Shown in pieces: positions 1 to 64,000 of a stretch of DNA of 64,000 nucleotides. The notes below the pieces were generated by a model. The model saw only the letters and a list, made by a program, of their open reading frames with translations, made no database searches and was not told the origin of the DNA. Both the position numbers and the translations under genes were made by a program. Source of the stretch: Jiella endophytica (GTDB lineage: Bacteria > Pseudomonadota > Alphaproteobacteria > Rhizobiales > Rhizobiaceae); the NCBI RefSeq assembly GCF_004519335.1, contig NZ_SOZD01000006.1:1-64000 (forward strand). The letters run 5' to 3'. Every line of letters begins with the position of its first letter. Within the stretch, counting starts at the first letter, position 1.

Positions 1-1
1 C

Positions 2-103
2 GCCGGCAAACCCAAAATGGTCGCCATCATCGCAGCGGCGCGAAAGCTGCTCACCATCCTCAACGCCATCATTCGGCACCAGAAACCATGGCAACCCGCT
101 TGA
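2..103 (+). pseudogene. C-terminal fragment of an IS110-family transposase (cut by window edge)
   Basis: The frame from base 2 reads AGKPKMVAIIAAARKLL and continues to HQKPWQPA before a stop at 101-103. This basic tail, with the K-M-V-A-I-I-A-A-A-R-K-L-L motif and a terminal HQKPW, is the typical C-terminus of IS110/IS1111-type DEDD transposases in rhizobia. Only about 33 codons lie in the window, so I cannot tell whether the element is intact upstream. It sits where def and fmt, the usual upstream partners of truA in this order, would be expected. Confidence 0.7.
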
Positions 104-118
104 CTTCCAACACAGTCG

Positions 119-872
119 CTGAGGTGCGAGCGCAGCGAGCCTCGAAGGGCGAGGGACTTCTGCCACTCCGACTTCACGGCTCGCGACGTCTTCTATCCTG
201 CCGCTCGCGCCGGTTTCCGGTTCGCGCCAACCCGCGCCTTGGCCCTTCGAGGCTCCCCCTCGTTTCACTCGGGGTCGCACCTCAGGATGAGGGCGAAGCG
301 CCAACGCTCCACGTTCCGTCACTGTCGTGTCTCAGCGCCATTGGACCGCGGGCAGACAATTTCAAAACCGACATCGACGGGCTCGCCCTGCAGAAGTCCC
401 CTCACCCTGAGGTGCGAGCGCAGCGAGCCTCGAAGGGCGAGGGACTTCTGCCGACCCTGTCCGTCAGCTCATGGCATCATATATCCTGCCGCTCGCGCAA
501 CCTTCCCGTTCGCGCCAACCCGCGCCCTCGCCCTTCGAGGCTCCCCCTCGCTTTACTCGGGGTCGCACCTCAGGATGAGGGCGAAGCGCCAACGCTCCAC
601 GTTCCATCACTGTCGTGTCACAGCGCCATCGGACCGCGAGCAACGAAATGCAAAAGCGGCGCCGACGGGCTCGCCCCGCAGAAGTCCCCTCATCCTGAGG
701 TGCGAGCACAGCGAGCCTCGAAGGGCGAGGGACTTTTGCCGCCCCTGTCTTCCTGCTCGCGACGTCTTCTATCCTGCCGTTCGCGACACCTTCCCGTTCG
801 CGCAAACCTGCGCCCTCGCCCTTCGAGGCTCCCCGTCGTTTCACTCGGGGTTGCACCTCAGGATGAGGGCGC
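119..872. repeat. 288-bp tandem repeat (about 2.6 copies) with internal palindromic arms
   Basis: The string gaggtgcgagc starts at 121, 409 and 697, and cccttcgagg starts at 243, 531 and 819. Every spacing is exactly 288 bp. Each unit has a left arm (ctgaggtgcgagc...gagcctcgaagggcgaggg) and a right arm that is its near inverse (cccttcgaggctcccc...gcacctcaggatgagg), about 75-80 bp apart. The arms resemble the CCTCA..CTGAGG / CCTCGAAGG palindromes scattered in rhizobial intergenic DNA. Because 288 is a multiple of three, an open frame runs through all copies (88-900), but its peptide is only translated repeat and I do not call it a gene. Confidence 0.85.
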
Positions 873-899
873 GGGGGCGATGCGCCGCACGCCCGCCTG

Positions 900-1682
900 A
901 TGCCGCGCTACAAGCTCACCATCGAATATGACGGCGCGCCCTATTGCGGCTGGCAGCGCCAGGCGAACGGACTGTCGGTGCAGGAGGTCGTCGAGACCGG
1001 CATTCTCGGCTTCACCGGCGAAGCCGCGACCCTGTTCGGCGCCGGGCGCACCGACGCCGGCGTCCACGCTACCGGCCAGGTCGCCCATGTCGACCTTGCA
1101 CGCGAATGGGACGCGGACACGGTGCGCGACGCGCTGAACGCCCATATCCGCGACGAACCGGTGTCGATCCTTGCCGCAGAGCGCGCGCCGGACGATTTCG
1201 ACGCCCGCTTCTCGGCCCGCAAGCGCTGGTATCTCTACCGGATCTTCAACCGCCGGGCACCGCCGGCAGTGGATCGCGGCCGGGTCTGGTGGGTGTCGAA
1301 GCCGCTCGACGTGGAGGCCATGCACGCGGCGGCGCAGGCGCTCGCCGGGACCCACGACTTCACCACCTTCCGCTCGACCCACTGCCAGGCGAAGAACCCG
1401 ATCCGCACGCTGGAAGAACTGTCGGTCTTCAAGGGGCCTGGCGACGAGGTGCATCTCGTCGCCATGGCGCAGTCCTTCCTGCACAACCAGATCCGCTCCT
1501 TCGCCGGCACGCTGAAGCTCGTGGGCGAACACCGCTGGACGACGGCGGACGTCATCGCAGTTCTCGAAGCCCGCGACCGCACGCGCTGCGGCCCGGTTGC
1601 GCCGCCTGACGGCCTTTATCTGACCAAGATCGAATATGGCAACGCGCCGAAGCGGACGCTGCCGGCCTATCCCGCCACCTGA
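900..1682 (+). CDS. truA: tRNA pseudouridine(38-40) synthase TruA
   Basis: TruA isomerises uridines 38-40 in the anticodon arm of many tRNAs. The 260-residue product has the usual family length. It shows the N-terminal [12 protein letters not shown] segment and the catalytic loop [11 protein letters not shown] with nucleophile Asp52; FLHNQIRS in the C-terminal half is the second family signature. The ATG overlaps the end of the repeat-derived open frame by one base, so no upstream gene supplies an obvious promoter. In many Hyphomicrobiales the order is def-fmt-truA-dapE. Here def and fmt are replaced upstream by an IS110 remnant and a tandem repeat, and dapE lies 2.5 kb downstream on the opposite strand. 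Confidence 0.96.
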
Positions 1683-1688
1683 GCGACG

Positions 1689-2591
1689 TTACCACCTCGC
1701 CGCCCTCGCGAAATCGACAAACGCCCGTAACGGCCCCGGCAGATGCTTTCGCCCCGGATAGTAGAGAAATGGTCCGGAAAAGCTCTGCCACCAGTCCTGT
1801 AGCACCGGCTCGAGCTTTCCCGCCTCGAGATGCGGGCGCAGCCACTCCTCGAAGATCGCGATCACACCGGCGCCGCCGATCGCCGCCTCGATGGCACAAT
1901 CGATCCCGCCGCTCGTCGAGACGATCAGCGGGCCCGACACCTCGATCTTGACGATCTCGCCATCCTTCTCGAATTCCCAGGGGTTGGTCAGTGCGCCGCC
2001 GCGAAAGCGGCCGAGCAGGCAGCGATGGGCGAGAAGGTCGCGCGGATGCTCCGTCCGTCCGGCGCGGTCGAGATAATCCGGCGAGGCCGCCGCCGCCATC
2101 CTCTGCTCGCGCGGACCGATCGGCACGGCGATCATGTCCTGCTCCAGCCGCTCGTCATAGCGGATGCCGGCATCGCAGCCCTCTGCAAGGACATCGACGA
2201 AGCTGTCCTCGGCGAGGATTTCGAGACGGATGTCCGGATAGGCGGCAAGAAACTTCGGCACGATCCTCGGCAGGACGAGCCGTGCTGCCGAAACCGGGAC
2301 GTTCAGCTTCAGCGTCCCCGCCGGCCGCTCGCGAAAACCGTTGACGACGTCGAGCGCGTCCTCGACCTCGGCAAGTGCCGGCCCGAGGCGGTCGATCAGC
2401 CGCCGACCGGCCTCGGTCGGCGCGATGCTCCGGGTGGTGCGGTTGAGGAGGCGCACGCCCAGCCGCGCCTCCAGCCGCCGCACCGCCTCCGACAGGCCGG
2501 ATGCGCTCTTGCCGGTGACGCGGGCGGCGTCCCGGAAACCACCGGAGCGGACGACGGCGAGAAACTCCGGCAGATCGGCAAGGTCGGCTAT
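1689..2591 (-). CDS. LysR-family transcriptional regulator, start codon apparently lost (ATA)
   Basis: The protein has a LysR N-terminal HTH (EFLAVVRSGGFRDAAR, then GLSEAVRRLEARLGVRLLNR and PTEAGRRL) followed by a type 2 periplasmic-binding-like effector domain. The only canonical start, GTG at 2481-2483, would remove most of the HTH including the recognition helix. The coding frame is open upstream to a stop at 2631-2633 without ATG, GTG or TTG. An ATA at 2589-2591 is preceded by AAAGGG with a 7-nt spacer and would give 300 residues, the normal LysR length. I infer ATG mutated to ATA; a CTG at 2571-2573 is another possible start. It diverges from an aldo/keto reductase, the classic LysR-target arrangement. 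Confidence 0.75.
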   Translation of the reverse strand: MADLADLPEFLAVVRSGGFRDAARVTGKSASGLSEAVRRLEARLGVRLLNRTTRSIAPTEAGRRLIDRLGPALAEVEDALDVVNGFRERPAGTLKLNVPVSAARLVLPRIVPKFLAAYPDIRLEILAEDSFVDVLAEGCDAGIRYDERLEQDMIAVPIGPREQRMAAAASPDYLDRAGRTEHPRDLLAHRCLLGRFRGGALTNPWEFEKDGEIVKIEVSGPLIVSTSGGIDCAIEAAIGGAGVIAIFEEWLRPHLEAGKLEPVLQDWWQSFSGPFLYYPGRKHLPGPLRAFVDFARAARW

Positions 2592-2687
2592 CGTGCGCCC
2601 TTTCGTACGACCCGTGCAGTAATGCCCGTATTATCGCACAGCTGATCCGGGCTTAGCTACAGGGCCGAACAGCAAAGGAGTTCGACC

Positions 2688-3560
2688 ATGACCGACTTGT
2701 CCAAAGCCGGGACCTTCAAGCTCGGCGACAAAGACGTGACACGCATGGGCTATGGCGCGATGCAGCTCGCCGGCCCCGGCGTGTTCGGCCCGCCGAAGGA
2801 TCGCGACGGCGCGCTCGCCGTGCTGCGTGCAGCCATCGAGGCGGGCGTCGACCACATCGACACCAGCGACTTCTACGGGCCCTATGTCACCAACGAGATT
2901 ATCCGCGAGGCCCTCCATCCCTATCCGGACGACCTGACGATCGTCACCAAGATCGGCGCCACCCGCGGCTCGGACGGCTCCTGGAATCCGGCCTTCTCGA
3001 ACGGTGAGCTCCGGCGCGCCGTCGAGGACAATCTCGCCCATCTCGGCCTCGAGGCGATCGACGTCGTCAATCTGCGCCTGATGTTCGACGTCCATGGCCC
3101 GGCCGAAGGGCCGATCGAGGCGCCGCTGGCAGCACTGGCAGAATTGAAGCGCGAGGGGCTGGTGCGCCACATCGGCCTATCCAACGCCACGGCGACGCAG
3201 ATCGAGGACGGGCGGAAGATCACCGAGATCGCCTGCGTCCAGAACCAGTACAATCTCGCCCATCGCGGCGACGATGCGCTGATCGACGATCTGGCGCGCG
3301 CCGGCATCGCCTATGTGCCGTTCTTCCCGCTGGGCGGTTTCTCGCCGCTCCAGGCCGAAACGCTGTCGTCCGTCGCTGCGCGGCTCGATAAGACGCCGAT
3401 GCAGGTTGCACTCGCCTGGCTCTTGCAGCGCTCGGAAAACATCCTGCTCATCCCCGGCACGTCCTCGCTCGGGCACCTTCGGGAAAATCTCGCTGCAGCC
3501 GAGATCCAGCTGCCGGAGGACGCGGTTGCCGAACTTGACCGGATCGGCGCGGCTGGCTGA
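2688..3560 (+). CDS. Aldo/keto reductase (YdbC/PdxI-like)
   Basis: A cytosolic NAD(P)H-dependent carbonyl reductase of the aldo/keto reductase superfamily (TIM barrel, 290 residues). Visible are the active-site Asp58 (HIDTSD), Tyr63 (DFYGP) and Lys88 (TKIGA), and a C-terminal cofactor region LIPGTSSLGHLREN. The position of the usual catalytic His (xxYxxH strand) reads IDVVNLRLM, with Arg130 in place of His. The same VVNLR sequence is, from memory, found in E. coli YdbC, described as a pyridoxal reductase, so pyridoxal reduction is a reasonable but unproven guess. A good Shine-Dalgarno (AAAGGAG) precedes the ATG. It is divergent from the LysR gene, which probably regulates it. Confidence 0.88.
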   Translation: MTDLSKAGTFKLGDKDVTRMGYGAMQLAGPGVFGPPKDRDGALAVLRAAIEAGVDHIDTSDFYGPYVTNEIIREALHPYPDDLTIVTKIGATRGSDGSWNPAFSNGELRRAVEDNLAHLGLEAIDVVNLRLMFDVHGPAEGPIEAPLAALAELKREGLVRHIGLSNATATQIEDGRKITEIACVQNQYNLAHRGDDALIDDLARAGIAYVPFFPLGGFSPLQAETLSSVAARLDKTPMQVALAWLLQRSENILLIPGTSSLGHLRENLAAAEIQLPEDAVAELDRIGAAG

Positions 3561-3601
3561 GGGGACAATGATACGACGGCAGGGGCGCCTCGCCTCTGCC
3601 G

Positions 3602-4192
3602 TCACACCAGGGGCACGCCGGTGACGTCCATCACCGCACCGTAGCTCATCAGCGAGGCGACGATCATCATCACGGTGATTGCCACTGCGGCGGCGAAATC
3701 CTTGCCGAGGGTGAAATAGATCAGCCGCATCGTGGCGGTCACCGTGACGATGGTGACGAGCAGGCCGATGAAGGCCGTCCCCTCGCCCGTTCCGAACAGG
3801 ATGATTATCAGCCAGTAGGGGATCACCGCCCAGGCGAGCAGCGCGCCGCCCCAGTTGGTGGCGACGACCAGCGGCACGATCTTCTTCGAATAGCCGATCG
3901 GCCGTGCCACGATCATCAGGATCAGAACCGGCAGCAGCCAGGCGAGAGCGTCGGCGAATGCGTGGGCGCCATAGACGATCACGCCATTCGCATCGCCCGC
4001 CGGGGCATGGCCCCCGCCGGCCTCATAGGCGAGCCAGGAGAGCGCCAGCGGCGGCAGCGCGATGACGATCGCGGCGAAGGACTGCCAGAAGCCGTCGGCC
4101 GACAGGTCGAGGCGTTTCAGCCCCTCGGTCTTTCCGGTCATCAGAAGCAGCGCGCCGGAGAAGTACCGGACGACATCGGCGAAGCTCGGCAT
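3602..4192 (-). CDS. Hypothetical integral membrane protein downstream of dapE
   Basis: About 196 residues with several hydrophobic stretches (FAAIVIALPPLALSWLAY, ADALAWLLPVLILMIVA, TNWGGALLAWAVIPYWL, FIGLLVTIVTVTATMRLIYF, AVAITVMMIVASLMSYGAV), suggesting five or so membrane spans. I chose the ATG at 4190-4192 (MPSFADVVRYF), which leaves a 4-base gap after the dapE stop; an upstream in-frame start would overlap dapE by 41 bases. The close spacing implies co-transcription with dapE. I recognise no catalytic motif; function unknown. Confidence 0.8.
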   Translation of the reverse strand: MPSFADVVRYFSGALLLMTGKTEGLKRLDLSADGFWQSFAAIVIALPPLALSWLAYEAGGGHAPAGDANGVIVYGAHAFADALAWLLPVLILMIVARPIGYSKKIVPLVVATNWGGALLAWAVIPYWLIIILFGTGEGTAFIGLLVTIVTVTATMRLIYFTLGKDFAAAVAITVMMIVASLMSYGAVMDVTGVPLV

Positions 4193-4196
4193 GAAT

Positions 4197-5441
4197 TCAG
4201 GCGTGGGCGGCGAACCAGCGGGCGATGAAGGCTTCATAGATATCCGTCAGTCCCTGGAGTTCCGACAAGGCGACCCGCTCATTGGACATGTGCATGGTCC
4301 TGCCGACAAGCCCGAATTCGATGACCGGGCAATGATCCTTGATGAAGCGCGCATCGGACGTGCCGCCCGAGGTTGAAAGCTGCGGCCGCCGGCCGGTGGT
4401 CTCCTCAACTGCCGCGACCAGCGCCTCGGTCAAGGCGCCGGGTCTGGTCGAAAATGCCGCAGACGGCCGCTCGCGCCAGAGGAGTTCGCAACTGGCCGGG
4501 GCGCGGCCGGGACGAAGCCGGTCTGCCGCAGCGCCGCGTTCCACCCGGGCGGCGAGCTCGGCCTTCAGGGTCTCGACGCTCCATGTGTCGTTGAAGCGGA
4601 CGTTGAAGAAAATCGAGCAACGCGCTGGAATCACGTTGACCGACGCGTTGCCGGTCTCGATCGCGGTGATCTCGAGATTGGAGGGCTGGAACGTCTCGGT
4701 GCCTTCATCGAGCGGCGAGGCAAGCAGAGCGTCGGCAATCGCGACGGCGGCGCGGACGGGATTGTCGGCCAGATGCGGATAGGCGACGTGGCCCTGCCGG
4801 CCGGTGATCCGCACCTCGGCCGACAGCGAGCCCCGCCGGCCGATCTTGATCATGTCACCGAGGGCATCGGGATTGGTCGGCTCGCCGACAAGGCAGGCAT
4901 CGAAGCGCTCGCCGCGGGTCTTCGCCCAGTCGAGCAGCTTCACCGTGCCGTTGACCGCCGGGCCTTCCTCGTCGCCGGTGATCAGGAACGACACCCGGCC
5001 CTTTTGCGCACCGTTCTTCCGGACATAGCGGCCGTGGGCGGCGACGAAGGCGGCAATCCCGCCCTTCATGTCGACGGCGCCGCGGCCGATCATCTCGCCG
5101 TCGACGATCTCCGCTGCAAAGGGGTCGCGGCTCCAGTCGCCGAGATCGCCGGGCGGGACGACGTCGGTGTGCCCGGCAAAGACCAGATGCGGGCCTTCCC
5201 CGCCGCTTCGGGCAAAGAGATTTTCCACCGGCTCCGAGCCGGCCTCCTCGAAGACCGGCCGCGCGACCTCGAAACCCTCGCGTGACAGAAGCGCGCCCAG
5301 AAATGCCAGCGCTCCGCCTTCCCGCGGAGTCACCGAGGGGCAGCGGATCAGGCCGGCGAGAATCGCCACCGGGTCGGTCGGATCGATGGCCGCGGCCGCC
5401 TCTTCCGCAGGCCCGGGATCAGGATGCTGTGCTTGGATCAT
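4197..5441 (-). CDS. dapE: Succinyl-diaminopimelate desuccinylase DapE
   Basis: DapE hydrolyses N-succinyl-LL-diaminopimelate to LL-diaminopimelate and succinate in lysine and peptidoglycan precursor synthesis. The M20 metallopeptidase signatures are clear: FAGHTDVVPPGD (His91, Asp93), GAVDMKGGIAAF (Asp124, bridging ligand), ITGDEEGPAVNGT (Glu158 base, Glu159) and HMSNERV near the C-terminus. With the ATG at 5439-5441 the protein has 414 residues, slightly longer than the usual 375-400 because of an N-terminal tail rich in Ala, Glu and Pro. The frame is open further upstream, but that part lacks family similarity. dapD, acting two steps earlier, lies 2 kb away on the same strand. Confidence 0.95.
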   Translation of the reverse strand: MIQAQHPDPGPAEEAAAAIDPTDPVAILAGLIRCPSVTPREGGALAFLGALLSREGFEVARPVFEEAGSEPVENLFARSGGEGPHLVFAGHTDVVPPGDLGDWSRDPFAAEIVDGEMIGRGAVDMKGGIAAFVAAHGRYVRKNGAQKGRVSFLITGDEEGPAVNGTVKLLDWAKTRGERFDACLVGEPTNPDALGDMIKIGRRGSLSAEVRITGRQGHVAYPHLADNPVRAAVAIADALLASPLDEGTETFQPSNLEITAIETGNASVNVIPARCSIFFNVRFNDTWSVETLKAELAARVERGAAADRLRPGRAPASCELLWRERPSAAFSTRPGALTEALVAAVEETTGRRPQLSTSGGTSDARFIKDHCPVIEFGLVGRTMHMSNERVALSELQGLTDIYEAFIARWFAAHA

Positions 5442-5580
5442 GGTTCGGGCATAGCCCAGATGATGCCGAGCCGCCACAGCGCCGGCGCGACGGTGACGAT
5501 TGGTTAAGGTTTGACGCCCTGCGCCACCTCTTCGCCACGATTGCGCCGCGATCGGCCCGGAGATCGGCAGGTGGGGACAA

Positions 5581-6642
5581 TTGCGAGCGGGGGCCGGCGT
5601 GCTCACTCACCGGACGGATCATCGGATCGACCGAAGACTGCCACGGCGCGCAGCGTCGCTCGTGGCGCTGGCGGGCCTTTTGGCGGTGTCCGGCTGCATC
5701 GCCGACGGCCCCGGCGGCTCGCCGCTCGGCGTCGCCTTCGCCGGCAAGGAAGACGGCGCGGATGCCGCCGATGCGGCGGCAACGAAAGATGTCACCTCCG
5801 TCGAGGTCTCGACCGAAGAGGTGAAGAAATCCGACCGGGTGATCGCCGCCCGGGAAGCCGCGCAATCGGCCGAAAGCGGCACGATCTCCGGCAGCGCCGC
5901 CATCGACAGGATGATCGTCCAGCACGCCAACGAGAACGGCATTCCGCCCGCTCTCGCCTTTGCCGTGGTGCGCGTCGAAAGCCGCTACAATCCGCGGGCC
6001 CGCGGCCGCGGCGTCTACGGCCTGTCGCAGATCAAGCCGGCGACGGCCCGCAGCCTCGGCTTTTCCGGCTCGGCGAGCGACCTTCTCGACGCCGACACCA
6101 ACCTCACCTACGGCATGCGGTATCTGAAGGGTGCCTGGGAAAAGAGCGGCCACGACGTCTGCGGCACGGCGATGAAATACAAGGGCGGCCACCGAACGAC
6201 CCGGATGACCGCAGCAGCCCGCAGCTATTGCTCGAAGGTGAAGGCCCAGATGGCCGAGCTCGACCTGTCGCGCAGCGCGCCGGGACGCGCCGTGCCGGCG
6301 GTGATCGAGACCAGAGTCGCCACTCGGGAAGCCAGGTCCGAGCGCCGCGACGACCTCGTCAAGGCCGCGGCCTTCGCCCCGGCTGCGGCCCCGTCGCCTA
6401 CCGCAACCACGACCGAGCGCTCCGCGCCGGTCGAGGCGGTGCCGCGCTCGATCAGCGTGACGGTCGACCATGTCCGGCCGGAGCCGGATACGCCGCGCGG
6501 CGGCCGGGTCGCTTCAGCGACGAAGCAGGAGCCGACCGAGGACGCCGAGGCGAAGGCCCGCGAGGAGAACCTTGCCGCCCGCTTCGGCGACGACGAGGCG
6601 GGCGTGCCCGTTCCGGCCCTTCGGCCTTCCCTCGCGGACTGA
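5581..6642 (+). CDS. Lytic transglycosylase domain lipoprotein
   Basis: A predicted outer-membrane lipoprotein that cleaves peptidoglycan glycan strands. A basic N-region (RRLPRRAAS) and hydrophobic core end in the lipobox LAVSGC (Cys39). The SLT domain runs from about residue 105 to 210, with AFAVVRVESRYNP (catalytic Glu133), GVYGLSQIKPATA and NLTYGMRYL. The C-terminal 130 residues are Ala/Pro/charged and look disordered. I chose the TTG at 5581 because AGGTGGGG precedes it; GTG at 5599 is an alternative. It is divergent from dapE with 139 bases between. Confidence 0.85.
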   Translation: MRAGAGVLTHRTDHRIDRRLPRRAASLVALAGLLAVSGCIADGPGGSPLGVAFAGKEDGADAADAAATKDVTSVEVSTEEVKKSDRVIAAREAAQSAESGTISGSAAIDRMIVQHANENGIPPALAFAVVRVESRYNPRARGRGVYGLSQIKPATARSLGFSGSASDLLDADTNLTYGMRYLKGAWEKSGHDVCGTAMKYKGGHRTTRMTAAARSYCSKVKAQMAELDLSRSAPGRAVPAVIETRVATREARSERRDDLVKAAAFAPAAAPSPTATTTERSAPVEAVPRSISVTVDHVRPEPDTPRGGRVASATKQEPTEDAEAKAREENLAARFGDDEAGVPVPALRPSLAD

Positions 6643-6692
6643 GCCGGCGATCGCGCCGCACCGGCCGCCGGCACCGTGCTCTGATCGAACCC

Positions 6693-7475
6693 TCAGCGGT
6701 CGGTGACGACCAGCATCGGCCCGAGCCTGTCGCGGCGGTAGTCGATCTTTCCGGCCGGATAGTAGAGGCTCGACACCGTGCCGTCGAAGAACAGCGCGTC
6801 GCGGCAGCCGAGCCTCTCCTTGAAGAACGTTCCAAAATCCCAGAAATTCACCGGCGAGCGCGACAGGACGAGATGGACCGTCCCGCCATCGGTGCTGGCG
6901 CAGACGCCATTGCGGATGTGGCGGCTGTCGGAGTTCTCGATGAAGCGCGGGTGCAGCTTGCCGTCGACGACCAGCATCGGTCCTGACTGGGTGGCGAGAT
7001 CCGGATGGTGCCGGCCGGCGAGATAGCGGGTCGATTCCATCACCTGCGCCCGGCCGTCCTCGACGAAGAAGACGCCGTTTGGCCGCAGCGAATAGTTGCC
7101 GGAGCCGGTTCCAAGCACCGCGCCATGGACCTCGCGGCCGTCCTCAACGGCGAGCCCCACCGGCCGGCGATCCTCGTGATACATGCCGGCATTCACGATC
7201 AGCTCGACCTCGCGGCCCGGCAAAGACGCCGTGACCGCTTCGAACGTCTCGTAGGGCTTGCCGGCCGCATCGACCGCCCGCAACGACAGCCGATAACGAT
7301 CGAGCGGCACCTCGCAGACGATGTATCCGACGCCCATCGCCGTCTCGGTGCGGCAGAGGCCGGAATGGCCTTCGGGGAGTCCCGGCACGGACTGGAACAG
7401 ACCGAACAGGCCAGCAGCGGCTGCCAGCGTCGCAGGCCAGCCGCTGTGAAGCCGATGCGAGAACCGTTTCACCAT
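6693..7475 (-). CDS. Phosphodiester glycosidase (NAGPA/DUF2233) family protein
   Basis: 260 residues: an N-terminal hydrophobic signal or anchor (WPATLAAAAGLFGLF) and then a domain of the phosphodiester glycosidase family (mammalian uncovering enzyme, bacterial YigE-like). Family features are LIVNAGMYHEDRRPVGL, YSLRPNGVFFV, ATQSGPMLVVDG, RHIRNGVCAS, FFKERLGCRDALFFDG and a terminal LGPMLVVTDR. Its natural substrate in bacteria is not established; a role at the envelope is inferred from the leader. Its start is 44 bases after the dapD stop on the same strand, so it may be in the dapD transcript. Confidence 0.8.
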   Translation of the reverse strand: MVKRFSHRLHSGWPATLAAAAGLFGLFQSVPGLPEGHSGLCRTETAMGVGYIVCEVPLDRYRLSLRAVDAAGKPYETFEAVTASLPGREVELIVNAGMYHEDRRPVGLAVEDGREVHGAVLGTGSGNYSLRPNGVFFVEDGRAQVMESTRYLAGRHHPDLATQSGPMLVVDGKLHPRFIENSDSRHIRNGVCASTDGGTVHLVLSRSPVNFWDFGTFFKERLGCRDALFFDGTVSSLYYPAGKIDYRRDRLGPMLVVTDR

Positions 7476-7519
7476 CCGTCAGCCGTCCTGCGGACTTCGC
7501 TGGCGAAAACCGCCCGCAC

Positions 7520-8374
<855 letters not shown>

Positions 8375-8492
8375 CGGCAAGGCTCCATCGGGGGTGGAAA
8401 AAGGCCGCAGCGGCGGCCCTGTTCAATTCGCCGCGGACCCTAGTTGCCAGCCTTCAGAAGGTCAATTGAAGCGATCGAGCCGTTCCGAGATC

Positions 8493-9347
8493 ATGTCCGA
8501 CAAGCCGCACCGCAATCGTGACGGATGGGATCCGTTTCCAAGCTCGGAGCGCGACAGGCAGGATGCCGCCGCGATGTCCGGCGGCACGCCCCAGACCCGT
8601 TCGCCGACCTACCGCCTCGCCTTCGACGATGCCGACTTCCTGACCCGCGAGGAGACCCGCGGCGTCCGGCTGCAGCTCGAACTGATGAAGCCGGAACTCG
8701 CCTTTCTCGATGCCGGGATCCTGTCGACAGTCGTCCTCTTCGGCGGCGCCCGCATTCCGCCGCCGGGCGTCGCCGCCTGGGCTGCGCGCAACGACACGCA
8801 GAAGGCAAACCTTGAGGCCAGCTCGAAATATTACGAGGAGGCCCGGCGCTTCGCGCAGATCTGCTCGCGGCATTCTGCGACCTCGTCCGGCGGCAAGGAG
8901 TTCGTCATTGTCACCGGCGGCGGCCCAGGCGTGATGGAAGCCGGCAATCGCGGCGCCGCGGATGTCGGGGCGCCGTCGATCTCGCTCAACATCACCCTCC
9001 CCCGCGAACAGGAGCCGAACCGTTTCGCGACGCCGGAGCTCTGCTTCAACTTCCACTACTTCGCCATCCGCAAAATGCACTTCCTGCTCAGGGCAAAGGC
9101 GATGGCGATCTTCCCCGGCGGCTTCGGCACGATGGACGAGCTGTTCGAGGCGCTGACGCTGATCCAGACGAAGCGGATGCAGAAGATCCCGGTGATCCTC
9201 TTCGGCGAGAGCTTCTGGAAGCGGGTGATCAGCTTCGAGGCGCTGGTGGAAGCCGGAACGATCGCGCCGGACGACCTGGAGCTCCTCACCTTTGCCGAGA
9301 CGGCCGAAGATGGCTGGCAGGCGATCCGGCAATTCTATGCGTTCTGA
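8493..9347 (+). CDS. TIGR00730-type Rossmann-fold (LOG family) protein
   Basis: Members of this family hydrolyse cytokinin riboside 5'-monophosphates or related nucleotides to a free base and ribose 5-phosphate. The signature is present: VTGGGPGVMEAGNRGA and the catalytic FPGGFGTMDELFE (PGGxGTxxE). The product from ATG 8493 has 284 residues; the first 60 or so (DKPHRNRDGWDPF...) are an extension compared with the roughly 190-residue LOG core. The frame is open further upstream but overlaps dapD antisense and lacks similarity. The physiological substrate cannot be read from sequence. Confidence 0.85.
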   Translation: MSDKPHRNRDGWDPFPSSERDRQDAAAMSGGTPQTRSPTYRLAFDDADFLTREETRGVRLQLELMKPELAFLDAGILSTVVLFGGARIPPPGVAAWAARNDTQKANLEASSKYYEEARRFAQICSRHSATSSGGKEFVIVTGGGPGVMEAGNRGAADVGAPSISLNITLPREQEPNRFATPELCFNFHYFAIRKMHFLLRAKAMAIFPGGFGTMDELFEALTLIQTKRMQKIPVILFGESFWKRVISFEALVEAGTIAPDDLELLTFAETAEDGWQAIRQFYAF

Positions 9348-9407
9348 GGTTTCAGGCAGGGCAGTTGGCGGCGACGGGGCGACCGTCGCGCGTGGCTGCG
9401 GCGCCTA

Positions 9408-9456
9408 CAGCATCGGCCCGACAATCGGAATCGATTTTCGGCAAGCGTGATGCGGT
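9408..9456. repeat. Degenerate copy of a rhizobial interspersed palindrome
   Basis: The stretch reads gcatcggcccgacaatcgg, aatcgattttcggcaag and cgtgatgc. It resembles the short intergenic palindrome common in Hyphomicrobiales (GCAT..CGGAATCGATTTTCGG..ATGC). It lies in the gap between convergent genes. The assignment rests on recall of the motif, not on a search. Confidence 0.45.
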
Positions 9457-9470
9457 GATACAAAGACTGA

Positions 9471-9490
9471 GAGCGTCCATTCGGACGCTC
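9471..9490. terminator. 8-bp hairpin between convergent genes
   Basis: GAGCGTCC - ATTC - GGACGCTC forms a perfect 8-bp stem with a 4-base loop in the 149-base gap between the LOG-family gene (+) and the ChaN-like gene (-), six bases before the stop of the latter. There is no T-tract on either strand, so termination is only suggested by position and symmetry. Confidence 0.35.
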
Positions 9491-9496
9491 GGCGCT

Positions 9497-10957
9497 CTAT
9501 TCGCCCGCGGTGGCGCCGCTCTTATCCTTCATCCGCGCCCGAAGCCCCTCGCAGGGGTCCTCGATGCTGGCGCGGGGGGTGAAGATGGTGAAGTCGTAGG
9601 GCGCCGGTTCCTCGGTTCGAAGTCCGTAATCGGCAGGCGCGTCGTCCTCGCCGTCGACTTCCATCATCCGCACCGAGACCGTGCCGCCTTCGGGATCCCT
9701 GCGGTTCAACAGCGCGGGAACGCCGCGATCGTTGCGCACATGGCCGGCACCGGCGATCAGCACCGCCTGGTCGCCATCCTTCGCAGCGTCCGTCATCGAC
9801 GCGGCGAGCGATCCGTCCCGCGCCCGCTGCACCGTCGCCATCGGCGCGATGGCACCATCCGGCATCAGGCCGCAATGGGCAAGGCGGATCTCGTCCATCA
9901 GATCGGCGGCCAGCGCAGGATCGGCCTCGCCTTCGAGGGACAGACGCGCCCGGGTCTCGGCAGAAAGGCCGGCAATCCCCTCCGAAGCGATGGAGCTGAC
10001 CAGTTCGCGGTCGAGATCGCCCGGCGAGACAGCGATGCCCTCGCGCTTCGCGGCCTCGAAAAGCGGGCGGTACATGGAAAATTCCGGCCAGCCGCGCTCG
10101 GACCATTCCAGCCGCTCGGGCAGATCGTCGAGATCGATCGACCGGCCCTTCGTCGTCCCGAAGGCCGAAACGACGCTGCCGAGGCGATGCGGGATCATTT
10201 CGAAGACCATCGAAAGATCGCTCTGGCCGTCGGCGAGATCGCCGACGATGTCGCTCTGCAGGCGATGATGATCCGGATTGTCGTGGCTTTCGCCGAGCAG
10301 CACGTAGCGCGCCGCCTTGGCCGCCCCCATCAGCTGCGAGGCGTCCGAGCGGTTGCCGTCGCCCTGGAAGATGCCGCCGACGAGCGGATTGTCGGCGAAG
10401 AACCGCGACTGCCACTGCGGCTGGTCGTTGTCGAGCAGGCGCCGGGAGAGCGGCGTGCTTTCGAAGGCGGGTGCAGATGCCCGCGCCGCGGCATCGCCGG
10501 CCGCCGCGACCTGCTTCAGAAAGGCCGATGCGCCGTTGCCTCCGGGACCGGCGAGACTGGCCGGTGCCAGCGCGGTTTCGCCGGCCGGCGTCGCCTTGGC
10601 AACACCGTCCTCGGCGACGGCGGCGGCGATGCGCTCGTCCACCGCGACGGAGCCGCGGAACGGCTCGACGGTGGCGACCTTCACTTCGGCGAAATCGTCG
10701 TCGCCCTTGCGGCGATAGGAGAGGGTGACACGGTCTGCAGGCGTCTTGTCACGATAGGCGAGCGAGAGCTTCTTGTGATCGTCCTTCGTGGTGGTCGTGT
10801 CATCCGCGACCGCAGTCGGCACGGCGTCGGCCGGCTTCGGCCCTGACGGGACGGCGGACACCGCGGCCGGTTTCCCGTCCATGGTGCCGACGACGCCGTA
10901 GCCGACCCCACAGAGAGCGGCCGCAATCGACGGAACGATCCAATATTGGCTCTTCAA
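9497..10957 (-). CDS. ChaN-family (haem-binding/DUF399) protein with membrane-anchored N-terminal extension
   Basis: The C-terminal 300 residues match the ChaN family: YVLLGESHDNPDHHRLQ, MVFEMIPHR, EFSMYRPLFEAAKREGIAV and AGAGHVRNDRGVPALL. ChaN proteins bind haem or act in iron-related roles at the outer membrane. The N-terminus (KSQYWIVPSIAAALCGVGYGVVG) is a signal anchor rather than a lipobox, followed by about 150 low-complexity residues. I chose TTG 10955-10957, with GGGGG about 9 bases upstream. The longer TTG start at 11026 would begin at a candidate -10 box. This extension is longer than ordinary ChaN (about 280 residues). Confidence 0.75.
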   Translation of the reverse strand: MKSQYWIVPSIAAALCGVGYGVVGTMDGKPAAVSAVPSGPKPADAVPTAVADDTTTTKDDHKKLSLAYRDKTPADRVTLSYRRKGDDDFAEVKVATVEPFRGSVAVDERIAAAVAEDGVAKATPAGETALAPASLAGPGGNGASAFLKQVAAAGDAAARASAPAFESTPLSRRLLDNDQPQWQSRFFADNPLVGGIFQGDGNRSDASQLMGAAKAARYVLLGESHDNPDHHRLQSDIVGDLADGQSDLSMVFEMIPHRLGSVVSAFGTTKGRSIDLDDLPERLEWSERGWPEFSMYRPLFEAAKREGIAVSPGDLDRELVSSIASEGIAGLSAETRARLSLEGEADPALAADLMDEIRLAHCGLMPDGAIAPMATVQRARDGSLAASMTDAAKDGDQAVLIAGAGHVRNDRGVPALLNRRDPEGGTVSVRMMEVDGEDDAPADYGLRTEEPAPYDFTIFTPRASIEDPCEGLRARMKDKSGATAGE

Positions 10958-11026
10958 GTCGAAAGACCCCCAATCCCCCGGCTGTCGCTCGCGGCCCCAT
11001 TCCCCTTGGGACCACGGCGTGCGCAA

Positions 11027-11055
11027 GCATTACGAATTACGCCATGTTGTGGCAA
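11027..11055 (-). promoter_or_regulatory. Candidate sigma-70 promoter of the ChaN-like gene
   Basis: On the minus strand TTGCCA (11055-11050) and TAATGC (11032-11027) are separated by exactly 17 bases, in an AT-rich pocket within otherwise GC-rich DNA. It lies about 70 bases upstream of the chosen TTG start. The pattern is a visual match only. Confidence 0.4.
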
Positions 11056-11184
11056 AACTATTGCAATTCTGCCCCTGCCGGCAAATTTATTGCCGCACCC
11101 TGCCGGGTCGAGGCCATGTCGCGCCGGCTCTTCGTGCCTCTCGGCCATCCATTGGAAGACATCCGACGCTTCCGCCTGCTGCGG

Positions 11185-12324
11185 TCAGGCCTCGGAGAGA
11201 AGCGCCCGCGCCACGATCAAGCGCATGATTTCATTGGTTCCTTCGAGGATCTGGTGGACCCTGAGATCGCGGACGATCTTCTCGATCCCATAGTCGGCGA
11301 GGTAGCCGTAACCGCCGTGCAGCTGCAGCGCCATATCGGCGACGGAAAAACCCGCATCGGTGACGAAACGCTTGGCCATGGCGCAGAATTTCGTCGCGTC
11401 CGGTGCCTTCGAATCGAGCTTCCATGCCGCCTGGCGCAGGAAGATTCGCGCCGCCGACAGCTCGGTCTCCATGTCGGCGAGGCGGAACTGCAGCGCCTGA
11501 AACTCGCTGAGCGAACGGCCGAAGGCCTGGCGCTCGCGCATATAGGCGAGTGTCTTGTCGAGCGCGGCCTGGGCAGCGCCGAGGGAGCAGGCTGAAATGT
11601 TCAGCCGGCCGCCATCGAGCCCGGCCATGGCATAGGCAAAGCCGCGTCCCTCCTCGCCGAGGAGATTGGCGGCCGGGATCCGGCAGTCCTCGAAACGCAC
11701 TTCCGCCGTCGGCTGGGCGATCCAGCCCATCTTGCGCTCCTGCGTCCCGAAGCTCAGCCCTTGCGTGCCGTTCTCGACGAGAAAGGCCGAGATGCCCTTT
11801 GGTCCCTCCCCGCCGGTCCGGGCCATGACGAGATAGAGATCGGAAAAGCTCGCGCCGGAGATGAAGCTCTTGGTGCCGTTGAGGACATAGCTGTCGCCAT
11901 CCCGCCGGGCGGAGGTCTTCAGCGCCGCCGCATCCGAGCCGGAACCAGGCTCCGTGAGGCAGTAGCTGCCGATCGCCTGCATGGCGGAAAGCCGCGGCAG
12001 CCAGCGCTCGCGCTGCGCGGCGGTGCCGAACCCGTCGACCATCCAGGCCACCATGTTGTGGATCGACAGGAACGCCGAGACGGACGGGTCGCCATAGGAG
12101 AGCGCCTCGAAGATCAGCGCGGCATCGAGCCGCGAGAGGCCCGAGCCGTATGCCTCGCGGACGGTGATCGCCGCCATGCCGAGGCCGGCGAGTTCCTCCA
12201 GCACGTCCCGCGGCAGCCGCTTTTCCGCCTCCCAGTCGGCGGCGAAAGGCGCCATCTTCTCCACTGCGAAATCCCGCGCCATGTCGAAGATCTGCTGCTG
12301 CTCGTCGGTGAGCGAAAAATCCAT
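11185..12324 (-). CDS. Acyl-CoA dehydrogenase, isobutyryl-CoA dehydrogenase type
   Basis: A 379-residue FAD-dependent acyl-CoA dehydrogenase. Visible are the N-terminal helical domain, the FAD-binding CLTEPGSGSDAA, the substrate-side SFISGA and the C-terminal LHGGYGYLADYGIEKIVRDLRVHQILEGTNEI, in which Glu361 (EGTNE) is the probable catalytic base. The pattern best fits the isobutyryl-CoA dehydrogenase branch of valine degradation, although short/branched-chain relatives are close. I started it at the ATG of MDFSLTDEQQ; an upstream in-frame Met adds 12 unlikely residues. No other valine-pathway genes are adjacent, so the substrate is inferred. Confidence 0.85.
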   Translation of the reverse strand: MDFSLTDEQQQIFDMARDFAVEKMAPFAADWEAEKRLPRDVLEELAGLGMAAITVREAYGSGLSRLDAALIFEALSYGDPSVSAFLSIHNMVAWMVDGFGTAAQRERWLPRLSAMQAIGSYCLTEPGSGSDAAALKTSARRDGDSYVLNGTKSFISGASFSDLYLVMARTGGEGPKGISAFLVENGTQGLSFGTQERKMGWIAQPTAEVRFEDCRIPAANLLGEEGRGFAYAMAGLDGGRLNISACSLGAAQAALDKTLAYMRERQAFGRSLSEFQALQFRLADMETELSAARIFLRQAAWKLDSKAPDATKFCAMAKRFVTDAGFSVADMALQLHGGYGYLADYGIEKIVRDLRVHQILEGTNEIMRLIVARALLSEA

Positions 12325-12627
12325 TGGTCTCCTCCCGGCCGCGATGGACCTGCCCGCCAACGTGGATCGGCGAGCCTGGCTGCGCTGCCAAGCCCTTGCC
12401 GCCTGAAGACGACCGCAAGCTTGTCGATATCGGCGTTTTCGCTTATCTTAGAGCGGAATGCAGCTTGGATGTCGACGCAGCGTCGCGGATGCGAGACGTG
12501 CTTCGACAGTTGGAGTTTCGGGCCATGGTTCCGGTCGCAGCGGCTCAGTGCCTCATCATCATCGACAAGCCGCTCTGGGGCTGAAGCCCCGCCGAGCGGT
12601 CGTCACCCCTGTGGCCGCCACGGCACG
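12325..12627. other. Intergenic gap without recognised features
   Basis: About 300 bases between the starts and stops of two minus-strand genes. I see no gene, RNA or strong repeat in it. Short open frames here lack similarity and ribosome-binding sites. Confidence 0.5.
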
Positions 12628-13422
12628 CTATCGGGGCGTCGCTTCTTCGCCTGCATTGCGCTCGGCCTGATACGCCACCGCTTCGCCGCATAACCACGCC
12701 GCATTGGCGTAGAGCGAGCGGCTTTTCCCCTCTATCCTGTTCCAGCGGATATGCTCGTCCATCAGCGTCCCCATGTCGCTGAGGATCGTCCCCATCAGTT
12801 CGAAGACATCGTCCGCCTTCAGATAATTCTTGCGCACCAGAACGGCGATATCCTCGACGAAATCGAGAAAGCGCACGGTCTTCACATATCGCGTCTGGAC
12901 ATGCGGGTAGACCTCCACCGAGTGCAGATGCTCCTCCAGGAGTTCGAGGAGACGGGAATGCGCAAAGGCCGACAGCGTCGTCGATTCCCGAACGGCGGGA
13001 TCGAGACGGTCGAACTGGCGCATCAGCCCCCGCAGGGATCGGCGCGACAGCTGCATTTCCGGTGAGTAGAAGCGGTTGGTGATCTCGATATAGGCGAAGG
13101 CCAGGCGCGAATGCCGGGCCTGCTCGTTCTGGTCGATGATGTGATCGAGCTGCTTGCGGGCCGTCATGAATGCCCCGACAGCGAGGCAAAGAGCGCCGAT
13201 CCCCGCAGCGAAATACAGCATTTCGAGCGCCGACCGGATCGAACCGAGGGCGCCTCCACCAACGCTGCCCGGCGCCGTCGAGATGCCGAAGAAGATCGCC
13301 AGGAATAAAAGTTCGACGACGAAGGAGGCAGCGCCCACGGCGACAAGGGTGAGCAGCTTCGAGTTCCAGCCACGCGCCGACGGTCTTTGCGCGTCGCCCT
13401 TGGCGTTCTCCGAACGATCCAT
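12628..13422 (-). CDS. Hypothetical protein with two membrane segments and a cytoplasmic helical domain
   Basis: 264 residues. After a short hydrophilic N-terminus there are two membrane segments (LLTLVAVGAASFVVELLFLA and MLYFAAGIGALCLAVGAFM), then ARKQLDHIIDQNEQARHSRLAFAYIEITNRFYSPEM and a long, mostly helical C-terminal region. The layout recalls DUF4760-like proteins with a cytoplasmic helical domain after two spans, but I cannot confirm membership. No partner genes suggest a role; the next gene is tRNA-Glu. Confidence 0.75.
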   Translation of the reverse strand: MDRSENAKGDAQRPSARGWNSKLLTLVAVGAASFVVELLFLAIFFGISTAPGSVGGGALGSIRSALEMLYFAAGIGALCLAVGAFMTARKQLDHIIDQNEQARHSRLAFAYIEITNRFYSPEMQLSRRSLRGLMRQFDRLDPAVRESTTLSAFAHSRLLELLEEHLHSVEVYPHVQTRYVKTVRFLDFVEDIAVLVRKNYLKADDVFELMGTILSDMGTLMDEHIRWNRIEGKSRSLYANAAWLCGEAVAYQAERNAGEEATPR

Positions 13423-13582
13423 GGACTGCCCTGCCCGGCACCAAGCCGCGAAAGCCGCAGGATCAGCCGGTCCCGACGGCGGCAGATGCTCGCACGGGCG
13501 CGGATCTTCCTCAACGGAAATCTTCTTTACCGTGCGAGTCGTCGACGCGCCCGATTCAAGATGCCGAAACTTTGAGGAAAAT

Positions 13583-13657
13583 TGGTACGCCCAAGGGGAA
13601 TCGAACCCCTGTTTGCGCCGTGAGAGGGCGCCGTCCTAACCGCTAGACGATGGGCGC
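13583..13657 (-). tRNA. tRNA-Glu (anticodon CTC)
   Basis: On the minus strand the 75-base sequence starts GCGCCCATCGTCTAGCGG and ends with GGGCGTACCA, so CCA is encoded. A 7-bp acceptor stem (with G1-U72), the D-arm, an anticodon arm GCGCC-CTCTCAC-GGCGC with anticodon CTC at positions 34-36, and a T-arm AGGGG-TTCGATT-CCCCT all fold. CTC reads GAG, a heavily used Glu codon in this GC-rich genome. Confidence 0.96.
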
Positions 13658-13932
13658 GTGCCAATGCGGCGGGATATAACCGGCGCTGTTCGGCTTGGCA
13701 ACCCGTCCAGGCCTTGCAGCCGAAGAGAAATTTGCCGGCGGCAACATTCTCATGCGGGACACGCCGACCGACCCTGCCGGGCGATGGAGATTTCGACCGG
13801 CGCAGCGCCGGCCGACCCCGTTGTCGAGGCGACCTCGCCTCAACGCCCCACCGCGACCGCTTCCCTCAGCGGGCTCCGGCCTCAGCGGGGCCAGGCGTTC
13901 ACGCATCGGCGCCCTCGCCTCACCGGGCCGCG

Positions 13933-14289
13933 TCACTTGCCGGCAGCGGTCGCGATGTCGATGCGCTTGAGGATCCGGCCGTCGGCGAGCGCGACCACGA
14001 GCAGGTGCTCGCCGCCCTCTGCTCTGGTGTGAAGAAGCGCCCGGTCGCCATCCATGGCGATCGAGACGATCGTCTCGCCGGCGGGGACCGTCAGGCTCGC
14101 GACGCCTTCGCCGAGCCCCTTCGCCTTCGGCAGCGTCTTGTAGACAACGACGCCGAGCACCGCCATAACCCCGACGATCATGATGCCGACCGAAACGACC
14201 AGAAGCCTCACCATCTTGCGGCGCAGGCGCTCGGCTGCCGGGTCGAGCGGCTTTTCGTCTTCGGTCCCGTCCAGATTGCCTGGCCCCAT
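13933..14289 (-). CDS. Small single-pass membrane protein (DUF6476-like)
   Basis: 118 residues from ATG 14287-14289: a polar N-terminus (GPGNLDGTEDEKPLDPA), a basic stretch (ERLRRKMVRLL), one membrane span (VVSVGIMIVGVMAVLGVVVY) and an extracytoplasmic C-terminal domain with GETIVSIAMDGDRALLH and DGRILKRIDI. A short protein of this architecture is commonly found beside the RluD-type synthase and rpoH in alphaproteobacteria, and I believe it is the DUF6476 family. Function unknown. It is divergent from the pseudouridine synthase. Confidence 0.75.
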   Translation of the reverse strand: MGPGNLDGTEDEKPLDPAAERLRRKMVRLLVVSVGIMIVGVMAVLGVVVYKTLPKAKGLGEGVASLTVPAGETIVSIAMDGDRALLHTRAEGGEHLLVVALADGRILKRIDIATAAGK

Positions 14290-14372
14290 GATGCTCCCTC
14301 TCGCATGCGCTGTCGATCGCGCCCTCATCGGCGGCGACGATCCTTGCCGCCGCTCCTACAGGGCTTGAAACC

Positions 14373-15407
14373 ATGGAGACAAGACGCTTCGTCGTCGCCG
14401 AGCCCGATGCCGGGGAACGCCTCGACGTTTTCCTCGCCCGTCTTCTCGATGGCGAACTTTCGCGCAGCCGCATCAAGGCGCTGATCGAGGACGGCAATAC
14501 GAGGATCGATGATCGCCCGGCAGAAAGCGCAAAGCGGAAGCTTGCCGCCGGCGAGAGCGTCGAACTCGCTCTGCCCGCCCCGGAGGACGCCGAGCCGAAG
14601 CCCCAGCAGATCCCCCTCGACATCCGTTATGAGGACGCCTTTCTGCTCGTCATCGACAAACCGGCAGGACTGGTCGTCCATCCCGGCGCCGGTAATCCCG
14701 ACGGGACGCTGGTGAATGCCCTCGTCGCCCATTGCGGCCCGAGCCTGACCGGCATCGGCGGCGTCCGCCGGCCGGGCATCGTCCACCGGCTCGACAAGGA
14801 CACCAGCGGATTGCTGGTCGTCGCCAAGACCGAGACGGCCCATCGCAGCCTGTCGGAGCAGTTCGCCGCCCATGGCCGCGACGGCCGGCTGTCGCGCACC
14901 TATCTCGCCGTCGTCTGGGGCGAGCCCCGGCCTGCGGCCGGCGTCGTCGATGCGGCGCTCGGCCGTTCGGCGACGAACCGGATCAAGCGGGCGGTCGTCC
15001 CCGCCGGGCGCTCCGACGCCCGCCATGCCATGACCCATTACGAGACCCTCGCCGTCGGCCATGCCGCCGCGGAGGCGTCGCTGTTGCGTTGCCGGCTGGA
15101 GACCGGCCGCACCCATCAGATCCGCGTCCACATGGCCCATATCGGCCACCCGCTCGTCGCCGACCCGCTCTATGGTGCGGCGATGCGCACCAAGGCCGTG
15201 CGGCTCGACTGCGAGAGCCGGGCCGTTGTCGACGACTTCGGCCGTCAGGCACTGCACGCTGCGGAGCTCGGCTTCCGTCACCCGGCAGACGATCGCACCA
15301 TGCTGTTCCGCTCGCCACTGCCTGCGGACATGCGGAACCTCTGCGAGGTGCTTTCGGTTGACGTCGCGGACGAAGCGATCGTGCGGCTGGACGGCGAGCC
15401 GGCCTGA
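14373..15407 (+). CDS. RluA/RluD-family 23S rRNA pseudouridine synthase
   Basis: 344 residues. An N-terminal S4 RNA-binding domain (ERLDVFLARLLDGELSRSRI...) precedes the pseudouridine synthase core with GIVHRLDKDTSGLLVVAK, in which Asp141 is the catalytic nucleophile. Other family motifs are LVIDKPAGLVVHPGAG, LETGRTHQIRVHMAHIGHP and FGRQALHA. The S4 domain and overall match favour an RluD-type enzyme acting on large-subunit rRNA helix 69; exact sites cannot be decided here. It is upstream of rpoH on the same strand with a 183-base gap. Confidence 0.93.
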   Translation: METRRFVVAEPDAGERLDVFLARLLDGELSRSRIKALIEDGNTRIDDRPAESAKRKLAAGESVELALPAPEDAEPKPQQIPLDIRYEDAFLLVIDKPAGLVVHPGAGNPDGTLVNALVAHCGPSLTGIGGVRRPGIVHRLDKDTSGLLVVAKTETAHRSLSEQFAAHGRDGRLSRTYLAVVWGEPRPAAGVVDAALGRSATNRIKRAVVPAGRSDARHAMTHYETLAVGHAAAEASLLRCRLETGRTHQIRVHMAHIGHPLVADPLYGAAMRTKAVRLDCESRAVVDDFGRQALHAAELGFRHPADDRTMLFRSPLPADMRNLCEVLSVDVADEAIVRLDGEPA

Positions 15408-15446
15408 GCCGAACGCTCGAAACCGTGATCTGCGCTGAATGAAACC

Positions 15447-15477
15447 TTGTTCATTTTCGCAGCCGGGATCGTGTAAT
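15447..15477 (+). promoter_or_regulatory. Weak promoter-like pair upstream of rpoH
   Basis: TTGTTC (15447-15452) and TGTAAT (15472-15477) are the most promoter-like hexamers in the AT-richer gap before rpoH, but the 19-base spacer is longer than ideal. rpoH in alphaproteobacteria usually has more than one promoter. Confidence 0.25.
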
Positions 15478-15590
15478 CGCTTCCGACCGTCACCATATGT
15501 CATATCGGGCGTCTGCGGGCTGGCGACAGCAGCCCCGCGCCGGCCGGCTTCCTGGCGAAGCGGCCGAATTCGAGCGATGGAGGGCGCAAT

Positions 15591-16493
15591 ATGGCCCAGA
15601 TGAATCTACCGACCATCTCCTCGGGCGACGGCGGTCTGACCCGCTACCTCGAGGAGATCCGGAGGTTTCCGATGCTGGAACCGCAGCAGGAATACATGCT
15701 GGCAAAGCGCTATGCGGAACATGACGACCGCGGCGCGGCGCATCAGCTCGTCACCAGTCATTTAAGACTGGTTGCCAAGATCGCAATGGGTTACCGCGGC
15801 TACGGCCTGCCGATCGGCGAGGTGATCTCCGAGGGCAATGTCGGGCTCATGCAGGCGGTGAAGCGCTTCGATCCGGAGCGCGGCTTCCGCCTCGCCACCT
15901 ATGCGATGTGGTGGATCAAGGCCTCGATCCAAGAATACATCCTGCGCTCCTGGAGCCTGGTGAAGATGGGCACGACCGCCAACCAGAAGCGGCTGTTCTT
16001 CAACCTTCGCAAGATGAAGAGCCGCATCCAGGCGCTGGACGAGGGCGACCTCAACCCCGATCAGGTGAACCAGATCGCCACCAAGCTCGGCGTCTCCGAG
16101 GACGAGGTGATCTCGATGAACCGTCGACTGTCCGGCGATTCGTCCCTCAACGCGCCGATCCGCGCGACCGAGGGCGAATCCGGCGAATGGCAGGACTGGC
16201 TGGTCGACGACAGCGAATCCCAGGAAGAGACGCTGGTTCGTCAGGACGAGTACGACCAGAGGCGCGGCATGCTGCGTTCGGCGATGGGCGTGCTCAACGA
16301 CCGCGAGCGGCGGATCTTCGAGGCACGCCGCCTCGCCGAGGATCCGCTGACCCTCGAGGCGCTGTCGGGCGAGTTCGACATCTCGCGCGAGCGCGTCCGC
16401 CAGATCGAGGTGAGAGCCTTCGAAAAGGTGCAGAAGGCGGTGCGCGACAAGGCCGCCGCCGCCAACGAGGCGCTGACGCCGGTCAGCGCCTGA
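15591..16493 (+). CDS. rpoH: RNA polymerase heat-shock sigma factor RpoH (sigma-32)
   Basis: A 300-residue group 3 sigma factor directing transcription of chaperone and protease genes. Region 2 reads SEGNVGLMQAVKRFDPERGF and ATYAMWWIKASIQEYIL. It is followed by the RpoH-box-like QKRLFFNLRKMK that distinguishes sigma-32 from RpoD. Region 4 ends with the HTH FDISRERVRQIEVRAFEKV. The ATG is preceded by GGAGGG. Alphaproteobacteria often carry two rpoH paralogues; only one is in this window. A strong terminator follows. Confidence 0.96.
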   Translation: MAQMNLPTISSGDGGLTRYLEEIRRFPMLEPQQEYMLAKRYAEHDDRGAAHQLVTSHLRLVAKIAMGYRGYGLPIGEVISEGNVGLMQAVKRFDPERGFRLATYAMWWIKASIQEYILRSWSLVKMGTTANQKRLFFNLRKMKSRIQALDEGDLNPDQVNQIATKLGVSEDEVISMNRRLSGDSSLNAPIRATEGESGEWQDWLVDDSESQEETLVRQDEYDQRRGMLRSAMGVLNDRERRIFEARRLAEDPLTLEALSGEFDISRERVRQIEVRAFEKVQKAVRDKAAAANEALTPVSA

Positions 16494-16529
16494 CCTTCGG
16501 CGCCTCGCCGAACGAAGTCTGGAACGACG

Positions 16530-16558
16530 AAAGCCGGGGCCAAAGCGCCCCGGCTTTT
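16530..16558 (+). terminator. Rho-independent terminator of rpoH
   Basis: AAAGCCGGGGC - CAAAGC - GCCCCGGCTTT forms a perfect 11-bp stem with a 6-base loop followed by a short T-run, 37 bases after the rpoH stop. It may also serve the convergent DUF2125 gene. Confidence 0.9.
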
Positions 16559-16606
16559 GCATAGGGAGAAATGCCGCTCTCGCCTTCGGGCGGCGCCCTG
16601 CCCGGC

Positions 16607-17629
16607 TCAGCGCAGCGACGGCAGCTTGCCGATCGGGAAGATGCCGGCGGCGACAACGCCATTCTTCACCCGCAGCTCGATGACGGTGCGGCCGTCCTGC
16701 TGGCGGCCGGCCATCGGCAGGGCGGAGGCGATGCCGACGGCGATGTCCTTCAGCTTCGGCGCCACAGAGGTGACGAGGCGGGCGATTTCCTTCGGTTCGG
16801 CGATCGCCAGCTGGAACTTGCCGTTCACCTGGCCTTCGTCGTCGAAGGTGAAGTCGCCGGAAAGCTCGGCATTCGCCTTGTCCATCTTCAGGAGGAACGA
16901 GCGCAGCGAGACATGGCGGTCGGCAAAGAGCTCTCGCCCGGTCAGCCCGCGGGCGGCGCCGGAGAGCCAGTTGCCGGCGCCGTCGATGGTGAGATCCGTG
17001 CTGGCATCGAGGGCCGGCAGGTCCGGCGCGTCGGAAAAGGTCAGCCTGCCGCCCTTCATCAGGGTGAAGATGTCAAGATTGCCGTCGTTGCGCCGCGCAT
17101 GGATCTCGCTGTGGTCGGCATCGACGAGGCTTTCGCCGCCAGAGGCCGGCTGCGCCAGCGCCACCTTGGGCTCGTCCGTCACCACCGAGAAGTGATCGAG
17201 CCCTTCCGTCCAGAAGGTCGCCGAGGCCTGCGCCAGCGCCCAGCGGATGTCGAGCGGCGGATAGCCCTGGCCATCGATGCGCAGCGGGCTGTCGAGTTCG
17301 CCGACGATGCGATTCGGCTGGTAGATCTGCGCCGCGGTCCTGACCGCCCCCGCCGACGCCTTGAACGGCCGCACGTCCGACCTGACGACCGACAAAGCGT
17401 CGCAGCGAAAGCCGATGCGGAAGGGGAAGCCGAAGACCTCGCGATTGGGACATTCCACCTCGGTGCCGCGGGCCCGGGCCATCTCGATCGCCCGCGTCAG
17501 CTCGCCGTCGAGTCGGCTGGCGAGATAGAACCACGCGCCGCTCAGCGCCGCCGCGAGCAGCACGACGAGCAGCGCCACCACGAAGAGGACGCGGCGGGCC
17601 TTGGAGGGACTGTCGCTTGACGGGGCCAT
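16607..17629 (-). CDS. DUF2125 domain protein
   Basis: 340 residues: an N-terminal membrane anchor (VLFVVALLVVLLAAALSGAWFYLA) and a long extracytoplasmic beta-rich region. It begins with the family pattern CPNREVFGFPFRIGFRCDAL and ends ELRVKNGVVAAGIFPIGKLP. This agrees with DUF2125, a family largely confined to alphaproteobacteria and without a known function. Predicted location is inner membrane, facing the periplasm. It converges with rpoH. Confidence 0.85.
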   Translation of the reverse strand: MAPSSDSPSKARRVLFVVALLVVLLAAALSGAWFYLASRLDGELTRAIEMARARGTEVECPNREVFGFPFRIGFRCDALSVVRSDVRPFKASAGAVRTAAQIYQPNRIVGELDSPLRIDGQGYPPLDIRWALAQASATFWTEGLDHFSVVTDEPKVALAQPASGGESLVDADHSEIHARRNDGNLDIFTLMKGGRLTFSDAPDLPALDASTDLTIDGAGNWLSGAARGLTGRELFADRHVSLRSFLLKMDKANAELSGDFTFDDEGQVNGKFQLAIAEPKEIARLVTSVAPKLKDIAVGIASALPMAGRQQDGRTVIELRVKNGVVAAGIFPIGKLPSLR

Positions 17630-17642
17630 CCCGTTATCCTCT

Positions 17643-17690
17643 TAGAGCATGATTCCGAAACGCTTCGAACGGTTCGGACAACACCATGCG
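17643..17690. repeat. Degenerate AGAGCATGATTCCG-type interspersed palindrome
   Basis: tagagcatgattccgaaa ... cggttcggacaacaccatgc, directly upstream of the DUF2125 start, matches the outline of the AGAGCATGATTCCGAAAA...TTTTCGGA..ATCATGCTC repeat found in many rhizobial genomes, with a degenerate right arm. Identified from memory of the motif. Confidence 0.5.
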
Positions 17691-17887
17691 ACGGCACAAA
17701 AATCGAGGGCGGGTGACGCGGCGCGCGTTCGAAGGGCCGCGCAAGACAGGGGCGATCTTTCCGGGTCTATGCATCGCGCTCTGCGAAATGCGATCGGGAT
17801 TTTCGGGCCGATGCCGCAGGCGAGCGAGGCGAACGTCCGGCGCTTTCGGCAAGATCCGGACGGCCGGAGAAAAGGGAGCGGAACGAC

Positions 17888-18409
17888 TTGGGAGCAACGG
17901 AAGATTTCTGGGTGTTCGGTTACGGATCGCTGATCTGGCGCCCCGGGTTTGACTATGAGGAACGGGCAAAAGCAAGACTTGCCGGCTACCATCGTTCGCT
18001 CTGCATTCACTCTCACGTTCATCGCGGCACCCCGGAGCGCCCCGGCCTCGTCTTCGGCCTCGACCGCGGCGGCTCCTGCGTCGGCATGGCCTTCCGGGTC
18101 GCCGGTGCAAGGCGGGACGAGACCGTCGACTATCTGAGAGCCCGCGAACTCGTCACCAATGTCTATCGCGAAATCGTGCTTCCCGTGCGGATCGAGGGCG
18201 GCCGGCGGGTCGAGGCGATCACCTATGTCGTCGATCGCGGACACAGCCAGTATGCCGGCCGGATCGACGCCGCCCATGCCGCGCGGATCGTCCGCAGCGG
18301 CCACGGCCAGTCCGGGCCCAATGTCGACTATGTGAAGAGCGCCTACGAGCATATCGAGGCTCTGGGGCTGAAGGACCGCTGGCTTCAGGAGGTGGTCTCG
18401 CGGCTCTGA
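17888..18409 (+). CDS. ChaC-like gamma-glutamylcyclotransferase
   Basis: 173 residues of the ChaC family, which degrade glutathione to 5-oxoproline and Cys-Gly. The N-terminal FWVFGYGSLIWRPGFD is the hallmark substrate-binding loop. Further matches are ERPGLVFGLDRGGSCVGMAFRV, LRARELVTNVYREIV and the C-terminal NVDYVKSAYEHIEALGL. The start is a TTG at 17888 preceded by GGGAG nine bases upstream; no ATG is available in frame. The C-terminus overlaps the plsC stop by 25 bases on the opposite strand. Confidence 0.88.
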   Translation: MGATEDFWVFGYGSLIWRPGFDYEERAKARLAGYHRSLCIHSHVHRGTPERPGLVFGLDRGGSCVGMAFRVAGARRDETVDYLRARELVTNVYREIVLPVRIEGGRRVEAITYVVDRGHSQYAGRIDAAHAARIVRSGHGQSGPNVDYVKSAYEHIEALGLKDRWLQEVVSRL

Positions 18410-19191
18410 GCCGATTCGCCGGATCCGGCTGGCGTCGCGGTCGAGGCGACGGGGGCAGAGCCGTCGCCGCCCTGCCATCCGGCTTCCTTGAGGAGTTCGC
18501 GGGAGCGGCTCTCGATCGCCGACCGCAGGCTTTCGATGAAATGCGGCCGGTCGAGCCCCGGCGCGATCGGCGGCAAAAACTCGGCACGAATTTCGCCGGG
18601 ATGTTTGCGAAATCCCCGGCGCGGCCAGAACAGCCCGGAATTCAGTGCCACCGGGACGGCCGGCAGGCCGAGCGCGTCGTAGAGCCGGAAAACGCCCTGG
18701 CGGTAGTCGACCTCGGCGCCGGGAGCGGTGCGGGTGCCTTCCGGAAAGATGATGATCCGCCGCCCCTCCGCGACGGCGTCGCGGGCAGCCTGCGTCATCT
18801 CGGCGATCGCGGCGCCGCGCCGCGAACGGTCGACCGGGATCATCCGCATGCGGCGGGCGAAACTGCCGAACAGCGGGATGTGCATCAGCTCCTTCTTGAG
18901 GATGAAGGTCGGCCGGTCGACGGCGACGAGCAGCGCCATGATCTCCCATTCCGACTGGTGCTTCGAGGCGACGATCGCCCCGCCCTCGGGTAGGTTCTCG
19001 GCGCCGCTGACCAGCGATCGCGCCCCCGCCACCTTTTCGAGCAGCCACAGGCTCGAGCGCGCCCAGTTGCGCACGATCCACCAGCAGGTGGCCTCTGACG
19101 CGAAGAAGAACACCGGCGACCAGAACAGCAGCTGAAGCGTCAGGTTGCCGTAGAACAGGATGTTGAACGCGATCGAACGCAGCAGCGTCAT
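18385..19191 (-). CDS. plsC: 1-acyl-sn-glycerol-3-phosphate acyltransferase (PlsC family)
   Basis: PlsC acylates lysophosphatidate to phosphatidate at the inner membrane. The 268-residue product shows an N-terminal hydrophobic region (FNILFYGNLTLQLLFWSPVFFF), the acyltransferase motif SKHQSEWE (His78, with Glu at the position of the usual Asp of HX4D) and the glycerol-phosphate-binding motif IIFPEGTRTAPG. The C-terminal 30 residues are low complexity. It shares a strand with the YdcF gene upstream and may be co-transcribed with it. Some PlsC homologues acylate other lysolipids. Confidence 0.9.
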   Translation of the reverse strand: MTLLRSIAFNILFYGNLTLQLLFWSPVFFFASEATCWWIVRNWARSSLWLLEKVAGARSLVSGAENLPEGGAIVASKHQSEWEIMALLVAVDRPTFILKKELMHIPLFGSFARRMRMIPVDRSRRGAAIAEMTQAARDAVAEGRRIIIFPEGTRTAPGAEVDYRQGVFRLYDALGLPAVPVALNSGLFWPRRGFRKHPGEIRAEFLPPIAPGLDRPHFIESLRSAIESRSRELLKEAGWQGGDGSAPVASTATPAGSGESAQSRETTS

Positions 19192-19308
19192 GTGAGGCCG
19201 GATCCCCGTCGGGCGCGGCCGTTTTGCCGCGCTTTTCCCCCGCGTTCATAAAGACGCCGGTGGCCCGACGCAAAGCCGTCGGCGCGAGAAAGCGCCGGAT
19301 GCGGCCCG

Positions 19309-20031
19309 TCAGTCGCGGTCGAGGCTGGCGACGGTCGACACCGCTTCGTTCTCCTGAGGCGCCATGCCCAACGCGCCGCGCATCCGCGTCGCGATCAGCT
19401 TGCCGTATTCGGTGAGGAGCAGCTTCAAGCCCGAGCCGGTCGGCAGCTTGTCGCGGTTCCAGAGGTCGGCGCGCCGCACCGCCACCGGGGTGATCGAGCG
19501 AATGCCTGAGAGCCGGTCGAACTCCAGGAGCGAGCGCGGCATGTGATAGTCGCTGGTGACGAGGATGAGGTCGCGATAACCGCGCTTTTCTGCCCAGCGC
19601 CCGGCGATCTCGGCATTGCCGATAGTGTCGGCGGCGACGTAGTCGATGTCGACGCAGCAGTCGAACCAGGCCTTGTTGGTGTTGGTCAGCCTGGCAAGCG
19701 TCGAGGCACTGGTGCCCGGGTGGACACCGCTGATCAGGAGGCGCCTTCCCCGCCCGCTGCGCAACAGATCGAGGCCGTAGTCGATCCGCATCGCGCCGCC
19801 GGTCAGGACCACGATCGCATCGGCTTCGCTTGCCGGGACGACCCGCGACAGCCGGTCGACCTCCTCGGTGAAGCGCCAGAACCCGCCTGCCAGATAGCCG
19901 CCGACGCCCGCCATGATCAGCAGCAGAGCCAGCCGCTTGCGCAGCCTGATCCCCGGCTGCGGCGCGCGCCCGTGTTCCGGCTTGCGGCCGAAGCGCGAGG
20001 GACCGAAAAGTGGGTCGGCGGCAATGGTCAT
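19309..20031 (-). CDS. YdcF family (DUF218) membrane protein
   Basis: 240 residues with one N-terminal membrane segment (LALLLIMAGVGGYLAGGFW) and a DUF218 domain: ADAIVVLTGGAMRIDYGLDLL, RRLLISGVHPGT, EIAGRWAEKRGYRDLILVTSDYHMPRS. E. coli relatives (SanA, YdcF, ElyC) act in envelope integrity. A role in the envelope is inferred; the substrate is unknown. It lies between ftsX and plsC on the same strand. Confidence 0.85.
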   Translation of the reverse strand: MTIAADPLFGPSRFGRKPEHGRAPQPGIRLRKRLALLLIMAGVGGYLAGGFWRFTEEVDRLSRVVPASEADAIVVLTGGAMRIDYGLDLLRSGRGRRLLISGVHPGTSASTLARLTNTNKAWFDCCVDIDYVAADTIGNAEIAGRWAEKRGYRDLILVTSDYHMPRSLLEFDRLSGIRSITPVAVRRADLWNRDKLPTGSGLKLLLTEYGKLIATRMRGALGMAPQENEAVSTVASLDRD

Positions 20032-20243
20032 TCATTCTCCGCATCGGGCAGCGGCGACGCGAGCAGTCCCTGCCCGGCGCCAAATTCCAAACGCTTCGAC
20101 CAGCAACGCAGGATGACACCGGTCAATGCGATTGGCCATCCCATCGTGAGACTTATCATCTCGAGCGACCGGTCATCCGATTTTGGTACTCCGGATCACT
20201 GGCGTCGAACTTGCAAAATTCGACCAATCAGATGAAGCCTTTG

Positions 20244-21233
20244 TTAACTTTCGACGGGCGAGATCATGTCGATTTCAGCAAGGTGCCGGGTCACCGTCCA
20301 GCGCGACGTCAACGCCGTCAGGGTCGCCACGGTTGCAACCAGGATGAACACGCCGGCATAGCCCGTCCAGCCGATCGTGAACGAGCCGAACAGGGCACTG
20401 ATCTGATCCGCCTCGGCGGTCTGGCGGTTGGCTTCGGTCAAATAACCTATCACGGCAAAGAGGATGATGGCGACGAGGCCGCCGGCCGCTGCGCCAATCA
20501 GTCCCAGCCGCAGGAAGTGCCGCTCGAACTCGCGGGCGATGAAGCTCGACCTCGCCCCGACGAAATGCAGGACTTCGACGATGTGCCGGTTGCCGGACAT
20601 CGCGCCGCGTGTCGCGAAGACCACCGTCAGCGTCGTCGCGACGATGACCAGCGAGAGCACGAAGACGCCGATCAGCACCACGGTGCGGGCCATGGTGACG
20701 AGCCGCGACACCCAGGCGCGGTGATCGTCGAGCTCGGCCTCGGGCACCGCCTCCTTGAGCTCCTCGCGCATGAAGGCGAAGTTCGGCGGCTTGCCGGTGT
20801 CGATGGAGACGATCACCAGTCGCGGCACCGGCAGTTCATCGAAATCGACACTTTCGCCGAGCCAGGGCTCCAGCAGCCGGCTGGTCGCCGCCTTGTCGAG
20901 GACGGAGGCTGCCGTGACGCCGGGCGTCTGCAGGGCGATCTGGCGCACGGTCTCGAGCGCCGTCGGCATGTCGAGACCCTCGGCGGGCTTCACCTGGATG
21001 GTGATCTCGTCGGAAATGTCGTTCTGCCAGCGCCCGGCGGTGTCGGAGACGAGGCTGACGGCGCCCACAGTCAGCGCGGCGAGGAAGGTCATGATGGCGA
21101 TCACCGTCGTCAGCGCCCGGCCGGCGACGTTGCCGGCGGGCACGATCGGCGTCTGCCGCTCGCCGCGGATGCGGCCGACGATCTGCATGGCCCGCGAGCG
21201 GACATCGGCGAAAGAAAGCACGGCCTCAGTCAT
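20244..21233 (-). CDS. ftsX: Cell division protein FtsX (ABC permease subunit)
   Basis: A 329-residue FtsX-type permease with the expected four-span topology: a first membrane segment (ALTTVIAIMTFLAALTVGAVSLV), a large periplasmic loop (VKPAEGLDMPTALETVRQIAL...), and three spans near the C-terminus (LIGVFVLSLVIVATTLTVVF, LIGAAAGGLVAIILFAVIGYL, YAGVFILVATVATLTAL). FtsEX couples ATP hydrolysis at the division site to activation of peptidoglycan hydrolases. The ATG at 21231-21233 overlaps the ftsE stop by 8 bases. A possible effector in this window is the degenerate LytM protein at 62.6-63.9 kb, which is speculative. Confidence 0.92.
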   Translation of the reverse strand: MTEAVLSFADVRSRAMQIVGRIRGERQTPIVPAGNVAGRALTTVIAIMTFLAALTVGAVSLVSDTAGRWQNDISDEITIQVKPAEGLDMPTALETVRQIALQTPGVTAASVLDKAATSRLLEPWLGESVDFDELPVPRLVIVSIDTGKPPNFAFMREELKEAVPEAELDDHRAWVSRLVTMARTVVLIGVFVLSLVIVATTLTVVFATRGAMSGNRHIVEVLHFVGARSSFIAREFERHFLRLGLIGAAAGGLVAIILFAVIGYLTEANRQTAEADQISALFGSFTIGWTGYAGVFILVATVATLTALTSRWTVTRHLAEIDMISPVES

Positions 21234-21948
21234 AGATTTCCAGCCGTCCGTCCGCCAGCACCAGCCGGCGCGCATCCACCTGCTCCATCAGGCCGAGATC
21301 GTGCGTGGCGATGACCACCGCCGTGCCGGACCGGTTGAGCTCGAGGAAAAGCCGCAGGAGACGGCGAGCCAGCGGCGCGTCGACATTGCCCGTCGGCTCG
21401 TCGGCGAGCAGCACATCCGGCTGGTCGATCAGCGCCCTGGCGATCGCGGCGCGCTGCTTCTCACCGCCGGACAGGACGATCGGCAAGGCGTTCAGCCGCT
21501 CGCCGAGGCCGACCCACTTGATCAGATCGACGACGTCCTGGCGGTATTCGCGCTCCTCCTTGCCGCGCACCCGCAGCGGCAGGGCGACGTTTTCGTAGGT
21601 CGTCATGTGGTCGAGCAGGCGGAAGTCCTGGAAGACGACGCCGATACGCCGGCGGATCGACGGCAGGTCCTTGCGCGACAGGGTGGCGACGTCGCGGCCG
21701 AGAACGGTGATCAGGCCGCGGGTCGGCCGCAGCGCCAGGAACAGCATCCGCAACAGGCTGGTCTTGCCGGCGCCGGACGGGCCGGTGAGAAACTGGAATG
21801 ACTGCCGGCGGATCTCGAAGGTCAGATCGCGCAGCACCTCCGGTCCCATGTCGTATCTGAGGCCGACGTTCTCGAACCGTATCAAGCCGAATCCCATGCT
21901 GCAGGCGTTGTCGATAGCGCGACGCTCAGACGCCACCAAAGTGGCCAT
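21226..21948 (-). CDS. ftsE: Cell division ATP-binding protein FtsE
   Basis: An ABC ATPase of 240 residues partnering FtsX. Walker A is GPSGAGKTS, the Q-loop VFQDFRLL, the signature LSGGEKQRAAIARAL, Walker B VLLADEPTGNVD and the switch His THDLGLM. The ATG at 21948 gives about 17 residues more than a typical FtsE; the ATG at 21897 (MGFGLIRFENVGLRY) matches the family N-terminus better, and neither has a strong Shine-Dalgarno. It overlaps ftsX and is divergent from the next gene. Confidence 0.93.
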   Translation of the reverse strand: MATLVASERRAIDNACSMGFGLIRFENVGLRYDMGPEVLRDLTFEIRRQSFQFLTGPSGAGKTSLLRMLFLALRPTRGLITVLGRDVATLSRKDLPSIRRRIGVVFQDFRLLDHMTTYENVALPLRVRGKEEREYRQDVVDLIKWVGLGERLNALPIVLSGGEKQRAAIARALIDQPDVLLADEPTGNVDAPLARRLLRLFLELNRSGTAVVIATHDLGLMEQVDARRLVLADGRLEIYD

Positions 21949-22049
21949 TTGAGGATCGCCGGCCGGTCTTCAACTGGCCCGCCGGCTGCGTTCACCGTCC
22001 GTTAACCATAAAACCTTACGGCTTGCTGGATCGGCGAGTGGAGGGGCGG

Positions 22050-22787
22050 ATGCCCGACGGCGACGGCAGCAACATTTCGCAAGTCTCGGCAATTCCCCGG
22101 ACGGGGCGGCCGGCGGTCGACGGTCCCTGCATCGAGGGGGTCGCCGAGGTCACCAGACGATCGCCCGGCAGGCACGCACTGGGACGCAACGGCGCGGCAT
22201 CTGTCGAGGCGGCACCGAGCTTCGGCCGGCGCCGGAGCGAAGCGGCTCCGCCGACATCCCCGACATTCGAGCGCGGCGAGGCGGAGATCGCCGAAACGCT
22301 GGCCGTCCCGCCGGACACGCAGAAGGTCCCCCTCACCCGCCATGCGGAGCGGATCCCCAAACCCAGGATGACGCCGGGGCGGATCGGCCTCGTTGCCTGC
22401 GCCTTCGCGTTCGGCGCGCTGCTCCTGCCGGTCTTTCTCGTCTCCTTCCCCGAGACGCCGGTCGCCGCGACTGCCGCAAATGCCGGCGGCTTCCCGGTCC
22501 ATCTCAGCGCGGTCAGCGCCAGCCTTGCCGACCGCGGCGCCGGCAAGATCCTCAAGGTCGAGGGCCGCATTGCCAATCCCGGCGGTCGGGCCGCCAACGT
22601 CCCGCCGCTGAGGATCGACTTCACCGACCAACGGACGGGCTTGCGCTCGCGCACGCTTCAGACCAGTGTCACCCGTCTCGATGCCGGCCGCTCGATCGAG
22701 TTCGTCTCGATGGTCGCTGTGCCGGCGGACACCAGGGGAGAGGTGAAAGTGGGATTCTTCGGCGCAAGCGGCGAAAGCCGCCAGTGA
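22050..22787 (+). CDS. Single-span protein with DUF3426-like C-terminal domain
   Basis: 245 residues: a polar, Arg/Pro-rich N-terminal 110 residues, one membrane span (GLVACAFAFGALLLPVFLV) and a C-terminal domain (ILKVEGRIANPGGRAANVPP...LDAGRSIEFVS...RGEVKVGFFG). The C-terminal pattern matches the extracytoplasmic DUF3426-like domain that in relatives follows an MJ0042-type zinc ribbon. No CxxC ribbon is present here. I chose ATG 22050 because GGAGG lies 5 bases upstream. Its last 4 bases overlap the GTG of hpt, implying translational coupling. Confidence 0.75.
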   Translation: MPDGDGSNISQVSAIPRTGRPAVDGPCIEGVAEVTRRSPGRHALGRNGAASVEAAPSFGRRRSEAAPPTSPTFERGEAEIAETLAVPPDTQKVPLTRHAERIPKPRMTPGRIGLVACAFAFGALLLPVFLVSFPETPVAATAANAGGFPVHLSAVSASLADRGAGKILKVEGRIANPGGRAANVPPLRIDFTDQRTGLRSRTLQTSVTRLDAGRSIEFVSMVAVPADTRGEVKVGFFGASGESRQ

Positions 22788-23326
22788 TCACCGTTCGCGG
22801 CAAGCAGGTCGACGTGCTGTTCAGCGCTGAGGCGATAAGCGACGAGGTCGGCCGGCTGGCGCGCGAGATCGCCGCCGTCGCCGGCGAGGATCTCGTGGTC
22901 GTATCCGTGCTGAAGGGCGCCTTCGTCTTCGCTGCCGATCTCATCCGCGCCATGCATCATGTGGGCGTCGCGCCGCAGGTGGAATTCATCTCGCTGTCGA
23001 GCTACGGCGCCGGCACGGTCGGCGGCGAGGTGAAGATCCTCAGGGACATCGATGCCGATGTCGCCGGTCGGCCGGTGCTCCTCGTCGACGATATCCTCGA
23101 ATCGGGGCGCACCCTGGCCTTTGCCCGCGAACTCCTCCTGTCGCGCGGCGCGACGAAGGTCGATCTCGCCGTGCTCCTCGACAAGAAGGGCCACCGCAAG
23201 GCCGACATCGAGGCGGCCTTCGTCGGCTTCGACTGCCCGGACTATTTCGTCGTCGGCTACGGCATGGATGTCGGCCACGCCTTGCGCGAACTGCCCTTCA
23301 TCGGCCACGTCATCGACCAGGCCTGA
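22784..23326 (+). CDS. hpt: Hypoxanthine phosphoribosyltransferase
   Basis: 180 residues of the purine salvage enzyme converting hypoxanthine or guanine plus PRPP to IMP or GMP. Diagnostic motifs are VVSVLKGAFVFAADL, the PRPP loop VLLVDDILESGRTL and the C-terminal PDYFVVGYGMD. It starts with GTG overlapping the previous gene (GTGA). cpdR follows 156 bases downstream. Confidence 0.94.
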   Translation: MITVRGKQVDVLFSAEAISDEVGRLAREIAAVAGEDLVVVSVLKGAFVFAADLIRAMHHVGVAPQVEFISLSSYGAGTVGGEVKILRDIDADVAGRPVLLVDDILESGRTLAFARELLLSRGATKVDLAVLLDKKGHRKADIEAAFVGFDCPDYFVVGYGMDVGHALRELPFIGHVIDQA

Positions 23327-23482
23327 GCTTGCCTCCCGCCGCACGGCGCCTCATGACCGGTTTTTCGCCGGAGCGCCCATCCTTAGATGGCAGCGATTGC
23401 AGGCCGCACCCGGCAAGCCTCACACAAGCCTGTTCGACGAGTTTATCAGTCCAGTCGACTCATCAGGAGGGATGGTGTTTCC

Positions 23483-23890
23483 GTGGCCAAGCTGCTCATC
23501 GCCGAAGACGACACGGGCGTGCGCCTTCTGGTCGAGCGCGCCTTGCGCCTCGAGGGACACGATGTGATCTCCGTCGAGGACGGCGAACTGGCGCTGGAAA
23601 TGCTCGAGGAGCATGACGGCGCCTTCGATCTGTTGTTGTCCGACATCCGCATGCCGGCAATGACCGGGATCGAGCTCGCCCACGCCGCCGCGGAGCGCTG
23701 GCCGGACCTGCGCATCCAGCTGATGACCGGCTATGCGGAGCAGAAGGAAGCCGCCGAGGACCTCGCCTCGATCATCATCGGGGTGATCGACAAGCCGTTC
23801 AGCCTCGCCGAGATCCGCCGCCATATCGGCCGGATCCTCGCGATGCCGGCGCCGAGGAGCAAGGAAACCGCCGCGCGCTACTGCGCCTGA
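23483..23890 (+). CDS. cpdR: CpdR-like single-domain response regulator
   Basis: A stand-alone receiver domain of 135 residues (AKLLIAEDDTGVRLLVERAL) with phospho-acceptor Asp54 (LLLSDIRMP) and conserved Lys in GVIDKPFSL. The AEDD start and MTGYAEQKEAAEDL match CpdR, the CckA/ChpT-controlled adaptor that, unphosphorylated, directs ClpXP to the pole for CtrA and PdeA degradation. I placed the start at GTG 23483; the frame is open upstream to 23387 without similarity. It converges on sciP, another CtrA regulator. Confidence 0.85.
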   Translation: MAKLLIAEDDTGVRLLVERALRLEGHDVISVEDGELALEMLEEHDGAFDLLLSDIRMPAMTGIELAHAAAERWPDLRIQLMTGYAEQKEAAEDLASIIIGVIDKPFSLAEIRRHIGRILAMPAPRSKETAARYCA

Positions 23891-24006
23891 GGCGAGCTCG
23901 AACCGAACGCCACGACGTTTATCGGCGCCAGCGGATCAAGGTCGCTGCAGCCGGCTGAAGCCGCTGCGCAAGCCGATCGGCCACGCCGTTTTCCCATCGT
24001 TTCAGA

Positions 24007-24031
24007 ATCGCGGGCGAATAGCCGCCCGCGA
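24007..24031 (-). terminator. Hairpin just after sciP
   Basis: On the minus strand TCGCGGGCG - gctatt - CGCCCGCGA forms a 9-bp stem directly after the sciP stop, followed by only TTCT. It is in the right place for a terminator between the convergent cpdR and sciP genes, but the T-tract is poor. Confidence 0.45.
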
Positions 24032-24033
24032 CG

Positions 24034-24324
24034 TCAGTGAAGATCCACCTTGCGGCGGTATTCCTGGATCTGCGTGGTCCGCAGTCCGGCAAGGCCGTGC
24101 TGGTCGATGGACATCTGCCAGGAGACGAACTCCTCGACCGTCAGCGTATAGCGCGAGCAGGCCTCATCGAGGCTGAGGAGCCCTCCCCGCACGGCTGCGA
24201 CGACTTCCGCCTTGCGACGGATGACCCATCGCCTGGTGTTGGAAGGCGGCAGGTCCGCCAGCGTCAGCGGGCTTCCATCCGGCCCGATGACATATTTCAC
24301 CCGTGGTCTAACCTGATCGGTCAT
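24034..24324 (-). CDS. sciP: CtrA inhibitor SciP (DUF1153)
   Basis: SciP binds CtrA and blocks its recruitment of RNA polymerase, adding cell-cycle timing to CtrA-dependent promoters. The 96-residue product (PRVKYVIGPDGSPLTLADLP, TRRWVIRRKAEVVAAVRGGLLSLDEAC, YTLTVEEFVSWQ) has the length and helical DNA-binding-like layout of DUF1153/SciP. It lies next to cpdR and divergent from mnmA. Confidence 0.93.
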   Translation of the reverse strand: MTDQVRPRVKYVIGPDGSPLTLADLPPSNTRRWVIRRKAEVVAAVRGGLLSLDEACSRYTLTVEEFVSWQMSIDQHGLAGLRTTQIQEYRRKVDLH

Positions 24325-24627
24325 TGCACTCTCGACACACTACCCAAAGACCTAATCATGTCGACGGTAGCGCCGGCTTCTAAAAAAAGAGTCAAGCCAC
24401 GCGTAAGCTTTCGATAAGAAGTTGCTGAAAATTCTCGGCGAACGCCCCACGTTGAGGAAAATCGCGAGAAATTTTCGGGCTCTGCCGCAAAAACTTGACG
24501 CGGAGCGCCAAATTTGTGCCAATCCGGCGCGTTGAAAGCACGGCGCAAATCGCCGATATGCCACGCAAAGGATGATCCCGGCCCTTCTGATTCCGAGCGC
24601 CGGATCGCACGCCGCGAAGGCCCGACC

Positions 24628-25806
24628 ATGTCACTGAACAGCCTCGATATCGCCAAGCCGCCGGAGCAGACGCGCGTCGTCGTCGCCATGTCGGGGGGCG
24701 TCGATTCGTCGGTGACGGCGGCGCTTCTCGCCGAGGCTGGCTACGACGTCGTCGGCATCACGCTGCAGCTTTACGACGGCGGCGCCGGACCGCGCCGCGC
24801 CGGCGCCTGCTGCGCCGGCCAGGACATCCACGACGCCCGCCGCGTCGCCGAGACCCTCGGCATCGACCACTATGTGCTCGATTACGAGGAGCGGTTCCGG
24901 AAGGCGGTGATCGATCCCTTCGCCGACAGCTACCTCGCCGGCGAGACACCGATCCCCTGCGTTGCCTGCAACCAGACGGTCAAGTTCCGCGATCTCCTCG
25001 AGACCGCCGAGCAGCTCGGCGCCGACGCGCTGGCGACGGGCCACTATATCGAGACGAGGCAGCGCGGCGCGCACCGGGCGATGTTCCGCCCGCGCGACCT
25101 CGACCGCGACCAGAGCTATTTCCTCTATGGGACGACAACGGCGCAGCTCGACTTCCTGCGCTTTCCGCTCGGCACGATGACCAAGGACGAGACGCGGAAG
25201 ATCGCCGAGCGCTTCGGCCTGTCCGTCGCCGCCAAGCCCGACAGCCAGGACATCTGCTTCGTCTCCAAGGGCCGCTATTTCGACGTCATCCGCAAGCTCA
25301 GGCCGGACGCCGGCGATCCGGGCGACATCGTCCATCTCGACGGGCGCCGGCTCGGCCGGCACGACGGCATCGTCAACTTCACCATCGGCCAGCGCCGCGG
25401 TCTCGGCGTCGCAGCGGGCGAGCCGCTCTATGTCGTCGCTCTCGATGCGGCGAGCGCGACGGTCACCGTCGGTCCGCGTGAGGCGCTGACGACGCGGCGG
25501 ATCCGGCTGCGCGACCTCAACTGGCTCGGCGCCAGGGCGCCCGAGGGCTATCTCGGCGCCGAGGGCGATCTCTTCGTCAAGGTCCGCTCGACGCGGCCTC
25601 CAGCGCCGGCGCGCATCGTCGCTGCAACTGGCGGAGCAGTGGAGGTCGAACTCGTCCTCGGCGAGGACGGCGTCGCCCCCGGCCAGGCCTGCGTCTTTTA
25701 CGACGGCATCGAGGCCGGCGCCGAGGTGCTCGGCGGCGGCGTCATCGCCGAGGGGCTGCCGGCCGGCCGCCTCGCCGCGCGCGAGCCCGTCGCCGCAAGC
25801 GCCTGA
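24628..25806 (+). CDS. mnmA: tRNA 2-thiouridylase MnmA
   Basis: MnmA thiolates U34 of Lys, Glu and Gln tRNAs using sulfur relayed from a cysteine desulfurase. The 392-residue product has the PP-loop [10 protein letters not shown], the first catalytic Cys in [13 protein letters not shown], the second in DSQDICFV, the GHYIETR region and a C-terminal beta-barrel ([11 protein letters not shown]..., GQACVFYDG). Start ATG 24628 follows GAAGG. Notably tRNA-Glu and a second tRNA thiolase (ttcA) are also in this window. Confidence 0.95.
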
Positions 25807-25899
25807 GGATTCGGCGTTTCATCCGCCTTCGAGGCAGGTCGGCGCGTGCAGAATTTGTCGTCGCGGCTGATCTTCGCCGCGCACTGAGTTGTCTGCATA

Positions 25900-26127
25900 C
25901 CCCCTCTGTCCTGCATCTCCCCCTCAAGGGGGGTGACTCCCCACCGTTTAGCAAGCGGGTTTGGTGGCATGATGGGCATCGAACGGGGTGCCTGCGGCAA
26001 GCATGGCGCAGGCGAGGCAAGTGGACGAAAAGCACCCGGGCCTTGCATCGATGTGCGAGAAGAGGTGGAAGCGCCGAAGCTGCTGATCTCCCCCCTTGAG
26101 GGGGAGATGCCGGCAGGCAGAGGGGGG
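25900..26127. repeat. Palindromic intergenic element, copy A (RIME-like)
   Basis: Left arm ccccctctgtcctgcatctcc then ccctcaagggggg (25900-25933); right arm gatctccccccttgag then ggggagatgccggcaggcag and aggggggt (26085-26127). The arms are inverted copies separated by about 150 bases of unique DNA. Copies B (32803-32977) and C (35213-35328) share the arms but not the interior. They resemble RIME-type intergenic mosaic elements of rhizobia. Confidence 0.8.
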
Positions 26128-26212
26128 TGAATCAGCACGGCGCCTGCCCGGATGCGCCGTTCAAACCATCAGGATTGGTACGCCACTCGAAAGCAGCAGC
26201 TTGCCGCCGCCC

Positions 26213-27160
26213 TCACCCCAGCGGCGAGGCCTCGTTCAAAATCCGCACGGTCTCGACCGCCTCGTCGGCGCCGGTCTCCGGCTGGCGGCGGTGAACGATG
26301 CAGTCGATGAAATGGCGAAGCTCGCGGTCGAGCGGCAGGCCGGGCGACACCGGCAGATGGGTGACCGGGGCGTTCTCGAAGCCGAACACCTCGCCGTCAC
26401 GCCAGACTTGGTGGCCGTAGAGCGCCAACTTTTCGCCCTCGGGCGCCAGATCGTCGAAGACGATCATCCCCTTGGTGCCGATCACCGAGAACCGCCGGTC
26501 GCGATAGGGCGAGACCCGCGAGGCATGGACCTCGGCCTTCAGCCCGCCGGCAAATTCGAGGACGATGTCCGCAATGTCGGTGGCATCGGAGAGGACCGTC
26601 CGGCGCGTCGCCGAGACGCTGAGCGGCATGCCCTCGGCCATCTTCAGGATCAGCGACAGATCGTGCGGAGCGAGATCCCAGACGACGTCCATGCCGAGGA
26701 AACGCCCGAGCCCCATGCGGTTGGCGATGATGTGGCGCACCGTGCCGATTCGCCCCTCGGCGACCGTGGCGCAGAGCTTCTGGAACACCGGGTGGAAGCG
26801 CAGGACGTGTCCGACCATCAGGATGCGCTCGGCCTTGCTGGCGACGGCGGCGGTCAGCTCCGCATCGGCGACGTCGAGCGCGATCGGCTTTTCGATCAGC
26901 ACGTCCTTGCCCGCCGCGAATGCCGCCCGGGCGACCGGGCCATGGGTGCTTGCCGGCAGCGCCAGAACCAGCGCATCGAGATCGGGCGAGGCGATCGCCT
27001 CGTCCGGCTCCATCGCAGGAACGCCATGGCGCTCGGCAAAGGCTTCGGCGCGCTCCAGATTGCGGTCGGCGACGGCGGCGAGCGCCCCGATCTCGGCAAG
27101 GGTGCGCACGTGGTTCTGTCCCCACTGCCCGCAGCCGACAACGGCGATCCTTGGATGCAT
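26213..27160 (-). CDS. Gfo/Idh/MocA family oxidoreductase
   Basis: 315 residues with an N-terminal Rossmann fold (RIAVVGCGQWGQNHVRTL) and the family EKP motif (KDVLIEKPIALDV), followed by the alpha/beta C-terminal domain (MDVVWDLAPHDLSLIL). Family members are NAD(P)-dependent sugar or inositol dehydrogenases, or act in sugar-nucleotide synthesis; the H-D-L-S pair suggests an active enzyme. No sugar-pathway neighbours help to fix a substrate. It lies between copy A of the palindromic element and a sigma-54-type regulator on the same strand. Confidence 0.85.
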   Translation of the reverse strand: MHPRIAVVGCGQWGQNHVRTLAEIGALAAVADRNLERAEAFAERHGVPAMEPDEAIASPDLDALVLALPASTHGPVARAAFAAGKDVLIEKPIALDVADAELTAAVASKAERILMVGHVLRFHPVFQKLCATVAEGRIGTVRHIIANRMGLGRFLGMDVVWDLAPHDLSLILKMAEGMPLSVSATRRTVLSDATDIADIVLEFAGGLKAEVHASRVSPYRDRRFSVIGTKGMIVFDDLAPEGEKLALYGHQVWRDGEVFGFENAPVTHLPVSPGLPLDRELRHFIDCIVHRRQPETGADEAVETVRILNEASPLG

Positions 27161-27205
27161 CTGCTTTCAGCCTTTCAAACGTTTTCCACTTACCCGGCCG
27201 AAGAC

Positions 27206-27270
27206 GCGATGCCGGGAGGCATCGCATCGTGCCGCCTCCCATCTGAAGCGTCCTGCGTCCACTTGGACGC
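27206..27270 (-). other. Two perfect short hairpins upstream of the oxidoreductase gene
   Basis: GCGATGCC-ggga-GGCATCGC (27206-27225) and GCGTCC-actt-GGACGC (27255-27270) lie between the regulator stop and the oxidoreductase start. The first could be part of a terminator for the upstream gene or a leader structure; there is no T-tract, so function is open. Confidence 0.35.
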
Positions 27271-27414
27271 AAAAGGGATGCTCCAACTCCCCTCGTCGAG
27301 ACATCGCGCCGACCGGACGATCGGGGCCGATGCCATCGGGGCAGCCCCCTACACCCGGCGGCATCGAAGGGCAAGGAGACGACGCCCGGCGCCGCCACCG
27401 GCTTTCTCAGGCGC

Positions 27415-28920
<1,506 letters not shown>

Positions 28921-29224
28921 TGACGCCTCCGGTCTCGTCTTGGTGCGAGAATGACCCACTTTGGCACGGGCGTCTAAAATCCGACTGAACGAGCATGGAC
29001 AACCAATTGGCTGAAATTTCAGTCGAATTTTATGAAATCGCGGCGTCTCGCGGGCCGTGCGGATCGGCGCGCCCGCCAAGGCTTGGCCATGGCGGCCGGA
29101 ACCGCTATTTGCGAGGCGACGGCCTTGCGGACGCTGGCGGCGACATCCCGCGACGGGGCTTCGCCAAGACGGCCGCGCGCGGGAACGGACGCCCGCACAA
29201 TCGGACGAGAGAGATTTGACGACG
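28921..29224. other. Divergent promoter region between the regulator and pepF
   Basis: About 300 bases between two divergent starts. It is AT-richer around 28980-29040 and should hold both promoters. TGGCACG at 28962-28968 recalls a sigma-54 -24 element but no TTGC follows at the right distance, so I do not annotate a promoter. Confidence 0.4.
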
Positions 29225-31045
29225 ATGAAGACGACGATCACCCGCTCCGCGGTGGAAGCGGCCGCTGCCGAGACCGGCGCCCTGCCCGAATGGAACCTTG
29301 CCGACCTTTACCCGGCGATGGACAGCCCGCAGCTTGCAAGCGATCTCGACAAGGCCCGCCAGACCGCCAGGGCCTTCCAGGAGCGCTGGCGCGGCAAGCT
29401 CGCCGATGAGGCCGCCTCGCCGGACGGCAAGCTCGTCGAGGCGATCCGCGACTATGAAGGCCTCGAAGAGCTGCTCGGCCGGATCATTTCCTATGCCGGC
29501 CTCGTCTATTCCGGCGACACCTCCGACCCCGCACGAGCGAAATTCTACGGCGACACCCAGTCGAACGTCACCGACATCGCCTCGAAGCTCCTGTTCTTCG
29601 CGCTGGAGCTCAACCGCATCGACGACGCCGTCATGGATGCGGCGATGGACCGTAACCCGGCCCTCGGCCACTACCGTCCGTGGATCGTCGACCTTCGGAA
29701 GGACAAGCCGTTCCAGCTCGAGGACCGGGTCGAGGAGCTATTCCACGACAAGGCGGTGACCGGCGCCGGCGCCTGGAACCGGCTCTTCGACGAGACGCTG
29801 ACCTCGCTGCGCTTCACCGTCGACGGCGAGGACATGGCGATCGAGGCGGCGCTCAACATGCTGCAGGATCCCGAGCCGGAAAAGCGCCGCAAGGCCGCCA
29901 ACGCGCTCGCCAACGTGTTTTCGGAAAATCTCCGGGTCTTTACGCTGATCACCAACACGCTGGCCAAGGACAAGGAAATCTCCGACCGCTGGCGCGGCTT
30001 CACCGATGTCGCCGACAGCCGCCACCTCGCCAACCGGGTGGAGCGGGACGTCGTCGATGCGCTGACCGCCGCCGTCGACGAGGCCTATCCGCGGATCTCC
30101 CACCGCTACTACGCCATGAAGGCGAAGTGGCTCGGCGTCGACCAGCTGGAATATTGGGACCGCAACGCGCCGCTGCCCGACGCGAAGCGCCGCGACATCC
30201 CGTGGAACGAGGCGCGCTCGACCGTGCTCTCCGCCTATTCCGGCTTTTCGCCGGACATGGCCGAGATCGCCGAGCGCTTCTTCGACAATTCGTGGATCGA
30301 CGCGGCGATCCGCCCCGGCAAGGCGCCGGGCGCCTTCGCCCATCCGACGGTGCCGAGCGTCCACCCCTATGTGCTGCTCAACTACATGGGCAAGCCGCGC
30401 GACGTGATGACGCTGGCGCACGAACTCGGCCATGGCGTCCATCAGGTGCTGGCCGGCCGGCAGGGCGCGCTGATGGCGCCGACGCCGCTGACGCTCGCCG
30501 AGACGGCCTCGGTGTTCGGCGAGATGCTGACCTTCCGCTCGCTGCTCGATCAGGCCAGGACCGACGCCGAGAGGAAGACGCTGCTCGCCTCCAAGGTCGA
30601 GGACATGATCAACACGGTTGTCCGGCAGATCGCCTTCTACCAGTTCGAGCGCAAGCTCCACACCGAGCGGCGAGGCGGCGAGCTGACCGCCGAGCGGATC
30701 GGCGAGATCTGGCTCGAGGTGCAGGGCAAGAGCCTCGGGCCGGCAATCCGCCTCGGCGACGGCTACGAGACCTATTGGACCTATGTCCCGCACTTCATCC
30801 ACACGCCGTTCTACGTCTATGCCTACGCCTTCGGCGACTGCCTGGTGAACTCGCTCTATGCGGTCTACCGGAATTCCGACGCAGGCTTTCAGGAGAAGTA
30901 TTTCGAGATGCTGAAGGCCGGCGGCACCAAGCACCACTCGGAGCTGCTCGCCCCCTTCGGCCTCGACGCCTCGGACCCGGCCTTCTGGTCGAAGGGCCTC
31001 GGTATGATCTCCGGCTTCATCGACGAACTGGAACAGATGGGCTGA
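29225..31045 (+). CDS. pepF: M3-family oligoendopeptidase PepF
   Basis: A 606-residue cytosolic zinc endopeptidase that cleaves short peptides. The zinc motif HELGH is at residues 399-403 (LAHELGHGVHQVLAG), with the downstream Glu in TLAETASVFGEM and the substrate-side YVYAYAFGDCLVNSLY. The N-terminal ALPEWNLADLYPA is characteristic of the PepF/M3B subfamily. Start at ATG 29225. It precedes a peptide ABC importer on the same strand, a sensible import-then-hydrolyse pairing, although a terminator separates them. Confidence 0.93.
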   Translation: MKTTITRSAVEAAAAETGALPEWNLADLYPAMDSPQLASDLDKARQTARAFQERWRGKLADEAASPDGKLVEAIRDYEGLEELLGRIISYAGLVYSGDTSDPARAKFYGDTQSNVTDIASKLLFFALELNRIDDAVMDAAMDRNPALGHYRPWIVDLRKDKPFQLEDRVEELFHDKAVTGAGAWNRLFDETLTSLRFTVDGEDMAIEAALNMLQDPEPEKRRKAANALANVFSENLRVFTLITNTLAKDKEISDRWRGFTDVADSRHLANRVERDVVDALTAAVDEAYPRISHRYYAMKAKWLGVDQLEYWDRNAPLPDAKRRDIPWNEARSTVLSAYSGFSPDMAEIAERFFDNSWIDAAIRPGKAPGAFAHPTVPSVHPYVLLNYMGKPRDVMTLAHELGHGVHQVLAGRQGALMAPTPLTLAETASVFGEMLTFRSLLDQARTDAERKTLLASKVEDMINTVVRQIAFYQFERKLHTERRGGELTAERIGEIWLEVQGKSLGPAIRLGDGYETYWTYVPHFIHTPFYVYAYAFGDCLVNSLYAVYRNSDAGFQEKYFEMLKAGGTKHHSELLAPFGLDASDPAFWSKGLGMISGFIDELEQMG

Positions 31046-31081
31046 CTCTCTTCAGCCGGCTCTGCCGCCTGTCTCACCTCG

Positions 31082-31108
31082 AGGCCGCCCCCGCCGGGCG
31101 GCCTTTTT
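31082..31108 (+). terminator. Rho-independent terminator after pepF
   Basis: AGGCCGCCC - CCGCC - GGGCGGCCT forms a 9-bp GC-rich stem followed by TTTT, 37 bases after the pepF stop. It separates pepF from the ABC-importer operon. Confidence 0.88.
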
Positions 31109-31202
31109 CGTTGCGAACGGGCCTCCCCTCGAAGCGAAACCATTCCTTGCCATCCGTCGCCATCCCCTAGTTTCAGAAGCCACGCCACGGAAAGGAGCCC
31201 CG

Positions 31203-32759
31203 ATGCGAAAACTCGTTGCCGCCGCGCTCGCCCTCTGCGCCATGGCACTGACGCCGCCTGCCATCGCGCAGACGCCGCCGAACGTCCTCATCGTCGGGCA
31301 GATCGCCGAGCCGAAGTCGCTGGATCCTCAGGCGGTCACCGCGACCAACGATTTCCGCATCCTGATGAACGTCTATGACGGGCTGGTGCGCTTCGAGAAG
31401 GGCACGCTCGAGGTCGAGCCGGCACTGGCAAAGAGCTGGGACATTTCCGACGACGGAAAGACCTACACCTTCCACCTGCGCGAAGGCGTCAGCTTCCAGG
31501 ACGGCACACCCTTCAACGCCGAGGCGGTGAAGTTCACCTTCGACCGCATGCTGAAGGACGACCATCCCTTCCACGACACCGGGCCGTTTCCGCTGGCCTT
31601 CTTCTTCTCCCAGGTCGCCGAAGTGACGGCCAAGGACGACAAGACCGTCGTCTTCACCCTGAAGGAGCCCTTCGCCCCCTTCCTGTCGAACCTTGCCTAT
31701 CCGACCGGGCTGATCGTCTCGCCGGCGGCCGTGAAGGAATACGGCAAGGATTTCGGCCGCCATCCGGTCGGCACCGGCGCCTTCAAGTTCGAGGGATGGG
31801 ACCCGAATTCGAAGGTCGTCGTGTCGCGCAACGACGACTACTGGGGTGGCGCACCGCAGCTCGAGGCCGTCGTCTTCCGGCCGATCGCCGACGCCAACAC
31901 CCGTGTCGCGGAGATGCTGTCGGGCGGCATCGACCTGATGGTCGAGGTTCCGCCGGACGGGCTTTCGCAGTTCAAAGACGATTCCAACTACACGGTCTAC
32001 GAACAGGCCGGACCGCATCTATGGTTCCTGATCCTCAACACCAGGGAGGGTCCGTTCTCGGACAAGCGGGTGCGCCAGGCGGTGAACTACGCCATCGACA
32101 AGAAGGCGATCACCGAGAATGTCCTGCAGGGCACGGCGACGGTCGCTGCCGGCCCGATCCCTGGTGCTTTCGAATGGGCGAATGACGGTTCGGTCAAGCC
32201 TTATCCCTACGATCCCGACAAGGCCAAGGAGCTGATCCGTCAGGCCGGCGCCGAGGGCAAGACGCTGACCTTCTACGTTCCCGAAGGCGGCTCGGGCATG
32301 CTCGATCCGGTGGCCATGGCGACGGCCATCCAGGCGGATCTGAAAAAGGTCGGCCTGCAGGTGAACATCCAGACCTATGAGTGGAACACCTATCTCGCCA
32401 ACGTCAATCCGGGGCTGAAGGGCAAGGCCGACATGGCCGAGATGGCCTGGATGACCAACGACCCGGACACGTTGCCCTTCCTGGCGCTCAGGTCCGACGC
32501 GATGCCCGAGACGGGCGGCTTCAATTCCGGCTATTATTCCAATCCGGAGGTCGACAAGCTGCTCGACGAGGCGCGCAAGACCACCGACCAGGCAAAGCGC
32601 GGCGCCTTGTACGAAAAGGTGCAGCAGATCGTCCATGACGACGCGCCTTGGGCCTTCGTCGCCAACTGGAAGCAGAACGCCGTTTCCACCTCGGCGGTGC
32701 AGGGCTTCGAGTTGGAGCCATCGTTTTTGCTGGTGCTGAAGGACGTGACTAAGGGGTGA
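31203..32759 (+). CDS. Peptide-type ABC transporter substrate-binding protein (SBP family 5)
   Basis: 518 residues: a Sec signal peptide ending PPAIAQ (about residue 22), then the family 5 fold with EPKSLDPQAVTATNDFRIL, LVRFEKGTLEVEPALAKSW, YTFHLREGVSFQDGTPFNAEAVKFTFDRM and GTGAFKFEGWDPN. These proteins feed di/oligopeptides, or less often nickel or other solutes, to Dpp/Opp-type importers. The rest of the operon follows after a 475-base gap filled by repeats. The ligand cannot be decided from sequence. Confidence 0.92.
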   Translation: MRKLVAAALALCAMALTPPAIAQTPPNVLIVGQIAEPKSLDPQAVTATNDFRILMNVYDGLVRFEKGTLEVEPALAKSWDISDDGKTYTFHLREGVSFQDGTPFNAEAVKFTFDRMLKDDHPFHDTGPFPLAFFFSQVAEVTAKDDKTVVFTLKEPFAPFLSNLAYPTGLIVSPAAVKEYGKDFGRHPVGTGAFKFEGWDPNSKVVVSRNDDYWGGAPQLEAVVFRPIADANTRVAEMLSGGIDLMVEVPPDGLSQFKDDSNYTVYEQAGPHLWFLILNTREGPFSDKRVRQAVNYAIDKKAITENVLQGTATVAAGPIPGAFEWANDGSVKPYPYDPDKAKELIRQAGAEGKTLTFYVPEGGSGMLDPVAMATAIQADLKKVGLQVNIQTYEWNTYLANVNPGLKGKADMAEMAWMTNDPDTLPFLALRSDAMPETGGFNSGYYSNPEVDKLLDEARKTTDQAKRGALYEKVQQIVHDDAPWAFVANWKQNAVSTSAVQGFELEPSFLLVLKDVTKG

Positions 32760-32802
32760 GGATGGCGATGCCTTTCCTCTCTGACGCTCGCGCGGTCGCG
32801 CA

Positions 32803-32977
32803 CCCCCCTCTGCCCTGCCGGGCATCTCCCCCTCAAGGGGGGAGATCGGCAGCTACCGGCCCCGAATTTGCAGCGGGTCCGCTTGAGCGAGTTGCGTCCT
32901 CGACAGGCAGGCAGGACGTCTGCGCAGGACCGATCTCCCCCCTTGAGGGGGAGATGTCCGGCAGGACAGAGGGGGGC
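32803..32977. repeat. Palindromic intergenic element, copy B (RIME-like)
   Basis: Left arm 32803-32848 (cccccctctgccctgccggg, catctccccctcaagggg, ggagatcgg) and right arm 32932-32977 (gatctccccccttgaggggg, agatgtccggcaggacag, aggggggc) are inverted copies around about 85 unique bases. It sits between the substrate-binding protein and the permease genes of one operon, where the arms could form a long mRNA stem and set the ratio of their transcripts. Confidence 0.82.
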
Positions 32978-33035
32978 CCGCAGCCGGCGCTGACCCGCCG
33001 ATCCGTCGCACCCACCCGTCTCTCCGTCTCTCGCG

Positions 33036-33171
33036 GCGTCATCCTCGGGCTTGTCCCGAGGATCGACTGCCATGGCGGCGACAGAAGCGGTCCCGGCAAG
33101 CGCTCATCCGCTGACGCTTCTGGCGCGGCAAGCCCGGCAGATCCTCGGGACAAGCCCGAGGATGACGCCGC
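33036..33171. repeat. Second inverted repeat in the same operon gap
   Basis: gcggcgtcatcctcgggctt then gtcccgaggatc (33034-33064) and gatcctcgggacaagcccga then ggatgacgccgc (33140-33171) are near-perfect inverted arms 75 bases apart. This CATCCTCGGGCTTGTCCCGAGGATC type is another common palindrome of rhizobial intergenic DNA and differs from copies A-C of the neighbouring element. Confidence 0.8.
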
Positions 33172-33234
33172 GGCTGGGGGTGACGCCTGCGCCGGAGTCG
33201 CCGTCACGACGAAAGCCAACCGGCGGCCCCATCC

Positions 33235-34179
33235 ATGACCGCCACCATCGCCAGGCGCCTCCTTGCCGCCATTCCCGTCCTGTTCGGCCTCTCGGTCATC
33301 GTCTTCCTGATGATCGCCCTCATTCCCGGCGATCCCGCCACCGCCATTCTCGGCTCCTATGCGACGCCGGAAAACGTCGCGCGGCTCAACGCCTCGCTCG
33401 GTTTGGACAAAAGCCTGCCGCAGCAATATCTCGCCTGGATCTCGGGCGTTCTTTCAGGCGATTTCGGCCGCTCCTACGCGCTGAACCGACCGGTGATCGA
33501 CATCGTTACCGAGCGGTTTTCGGCAACGCTGCTTCTCGCCGGCGCCTCGCTCGTCCTCGCCACGGTCTTCGGCCTCCTCGCCGGCATCGTCTCGGCGGTG
33601 CGGCAGTTCGGCTTCGCCGACAAGGCGATCACGCTGGCCGTCCTGATCGGCATCTCGGTGCCGTCCTTCTGGCTGGGGCTCCTGCTCATCCTGTTCTTCG
33701 CGGTGAAGATCAAGCTCTTCCCGGCGAGCGGCATGGTGGCGATCTATGGCGGCGGCGGCCCGCTCGACATCCTGCATCACCTTGTCCTGCCGGCGATCAC
33801 CCTCGCCCTCGTCGCCACCGGCGTCATTGCCCGCCTCACCCGCACGGCGATGCTCGAAGTGCTGCGCCAGGACTATATCCGCACTGCCCGCGCCAAGGGG
33901 CTCAGCGAGCGGCGGGTGATCTATCGGCACGCCTTCATGGCGGCGCTGGTCTCGGTGATCCCGGTGATCGGCATTCAGGCCGGCTTCGTCCTCGGCGGCG
34001 CGGTCTATGTCGAGACGGTGTTCCAGTGGCCGGGCATCGGCGCGATGCTGGTCAACGCCATCTCGCAGCGCGACATCCTGCTCGTCCAGGGCGGCGTGCT
34101 GGTCGTCGCCGCCTCCTATGTCCTCTTCAACCTCCTTGCCGACATCTGCCAGACGCTGCTCGATCCGAGGCTGAAATGA
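33235..34179 (+). CDS. Peptide ABC transporter permease, DppB type
   Basis: 314 residues with six membrane spans in the DppB/OppB layout: the first span ATIARRLLAAIPVLFGLSVIVFLM, then ALIPGDPA, TLAVLIGISVPSFWLGLLL and the cytoplasmic EAA-like loop VLRQDYIRTARAKGLSERRVIYRHAF that docks the ATPase. It pairs with the following C-type permease as a heterodimer. Its stop overlaps the next start (ATGA, 34176-34179), so the two are translationally coupled. Confidence 0.93.
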   Translation: MTATIARRLLAAIPVLFGLSVIVFLMIALIPGDPATAILGSYATPENVARLNASLGLDKSLPQQYLAWISGVLSGDFGRSYALNRPVIDIVTERFSATLLLAGASLVLATVFGLLAGIVSAVRQFGFADKAITLAVLIGISVPSFWLGLLLILFFAVKIKLFPASGMVAIYGGGGPLDILHHLVLPAITLALVATGVIARLTRTAMLEVLRQDYIRTARAKGLSERRVIYRHAFMAALVSVIPVIGIQAGFVLGGAVYVETVFQWPGIGAMLVNAISQRDILLVQGGVLVVAASYVLFNLLADICQTLLDPRLK

Positions 34180-36386
34180 CTGCCGCGGCCGCATCATCCC
34201 GTGACGATCGGAGTTCGGGCCGTGAGCGCCGCGAGCGTCCGTCGACCTTCGCGCTGATCCTCAACAACCGGCTCGCCGCGGCGGGCCTCGTGGTGCTCTG
34301 CCTCATCGTGATCGCCGCTCTGGCAGCGCCGATCCTGCCGCTCGCCGATCCGAACGCCACCGATCCCGCGAGCCGCCTTGCGCCGCTTCTTTCGCCCGGC
34401 CACCTCCTCGGCACCGACGCCCTCGGCCGCGACATGCTCTCCCGCCTCGTCTGGGGAACGCGCGTCTCGCTCGTCGTCGGCGTCTCGGCTTCCCTGATCG
34501 CCGCGATCTTCGGCTCGGCCATCGGCCTCGTCGCCGGCTATGCGGGCGGTCGCACCGACCAGATGCTGATGCGGCTGATCGATCTGACGATGGCCTTTCC
34601 CTACATCCTGCTCGCCCTCGCCATCGTCGCCATCCTCGGCCCGGGGCTGATCAACGCGCTCTACGCCATCGCCATCGTCAACGTGCCCTTCTTCGCCCGC
34701 AATATCCGCGGCATCACCGTCGGCCTCGCGCGGCGCGAGTTCGTCGACGCCGCCCGGCTCTCCGGCAAGGGTCCGCTGACGATCCTCTGGTCGGACATCC
34801 TGCCCAACGTCCTGCCGACCATCGTCATCACGCTGTCGACCACAGTCGGCTGGATGATCCTAGAGACGGCGGGCCTCTCCTTCCTCGGCCTCGGCGCCCA
34901 GCCGCCCCAGGCCGATCTCGGCTCGATGCTCGGCGACGGACGCAAGGTGATGTTCACCGCGCCGACGATCTCGCTGGTGCCCGGCCTGATGATCTTCCTG
35001 ATCGTCATGAGCATCAACCTGATCGGCGACGGGATCCGGGATGCGCTCGATCCACGGCTGCGGTCCGGCGCGCTGGCGCGGCCGGCCTTTCGGACGAAGG
35101 TGGCGAAGGGACGGAGGAAGGCAGACACTGACGGGGAGCAGGAGCCATTGCCTGCCGACGCGGGCGGCGTTGGACTCGACCCTCTGCCTGCCGGCGAAGG
35201 CGGCAACCGCTACCCCCCTCTGCCCTGCCGGGCATCTCCCCCTCAAGGGGGGAGATCACCAAGCGTCGGCCTTTCAGAACGATCGATCTCCCCCCTTGAG
35301 GGGGAGATGCCGGCAGGCAGAGGGGGGTTCCAAGGACGCGACGGCGACGATGTGGCCTCCGATCGCAACGACAATCCCGTCCTCGCCGTCCGCGGCCTCG
35401 AAACCGACTTCCACATCGGCCGCTCCGTCTACCACGCCTCCAACGGCGTCGACCTGACGATCCGCCGCGGCGAGTGCCTCTGCCTCGTCGGCGAATCCGG
35501 CTCGGGCAAGTCGGTAACGGCGATGAGCGTCATGGGTCTCGTGCCCTCGCCGCCGGGCGTCATTGCCGGCGGGCGCATCGGCTTCAAGGGCGAGGACCTT
35601 GCCGACGCCCCGGACCGGCGCATCCGCGAGCTTCGCGGCGGCGCCGTGTCCCATGTCTTCCAGGACCCGCTGGCGACACTCCACCCGCTGTTTGCCGTCG
35701 GCGACCAGATCGTCGAGGCGATCCGCGCCCATCAGCCTCTCGGCAAACGGGCTGCGGAGGCGAAGGCGCGCGACCTCCTTGATCTCGTGCGCATCCCGAA
35801 TGCCGCCCAGCGGATGAAGGCCCTGCCCCACGAGCTCTCAGGAGGCCTGCGCCAGCGCGTCTCCATCGCCATGGCGCTCGCCAACGATCCCGAGCTGATC
35901 ATCGCCGACGAGCCGACGACGGCCCTCGACGTGACGGTGCAGGCGGAGGTGCTGCGGCTGCTCGATACGCTCCGCCGCGAGCGCGACACCGCCGTCCTGT
36001 TCATCACCCACGATTTCGGCGTCGTCTCCGAAATCGCCGACCGGGTGGCGGTGATGTATGCCGGCCGGATCGTCGAGACCGGCGAGACGGCCGAGATCCT
36101 CACCCGGCCGGCGCATCCCTACACCCGCATGCTGATCGACTGCGTGCCGGTGATGGGCGAGCCGGAGCGCCGCCTCGACGCCGTGCCCGGCCGGCCGCCG
36201 GCGGTGAACCGTCTGCCGCCCGGCTGCGCCTTCGCCGATCGCTGCCCGCGGGTCCAGCCGGACTGCCGCGAGGGCGAGATCCCGCTCGAGACGAAACGCG
36301 GCAGTCTTGAGGCCCGCTGCCTGCATCCGCTTGGCCCCGGCGAGGCGCTGGCCGGCGGGGCCGATCCTCTGGAGGCGCGGCCATGA
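34176..36386 (+). CDS. Fused peptide ABC permease (DppC-type) and ATP-binding protein (DppD-type)
   Basis: One uninterrupted frame of 736 codons. Residues 1-290 are a DppC-type permease ([20 protein letters not shown] first span; EAA-loop [20 protein letters not shown]; normal C-terminus near DALDPRLR). Residues about 291-400 are a hydrophilic linker; residues 346-385 of it are palindromic element C translated ([13 protein letters not shown] ... [13 protein letters not shown]). From about residue 400 there is a full ATPase: Walker A GESGSGKS, signature LSGGLRQR, Walker B LIIADEPT, and the C-terminal [13 protein letters not shown] of peptide-importer ATPases. Internal reinitiation could yield a separate ATPase (GTG near 35352, or ATG 35308). 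Permease/ATPase fusions of this type exist elsewhere; a repeat serving as the linker is the notable part. Confidence 0.88.
35213..35328. repeat. Palindromic element, copy C, inside the permease-ATPase open frame
   Basis: Left arm 35213-35258 (cccccctctgccctgccggg, catctccccctcaagggg, ggagatc) and right arm 35285-35328 (gatctccccccttgaggggg, agatgccggcaggcag, aggggggtt) match copies A and B, with only about 26 bases between. It contains no stop in the reading frame of the fusion and contributes about 39 residues to it. Confidence 0.85.
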
Positions 36387-37360
36387 CCCCGCCGTCGAAC
36401 GTCATCGAGATCCGCGACCTTGCCCGGACCTTCGGCGGCGGCCGCACGATCCTCGGCACGAAGAAGCCGCAGCTCACCGCCGTGCGCGGCGTCTCGCTCG
36501 ATCTGAGAAAGGGCGAGACCCTTGGCATCGTCGGCGAATCCGGCTGCGGCAAGTCCACCCTTGCCCGCATGCTGGTCGGCCTCGACAGGCCGACGTCAGG
36601 CGCCATCCGCCTCGACGGCAAGGATCTTTCGTCATCCGGCACCAGAGCGCTGGCGAGACGCGTGCAATATGTCTTCCAGGACCCGGTGTCGTCGCTCAAT
36701 CCGCGCCAGACCATCCGCGACATCCTCGAGGCGCCGATGCGCCATCTCCTCGGCCTCGGCAGCAAGGAGCGCAAAGAGCGGCTGGAGAAGCTGATCGAGG
36801 ACGTGAACCTCAGGCCGGAATTCCTTGATCGCTATCCACACGAGTTTTCCGGTGGCCAGGCCCAGCGCATCGGCATCGCAAGAGCGCTCGCCGCCGAGCC
36901 GGACGTCGTCGTCCTCGACGAGCCGGTCTCGGCCCTCGACGTTTCGGTGCAGGCGCAGGTCCTCAACCTCCTCGACCGGCTGAAGCGCGAGCGCGGCCTC
37001 ACCTACGTCTTCATCAGCCACGACCTTGCGGTGGTCGAGAGCGTCGCGACGCGTGTGGCGGTGATGTATTTCGGCGAAATCGTCGAGACGGCGCCGGCGC
37101 GCGAACTCTTCCGCGCGCCGCTCCATCCCTATACGAACCTCCTGATCCGCTCCGCCCCGGTGCCGAACCGCAAGCGGCAGAAGGCCTCGGGTGACTCGGG
37201 CGAACTCCCCGACCCCTACGATCCGCCGCCCGGCTGCCCCTTCGCGCCGCGCTGCCCACGGGCGGAAGACAACTGCCGCGCGGCGATGCCGGCGCTGGAG
37301 GCGAAGGATCGGGGCAAAGACCATCGCGCGGCGTGCTTTCATCCGCTTTCAAGGCGATGA
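36383..37360 (+). CDS. Peptide ABC transporter ATP-binding protein, DppF type
   Basis: 325 residues: Walker [11 protein letters not shown]-loop [15 protein letters not shown], signature [15 protein letters not shown], Walker [13 protein letters not shown], switch His FISHDLAVV, and the oligopeptide-type C-terminal cysteine region [17 protein letters not shown], which in some relatives binds an iron-sulfur cluster. The start overlaps the previous stop (ATGA), the tight coupling expected for the two ATPases of a Dpp importer. Confidence 0.94.
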
Positions 37361-37434
37361 GTGCCTTCGCACTCGGTCTCGCGAGTATCGGTCGCCTAAG
37401 AGGTGTAGGCGTGCCGGAAAACGGTGTGGCCACC

Positions 37435-37588
37435 AACGCTTCGTCATCCCGGGCTTGACCCGGGATCCACTCCTCCTCCGTCGACACTGCTCTTCATCTC
37501 AGTAAAATGATGAGCTGACGAGAAGACAACCCTGCAATTTCAACGCTTTGGAATGGATCCCGGGTCAAGCCCGGGATGACGAAGCGTT
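37435..37588. repeat. Perfect 35-bp inverted repeat
   Basis: aacgcttcgtcatcccgggc followed by ttgacccgggatcca (37435-37469) is repeated exactly in inverse at 37554-37588, 84 bases away. This CGTCATCCCGGGCTTGACCCGGGATCC type of palindrome is widespread in alphaproteobacterial intergenic DNA. It follows the DppF-type gene. The rest of the 400-base gap (37361-37761) shows no gene. Confidence 0.88.
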
Positions 37589-37761
37589 GATGGCTGCAAC
37601 CATCCTTCAAGGCCGAAGCCAAACGGCCAAATCCGCCGAGACAGCTGGATGCCGAAAAGCCCGATTGCGGCAGGCGGCACCAGACGCACCCGCACCCGTC
37701 CGTGAAAAAGGCCCGCCGAGCGAGCGACGAGCCTCCTGCAACCAAGCGAAACAGCGAGACG

Positions 37762-38868
37762 TCAGATCGCGCCCTGGCGCTGCTGGATCATCATGAAGGT
37801 GTCGAAGTTGTACTCCGCCAGCTGATCCCAGAGATAGCTCTCGCGGCGGAAGCCCGTCTGGCTGTCGTAGAGCGTCTTGAAGTCGGCATTCCTGGCGGAA
37901 ATGTCGGTCATCACCTCGCCGGCCGCCTTGAAGCTCGCCTGCATGATCTCCTGGCCGAAGGGGCGAAGCTGCGCGCCGCTTCCGACAAGGCTGCGGATCG
38001 CTTTCGGATTCTCCCAGTCATAGGTCGCCAGCATGTTGCCGTTGGCCGCCTCGCAGGCCGCCTTCAGCACCGCCTGATAGGGCTTCGGCAGGTCGTTCCA
38101 CTTGTCGAGCGAGATCATCGCATGGGTCGCGGCACCGCCCTCCCACCAGGCGGGATAGTAGTAATACGGCGCGACCTTCACGAAGCCGAGCTTCTCGTCG
38201 TCATAGGGCCCGACGAATTCGACCGCGTCGAGCGTGCCTTTTTCCAGCGCCGCATAGATGTCGCCGGCCGGGATCTGCTGCGGGACGACACCGAGCTTCG
38301 CCATCACCTCGCCGGCAAGACCGGCAATCCGCATCTTCAGACCCTTCATGTCGGCAAGCGAATTGATTTCCTTACGATACCATCCGCCCATCTGGGCGCC
38401 GGTATTGCCGGCCGGGCGGGCGAAGATGCCCTGCTTTTCGAAGAACTTGTCCAGCAGCTCGTTGCCGCCGCCCCGATAGAACCAGGCATTCTGCTGGCGG
38501 GCATTGAGCATGAAGGGAACCGTGGTTCCGAAGGCGAAGGTCGGGTCCTTGCCGACATAATAGTAGGCGGCGGTGTGGCCCATCTCGACCGTGTCGCTCT
38601 GCACCGCATCGAGCACCTGGCCGCCCGGCACGATCTCCCCGGCAGCGAAGGGCTGGATCTCGAAGGCGCCATCGGTCATCTCGCCGACATAGCGGGCGAT
38701 GTACTCGGAGGCGCCGAACAGCGCCGGCAGCGAACGCGGGAAGGACGAGACGCAGCGCCACTGGATCTTCGGCTTGTCCTGCGCGAGCGCGGGAGCTGCA
38801 AGGCTGGAGGCCGCACCGAGGCCGGCGGCGCCGCTGGCGACACCGCGGATGAATTTGCGTCTGTCCAT
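37762..38868 (-). CDS. TRAP transporter substrate-binding protein (DctP/TakP type), paralogue 1
   Basis: 368 residues with a twin-arginine-like leader (DRRKFIRGVASGAAG...APALAQ) and the DctP fold. Family signatures are [61 protein letters not shown] (the Arg of KMRIAG contacts the ligand carboxylate in known structures), [14 protein letters not shown] and YYYYPAWWEGG. The last two resemble TakP, a 2-oxoacid binder, so an organic acid ligand is likely. No DctQ/DctM membrane genes are adjacent. Start ATG 38866-38868. Confidence 0.9.
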   Translation of the reverse strand: MDRRKFIRGVASGAAGLGAASSLAAPALAQDKPKIQWRCVSSFPRSLPALFGASEYIARYVGEMTDGAFEIQPFAAGEIVPGGQVLDAVQSDTVEMGHTAAYYYVGKDPTFAFGTTVPFMLNARQQNAWFYRGGGNELLDKFFEKQGIFARPAGNTGAQMGGWYRKEINSLADMKGLKMRIAGLAGEVMAKLGVVPQQIPAGDIYAALEKGTLDAVEFVGPYDDEKLGFVKVAPYYYYPAWWEGGAATHAMISLDKWNDLPKPYQAVLKAACEAANGNMLATYDWENPKAIRSLVGSGAQLRPFGQEIMQASFKAAGEVMTDISARNADFKTLYDSQTGFRRESYLWDQLAEYNFDTFMMIQQRQGAI

Positions 38869-39198
38869 GAGTTTCACTTTCTATCGCAACGCACGAAGCC
38901 GCCCGGGTGGGCGGCGATACCATCGGAGGCCAGACGCAAACAGCGGGAACTGCTCGCGACGAGACGTCCTTGAAAGGCTGGGAAAAGGCCGTCGCACGCC
39001 CATCAAGAAGGGCATGGCGATCGGCTGCCGATCGTCGCGCGCGACCATAGGCGTGGTGCGGTAAAACGCAAGCCTTCGCAGAGGTGTGGAAGGTGCGTTT
39101 CCGGCAACGCGGCGACGGGTTCGGGGCAGCGGTCGGAGAATTCGCAGCGACCCGCGCGGGAGCCGGCGCGGCCCCTCGAGGCCGCGCCGCTTGAAAGA
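38869..39198. other. Gap between the two TRAP-binding-protein genes with GC-rich hairpins
   Basis: About 330 bases upstream of paralogue 1 and downstream of paralogue 2. It holds a 7-bp hairpin GCCGCCC-gggt-GGGCGGC in the leader of paralogue 1 (38898-38915) and the hairpin at 39164-39189. No gene is seen. Confidence 0.45.
39164..39189 (-). terminator. Hairpin downstream of TRAP-binding protein paralogue 2
   Basis: CGGCGCGGCC - 6-base loop - GGCCGCGCCG is a perfect 10-bp stem, 10 bases past the stop of paralogue 2 on the minus strand. It lacks a T-tract, so it may act as a 3' stabiliser or partial terminator between the two genes. Confidence 0.45.
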
Positions 39199-40392
<1,194 letters not shown>

Positions 40393-40520
40393 TTAGCTTT
40401 GTGAGCCGCTGTTGGAAAGAAGCTGCGGGATCAATCGCCGCGGGTATTTAACGCAGCGGACTTTCGGCGGCCGCGCGTCCGGGCTATTTCCCGCCGATCG
40501 AACGCAACAAGAGCGCCAAG

Positions 40521-41285
40521 ATGCCTGCCTCTTCCCCTCTCGTCGCTGTGCCGGCCGACATTCGCGACTTTGCCAACTATCGCTGGCACGCGAGCCCGGA
40601 CACCTATCTGAAGGCGCTGGTCGGGGTCGCCGGCACGACGCCGGTCATCGTGCCGGCCATGGCGGGCGAGATCGACCTTGCCGCCATACTCGAGCGCGTC
40701 GACGGGGTGATGACGACGGGCTCGGCCTCGAACGTTCATCCCGGGCGCTACGGCGTCGCCCCGAGCCCCTCCTTCGAGCCCTACGATCCGGACCGCGACG
40801 ACCTGACCGCGAGGCTGATCGAGGAGAGCGTCGGGCGCGGCCTGCCGCTGCTCGCCATCTGCCGGGGCCATCAGGAGCTGAACGTCGCCTTCGGCGGGAC
40901 GCTGGCGACCGAGATCCAGGAGATCGACGGTCGCATGGACCACCGCGCCATCACCCATGAGGACCAGCGCGAGCGCTATGCGACCCGCCACGACGTGGCG
41001 GTGGCGGATGGCGGGCTGCTCGCAACGATCGTCGGCGCCGGTCCGATCAAGGTGAATTCGCTGCATCGCCAGGCCATCGACCGGCTCGGCGACGGCCTTC
41101 GCGTCGAGGCCAGCGCGCCGGACGGCACCATCGAGGCGGTTTCGGTCGAAGGCGCCAAAGCCTTCGCACTCGGGGTCCAGTGGCATCCGGAGTTCTGGGC
41201 GACGAGCGACGCACCTTCGGCGGCGATCTTCGAGGCCTTCGGCGCCGCCTGCCGGGCCCATCGCGACGCCCGCGGGCGAAGCTGA
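40521..41285 (+). CDS. Gamma-glutamyl-gamma-aminobutyrate hydrolase family protein (class I GATase fold)
   Basis: 254 residues of the PuuD-like peptidase C26 family. The catalytic triad is visible: nucleophile Cys114 in LLAICRGHQELNVAFGG, and His222/Glu224 in GVQWHPEF. The N-terminus (VAVPADIRDFANYRWHASPDTYL) and DGVMTTGSASNVHP match the family. PuuD frees GABA from gamma-glutamyl-GABA in putrescine breakdown, but no other puu genes are nearby, so the exact substrate is open. Confidence 0.88.
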   Translation: MPASSPLVAVPADIRDFANYRWHASPDTYLKALVGVAGTTPVIVPAMAGEIDLAAILERVDGVMTTGSASNVHPGRYGVAPSPSFEPYDPDRDDLTARLIEESVGRGLPLLAICRGHQELNVAFGGTLATEIQEIDGRMDHRAITHEDQRERYATRHDVAVADGGLLATIVGAGPIKVNSLHRQAIDRLGDGLRVEASAPDGTIEAVSVEGAKAFALGVQWHPEFWATSDAPSAAIFEAFGAACRAHRDARGRS

Positions 41286-41345
41286 CCGCGCCCGCCACCG
41301 GACGCAGCGAAAGCATCAATCGCTGGCGGTGTCAGACCCCGCAAC

Positions 41346-42176
41346 TCACGCGAATTCGGGAAACAGCGCTGTCCGCGCGGCCTGCCAGGTCTCTTCGCTG
41401 CAGGCGGCGATCAGCGTCCCGTCCCGGTCATTCGGGGTGTAGGGCGAGCCGTCGGCCTTGGCGATGTGGCCGCCGGCCTCTGCGGTGATCAGGCATCCGG
41501 GCAGATGATCCCAGGGCATCAGCTTGGAATAGACGGAGAACTGCGAACCGCCCGAAGCGAGCAGCCGATACTCCTGGCCGGCGCAGCGGAAGTTCGCGGC
41601 GATCTTCACCCCGGCAAGCCGCGGCAGCAGCGCCGTCTTCTGCGCCTCGGGGAAATAGGTGTAGCTGATGAAGCCGACAGCCTCCGCCATCGGCTGATGC
41701 CCGGCGGTCTTCAGAGCAACCTCCTCACCAGAGCCGAGCCGCCGGCGCGCGCCGGCGCCCTGTTCGGCCAGCATGCAGTCGTCGCCGAGCGGATCATAGA
41801 TCAGCCCCGCCACCGTCTCGCCCTTCGAGACGACGGCCGCCATCACCGCAAACAGCGGCACGCCGGTGGCGAAATTCGCCGTGCCGTCCACCGGATCGAC
41901 GATGACGGCGAGATCGGCCTCCTGCAGCCGATCGAGGAGTGCCGGATCGGCCGCGACCGATTCCTCGCCGACGAACAGCGCACCCGGCAGAAGGCTCCGG
42001 CATTCCCGGGCGATGAAGCGCTCGGCCGCCTCGTCGGCCTCGGTGACGAGATCCGTCGCCGAGGTCTTCTGCCGGATGTCGCCGTCGGCAAGGTTACGGA
42101 ACCGCGGCATGATCTCCGCCTTCGCCGCCTCGCGCAGGAGGTCGGCAAGGCGGGAGACGTCGATGGCTGTCGTCAA
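41346..42176 (-). CDS. Inositol monophosphatase family protein
   Basis: 276 residues of the Mg-dependent, Li-sensitive phosphatase superfamily. Metal ligands are Glu71 (VGEES) and Asp94/Asp97 ([11 protein letters not shown]), plus the C-terminal [15 protein letters not shown] (Asp). The family includes inositol-1-phosphatase, histidinol-phosphatase and CysQ; the sequence alone does not separate these. The start overlaps the ttcA stop by 4 bases, indicating translational coupling. Confidence 0.88.
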
Positions 42177-43123
42177 TGGTCTGGTCCTTGCGCTTGATCG
42201 GATTCGGCGTGATGCGGGTGCAGCCCCTCTTCATCATGCTTCAATGACAACCCGGCGAAATCGAACAGGCCGGGATCGACGAGATGGCCAGGCCGAACAT
42301 TTCCCAGCGCTCGCATCATCACGCTCTTGCGGCCCGGATAGCGGCTCTCGATCTCGTTCAACATCTGCTTGGTGAGATTGCGCTGCAGCCCGTCCTGGCT
42401 ACCGCAAAGGTCGCAGGGGATGATCGGAAAGCGCATCGCCGCGGCGAAGCGTTCGAGATCGCTCTCGGCCGACTGGATCAGCGGGCGCAGCACGAAGAGG
42501 TCGCCCTCATCATTGACGAGCTTTGCCGGCATTGCCGACAGCCGGCCGCCATGCAGGAGATTCATGAAGAAGGTCTCGAGGCAGTCGTCCCGGTGATGGC
42601 CGAGGACCAGCGCCTCGCAGCCCTCCTCGCGGGCAATGCGATAGAGATGGCCTCGCCGCAGGCGCGAACAGAGCGCGCAATAGGTGGCGTTCTCCGGCAG
42701 CTTTTCGGTGACGACCGAATAGGTATCGCGATATTCGATCCGGTGGGGGATACCGTTCGCCTTCAGCCATTCCGGCAGGACGTGTTTCGGAAAGTTCGGC
42801 TGGCCCTGGTCGAGATTGCAGGCGAGAAGGTCGACCGGCAGGAGGCCGCGCCACTTCAGATCTTGGAGCAGCGCCAGGAGCGCGTAGGAATCCTTGCCGC
42901 CGGAGATCGCCACCAGCCAGCGCGAGCCGGGCCGGACCATGGCGAAACGCTCGATCGTCTCGCGCATCTCGCGGACGAGTCGCTTGCGCAGCTTCTTGAA
43001 ACCGATCGTCGAGGGAACGTCGCGAAACAGCGGATGGCCACCCTCGCCCGGATCGCCGTCATCGGGGCTGCCGCCCGGTCCGGCGTCCGCGATCACGGTC
43101 TTGGTCTCTTCTGCCTCGAGCAT
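42173..43123 (-). CDS. ttcA: tRNA 2-thiocytidine(32) synthetase TtcA
   Basis: TtcA thiolates C32 in some tRNAs using ATP and a [4Fe-4S] cluster. The 316-residue product has the PP-loop SGGKDS (74-79), [12 protein letters not shown] (Cys149, Cys152) and [13 protein letters not shown] (Cys240), the three expected cluster ligands. The roughly 35-residue acidic, Gly-rich N-terminus is an extension. It is the promoter-proximal gene of a pair with the inositol-phosphatase-like gene. Confidence 0.93.
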
Positions 43124-43212
43124 GCCTCACCTCGCCACAATCCGAGGCCGGTTTAGAAGGTCGGGCAGGAAAACGGAAGGGCGTCGAGGCCGGGGGCGCC
43201 GACCGAATGATT

Positions 43213-43347
43213 TCAGCCCTTCGGACCTTTATATGCCGAAGTCGAAGCGCGTTCAGGACGATACTTCCTGTCGAGATAGGCGAATGCCAGCACGGCAAGA
43301 GCGCTGAGCGGCAGGATCGAATAGACGATCAGCTGAGCAAGTGTCAT
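43213..43347 (-). CDS. 44-residue single-pass membrane protein
   Basis: A very short frame: TLAQLIVYSILPLSALAVLAF is one membrane span, then AYLDRKYRPERASTSAYKGPKG, a basic tail predicted to face the cytoplasm. Its ATG (43345-43347) overlaps the stop of the 76-residue gene as ATGA, the main reason to believe that it is translated. Function unknown. Two-gene sets of small membrane proteins like this appear near housekeeping genes in other proteobacteria, but I cannot name the family. Confidence 0.6.
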   Translation of the reverse strand: MTLAQLIVYSILPLSALAVLAFAYLDRKYRPERASTSAYKGPKG

Positions 43348-43574
43348 CGGTCGAGCACCTTTAACTCGCGTTGCGCAAAGAAATGTAATGCTACAGCGAG
43401 TGCCAGGCAAACCGCTGCGACCAGAAGAAGACCGAAAGCGGTCTCCGTGGAGAGGACGGCATCGCTGACGACGCGCGTCGTCGGCGCCAGTGTTCCGACG
43501 GCAAAGGTGGCGACGGATATGCCGTTCAACCAGTTGGCCCGCAGCTTCACCCGCTCCCGCACGGCTTCGGTCAT
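43344..43574 (-). CDS. 76-residue membrane protein with two predicted spans
   Basis: From ATG 43572-43574: TEAVRERVKLRANWLNG (amphipathic, basic), then spans ISVATFAVGTLAPTTRVV and AFGLLLVAAVCLALAVALHFF and a short AQRELKVLDR tail. Upstream codons in this frame lack similarity. It is coupled by a 4-base overlap to the 44-residue gene. Both lie between the rpsD terminator and ttcA. Function unknown; a membrane-active toxin pair is only speculation. Confidence 0.65.
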   Translation of the reverse strand: MTEAVRERVKLRANWLNGISVATFAVGTLAPTTRVVSDAVLSTETAFGLLLVAAVCLALAVALHFFAQRELKVLDR

Positions 43575-43695
43575 AGGCGGCCGTTCTCCGTGAAGTTCGG
43601 CCTCTTCGCACATGTGACCTACTCGCTCCCCGCAGAGTACGAAATTCAGCGGAGCTTATCAAAATGCTGCAGTCGGCATAGCCGGCCCCACAACG

Positions 43696-43722
43696 AAAAA
43701 GGCCGCCCCGAGGGACGGCCTT
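43696..43722 (-). terminator. Rho-independent terminator of rpsD
   Basis: On the minus strand AAGGCCGTCC - CTCG - GGGCGGCCTT followed by TTT: a 10-bp stem with one G-U pair and a T-run, 30 bases after the rpsD stop. Confidence 0.88.
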
Positions 43723-43751
43723 CGCATGGTCTCGAAACGCGGATCGGATGA

Positions 43752-44369
43752 TCAGCGCGAGTAGAACTCGACCACCAGGTTCGGCTCCATCTGCACGGCG
43801 TAGGGAACGTCGTGGAGGCCCGGAACCCGGGTGAAGGTCGCGACCATCTTGTGGTGGTCGGCGTCGATGTAGTCAGGCACGTCGCGCTCGGCGAGCTGCG
43901 TGGCCTCGATCACCGCGACGTTCTGCTTGGACTTCTCGCGAACCTCGATCACGTCGCCCGGCTTGCAGACATAGGACTGGATGTTGGTCCGCACGCCGTT
44001 GACGTTGACATGGCCGTGATTGACGAACTGGCGGGCGGCGAACACCGTCGGCACGAATTTCGCGCGGTAGACGATGGCGTCGAGCCGGCTCTCCAGGAGG
44101 CCGATCAGGTTCTCCGAGGTATCGCCCTTGCGGCGGGCGGCCTCGTCATAGATCTTGCGGAACTGCTTCTCGCGAATGTCGCCGTAATAGCCCTTCAGCT
44201 TCTGCTTGGCGCGCAGCTGAATGCCGAAGTCGCTGACCTTGCCCTTGCGGCGCTGGCCGTGCTGGCCGGGGCCGTACTGGCGGCGATTCACCGGGGACTT
44301 CGGACGTCCCCAGATGTTTTCGCCCATGCGGCGGTCGATCTTGTATTTCGCGGATGTGCGCTTGGTCAT
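43752..44369 (-). CDS. rpsD: 30S ribosomal protein S4
   Basis: 205 residues, the normal length of S4. S4 nucleates 30S assembly by binding the 5' domain of 16S rRNA. Diagnostic parts are [20 protein letters not shown], the S4 RNA-binding domain [34 protein letters not shown], and the C-terminal LVVEFYSR. The ATG at 44367-44369 follows AAAGGAAAT; upstream codons in the same frame are not part of S4. It stands alone rather than in a large ribosomal operon, as in other alphaproteobacteria. Confidence 0.97.
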
Positions 44370-44594
44370 CGCATTTCCTTTTGACAAAACGACAAGGCCC
44401 GCGGTCGCCCGCAGGCCGGTCCAGGAAACGCGCCCTCCTCTGCCCTTGCGGACTGACAGAGTAGCGTGGGCACAGACCGACGCCACTCACGGGACACGTT
44501 GAAAACCGGCCAGAGCGAGAGGCTCCGGCCGGCTGGCGGGCTTGTTAGTATGGCTGGATCGGCCTGTCAACTCGCGAGCGATCCGTATGAAGGC

Positions 44595-44753
44595 TCAGTA
44601 CTTGGCGATGACCCAGACGGCATGGACGATGCCGGGGATGTAGCCGAACAGCGTCAGGATGATGTTGATCCAGAAATGCTTGCCGAAGCCGACCTGCAGG
44701 AAGACGCCGACCGGCGGCAGGATGATGGCGATGATGATGCGGACGAGATCCAT
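44595..44753 (-). CDS. YqaE/Pmp3 family small membrane protein
   Basis: 52 residues: MDLVRIIIAIILPPVGVFL, QVGFGKHFWINIILTLFGYI, PGIVHAVWVIAKY. The two spans, the LPPxGVFLQVG motif and the LTLFGYIPGIVHAxW ending are diagnostic of the stress-inducible Pmp3/YqaE family. Its exact function in bacteria is unsettled; in yeast Pmp3 affects membrane potential. It stands alone, upstream of rpsD and on the same strand. Confidence 0.88.
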   Translation of the reverse strand: MDLVRIIIAIILPPVGVFLQVGFGKHFWINIILTLFGYIPGIVHAVWVIAKY

Positions 44754-44924
44754 AGGCGATGGGGCTCCGTGAAAAGGGTTCCGACCTAAACGGGAAAGGC
44801 CGGCGGCCGTTCCGAGACAGGGTGGAAGGCCGCGCTTTCGCCATTTCGCCCGTGCATGGGAGGATGGAGAACGGCTCGCCGGCGGAGCGCCGTTAATGCC
44901 TATCGGCAATTCGAGGAACACGTG

Positions 44925-45440
44925 ATGACACGACAAATCTTTGGTCTCGGAGCGCTGTTTCTCGCGGCCGGCCTCGTGGCAGCCGGTCCGGGCATCGCCG
45001 CGCCGGACTATTTCTCCCGCTTCGACGGCACGTGGAGCGGCGGCGGCCGGGTGAAGGTCAAGCAGTTGCCCTCGCCGACCGACGTCTCCTGCAACGTCTC
45101 CGGCACTCGCAATTCGCAGCGCTCCTTCACCATTGCCGGACGCTGCCGCGCCATGGTCCTGCTCAGCCGCGAGATCGCCGCGCGGCTCACCTACGATCCC
45201 GGCGCCAGGCTCTATCGCGGCACCTATACCGGCTCGACCAGCGGCCCGGCGACGCTCGCCGGACGGCTGAAGGGCAGCACGCTGGACCTCAGGGTCAAAT
45301 GGGCGAAGAAGATCTATGACGACGACGTCGCCCGCATGGTGATCCGCAACGACGGTCGCGGCGCCTTCACCATGCAGACGATCGAGAAGATCAACGGCAA
45401 GAACGTCGTCGTCTCGGACCTGACGTTCCGCGGCGGCTGA
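44925..45440 (+). CDS. Secreted hypothetical protein with signal peptide
   Basis: 171 residues from ATG 44925 (GAGGAA upstream). The signal peptide TRQIFGLGALFLAAGLVAAGPGIAA is followed by a beta-rich domain beginning FSRFDGTWSGGGRVKVKQL, with two Cys (SCNVSG, GRCRAM) that could form a disulfide, and ending KNVVVSDLTFRGG. The pattern recalls small periplasmic lipocalin-like or beta-barrel domains, but I cannot assign a family. Confidence 0.75.
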   Translation: MTRQIFGLGALFLAAGLVAAGPGIAAPDYFSRFDGTWSGGGRVKVKQLPSPTDVSCNVSGTRNSQRSFTIAGRCRAMVLLSREIAARLTYDPGARLYRGTYTGSTSGPATLAGRLKGSTLDLRVKWAKKIYDDDVARMVIRNDGRGAFTMQTIEKINGKNVVVSDLTFRGG

Positions 45441-45490
45441 GGCCCGTCGCAACGCTTGACGTCGCATTTTTCGGAGAAGCCGGAGCCAGG

Positions 45491-46396
45491 ATGACCGACA
45501 CGCATGGCATATTCGCGCCGGGGATCGCGGCCACGATCAGCGCCGACGGCGCCGAACTCGTCAGTCTGAGGGCCGATGCTGCCGGCGAGCTTCTCTGGCA
45601 GGCAGGTCCCGAATGGCCCCGGCATGCGCCGGTTCTATTTCCGACGGTCGGCAGGCTCAAGGGTGACGTCCTGCGCCACGACGGGCGGCAATATCCGATG
45701 GGTCAGCATGGCTTTGCCCGCGACCGCCGTTTCGAATGGATCGAGCGCGGCAGCGACCGGGCATCCCTTCGGCTCACCGAGGACGAGGAAAGCCTCGATC
45801 GCTTCCCCTTCGCCTTCGTCCTCGACATGATCTATGCCGCCGCCGATGGCCGGCTGACGGTGACGACGCGGGTCGGCAATCCGGGCAGGACGATGCTTCC
45901 CTGCGGCGTCGGCGCCCATCCGGGCTTTCGCTGGCCGCTCGTCGACGGCGTTGAGAAATCCGCCCACGCGATCGAATTCGAGATGACGGAGACGGGATCC
46001 GCACGGTCCGTCGTCGGCGGCCTGCTGGGCGCGGAAAAGCCGCTGCCCTTCGACGGCAGATCCCTGCCACTCGACGAGGCGCTGTTTGCCAGCGATGCCC
46101 TGGTGATGCCGGGCGTCGCCAGCCGAAGCCTCAGCTACGTCGCAAACGACGCAGGCGGCGGACGCGTCGCCAGCCTCGATTTCAGCTGGCAGGGATACAA
46201 GGACCTCGGCATCTGGTCGAAGCCGGGCGGCGCGCCGTTCCTCTGCATCGAACCATGGTACGGCATGGCGAGCCCGGCCGACTGGGACGGCGAATTTGCT
46301 GAGAAGCCCGGCATATTGCAGCTTGCGCCGGGCGAGGTGCGGGAGATGAGCTGGAGCGTGCGTCCCGTCTTCGGCGCAGAGCCTGGCAATTCCTGA
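45491..46396 (+). CDS. Aldose 1-epimerase family protein
   Basis: 301 residues of the galactose-mutarotase/LacX-like superfamily. Family points are the N-terminal AELVSLRADAAGELLWQ, FPTVGRLKGD, PMGQHGFARDRRFEW (His and Arg of the sugar site), CGVGAHPGFRWPL (second His) and the C-terminal CIEPWYGMA (Glu base). Conserved His and Glu residues suggest an active enzyme on an unknown hexose or hexose-phosphate. Upstream spacing to the secreted protein is only 50 bases. Confidence 0.85.
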   Translation: MTDTHGIFAPGIAATISADGAELVSLRADAAGELLWQAGPEWPRHAPVLFPTVGRLKGDVLRHDGRQYPMGQHGFARDRRFEWIERGSDRASLRLTEDEESLDRFPFAFVLDMIYAAADGRLTVTTRVGNPGRTMLPCGVGAHPGFRWPLVDGVEKSAHAIEFEMTETGSARSVVGGLLGAEKPLPFDGRSLPLDEALFASDALVMPGVASRSLSYVANDAGGGRVASLDFSWQGYKDLGIWSKPGGAPFLCIEPWYGMASPADWDGEFAEKPGILQLAPGEVREMSWSVRPVFGAEPGNS

Positions 46397-46439
46397 CCGA
46401 CCATCGCGAGCTTCATCACGGCGGCTGCGTCACCGGGCC

Positions 46440-47264
46440 TCACGCCGGCAGGATGCCGCCTTCGGTTGCCAGTCCGAAGCCCTGCATCAGCCGGCGCGTC
46501 ACCGCGTCTGCCCTCCCCGAGGTGAACACCGCAACGTCGTCGTGCCGTCCGACCGGCGCGTCTGACGCGATCCGCGGCAGGATCGACAGCGCCCGGCGGG
46601 CGATCGCCTCGGCCGGGTCGAGCCAGTCCACCGGCCAGGGCGCCATCTTGCGCATGCGATTGACGACGAAGGGATAGTGGGTGCAGGCGAGCACCACGAT
46701 GTCGGTGCGCCTGCCGTCCTTCTCGACGAAGCATGGAGCGATCTCGGCGCTGACCGCAGATTCTTCCACGGAGCCGTGGCGCATATAGGTCTCGGCGAGC
46801 GCCGCCAGGCTGACGCTGCCGACCAGCGTCACCTCGCATTTCGTCGCCCATTGCTCGATCAGGTCGCGGGTATATTGCCGCTTCACCGTGCCGGGTGTCG
46901 CCAGCACCGAGACGAGGCCGGAGCGCGTGCGTTCCGCCGCCGGCTTGATCGCCGGCACGGTGCCGACGAAGGTCATCTGCGGATAGGCGGCGCGCAAGGC
47001 TTCGAGGGCGAGCGTCGAAGCGGTGTTGCAGGCGATCAGGCAGGCGATCGGATCATGGATCGCGATGAGCTCGCCGAAGAGGTCGACGAGGCGCTCGCGC
47101 AGCGCCGGTTCCTCCCAGTTGCCATAGGGAAAGGCGGCGTCGTCGACGACGTAGACGAAGCGCCGCTCCGGCATCAGTACCCGGGCCTCGCGCAGCACCG
47201 TCAGTCCTCCGATGCCGCTGTCGAGCACGAGCAGGGGACGGTCGTCATAGGCCGCATCGCTCAC
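46440..47264 (-). CDS. murI: Glutamate racemase MurI
   Basis: MurI makes D-glutamate for peptidoglycan. The 274-residue product has the N-terminal [14 protein letters not shown] (Asp15), the first catalytic Cys79 in LIACNTAST and the second pair Cys194/His196 in [19 protein letters not shown] is also a family motif. Its start overlaps the stop of the RNA methyltransferase gene by 4 bases, so the two are translationally coupled. Confidence 0.95.
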
Positions 47265-48055
47265 TCGCCGCCCTCCCCGGTCTTCGCCCCGCCGCCATCA
47301 GCCAGCCGTCCCGACTCATGGTCGAAGGCCTTGACGACGCCGCGCAGGGTGCGGACTTCCGGCTCGGAAAAGGCGGCCTTGGTGAGCATCGTCCTGAGGT
47401 TCTGCGTCAGCACCTCGCGCTTCGCCTCGGGGAAGAAATAGCCGGCCCGATCGAGCGAAGCCTCGAGATGCTCGAACAGGCGGAAGAGATCGGCCTTCAG
47501 CGCCGGCGGCGGCACCTTGGCCTCGAAGCGCGGCGACAGGTCGCCCTCCTTGCCGGCCACCTGAAAGGCATAGCTCATCAGAAGCACGGCCTGGGCGATG
47601 TTGAGCGAGGCGAAATTCGGATCGACCGGGAAGGTGACGATCTCGTCGGCGAGGCCGACCTCGTGATTGTTGAGGCCCCAGCGCTCGCGGCCGAAGAGGA
47701 TGCCGGTCGCTTCGCCCAGCCCAATCCGGCGCTTGAGATCCTGTGCCGCCTCCTCCGGCCCGCGCACCGGCTTGAAACTGTCGCGCGGCCTCGCCGTCGT
47801 CGCGAGGACGAAGTTGAGGTCGGCCGTCGCTGCTTCGACGGTGTCGAACAGCCGCACCGCGTCGATCACATGGTCGGCGCGTGAGGCGGCCGCCCGGGCC
47901 TTGTCGCTCGGCCAGCCGTCGCGCGGATTGACGAGGCGAAGATCGGTGAGCGAAAAATTCGCCATGGCCCTTGCGACCATGCCGATATTCTCGCCGAGCT
48001 GCGGCTCGACGAGCACGATGGCCGGGCCGCTGTCCTCACGCGTGGCGTCGTTCAA
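47261..48055 (-). CDS. trmJ: TrmJ-family RNA 2'-O-methyltransferase
   Basis: 264 residues of the SPOUT/TrmH superfamily, TrmJ subgroup, which methylates the ribose of nucleotide 32 in tRNA. Family motifs are [48 protein letters not shown] and the knot [15 protein letters not shown]. The C-terminal helical part ([20 protein letters not shown]) is specific to TrmJ. Together with ttcA (C32 thiolation), two enzymes of this window act on tRNA position 32. Confidence 0.9.
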
Positions 48056-48203
48056 GGCTAGACTCCTATGCCGACGGCGCGCATCGGCGGCTGGCGCCGC
48101 TTCATCGCCCCGGCGCGTTTCGAACCGGCTGGATAGCGCGTCGCCATCGCCCGGCCAAGCCGCAGGCGATGATCGCTCCGGCCGAGGCCCGGCCAGTGGA
48201 GCG

Positions 48204-48256
48204 AATTCGACATTTGGGTCCCGGCCGAAGTGAGCTTTGCATCAAATGTCGGAATC
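48204..48256. repeat. Inverted repeat between trmJ and the carboxylesterase gene
   Basis: aattcgacatttg (48204-48216) and caaatgtcggaatc (48243-48256) are inverse with one missing base and a 26-base centre. It lies just after the carboxylesterase stop (minus strand) and resembles another short interspersed palindrome of the order. It could serve as a weak terminator. Confidence 0.5.
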
Positions 48257-48262
48257 GAACCG

Positions 48263-49744
48263 CTAGATGGCAAATCCATCGACGCCCTGCCAGTTCATCC
48301 GCTGCAGCGCTTCGGGATCCGGCACGACGGCGTCGGTCTCGTTGAAGATCATCGTCAGGCGCTGGTCGGTGCGATAGGCGGGCCAGCCCTCGTCCGGCCT
48401 GCCGTCGCGCACGAAGCTCAGCCAGTGCCGACGCATGCGCTCGGCGAGAAGCTGGCGCCGGCCATCCGGCAGCACGCCGAGATAGGCGGACCGGAAGGGC
48501 TTCAGGAAATCCTCGAAGATCAGCGGCAGGTCGACGGAATGGGTGGCTCCGAGCCGCGACAGGAGGCCCTTGGCCTCCCAGTCGAGCCGGTAGAAATAGA
48601 CCGGCGAGCCCCGCGCAGCCTCGGCATCGGCAAAGGCGATCGACGGCATGCGGAAGATCAGGTCGGTGCCGAAGGCGATGCGGCCCTTGCGGTCGTCCTC
48701 GTAGAGATGGGCGATCCGCTCTGCGGCTGCCCGGCCGGAAAAATGCTCCACCATGCCGGAAAGCGCCGCCTTATCCGCTTCGATCGGCAACAGCGGCAGC
48801 CCGATGAAGAAGGAGAATTCGTCGCGATTCGTGCCGATGAGCAGCGGCACCGGCTTCGCCGTCACCGCCAGATCGCCCGGCGCCTCAGCCACGAGTTCGG
48901 TTCCGTCGACATAGGGCCGCGAGATGACGCCGGTGTGGTCGGTCACCGCTTCGGCCGCCGCCTCGTGAAGCGCTCTCGGCGTCAGCGTGAAGAGACGCTC
49001 ACGATCATCGCCGAGCCCCATCCCGCCGGCGAGCAGCGAAGCGACCTCACGCGCACGCTCGCGCCCATAGAAGAGGTTGAGTGCCCCGGACTGCATGATC
49101 GCTCGGTGATAATAGGGCTTGGAGCCCTCGGTCACGAGGTGCCAGGCGACCGAGACCGAGCCGGCGGATTCGCCGGCGATCGTCACCCGGTCCGGATCGC
49201 CGCCGAAGGCCGCGACATTGTCGCGGACCCAGCGGAGCGCCAGCCGCTGGTCGAGCAGCCCGGCATTCGCCACGAATCGCTCGTCGCCCGGAAAGAGCTC
49301 GGCGAACGGATTGAAGCCGATCAACCCGAGCCGGTAGTTCATCGTCACCACGACGACGTCGCCCCGTCGGGCGAGATCGTCGCCGGGATATTGTTCGCCC
49401 GCGCCGAGGATGAAGCCGCCGCCATGGATGAAGACGAGGACCGGCCGATTGCCGGTCACCTCCGGCGTCCAGACATTCAGCGACAGGCAGTCCTCGCTAT
49501 AGTGGCGATGGGAGCCGATCAGCCTTGCCAGCGGCGCCGGCAAGAGCGAGCGCTGCGGCGCCGCCGCGCCATATTCGAAGGCTTCGAAGGGTTCGGCGAA
49601 GGGTGCCCGTGGGAAAGGCGCGGCATAGCGGCGCTCGCCGACCGGCGCCTCGCCATAGGGAATGCCCAGAAACCGCACGACGCCGTCCCGCCGCTGGCCG
49701 ACGAGACGGCCGCAGGCCGCCTCGATCTCAACCTTTTCCACCAT
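48263..49744 (-). CDS. Type B carboxylesterase/lipase family protein
   Basis: 493 residues of the alpha/beta-hydrolase esterase family. Features are [25 protein letters not shown] at the N-terminus, [12 protein letters not shown], the oxyanion HGGGF ([11 protein letters not shown]), and the nucleophile Ser in [12 protein letters not shown]. Glu and His of the triad lie further on, the His probably in [12 protein letters not shown]. No signal peptide is evident with the ATG at 49742-49744, which is where similarity starts; an upstream TTG adds 18 residues. Substrate unknown. Confidence 0.88.
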
Positions 49745-49922
49745 CTGGCCGTCCCGAAATCCGGTGTCCGCCCGCCCTTCGATGCCGCGCTGCATCAAAC
49801 TCGGCGGCCCGTCGCTTTGCGTCCGCCATGACGGGTGTTATAGGGCCGGGCAATGGATCCCGCGCATCCGTTCGTGGCAGGGCCTCCGTCCCCGCCGGAC
49901 TTTTATCCCAAGGAAGGCACCA

Positions 49923-51137
49923 ATGGCAAAGATCAAGGTCGCAAACCCGGTCGTTGAACTCGATGGCGACGAGATGACCCGGATCATCTGGGACTTCATC
50001 AAGCAGAAGCTGATCCATCCCTATCTCGACATCGACCTTGAATATTACGACCTCGGCGTCGAGCACCGCGACGCCACCGACGACCAGGTGACGGTCGATG
50101 CCGCCAATGCCATCAAGCGCCACGGCGTCGGCGTCAAATGCGCGACGATCACCCCGGACGAGGCTCGCGTCGAGGAATTCGGCCTGAAGAAGATGTGGCG
50201 CTCGCCGAACGGCACGATCCGCAACATCCTCGGCGGCGTCATCTTCCGCGAGCCGATCATCATGAAGAACGTGCCGCGCCTCGTCCCCGGCTGGACCAAG
50301 CCGATCATCGTCGGCCGCCACGCCTATGGCGACCAGTACCGCGCCACCGACTTCCGCTTTCCGGGCAAGGGCAAGCTGACGATCAAGTTCGTCGGCGAGG
50401 ACGGTGAGACCATCGAGCACGACGTCTTCGACGCGCCGGCCTCCGGCGTCGCCATGGCGATGTACAATCTCGACGAGTCGATCAAGGACTTCGCCCGGGC
50501 GTCGTTCAACTATGCCCTGCAGCGCGGCGTGCCCTGCTATCTCTCGACCAAGAATACCATCCTCAAAGCCTATGACGGCCGTTTCAAGGACCTCTTCCAG
50601 GAGATCTTCGACGCCGAGTTCAAGAGCGACTTCGACGCCAAGAAGATCACATATGAGCACCGGCTGATCGACGACATGGTCGCCGCCTCGCTGAAGTGGT
50701 CGGGCGGATATGTCTGGGCCTGCAAGAACTACGACGGCGACGTCCAGTCCGACATCGTCGCGCAGGGCTTCGGCTCGCTCGGCCTGATGACGTCGGTGCT
50801 GATGACGCCGGACGGCCAGACCGTCGAGGCCGAGGCCGCCCACGGCACCGTCACGCGGCACTATCGCCAGCATCAGAAGGGCGAGCAGACTTCGACCAAT
50901 TCGATCGCCTCGATCTTCGCCTGGACCCGCGGCCTCGCCCATCGCGCCAAGCTCGACGACAACGACGACCTGGCGGAATTTGCCCAGAAGCTCGAGAAGG
51001 TCTGCATCGCGACGGTCGAAAGCGGCTTCATGACCAAGGACCTCGCCTTGCTGATCGGCCCGGACCAGCCCTGGCTCACCACCAACGGCTTCCTCGACAA
51101 GGTCGACGAGAACCTCAAGAAGGCGATGGCTTCGTAA
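49923..51137 (+). CDS. icd: NADP-dependent isocitrate dehydrogenase (eukaryotic-type homodimer)
   Basis: 404 residues converting isocitrate to 2-oxoglutarate in the TCA cycle. [34 protein letters not shown] (substrate Ser/Asn), [13 protein letters not shown], the NADP-site [11 protein letters not shown] and [17 protein letters not shown] identify the subfamily II enzyme usual in rhizobia, distinct from E. coli Icd. The ATG at 49923 follows AAGGAAGG. A strong terminator follows. Confidence 0.96.
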
Positions 51138-51165
51138 GCAGCCTGCAGCGTTCCTGTTAGAGTGG

Positions 51166-51198
51166 AGCCCGGCGCGATCCGAATCGTGCCGGGCTTTT
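51166..51198 (+). terminator. Rho-independent terminator of icd
   Basis: GCCCGGCGCGAT - CCGA - ATCGTGCCGGGC is a 12-bp stem (one G-U pair) followed by TTTT, about 30 bases after the icd stop. Confidence 0.93.
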
Positions 51199-51221
51199 CA
51201 CTTTGAAGGGATGCGAACGCC

Positions 51222-51599
51222 ATGACACACAGGAGCCGTCTCGGCTGTATTGTCGTCGACTGCCAGAGTGAGGAGCTTCACGGTGCCCTCGCCTTCTGGT
51301 CCGGCTTGTTCGGCTGTTCCGGCAAGGTCGACGAAGACGGCAAATATGCCGTCCTCACAATGCCGAGCGGCGAGCCGAAGGTCCTGATCCAGGCGGTCGA
51401 TCACGCCCCTCGCGTCCATCTAGACATCGAGACCGACGATCAGGAGGCCGAGGCCCGCCGGCTCGAAGCCCTCGGGGCGAAGCGCATCGGGCCGGTGAAG
51501 TCTTGGATCGTCATGGAAGCGCCGACCGGCCATCGCTTCTGCCTCGTCGGCCCGCAGCGCCAGGATTTCGACGACAAGGCGACGCGGTTCGAGAGCTGA
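51222..51599 (+). CDS. VOC (glyoxalase/bleomycin-resistance) superfamily protein
   Basis: 125 residues with one VOC domain made of two beta-alpha-beta-beta-beta modules: LGCIVVDCQSEELHGALAFWSGLFG, then HLDIETDDQEAEARRLEALGAKRIG and a final APTGHRFCLVGPQR. It resembles the Glyoxalase_6 subgroup (small bacterial members of unknown substrate). It converges on alaS with a single base between stops. Confidence 0.82.
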   Translation: MTHRSRLGCIVVDCQSEELHGALAFWSGLFGCSGKVDEDGKYAVLTMPSGEPKVLIQAVDHAPRVHLDIETDDQEAEARRLEALGAKRIGPVKSWIVMEAPTGHRFCLVGPQRQDFDDKATRFES

Positions 51600-51600
51600 T

Positions 51601-54264
51601 TCAGCCCTGCATCGCCGCCTCGACCGCCGCGATCGCCTCGCCGGCCTTGCCGGCCTCGGGCCCACCGGCCTGCGCCATGTCCGGCCGGCCACCACCACCC
51701 TTGCCGCCGATCGCGGCGCTGGCCGCGCGGACCAGCGTCACCGCGTCGAAACGCGCCGTCAGATCCTCGGTGACGCCGACCACTACCGAGGCCTTGCCGT
51801 CGGCGGCCGCGACGAAGGCCACGACGCCGGAGCCGATCTGCGCCTTGGTCTCGTCGACGAGACCCTTCAGATCCTTCGGCGAGACGCCATCGAGAACCCG
51901 TCCGACGAATGAGACACCGGCCACCTCCTTCGGGGCCGAACCGGACGACGCGCCGCCGCCATCGCCGGCGAGCGCAAGCTTCTTCTTCGCCTCGGTGAGT
52001 TCACGCTCCAGCCGCCGCCGCTCCTCGACGATCGCGTCGAGCCGGTCGGCCACGTCGCTCTGGCTGACCTTCAGCGCCGCCGCCATGCGGCGCACCCGCT
52101 GATCCTGCTCGAGAAGGTGGGCCCTTGCCGCATCGCCGGTGAGCGCCTCGACCCGCCTGACGCCCGCCGCAACGCCGCCCTCGGCGACGACATGGACGAG
52201 GCCGATGTCGCCGGTGGCGCGCACATGGGTGCCGCCGCAGAGCTCGATCGAATAGGGCTTGCCGGCCTTCTCGCCTTCCTCGGCCGTCCCCATCGAGACG
52301 ACCCGCACCTCATCGCCGTATTTCTCGCCGAACAGCGCCATCGCGCCCGACGCGATCGCATCGTCGACGGCCATCAGCCGCGTCTCCACCGGGGCGTTCT
52401 GCAGGACGACGGCATTGGCGAGCCGCTCGACCTCGGCGATCTCGCCGGCCTCGATGGGCTTCGGATGCGAAAAGTCGAAGCGCAGCCGGTCCGGCGCCAC
52501 CATCGAGCCCTTCTGCGCCACGTGGCTGCCGAGCACCTCGCGCAGCGCCTCGTGGAGGAGATGGGTCGCCGAATGGTTGGCGCGGATATGGGTGCGGCGG
52601 CGATGGTCGACCTCGAGGTCGAGCGGCATGCCGACCGCGACCTTGCCGCGCGTCACCTTCGCCCGGTGGACGAACAGCCCCTCGGCGAATTTCCGGGTAT
52701 CGGTCACCGCGATCTCGACGCCCTCGCCGCGCATCGTCCCGGTGTCGCCGAGCTGGCCGCCGGATTCGCCATAGAAGGGCGTCTGGTTGACGATGACCGA
52801 GATCTCCTCGCCCTCGCCCGCTTCCTTCACCTCGGCGCCGTCCTTGACCAGCGCGACGACGGCCCCCTCCGCCCGCTCGGTGTCGTAGCCGAGGAACTCC
52901 GTCGGCCCGACCCGTTCGCGGATCGGATACCAGACATTCTCGGAGGCCGCCTCGCCGGAGCCCGCCCAGCTTGCCCGCGCCTCGGCCTTCTGGCGGGCCA
53001 TCGCGGTGTTGAAAGTATCGAGATCGACCTCGATGCCGCGCTGGCGCAGCGCATCCTGGGTGAGATCGAGCGGGAAGCCATAGGTGTCGTAGAGCTTGAA
53101 GGCCGTCTCGCCGGACAGGCGCTCGCCGGACGACATTCCCTCCGTCGCCTCGGAGAGGAGCGTAAGGCCGCGATCGAGGGTCAGCAGAAAGCGCTTTTCC
53201 TCGAGCTTCAGCGTCTCGGAAATCAGCGCCTCGGCCCGCCCGAGTTCCGGATAGGCCCGTCCCATCTCGGCGACGAGGGTCGGCACCAGACGGTAGAGCA
53301 CCGGTTCCTGCGCGCCCAGCATCCGGGCATGGCGCATGGCGCGGCGCATGATCCGCCGCAGCACGTAGCCGCGGCCCTCGTTCGACGGCAGGACGCCGTC
53401 GGCGATCAGGAACGCCGTCGCCCGCAGGTGATCGGCGATCACCCGGTGGCTGGCGACCTTGTCGCCCACCGCCTCGGAGCCGATCGCATGTTCGACGGCG
53501 CCGATCAGGGTGCGGAAGAGATCGGTCTCGTAGTTGGAATGCACCCCTTGCAGGATCGCGGCCATCCGTTCGAGGCCCATGCCGGTGTCGATCGACGGGC
53601 GCGGCAGGTCGAGCCGCGTCTCGGCGTCGACCTGGTCGAACTGCATGAAGACGAGGTTCCAGAATTCCAGGAACCGGTCGCCATCCTCGTCGGCGCTGCC
53701 CGGAGGTCCGCCGAAGACGCTCTCGCCTTGGTCGAAGAAGATCTCCGAGCAAGGGCCGCAGGGACCGGTCTCGCCCATCGTCCAGAAATTGTCCGAGGTC
53801 GGGATGCGGATGATGCGGTCGTCGGAGAGGCCGGCGATCTTCTTCCACAGCGCCGCCGCATCGTCGTCCTCGGAAAAGACCGTGACTAGCAGGCGGTGCT
53901 TCGGCAGACCGAATTCCTTGGTCGAAAGATTCCAGGCGAGCTCGATCGCCCGCTCCTTGAAATAGTCGCCGAAGGAAAAATTCCCCAGCATCTCGAAGAA
54001 GGTATGGTGGCGCGCGGTATAGCCGACATTGTCGAGATCGTTGTGCTTGCCGCCGGCACGTACGACCTTCTGCGCGGTGGTGGCACGGCTGTAGGGCCGC
54101 TTCTCGACGCCGGTGAAGACGTTCTTGAACTGCACCATGCCGGCATTGGTGAACATCAGGGTCGGGTCGTTGCGCGGCACCAGCGGCGACGACGCAACCC
54201 GCTCGTGCCCGTTCTTCTCGAAATATTCGAGAAAAGCCGACCGGATTTCATTGACGCCACTCAT
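51601..54264 (-). CDS. alaS: Alanyl-tRNA synthetase
   Basis: 887 residues, the usual length. Class II motifs lie at the N-terminus ([63 protein letters not shown]). The editing domain has [13 protein letters not shown] (His pair) and [13 protein letters not shown]. The C-terminal Ala domain contains Gly-rich [14 protein letters not shown]. It attaches Ala to tRNA-Ala and hydrolyses Ser/Gly mischarges. It is downstream of recA on the same strand, a common order in Hyphomicrobiales. Confidence 0.97.
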
Positions 54265-54446
54265 GAGCGAGACCTTCGCGAGACATTGCGGAAAGAAGCC
54301 GCCGGCATCCTCTTCCAGTTCGAGCCACCGGCCAAGCCGTGGCCTTTTACAAAGGCCGGTCTGCCGTGTCCATCGGGCCGGCCTCGCGACAGCCCGCCAC
54401 GCCGACCAGCAGCGTTCTGCCAGGCCGGATCCGCAACGATCGCGGG

Positions 54447-54477
54447 AAAGCGCACCCTCGAACCGGGCGCGCCTTTT
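54447..54477 (-). terminator. Imperfect hairpin downstream of recA
   Basis: On the minus strand AAAGGCGCGCCC - ggttcga - GGGTGCGCTTT gives a GC-rich stem with one bulge and ends in TTT. It lies a few bases after the recA stop. The rest of the 217-base recA-alaS gap shows no gene. Confidence 0.45.
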
Positions 54478-54481
54478 CCGA

Positions 54482-55555
54482 TCAGTCCTCCGAGACGTCC
54501 TCGTCGCGGTCGTCGCCCAGCAGCTGATCGGCGATCAGCCCGGCATTCTGGCGGATCGACGCCTCGATCTCGGCGGCGACGGCCGGATTGTCACGCAGGA
54601 AGCTCTTGGCGTTCTCGCGCCCCTGCCCCAGCCGCTGCGAATTGTAGGAGAACCAGGCGCCGGACTTCTCGACGATCCCCGACTTGACGCCGAGGTCGAT
54701 CAGCTCGCCGGTCTTCGAAACGCCCTCGCCATACATGATGTCGAATTCGACCAGCTTGAAGGGCGGCGCCAGCTTGTTCTTGACCACCTTGACCTTGGTC
54801 TGGTTGCCGGTGACCTCGTCGCGATCCTTGATTGAGCCGATACGGCGGATGTCGAGCCGGACCGAGGAATAGAACTTCAGCGCGTTGCCGCCGGTGGTCG
54901 TCTCGGGCGAGCCGAACATCACGCCGATCTTCATGCGGATCTGGTTGATGAAGATGACCATGCATTTGGAGCGGGAGATCGAGCCGGTGAGCTTGCGCAG
55001 CGCCTGGCTCATCAGACGGGCCTGCATGCCGGGCAGCGAATCGCCCATCTCGCCTTCGATCTCGGCCCGCGGCGTCAGCGCCGCCACCGAATCGACGACC
55101 AGCACGTCGATGGCGCCGGAGCGCACCAGCGTATCGACGATCTCCAGCGCCTGTTCGCCGGTATCGGGCTGGGAGATCAGCAGATTCTCGAGATCGACGC
55201 CAAGCTTGCGGGCATAGACCGGATCGAGCGCGTGCTCGGCATCGACGAAAGCGCAGATGCCGCCCTTCTTCTGGGCCTCGGCCACGGTGTGCAGCGCCAT
55301 CGTCGTCTTGCCGGAGCTTTCCGGCCCGTAGATCTCGACGATCCGGCCCTTCGGCAGGCCGCCGACACCGAGCGCGATATCGAGCCCGAGCGAGCCGGTC
55401 GAAACCGTCTCGACCTCGACCAGCTTCTCGTTCTGGCCGAGCCGCATGATCGAGCCCTTGCCGAAGGCGCGTTCGATCTGCGACAGAGCCGCATCGAGTG
55501 CCTTGTTCTTGTCCAACGAATTATCCTCGACGAGACGGAGAGCATTTTGTGCCAT
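54482..55555 (-). CDS. recA: Recombinase RecA
   Basis: 357 residues. RecA forms filaments on single-stranded DNA for strand exchange and stimulates LexA self-cleavage. Walker A is GPESSGKTT, loop 1 is [47 protein letters not shown] covers Walker B surroundings and loop 2, and the C-terminus ends in acidic [10 protein letters not shown]. Two near-consensus alphaproteobacterial SOS boxes lie upstream. Confidence 0.98.
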
Positions 55556-55617
55556 GGTGACGAGACCTTATTTCACGCGCCAGTAAGGGGTGCAACATGC
55601 GATGTCCTGCAATCCAT

Positions 55618-55632
55618 GTACCTTCTTTGTTC
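55618..55632 (-). promoter_or_regulatory. Candidate SOS (LexA) box 1 upstream of recA
   Basis: The plus strand reads GTAC-CTTCTTT-GTTC (minus: GAAC-N7-GTAC), one mismatch from the alphaproteobacterial LexA consensus GTTC-N7-GTTC. It lies 63-77 bases upstream of the recA ATG. Confidence 0.45.
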
Positions 55633-55649
55633 TCTTTTGGCAAGGCCGT

Positions 55650-55664
55650 GATCGTGTTTTGTTC
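55650..55664. promoter_or_regulatory. Candidate SOS (LexA) box 2 in the recA/pfkB-type intergenic region
   Basis: GATC-GTGTTTT-GTTC (minus: GAAC-N7-GATC) is likewise one mismatch from GTTC-N7-GTTC. It is 95 bases from the recA ATG and touches the earliest possible start of the divergent kinase gene, so it could affect both. Confidence 0.45.
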
Positions 55665-55708
55665 TCGTGGCCGAATCGCTTGCCCGGCCGTCGATTGATG
55701 AAGAAGTG

Positions 55709-56668
55709 ATGAACGTCCCGACGAATGCCGGCAGCTTTCCGCGCTTCCTGGTTCTCGGCGGCGCCCATGTCGATCGCCGGGCCAAGGCGGACGGGCCCTT
55801 CCACCCGGGCGCCTCGAACCCCGGCAGCCTCTCCGACATGCCCGGCGGCGCCGCTTTCAACGCCGCGCTGGCGCTGCGTGGCCTCGGCTGCCCGGTGGGC
55901 ATCGTCAGCGTCCGCGGCGGTGACGACGACGGCCGCCGCATTGCCGGCGCCATCGAAACGGCCGGCATTGCGGATCTCAGCGCCACCTTCCTCGACCGGC
56001 GGACCGCCACCTATTTGGCCGTGCTCGACGATCATGGCGAGCTCGTCGCCGGTATCGCCGACATGGCCATCTACGATCGCCTCGGCCCGAAATTTCTGAA
56101 GCGGAAGAGCATTCGCGACGCGCTCGGCGAGGCCGACGCGCTGATCCTCGACGCCAATCTGCCGACCGAGACGCTCGTCGCCGCGCTGGAGGGGGCCGAA
56201 GACCGTCCGGTCGCGGCGATCGGCGTCTCGCCGGCCAAGGTCCGCCGGCTCCTCCCGGTGATCCCCTCGCTCGCGGCCCTGTTCCTGTCGCGGGCCGAGG
56301 CGGCGAGCCTTGCCGAGGTCACCGTCATGACCAAGCTCTCGCTGATCTGCGAGATCGTCGGTGAACTCGGCGCGCGCCGCGCGGTGATTTCCGACGGCGG
56401 CCTTGATGCGGCGATTCTCGACGGCGACGAGCGCCTCTATCAGCGCCCGCCGGTGGTCCGCCCGCGGGACGTCACCGGCGCCGGCGACACGCTGGCGGCG
56501 GTGACGTTTCACGCCCTGCTCGGCGGCGGGAGTTTCGTCGAAAGCGCCCGCCGGGGCATCGCCGCCGCATCGCTGCGGATCGCCTCGGACGTCTTCCCGC
56601 CGGACGATCTCTCGGCAGACATCGAGCGGCTCGCAGGGCAGCTGGCGCCCGCCACCACGGAGACCTGA
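55709..56668 (+). CDS. psuK: PfkB-family carbohydrate kinase (probable pseudouridine kinase)
   Basis: About 319 residues of the ribokinase fold. Visible are the GG motif region DMPGGAAFNAALALRGLG, the ATP-site RAVISDGG and the catalytic motif DVTGAGDTLAAVTFHALL. Its 3' end abuts psuG, and psuK-psuG pairs phosphorylate pseudouridine and split the product, so pseudouridine is the probable substrate. I chose ATG 55709; a GTG at 55667 would add 14 residues and overlap the region holding the SOS-like box. Confidence 0.85.
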   Translation: MNVPTNAGSFPRFLVLGGAHVDRRAKADGPFHPGASNPGSLSDMPGGAAFNAALALRGLGCPVGIVSVRGGDDDGRRIAGAIETAGIADLSATFLDRRTATYLAVLDDHGELVAGIADMAIYDRLGPKFLKRKSIRDALGEADALILDANLPTETLVAALEGAEDRPVAAIGVSPAKVRRLLPVIPSLAALFLSRAEAASLAEVTVMTKLSLICEIVGELGARRAVISDGGLDAAILDGDERLYQRPPVVRPRDVTGAGDTLAAVTFHALLGGGSFVESARRGIAAASLRIASDVFPPDDLSADIERLAGQLAPATTET

Positions 56669-56669
56669 C

Positions 56670-57584
56670 GTGACCACCGCCACCAGCCCCGTTGCGCCGT
56701 CACCCGCCGTCGCGGCGGCGAAAGCCGCCGGCAAACCGATCGTGGCGCTCGAATCGACCATCGTCACCCATGGCATGCCCTACCCCGCCAATCTCGAGAC
56801 GGCCCTCGCCGTCGAGGCGTTGGTGCGCGCAACCGGCGCCGAGCCGGCGACGATCGCGGTGATCGACGGTGTCCTGCGCGTCGGCCTTACCGAGGAGGAA
56901 CTCGCCGCCCTTGCACGCGCCGATGACTTGATGAAGCTGTCGCGGGCCGATCTCGCTTATGCCGTGGCAGGAGGCCACACCGGCTCGACGACGGTCGCGG
57001 CGACGATGATCGCGGCGAAGGCCGCCGGCATCTCAGTCTTTGCCACGGGTGGCATCGGCGGGGTGCATCGCGGCGGCGAGACGAGCCTCGACATCTCCGC
57101 CGATCTCGAAGAACTCGCCCGCACCGGCGTGATCGTCGTCTCGGCGGGGGCCAAGGCGATCCTCGATATCGGCCGCACGCTCGAATATCTCGAGACCAAG
57201 GGCGTCCCGGTGGTCGCCTATCGCAGCGATGCGCTGCCGGCCTTCTGGACGCGCGATTCGGGATACGCGGCGCCGCTGCGGCTCGACGATGCCGCCGCGA
57301 TCGCCAGATTCCAGCAGACCCGCGAGGCGCTCGGCATCGATGGCGGCATGCTGGTCGCCAATCCGATCGACGAGGGGCATGCCGTTTCCCGCGAGACGGT
57401 GGAGGGCTGGATCGAGCGCGCCCTGGCCGACGCGGCCGCCCGCGGCATTGCCGGCAAGGCGGTGACGCCCTTTCTTCTCGGCCGCATCGTCGAGCTCAGC
57501 GACGGCCGCTCGCTCGAAGCGAACATCGCCCTCGTCAAATCCAATGCCAGGCTCGCCGGAGAGATCGCCGTCGCACTCACGTGA
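56670..57584 (+). CDS. psuG: Pseudouridine-5'-phosphate glycosidase PsuG
   Basis: 304 residues. PsuG reversibly splits the C-C bond of pseudouridine 5'-phosphate into uracil and ribose 5-phosphate. Family motifs are IVALESTIVTHGMPYPAN (Glu acid), DGVLRVGLTEEEL, GGHTGSTTVAATM, VFATGGIGGVHRG, SAGAKAILDIGRTLEYLETKGVPV (Lys) and LLVANPI-like MLVANPIDEGHAV. It starts with GTG one base after the kinase stop. No nucleoside permease gene is adjacent. Confidence 0.94.
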   Translation: MTTATSPVAPSPAVAAAKAAGKPIVALESTIVTHGMPYPANLETALAVEALVRATGAEPATIAVIDGVLRVGLTEEELAALARADDLMKLSRADLAYAVAGGHTGSTTVAATMIAAKAAGISVFATGGIGGVHRGGETSLDISADLEELARTGVIVVSAGAKAILDIGRTLEYLETKGVPVVAYRSDALPAFWTRDSGYAAPLRLDDAAAIARFQQTREALGIDGGMLVANPIDEGHAVSRETVEGWIERALADAAARGIAGKAVTPFLLGRIVELSDGRSLEANIALVKSNARLAGEIAVALT

Positions 57585-57644
57585 CCCGACGGTCCGCGCC
57601 TCTTTGATGCCTGCGGCGGCGATGCATCAGGTAAATTCCGCCCG

Positions 57645-60176
<2,532 letters not shown>

Positions 60177-60615
60177 CGCAATCCTGTCCCTCTTCGGCGG
60201 GGATCTTTCGCGGACATCGCCGCCCCGCCCGATGATCTTTCGCGCGATCTCAAGGATCACTCGTAAGGTTCTGTTCTACGATGGATTTTCGAACGCGGCA
60301 GCTGCGCCGAACGGTCACGACCGGGTGCCTCAACTGCCAGATTCGCTCCACCGGCGAGTCAGCCCCGATTGTGAATCAATTTCGCTGCGGAAGCGAGCGG
60401 CGAAGGCGTCTTTTTGCAAGGTTCACGCAGGCTTCGAAAATGGATGCTGGCGCGCGAGCGCTTGTGCGAAAACGTTCCTGGTCGTCCCGCTCAAAGCCGG
60501 CAAATCGGCCGTCTGGCCGCTCGGAACGGCCGTTAGGCCTTGCTCGTCCCGCAATTATGGGCCACCGCTTGCCTGCGGTCGCGACCGCTGGAATTGTTGA
60601 GGAGTCACAGTCACC
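60177..60615. other. Divergent intergenic region between cckA and the FliO-like gene
   Basis: About 440 bases with no convincing gene. It should hold promoters for both neighbours. I looked for CtrA boxes (TTAA-N7-TTAA) and found none. Confidence 0.45.
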
Positions 60616-62403
60616 ATGCCGCAATGGACCATCGATCTCTTCGGGCCGGGCCTCGGCCAAATCGTCTGGGTCGCGCTGGTGGCGGCGGTCGTCTGCGTCC
60701 TCGCGGTGGTCGTCATCGTCCTGGCCAAGCGCTTCGTCGGAGGCGGCACGGGCATCGGCCCGCGGGTCCGGGCGCCGCGGCTGCAGGTCGTCGACGTCGC
60801 GAGGATCGACGAGAAACGCCGGCTCGTCCTGTTGCGCCGGGACGACGTCGAGCATCTCGTTCTCGTCGGCGGCCAGACAGACATTCTCGTCGAGGGATCG
60901 ATCCTGCGCCAGGCGGCGAGCGCCCATCCGCCGGTGAGGAGCGACGACGGGCGCCTCGACATCGCCGCGACGCCGCCGCCCCCGCGCCGCCCGGCCGCGC
61001 CGGTGGTGGACGGCGGCACCGAACGGCGTGCGGCGATGGTGGCGGAGCAGGCAGCGGCGGCAACGGCCCCGCGACGGGACAGCGCCTCTTCGGGTCATGT
61101 CGCGCCGGCACCGGAGATGCGCAGCGACCCGCGGCGGGTCACGCCTGCCCCGCGCTCTGCGCCCGAGGCCGAACTGCCGGCACAGGCAGGCGCAGCTCCG
61201 ACGATCGAGCGGCCGACCGCCGAGCGTCCTGCACCCGCCGTGCAGCGCCGGCAGGACCCGGCACCGGCCGTCATTCCGCAGGCCGCACTGAAGCCGACGG
61301 AGCCGCCTGCCCTCAATCCGACGAAGCACGCATTTTCCCGCGCCACGCCGATGCCGGCCGCCGAGACGCCGCCGCCAGCCGCAAGAGCGATGGACCCGCG
61401 GCTGTCGCCGGCGACGCAGACCGATCAGGCGCGGCGTGCCCCCGAGGCACCTGCGCCCCGGACGGCAGCCTCTGCGACGCCGCCGCCCGCTCCGACGCCG
61501 CCGGCGGCAAAGACCGCTGTGGCAGATGCCCCGACCGCCGGCACCCTGCCCGCCGCGGCGCGCGAGCCCATCGACACCAGCCGGCCGCTCTCGGTCAGGA
61601 GCTTTGCCAGCGCAATCCAGAACCGGCGCTACAGCCGCGTCGAGGAGCCCCGCCGCGAGCCTGCGCTGACGCCTGGCCCGGTCACCGCAGCTTCGCCGGC
61701 TAACCCGGTTGCGTCCGCGGCCGCGGGGCAGAGCGACGACGCCGCGGCACTCGACCGCAGCCTCGAGGAATTCCTTTCCGGCGAATTGAGCTCGGGCATC
61801 GAGGAGGAAGCGGCGGCGGAACGGGCGGCAGCGGTCCCGGAGGTCAGGCCGGCAAGGCCGGCACCGGCGGCGAAACCCGCGCAGGCCGAGGCAAGCCCGG
61901 CACCGCGTGTGGCAGCGAGGCCGGCGCCGCCAGTCGCTGCAGACACAGAGCCGGCGGCCGAGACGGAAGCCACCGAACCGCCTGTGGCAAATGCAAAGCC
62001 GACACGGGAGAGCGATCCGCATTCGCAGTGGTCGCAGCCGGAAAGCCCCGAGGAGCCGGCGGAGGCTTCAACGCCGGCACCGAGGCCACAGGCGCCGCGC
62101 CGGGCCCCCGCAGCGTCTCCAGAGCCGGAGACCACCGCACAGGCAGAGCCATCGACGCGCAGGCCCGCTCCGTCGGCCAAGAGCGATGCAGCGACCCAGC
62201 CGGCCCGGCCGGCAGCCCGCGCTGCGGCGCCTACCGATCAGGCGGCTGGCGAACAGCGCTCGGACGATGCGTCCAGGCCAGAGACCCCGCAAAACGGGCC
62301 ACAGTCCGGGCAAAAGTCCGAGGAAATCAATCTCGAGGAGGAGATGAAGCGGCTTCTCGGCGAGCTCGACTTCGACCGACCGACCCAGCGCCAGCGGCAG
62401 TGA
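60616..62403 (+). CDS. FliO-like membrane protein with a very long Pro/Ala-rich tail
   Basis: 595 residues. One N-terminal span (LGQIVWVALVAAVVCVLAVVVIVLA) is followed by the FliO-type cytoplasmic beta domain: PRLQVVDVARIDEKRRLVLLRRDDVEHLVLVGGQTDILVE. Residues about 110-560 are disordered, built from Pro, Ala, Glu, Thr and Arg. The C-terminus regains order with EEINLEEEMKRLLGELDFDRP. FliO helps to assemble the flagellar type III export gate. In this order a FliO-like gene often stands beside cckA, away from the flagellar cluster. Whether it serves flagella cannot be shown here. Confidence 0.8.
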   Translation: MPQWTIDLFGPGLGQIVWVALVAAVVCVLAVVVIVLAKRFVGGGTGIGPRVRAPRLQVVDVARIDEKRRLVLLRRDDVEHLVLVGGQTDILVEGSILRQAASAHPPVRSDDGRLDIAATPPPPRRPAAPVVDGGTERRAAMVAEQAAAATAPRRDSASSGHVAPAPEMRSDPRRVTPAPRSAPEAELPAQAGAAPTIERPTAERPAPAVQRRQDPAPAVIPQAALKPTEPPALNPTKHAFSRATPMPAAETPPPAARAMDPRLSPATQTDQARRAPEAPAPRTAASATPPPAPTPPAAKTAVADAPTAGTLPAAAREPIDTSRPLSVRSFASAIQNRRYSRVEEPRREPALTPGPVTAASPANPVASAAAGQSDDAAALDRSLEEFLSGELSSGIEEEAAAERAAAVPEVRPARPAPAAKPAQAEASPAPRVAARPAPPVAADTEPAAETEATEPPVANAKPTRESDPHSQWSQPESPEEPAEASTPAPRPQAPRRAPAASPEPETTAQAEPSTRRPAPSAKSDAATQPARPAARAAAPTDQAAGEQRSDDASRPETPQNGPQSGQKSEEINLEEEMKRLLGELDFDRPTQRQRQ

Positions 62404-62594
62404 TCGCCGCGCAAGTCGCGGGCGGGATCGGCCTATCCGTGAAACGAGCAGCCCGACCGCGTGGATGACCATCGCGATCGGGCTCTGTCACGCCTGGAGG
62501 TCGGCGCTGCGACGTATCGGGGCCCTCGGTCGGCTCTCCCATCCGGCCGCGACCGGCCGGACTGGCCGGTCGGCCCCTGCCGTTCTCCCGGCCC

Positions 62595-63896
62595 CTATTG
62601 GAGGAACTTCATCGGATCGACGGGCGTCGAGTTCTTGCGGACCTCGAAGTGCAGCACCGGCACGTCGGTGTCGCCGCTCATTCCGGACTGGGCGATGACC
62701 TCGCCGCGCCGGACGGTTTCGCCCTTCTTCACGGCGAGCGTGTCGGCATGGCCGTAGACGGTGACGAGGCCGTCGTCATGCTTGACGAGAACGGTGTTGC
62801 CGAACTCCTTGAGCCCGTCGCCGGCATAGATGACGACGCCGTTCTCGGCCGCCTTCACCGGCGTGCCACGCGGCACCGAGATGTTGACGCCGTCGTTGCG
62901 GCGGCCATCGACCTTCTCGCCATAGCGGTTGACGACCCTGCCCTGCACGGGCCAGCGGAACTGGCCGATGCCGGTCGAATTCGGCGCGACCGCGGCGACT
63001 TCCTGTTCGACTTCCTTCTTCACCGAGCCGGTCGCGGTCGTGTCGACGGCGGGTGCCGCAGGCTCCGATGCCTGGGCGACGCGGCCGCTCTTCTCCGTTT
63101 CGACAGGCGAGCGCTGGGTGCGCACCTCGGCGACCTTCTGGGCCGGCACTTCGGGCTTGGCGGCGGGGGCGTTCTTCGCCGCGGCAACCTCGGTCGAGCG
63201 GGCCGGCATCTTGCCGCCGGCCGGGATCATCAGCGTCTGGCCGAGCCGGATGGTGTCGGAATCGAGATTGTTGGCGCGGCGGATCGCATCGGCGGAAACG
63301 CCGGTCTTGCGGGCGATGCCGAGAAGCGTGTCGCCGGAGACGACGGTGACGCTGCCGGCGGCCGCGGAACTGCCGTTGCTCGCCGAGGCGCTGCGGGTCT
63401 CGTTGATCGGCCGCGCCTGCGGCGTCGCCAGGCGCTGGGCCTGCGATTCGAGGCTGGAGGGCGGCGCACCGCGGGTCGCCGGAATGCTCGCCTGGGCCGC
63501 GCGGACCGGCTGCGGGGCGCTGGTGGCCATCGGCTCGGAGCGGATGGTCGTGGTCTGGCTCTGGTAGCTCGGCTCGGGCGGCGGCGGCAGCTGGCTGCGC
63601 TGCATCTGCTGGCCGCCGGCCGGATAGCCGGAGCTTGCGGGGCTTGCGAGATAGCCGCCGCCGGAGCGGCTGGCCGGCGCGATGGCGCCGGTCGTCGTGC
63701 CGTCGACGGTTCCGGGATAAGGCTGCGAGACGGCGGTCTGCTGCATCGGCGGGGTCTGCGGCACGGCGCCGGTGTAGAAGCCGTCGTCGAAACGCACGAC
63801 ATCGCTGCTGCAGCCGGCAAAAAGACCTGCCACGGCGATGGCGGCAACGGAACCGAACATGCGTCGGCGCGAACGACTGAGCACAGGGAAGCGCAT
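62595..63896 (-). CDS. LysM and degenerate LytM (M23) lipoprotein, NlpD type
   Basis: 433 residues. A lipobox FAGC gives Cys29. After a Pro/Gln/Ser-rich stretch there is one LysM repeat (VVSGDTLLGIARKTGVSADAIRRANN, LGQTLMIPAG) and a C-terminal LytM domain. Here the zinc-ligand motif HxGxD is replaced by NDGVN (His and Asp both lost) while VYGHAD and LHFEVR remain. Such degenerate LytM proteins (NlpD, EnvC) activate amidases at the septum instead of cutting peptidoglycan themselves. I chose the ATG at 63894-63896; an upstream in-frame start would add 13 residues. Confidence 0.88.
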   Translation of the reverse strand: MRFPVLSRSRRRMFGSVAAIAVAGLFAGCSSDVVRFDDGFYTGAVPQTPPMQQTAVSQPYPGTVDGTTTGAIAPASRSGGGYLASPASSGYPAGGQQMQRSQLPPPPEPSYQSQTTTIRSEPMATSAPQPVRAAQASIPATRGAPPSSLESQAQRLATPQARPINETRSASASNGSSAAAGSVTVVSGDTLLGIARKTGVSADAIRRANNLDSDTIRLGQTLMIPAGGKMPARSTEVAAAKNAPAAKPEVPAQKVAEVRTQRSPVETEKSGRVAQASEPAAPAVDTTATGSVKKEVEQEVAAVAPNSTGIGQFRWPVQGRVVNRYGEKVDGRRNDGVNISVPRGTPVKAAENGVVIYAGDGLKEFGNTVLVKHDDGLVTVYGHADTLAVKKGETVRRGEVIAQSGMSGDTDVPVLHFEVRKNSTPVDPMKFLQ

Positions 63897-64000
63897 CACA
63901 GTTCCTTCGGTAGGCGAGGATTCATCGAGGAACATTGAAGCGCGTTAATCTTACTGCCCGGTTAAGTCTTCCCGTCGAAAGGTGAATTTTCCAATGTCGC

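Follow-up and report, generated by a model that had tools for sequence, protein, structure and literature searches.

A palindromic element read in frame in the linker of a dipeptide permease/ATPase fusion gene of Jiella endophytica and its relatives

The window analyzed is a stretch of 64,000 nt from Jiella endophytica. It contains a gene, dppCD, that most probably encodes one polypeptide derived from an old permease/ATPase fusion; a palindromic element would have landed later in the tolerant linker between the two parts, with the reading frame kept (probability about 0.85). The element lengthened an existing tether and did not create the fusion, because the same fusion, joined by a shorter linker, is present in relatives that lack the element. 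The element is common in rhizobial plasmids, and together with other repeats it is found in frame in this fused ABC importer and in four conserved enzymes, including isoleucyl-tRNA synthetase (IleRS) and UvrD. The genus has named cultured species, some of which are without each insert, so the way in which repeats become protein and the tolerance of linkers and loops are directly testable.

Results and discussion

The dppCD gene and its neighbors

A 736-codon open frame extends on the plus strand from the ATG at 34176 to the TGA at 36384–36386 without interruption, as given by the ORF list and its translation. Pfam analysis of the 736-residue frame shows BPD_transp_1 at residues 113–296, ABC_tran at 423–582 and oligo_HPY at 633–697. 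A single uninterrupted frame thus holds both the permease domain and the ATP-binding domain with its tail, i.e., it is a permease/ATP-binding fusion. ORF and Pfam results agree here with an earlier note on this DNA, which had read the region as a DppC-type permease and a DppD-type ATPase joined in one frame. The full-length product is reckoned at 77.7 kDa. The features of the locus are listed in Table 1.

Table 1. Coordinates of dppCD, its parts and the neighboring features (window positions)
Feature	Position	Strand	Basis
DppA-like peptide/solute-binding protein	31203–32759	+	ORF; sequence appearance and Nitratireductor operon order
Copy of the palindromic element in the dppA-dppB gap	32803–32976		Crossed by no frame with 60 open codons on each side
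First permease, DppB-like	33235–34179	+	ORF; assigned from operon order
Fused permease/ATPase gene dppCD, 736 codons	34176–36386	+	ORF, Pfam, orthologous fusions
DppC-type permease part, ending in DALDPRLR	34176–35063	+	Pfam PF00528; alignment
Permease tail, 11 residues	35064–35096	+	Alignment with fused relatives
Variable linker, 92 codons in J. endophytica	35097–35372	+	Anchored alignments
Palindromic two-hairpin element with a short 27-nt loop, read in frame	35213–35328		Repeat search, folding
In-frame GTG with AGGA upstream; possible non-conserved internal ATPase start	35352–35354	+	Sequence
DppD-type ATPase part with oligo_HPY tail	35373–36383	+	Pfam; PDB sequence matches
Second ATPase, DppF-like	36383–37360	+	ORF; start overlaps the dppCD stop

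The DppA-like gene is the first gene of the likely operon. The stop codon of the DppB-like gene overlaps the ATG of dppCD. The ATPase part of the fusion has 40% identity to the stretch at 36083–37351.

The two halves of dppCD match chains of the DppC and DppD type in solved structures of E. coli DppBCDF and of M. tuberculosis DppABCD and OppABCD (8z1v, 8j5q and 8wd9). We take 8z1v to be E. coli DppBCDF and 8wd9 to be the M. tuberculosis transporter. In these structures the permease is a separate chain, unlike in J. endophytica. Chain D of 8j5q and 8wd9 contains two matched ATPase stretches. The gene in J. endophytica would make one chain, in which a flexible linker connects the cytoplasmic C-terminus of a DppC-type permease with a DppD-type ATPase. 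The topology allows such a fusion, since DppC-type permeases end in the cytoplasm, where the ATPase works. DppB, the DppC-D chain, DppF and the binding protein would then likely assemble, as in E. coli DppBCDF, into an ordinary peptide importer with one ATPase covalently held to one permease.

Distribution of the fusion

The Jiella group compared here consists of ten genomes: J. endophytica, J. sonneratiae, J. avicenniae, J. mangrovi, J. pacifica, J. pelagia, J. flava, Jiella sp. LLJ827, Aurantimonas sp. 22II-16-19i and the metagenome-assembled genome (MAG) Fulvimarina sp. NAT173. A search of the family produced matches in 32 of 151 genomes at E ≤ 1e-105; two matched genomes (G050 and G053) gave no locus and are outside the 37 loci that were read, of which 10 belong to the Jiella group and 27 to other genera of the family. 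A single-frame fusion is found in 36 of the 37, the exception being J. pelagia. The earlier note had proposed a search for such fusions in relatives; the element proves to be present or absent according to the genome, and the lengths of the junction vary. In all 27 loci from other genera there is no element, and the distance from the GDG(I/V)RD motif to the P-loop is 76–79 residues. Further named loci have distances of 80 residues (F. manganoxydans), 78 (Chthonobacter) and 85 (a MAG with a gammaproteobacterial label). In two distant matches (L086 and L087) the permease and ATPase are not in a single frame.

The NCBI name "dipeptide/oligopeptide/nickel ABC transporter permease/ATP-binding protein" stands under matches to the DppCD protein in other genera. 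The match to WP_113156569.1 of Nitratireductor sp. OM-1 spans both halves. This protein resembles dppCD in having permease and ATPase in one frame and in the gene order binding protein, permease, fusion, second ATPase, but it has 645 residues, as reckoned from coordinates, compared with 736 in J. endophytica.

The fusion is considered old because single-frame fusions are found across the family, with an element-free junction of 76–79 residues in the other genera. By this comparison it predates the genus and belongs to a type that already has a name. The earlier note had called the fusion unusual, which is not borne out, and its suggestion of a recent stop-codon loss is contradicted by the fusion in the other genera. 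It had also viewed the element as the bridge between permease and ATPase. This cannot be maintained, as the fusion is found without the element in J. flava, in LLJ827 and in every one of the other-genus loci.

An open frame of this kind is unremarkable by itself, because 0.24 of first-order Markov sequences are also open. As this is the chance openness in one GC-rich genome, openness was rejected as sufficient proof of a fusion. The 736-codon frame is judged real because it is conserved: the linker keeps the frame in 9 of the 10 genomes of the Jiella group, although it has seven different lengths, and all other-genus loci are fused.

Properties of the palindromic element

The element is 116 nt, or approximately 39 codons, and is read through in the open dppCD frame, as the earlier note had described in assigning to it about 39 residues of linker. 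The element and its near flanks (35205–35335), folded as single-stranded DNA, have a free energy of -58.4 kcal/mol (z = -11.3), and none of 200 shuffled sequences folds as well. A search of the 5.25 Mb J. endophytica genome with the whole element gives 159 matches. The hairpin pattern, with two or fewer mismatches, has 66 forward and 64 reverse matches; with a looser pattern, 130 hairpin cores are found, which form 66 clusters. The element is a strong inverted repeat with many genomic copies and shares these properties with protein-coding palindromes or intragenic MITEs. A comparison with Rfam yields ten matches at the element with E values of 1 or less; every one is to a microRNA model and falls short of the gathering score, and the reading as a known structured RNA was rejected. 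A 171-codon frame on the minus strand also crosses the window's element.

Arrival of the element in the linker

The element is found in the dppCD linker of 7 of the 10 Jiella-group genomes, J. pelagia included. J. pacifica, J. flava and LLJ827 are without it. Measured from GDG(I/V)RD to the P-loop, the junction has 78 residues in both J. flava and LLJ827 and 102 in J. pacifica; in the six element carriers with an intact frame it has 137, 139, 155, 156, 156 and 162. Between one pair of anchors the linker has 88 codons in J. endophytica vs. 11 in J. flava and Jiella sp. LLJ827, where no element is present.

A tree based on 613 codons outside the linker, with J. pelagia left out, groups the element carriers with J. 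pacifica and places J. flava and LLJ827 outside (ultrafast bootstrap 93 for DNA and 72 for protein). J. pacifica is placed beside Aurantimonas sp. 22II-16-19i and Fulvimarina sp. NAT173 (93 and 87, respectively). The favored reading of this tree is that the element entered the linker once, in an ancestor of most of the Jiella group and after J. flava and LLJ827 had split off, and that J. pacifica probably lost it, in frame. The loss is not forced by the tree, where two separate insertions require the same number of events as one insertion and a loss. However, an extra 33-nt hairpin piece is common to J. sonneratiae, which is in one clade, and to the Aurantimonas and Fulvimarina records, which are in the other, and this favors one origin. 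No target-site duplication or transposase is obvious by eye in the linker alignment of the Jiella group.

The element of J. endophytica fits those of its sisters better as its reverse complement, with scores of 72, 74 and 77 vs. 60, 64 and 54 for J. avicenniae, J. mangrovi and J. pelagia, respectively, and of 53.5 and 55 vs. 35.5 and 32 for the Aurantimonas and Fulvimarina records; for J. sonneratiae the difference is only 46.5 vs. 44. The loop of the J. endophytica element has up to 23 of 28 identities with short-loop copies elsewhere in the genus, vs. 15–19 of 27. From these scores, the element of J. endophytica may either have been flipped relative to its sisters or have been replaced by another copy.

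Frame keeping and relaxed constraint in the linker

The stretch that contains the linker has lengths of 213, 285, 390, 396, 444, 447 and 465 nt in nine of the ten Jiella-group genomes, all multiples of three. In J. pelagia it is 404 nt, which is not a multiple of three. Seven lengths represent at least six changes, and the chance of all six keeping the frame is (1/3)^6 = 0.0014, or 0.007 with J. pelagia counted as a failed seventh. The ATPase part of the J. pelagia sequence is broken in frame at further places, and the genome is estimated to be 84% complete, which together suggest that its frame breaks are assembly errors.

The dN/dS values are 0.54–1.45 in the linker vs. 0.10–0.23 in both domains in six of six pairs, although some species enter more than one pair, so that the pairs are not independent, and in the pair J. 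endophytica–J. sonneratiae the flipped element was aligned as it stands. The linker residues drift while the frame is kept, and amino-acid constraint is relaxed. The usual arm of the element is stop-free in five of its six readings. In J. avicenniae, J. mangrovi, J. sonneratiae and the Aurantimonas and Fulvimarina records the sixth frame, the one with the stop, is used for the right arm; in these five genomes the usual TTGA reads TTGT or TTGC (Cys), and TGA is avoided. Survival of the element would then reflect a kept frame, the lack of a stop in that frame and a tolerant stretch of protein. Afterwards the element would have drifted and changed its length by threes, besides the probable loss in J. 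pacifica and the flip or replacement in J. endophytica. The insert probably adds only slack; we infer both its mobility and its neutrality.

An AlphaFold model of the fusion, made with 13 sequences, is weak (mean pLDDT 50.3). The lowest pLDDT values (block means 23–31) and a lack of secondary structure are seen at residues 311–390, in a model that is weak overall. It supports nothing beyond low confidence in the linker and gives no independent support for linker disorder.

Alternative explanations

The fusion could be made as one chain and then be cut by a protease in the linker, with the element serving as a longer cleavable spacer. This is unlikely, although it is the best of the alternatives. 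The linker is long, rapidly evolving and hydrophilic, as a cleavable spacer might be. However, while the permease tail resembles SGALxRPxxRT and its variants in fused relatives, the alignment of these relatives shows no conserved stretch in the linker past this tail, and the short linker of the other genera has no processing site obvious by eye.

Slightly less probable is that the ATPase comes mostly from internal initiation, at the GTG at 35352 or at an ATG at 35307 within the element, and that the long frame is incidental. The GTG in J. endophytica has an AGGA upstream, and 29 of 36 loci have an ATG, GTG or TTG among the 25 codons that precede the ATPase (ATG in 14). However, a start with a Shine-Dalgarno-like match of at least four bases is present in only 11 of the 36, and in five of the nine intact Jiella-group loci this stretch has no ATG, GTG or TTG at all. 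The frame has also been kept across the length changes, and there is no stop between the halves in any locus but that of J. pelagia. Internal reinitiation had been offered in the earlier note as an alternative to a fused product. It is not supported as a conserved property, but a second product from the GTG at 35352 is possible in J. endophytica.

Retention of the element for a useful mRNA hairpin, e.g., one that slows ribosomes between domains or stabilizes the transcript, is just as doubtful. The very stable fold, calculated as DNA, and the presence of the element in most of the Jiella group are consistent with such a role. The element is, however, absent in three genomes of the group and partly degraded in Fulvimarina sp. 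NAT173, where one of the two hairpin cores is recognized, and its occurrence in loops of unrelated genes (see below) fits passive spread. An assembly or sequencing artefact that joins two genes, for which the frame breaks of J. pelagia at this locus might speak, is hardly credible, with the fusion found in nine Jiella-group genomes and 27 other loci. The single polypeptide with a later insert in its linker is thus the preferred reading.

In-frame copies in other conserved genes

In the J. endophytica genome, 25 of the 66 element clusters are crossed by frames that stay open for 60 codons or more to each side. The frames across all 25 clusters were scanned with Pfam. Five clusters lie between matched parts of one protein: DppCD, BchB, CobN, UvrD and a tRNA synthetase of class I, identified by PDB matches as isoleucyl (IleRS). 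BchB and CobN score above the NCBIfam cut-offs (TIGR01278 and TIGR02257, respectively). The other 20 clusters have no Pfam domain on both sides; the frames across them are probably spurious for the most part, as the genome is GC-rich. There is a domain on one side only at three more clusters, which are a second CobN site, an ATP-dependent DNA ligase and TctB; a fourth has a GcrA match below the Pfam cut-off.

Alignment to solved structures shows where the inserts are located. The UvrD insert is unaligned between residues 241 and 245 of PcrA, and the BchB insert between 242 and 248 of 8vqh. IleRS has two sites: site 1 is inside the gap 257–309 of 1ffy, the best-matching isoleucyl enzyme, and site 2 is between 418 and 419. 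When six sites were compared in the ten genomes, 58 of the 60 anchor-to-anchor stretches were multiples of three, both exceptions being in J. pelagia (54 of 54 without this species), and in the upstream frame all 60 are free of stops. Frame keeping is informative for DppCD; in the four enzymes any working gene would be expected to show it. None of the six sites of J. flava contains a hairpin core, and the element is thus absent from the same site in a relative.

Different repeats are found at the same sites. The UvrD loop has the element type of the window in J. endophytica, J. mangrovi and the Aurantimonas record (two cores each) and in J. avicenniae, J. pelagia and J. sonneratiae (one core each). 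In J. pacifica, the Fulvimarina record and LLJ827 this loop has another repeat, with the reading PEPVEGRG or PELVEGRG. At IleRS site 2 the element is present in J. sonneratiae (two cores), with a remnant in J. avicenniae (one core); a second repeat type is found in J. endophytica, where the insert is 82 residues, and in J. mangrovi and J. pacifica. A 246-nt query from site 2 of J. endophytica, of which 160 nt belong to the insert, matches its own genome 123 times, the query itself counted. The pieces of this query that recur (positions 21–66 and 108–154) fall within the insert, and each matches the opposite strand of the other. A stretch that is half inside this insert folds with a z of -3.1. 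Judged by appearance only, the other repeat types seem palindromic and repeated.

It is rather more probable than otherwise that the loops of DppCD, BchB, CobN, UvrD and IleRS are standing landing sites, which receive different repeat types, in frame, in different species. If true, small palindromes would be a running source of new segments of core proteins in free-living alphaproteobacteria, on a scale like that in Rickettsia.

Comparison with known repeats

Rickettsia palindromic elements (RPEs) were reportedly treated by Ogata et al. in 2000 and 2002. The earlier note had likened the J. endophytica element to RPEs, and the likeness, which is one of layout, is apt. In the portions available of three papers, RPEs are in-frame repeats in proteins (PMC10969869, PMC6649704 and PMC2229807), and a guanylate kinase that carries an RPE is both translated and active (PMC2229807). 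As far as these portions go, RPEs share with the present element that they are palindromes of about 100–150 bp that form part of the reading frames of unrelated conserved genes. They differ in that they belong to another bacterial order; in J. endophytica 5 of 66 clusters are shown to be within genes, and there are different repeats at the same sites.

Coding repeats are also described for Wolbachia (in the references of PMC2229807), for the 107-bp Correia elements of Neisseria and for the enterobacterial ERIC/RU sequences, according to the available part of PMC2229807. The Coxiella QMITEs add in-frame gene fusions (PMC5896051, available part). These are, in the same partial sources, small inverted repeats from which host proteins gain residues in frame, like the element of J. 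endophytica, but in other hosts and of other element families; the present element and its genes are described in none of these sources as far as available. In-frame fusions of intragenic MITEs are not unusual and RPEs are unusually frequent, as stated in the part available of PMC10969869. The fusion type and in-frame repeats are thus already known; apparently new are the element and its host, and the sharing of sites in core enzymes by different repeats.

The rhizobial RIMEs are treated as intergenic in the accessible part of PMC2573895, and the Bradyrhizobium REPs are described in intergenic regions and 3'-UTRs in that of PMC5082802. RIMEs are likened to the present element by host, since matches to the element occur in rhizobial plasmids; unlike the RIMEs as portrayed there, the element is not confined to intergenic locations. 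In the open-access literature searched, partly available as text, no report was found of coding palindromes in Hyphomicrobiales or of rhizobial repeats as coding sequences.

Matches to the element are present in 179 of 72,556 plasmid records, mostly from Rhizobium (71) and Sinorhizobium (66). Its coding peptide is found in only 2 of the 72,556, neither with an annotated gene at that place. One match, in Shinella, is listed under an ATPase gene; the overlap consists of the first bases of that gene only.

Copies of the element in other reading frames

The palindromic two-hairpin element is also read in frame within other genes of J. endophytica. It lies inside the BchB coding sequence, and comparison of this site across ten genomes shows that hairpin cores, the recognised pieces of the element, are also present in J. 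avicenniae, J. mangrovi, J. sonneratiae and Jiella sp. LLJ827. The same comparison shows the site to be without hairpin cores in J. flava, J. pacifica, J. pelagia, Aurantimonas sp. 22II-16-19i and the MAG Fulvimarina sp. NAT173. UvrD carries an in-frame element as well, and its insert place is filled by a different repeat in J. pacifica, Fulvimarina sp. NAT173 and Jiella sp. LLJ827.

The isoleucyl-tRNA synthetase has two inserts. The first is the palindromic element and the other is an 82-residue insert from a second repeat type, positioned between 418 and 419, which are adjacent residues in the 1ffy enzyme. In CobN, a loop in the middle of the protein holds three hairpin cores, and a second cluster of three is found upstream in the same frame. 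The mid loop of CobN in Jiella sp. LLJ827 contains a repeat of different look. One hairpin core also precedes an ATP-dependent DNA ligase domain in the same open frame (L012:119-1984:-) and may lie within the gene.

Locations of features in J. endophytica (L, individual locus read; C, contig)
Feature	Location	Strand	Remark
BchB with in-frame element	L009:186-2129:- (C22, about 60.4 kb)	-	element at residues about 195-250
Isoleucyl-tRNA synthetase, two inserts	L199:3-2831:- (C26, about 6.2-7.1 kb)	-	
UvrD with in-frame element	L181:2-2575:- (C11, about 658.6 kb)	-	element between helicase motifs
CobN frame	L021:3-3044:- and L188:1-2472:- (C21, about 1052.6 and 1054.8 kb)	-	
Further copy of element	window 25915-26108		
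Further copy of element	window 32824-32955		between dppA and dppB
Two adjacent similar ORFs	window 37762-38877 and 39199-40302	-	appearance by eye

Neither of the two further window copies falls in a reading frame that stays open for 60 codons both before and after it. In J. endophytica, paired cores are commonly separated by 82–96 nt, and among the copies compared in this genome a 29-nt gap is found only in the window copy in the dppCD linker. Several Jiella-group genomes also carry, at other loci, an element subtype with a short loop of 27 nt.

dppCD in J. pelagia and two ORFs of the window

The dppCD gene of J. pelagia HL-NP1 has several frame breaks, which are probably assembly indels; the complete-genome record of this strain has an estimated completeness of 84%. 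The two adjacent ORFs in the window look like TRAP-type periplasmic binding proteins.
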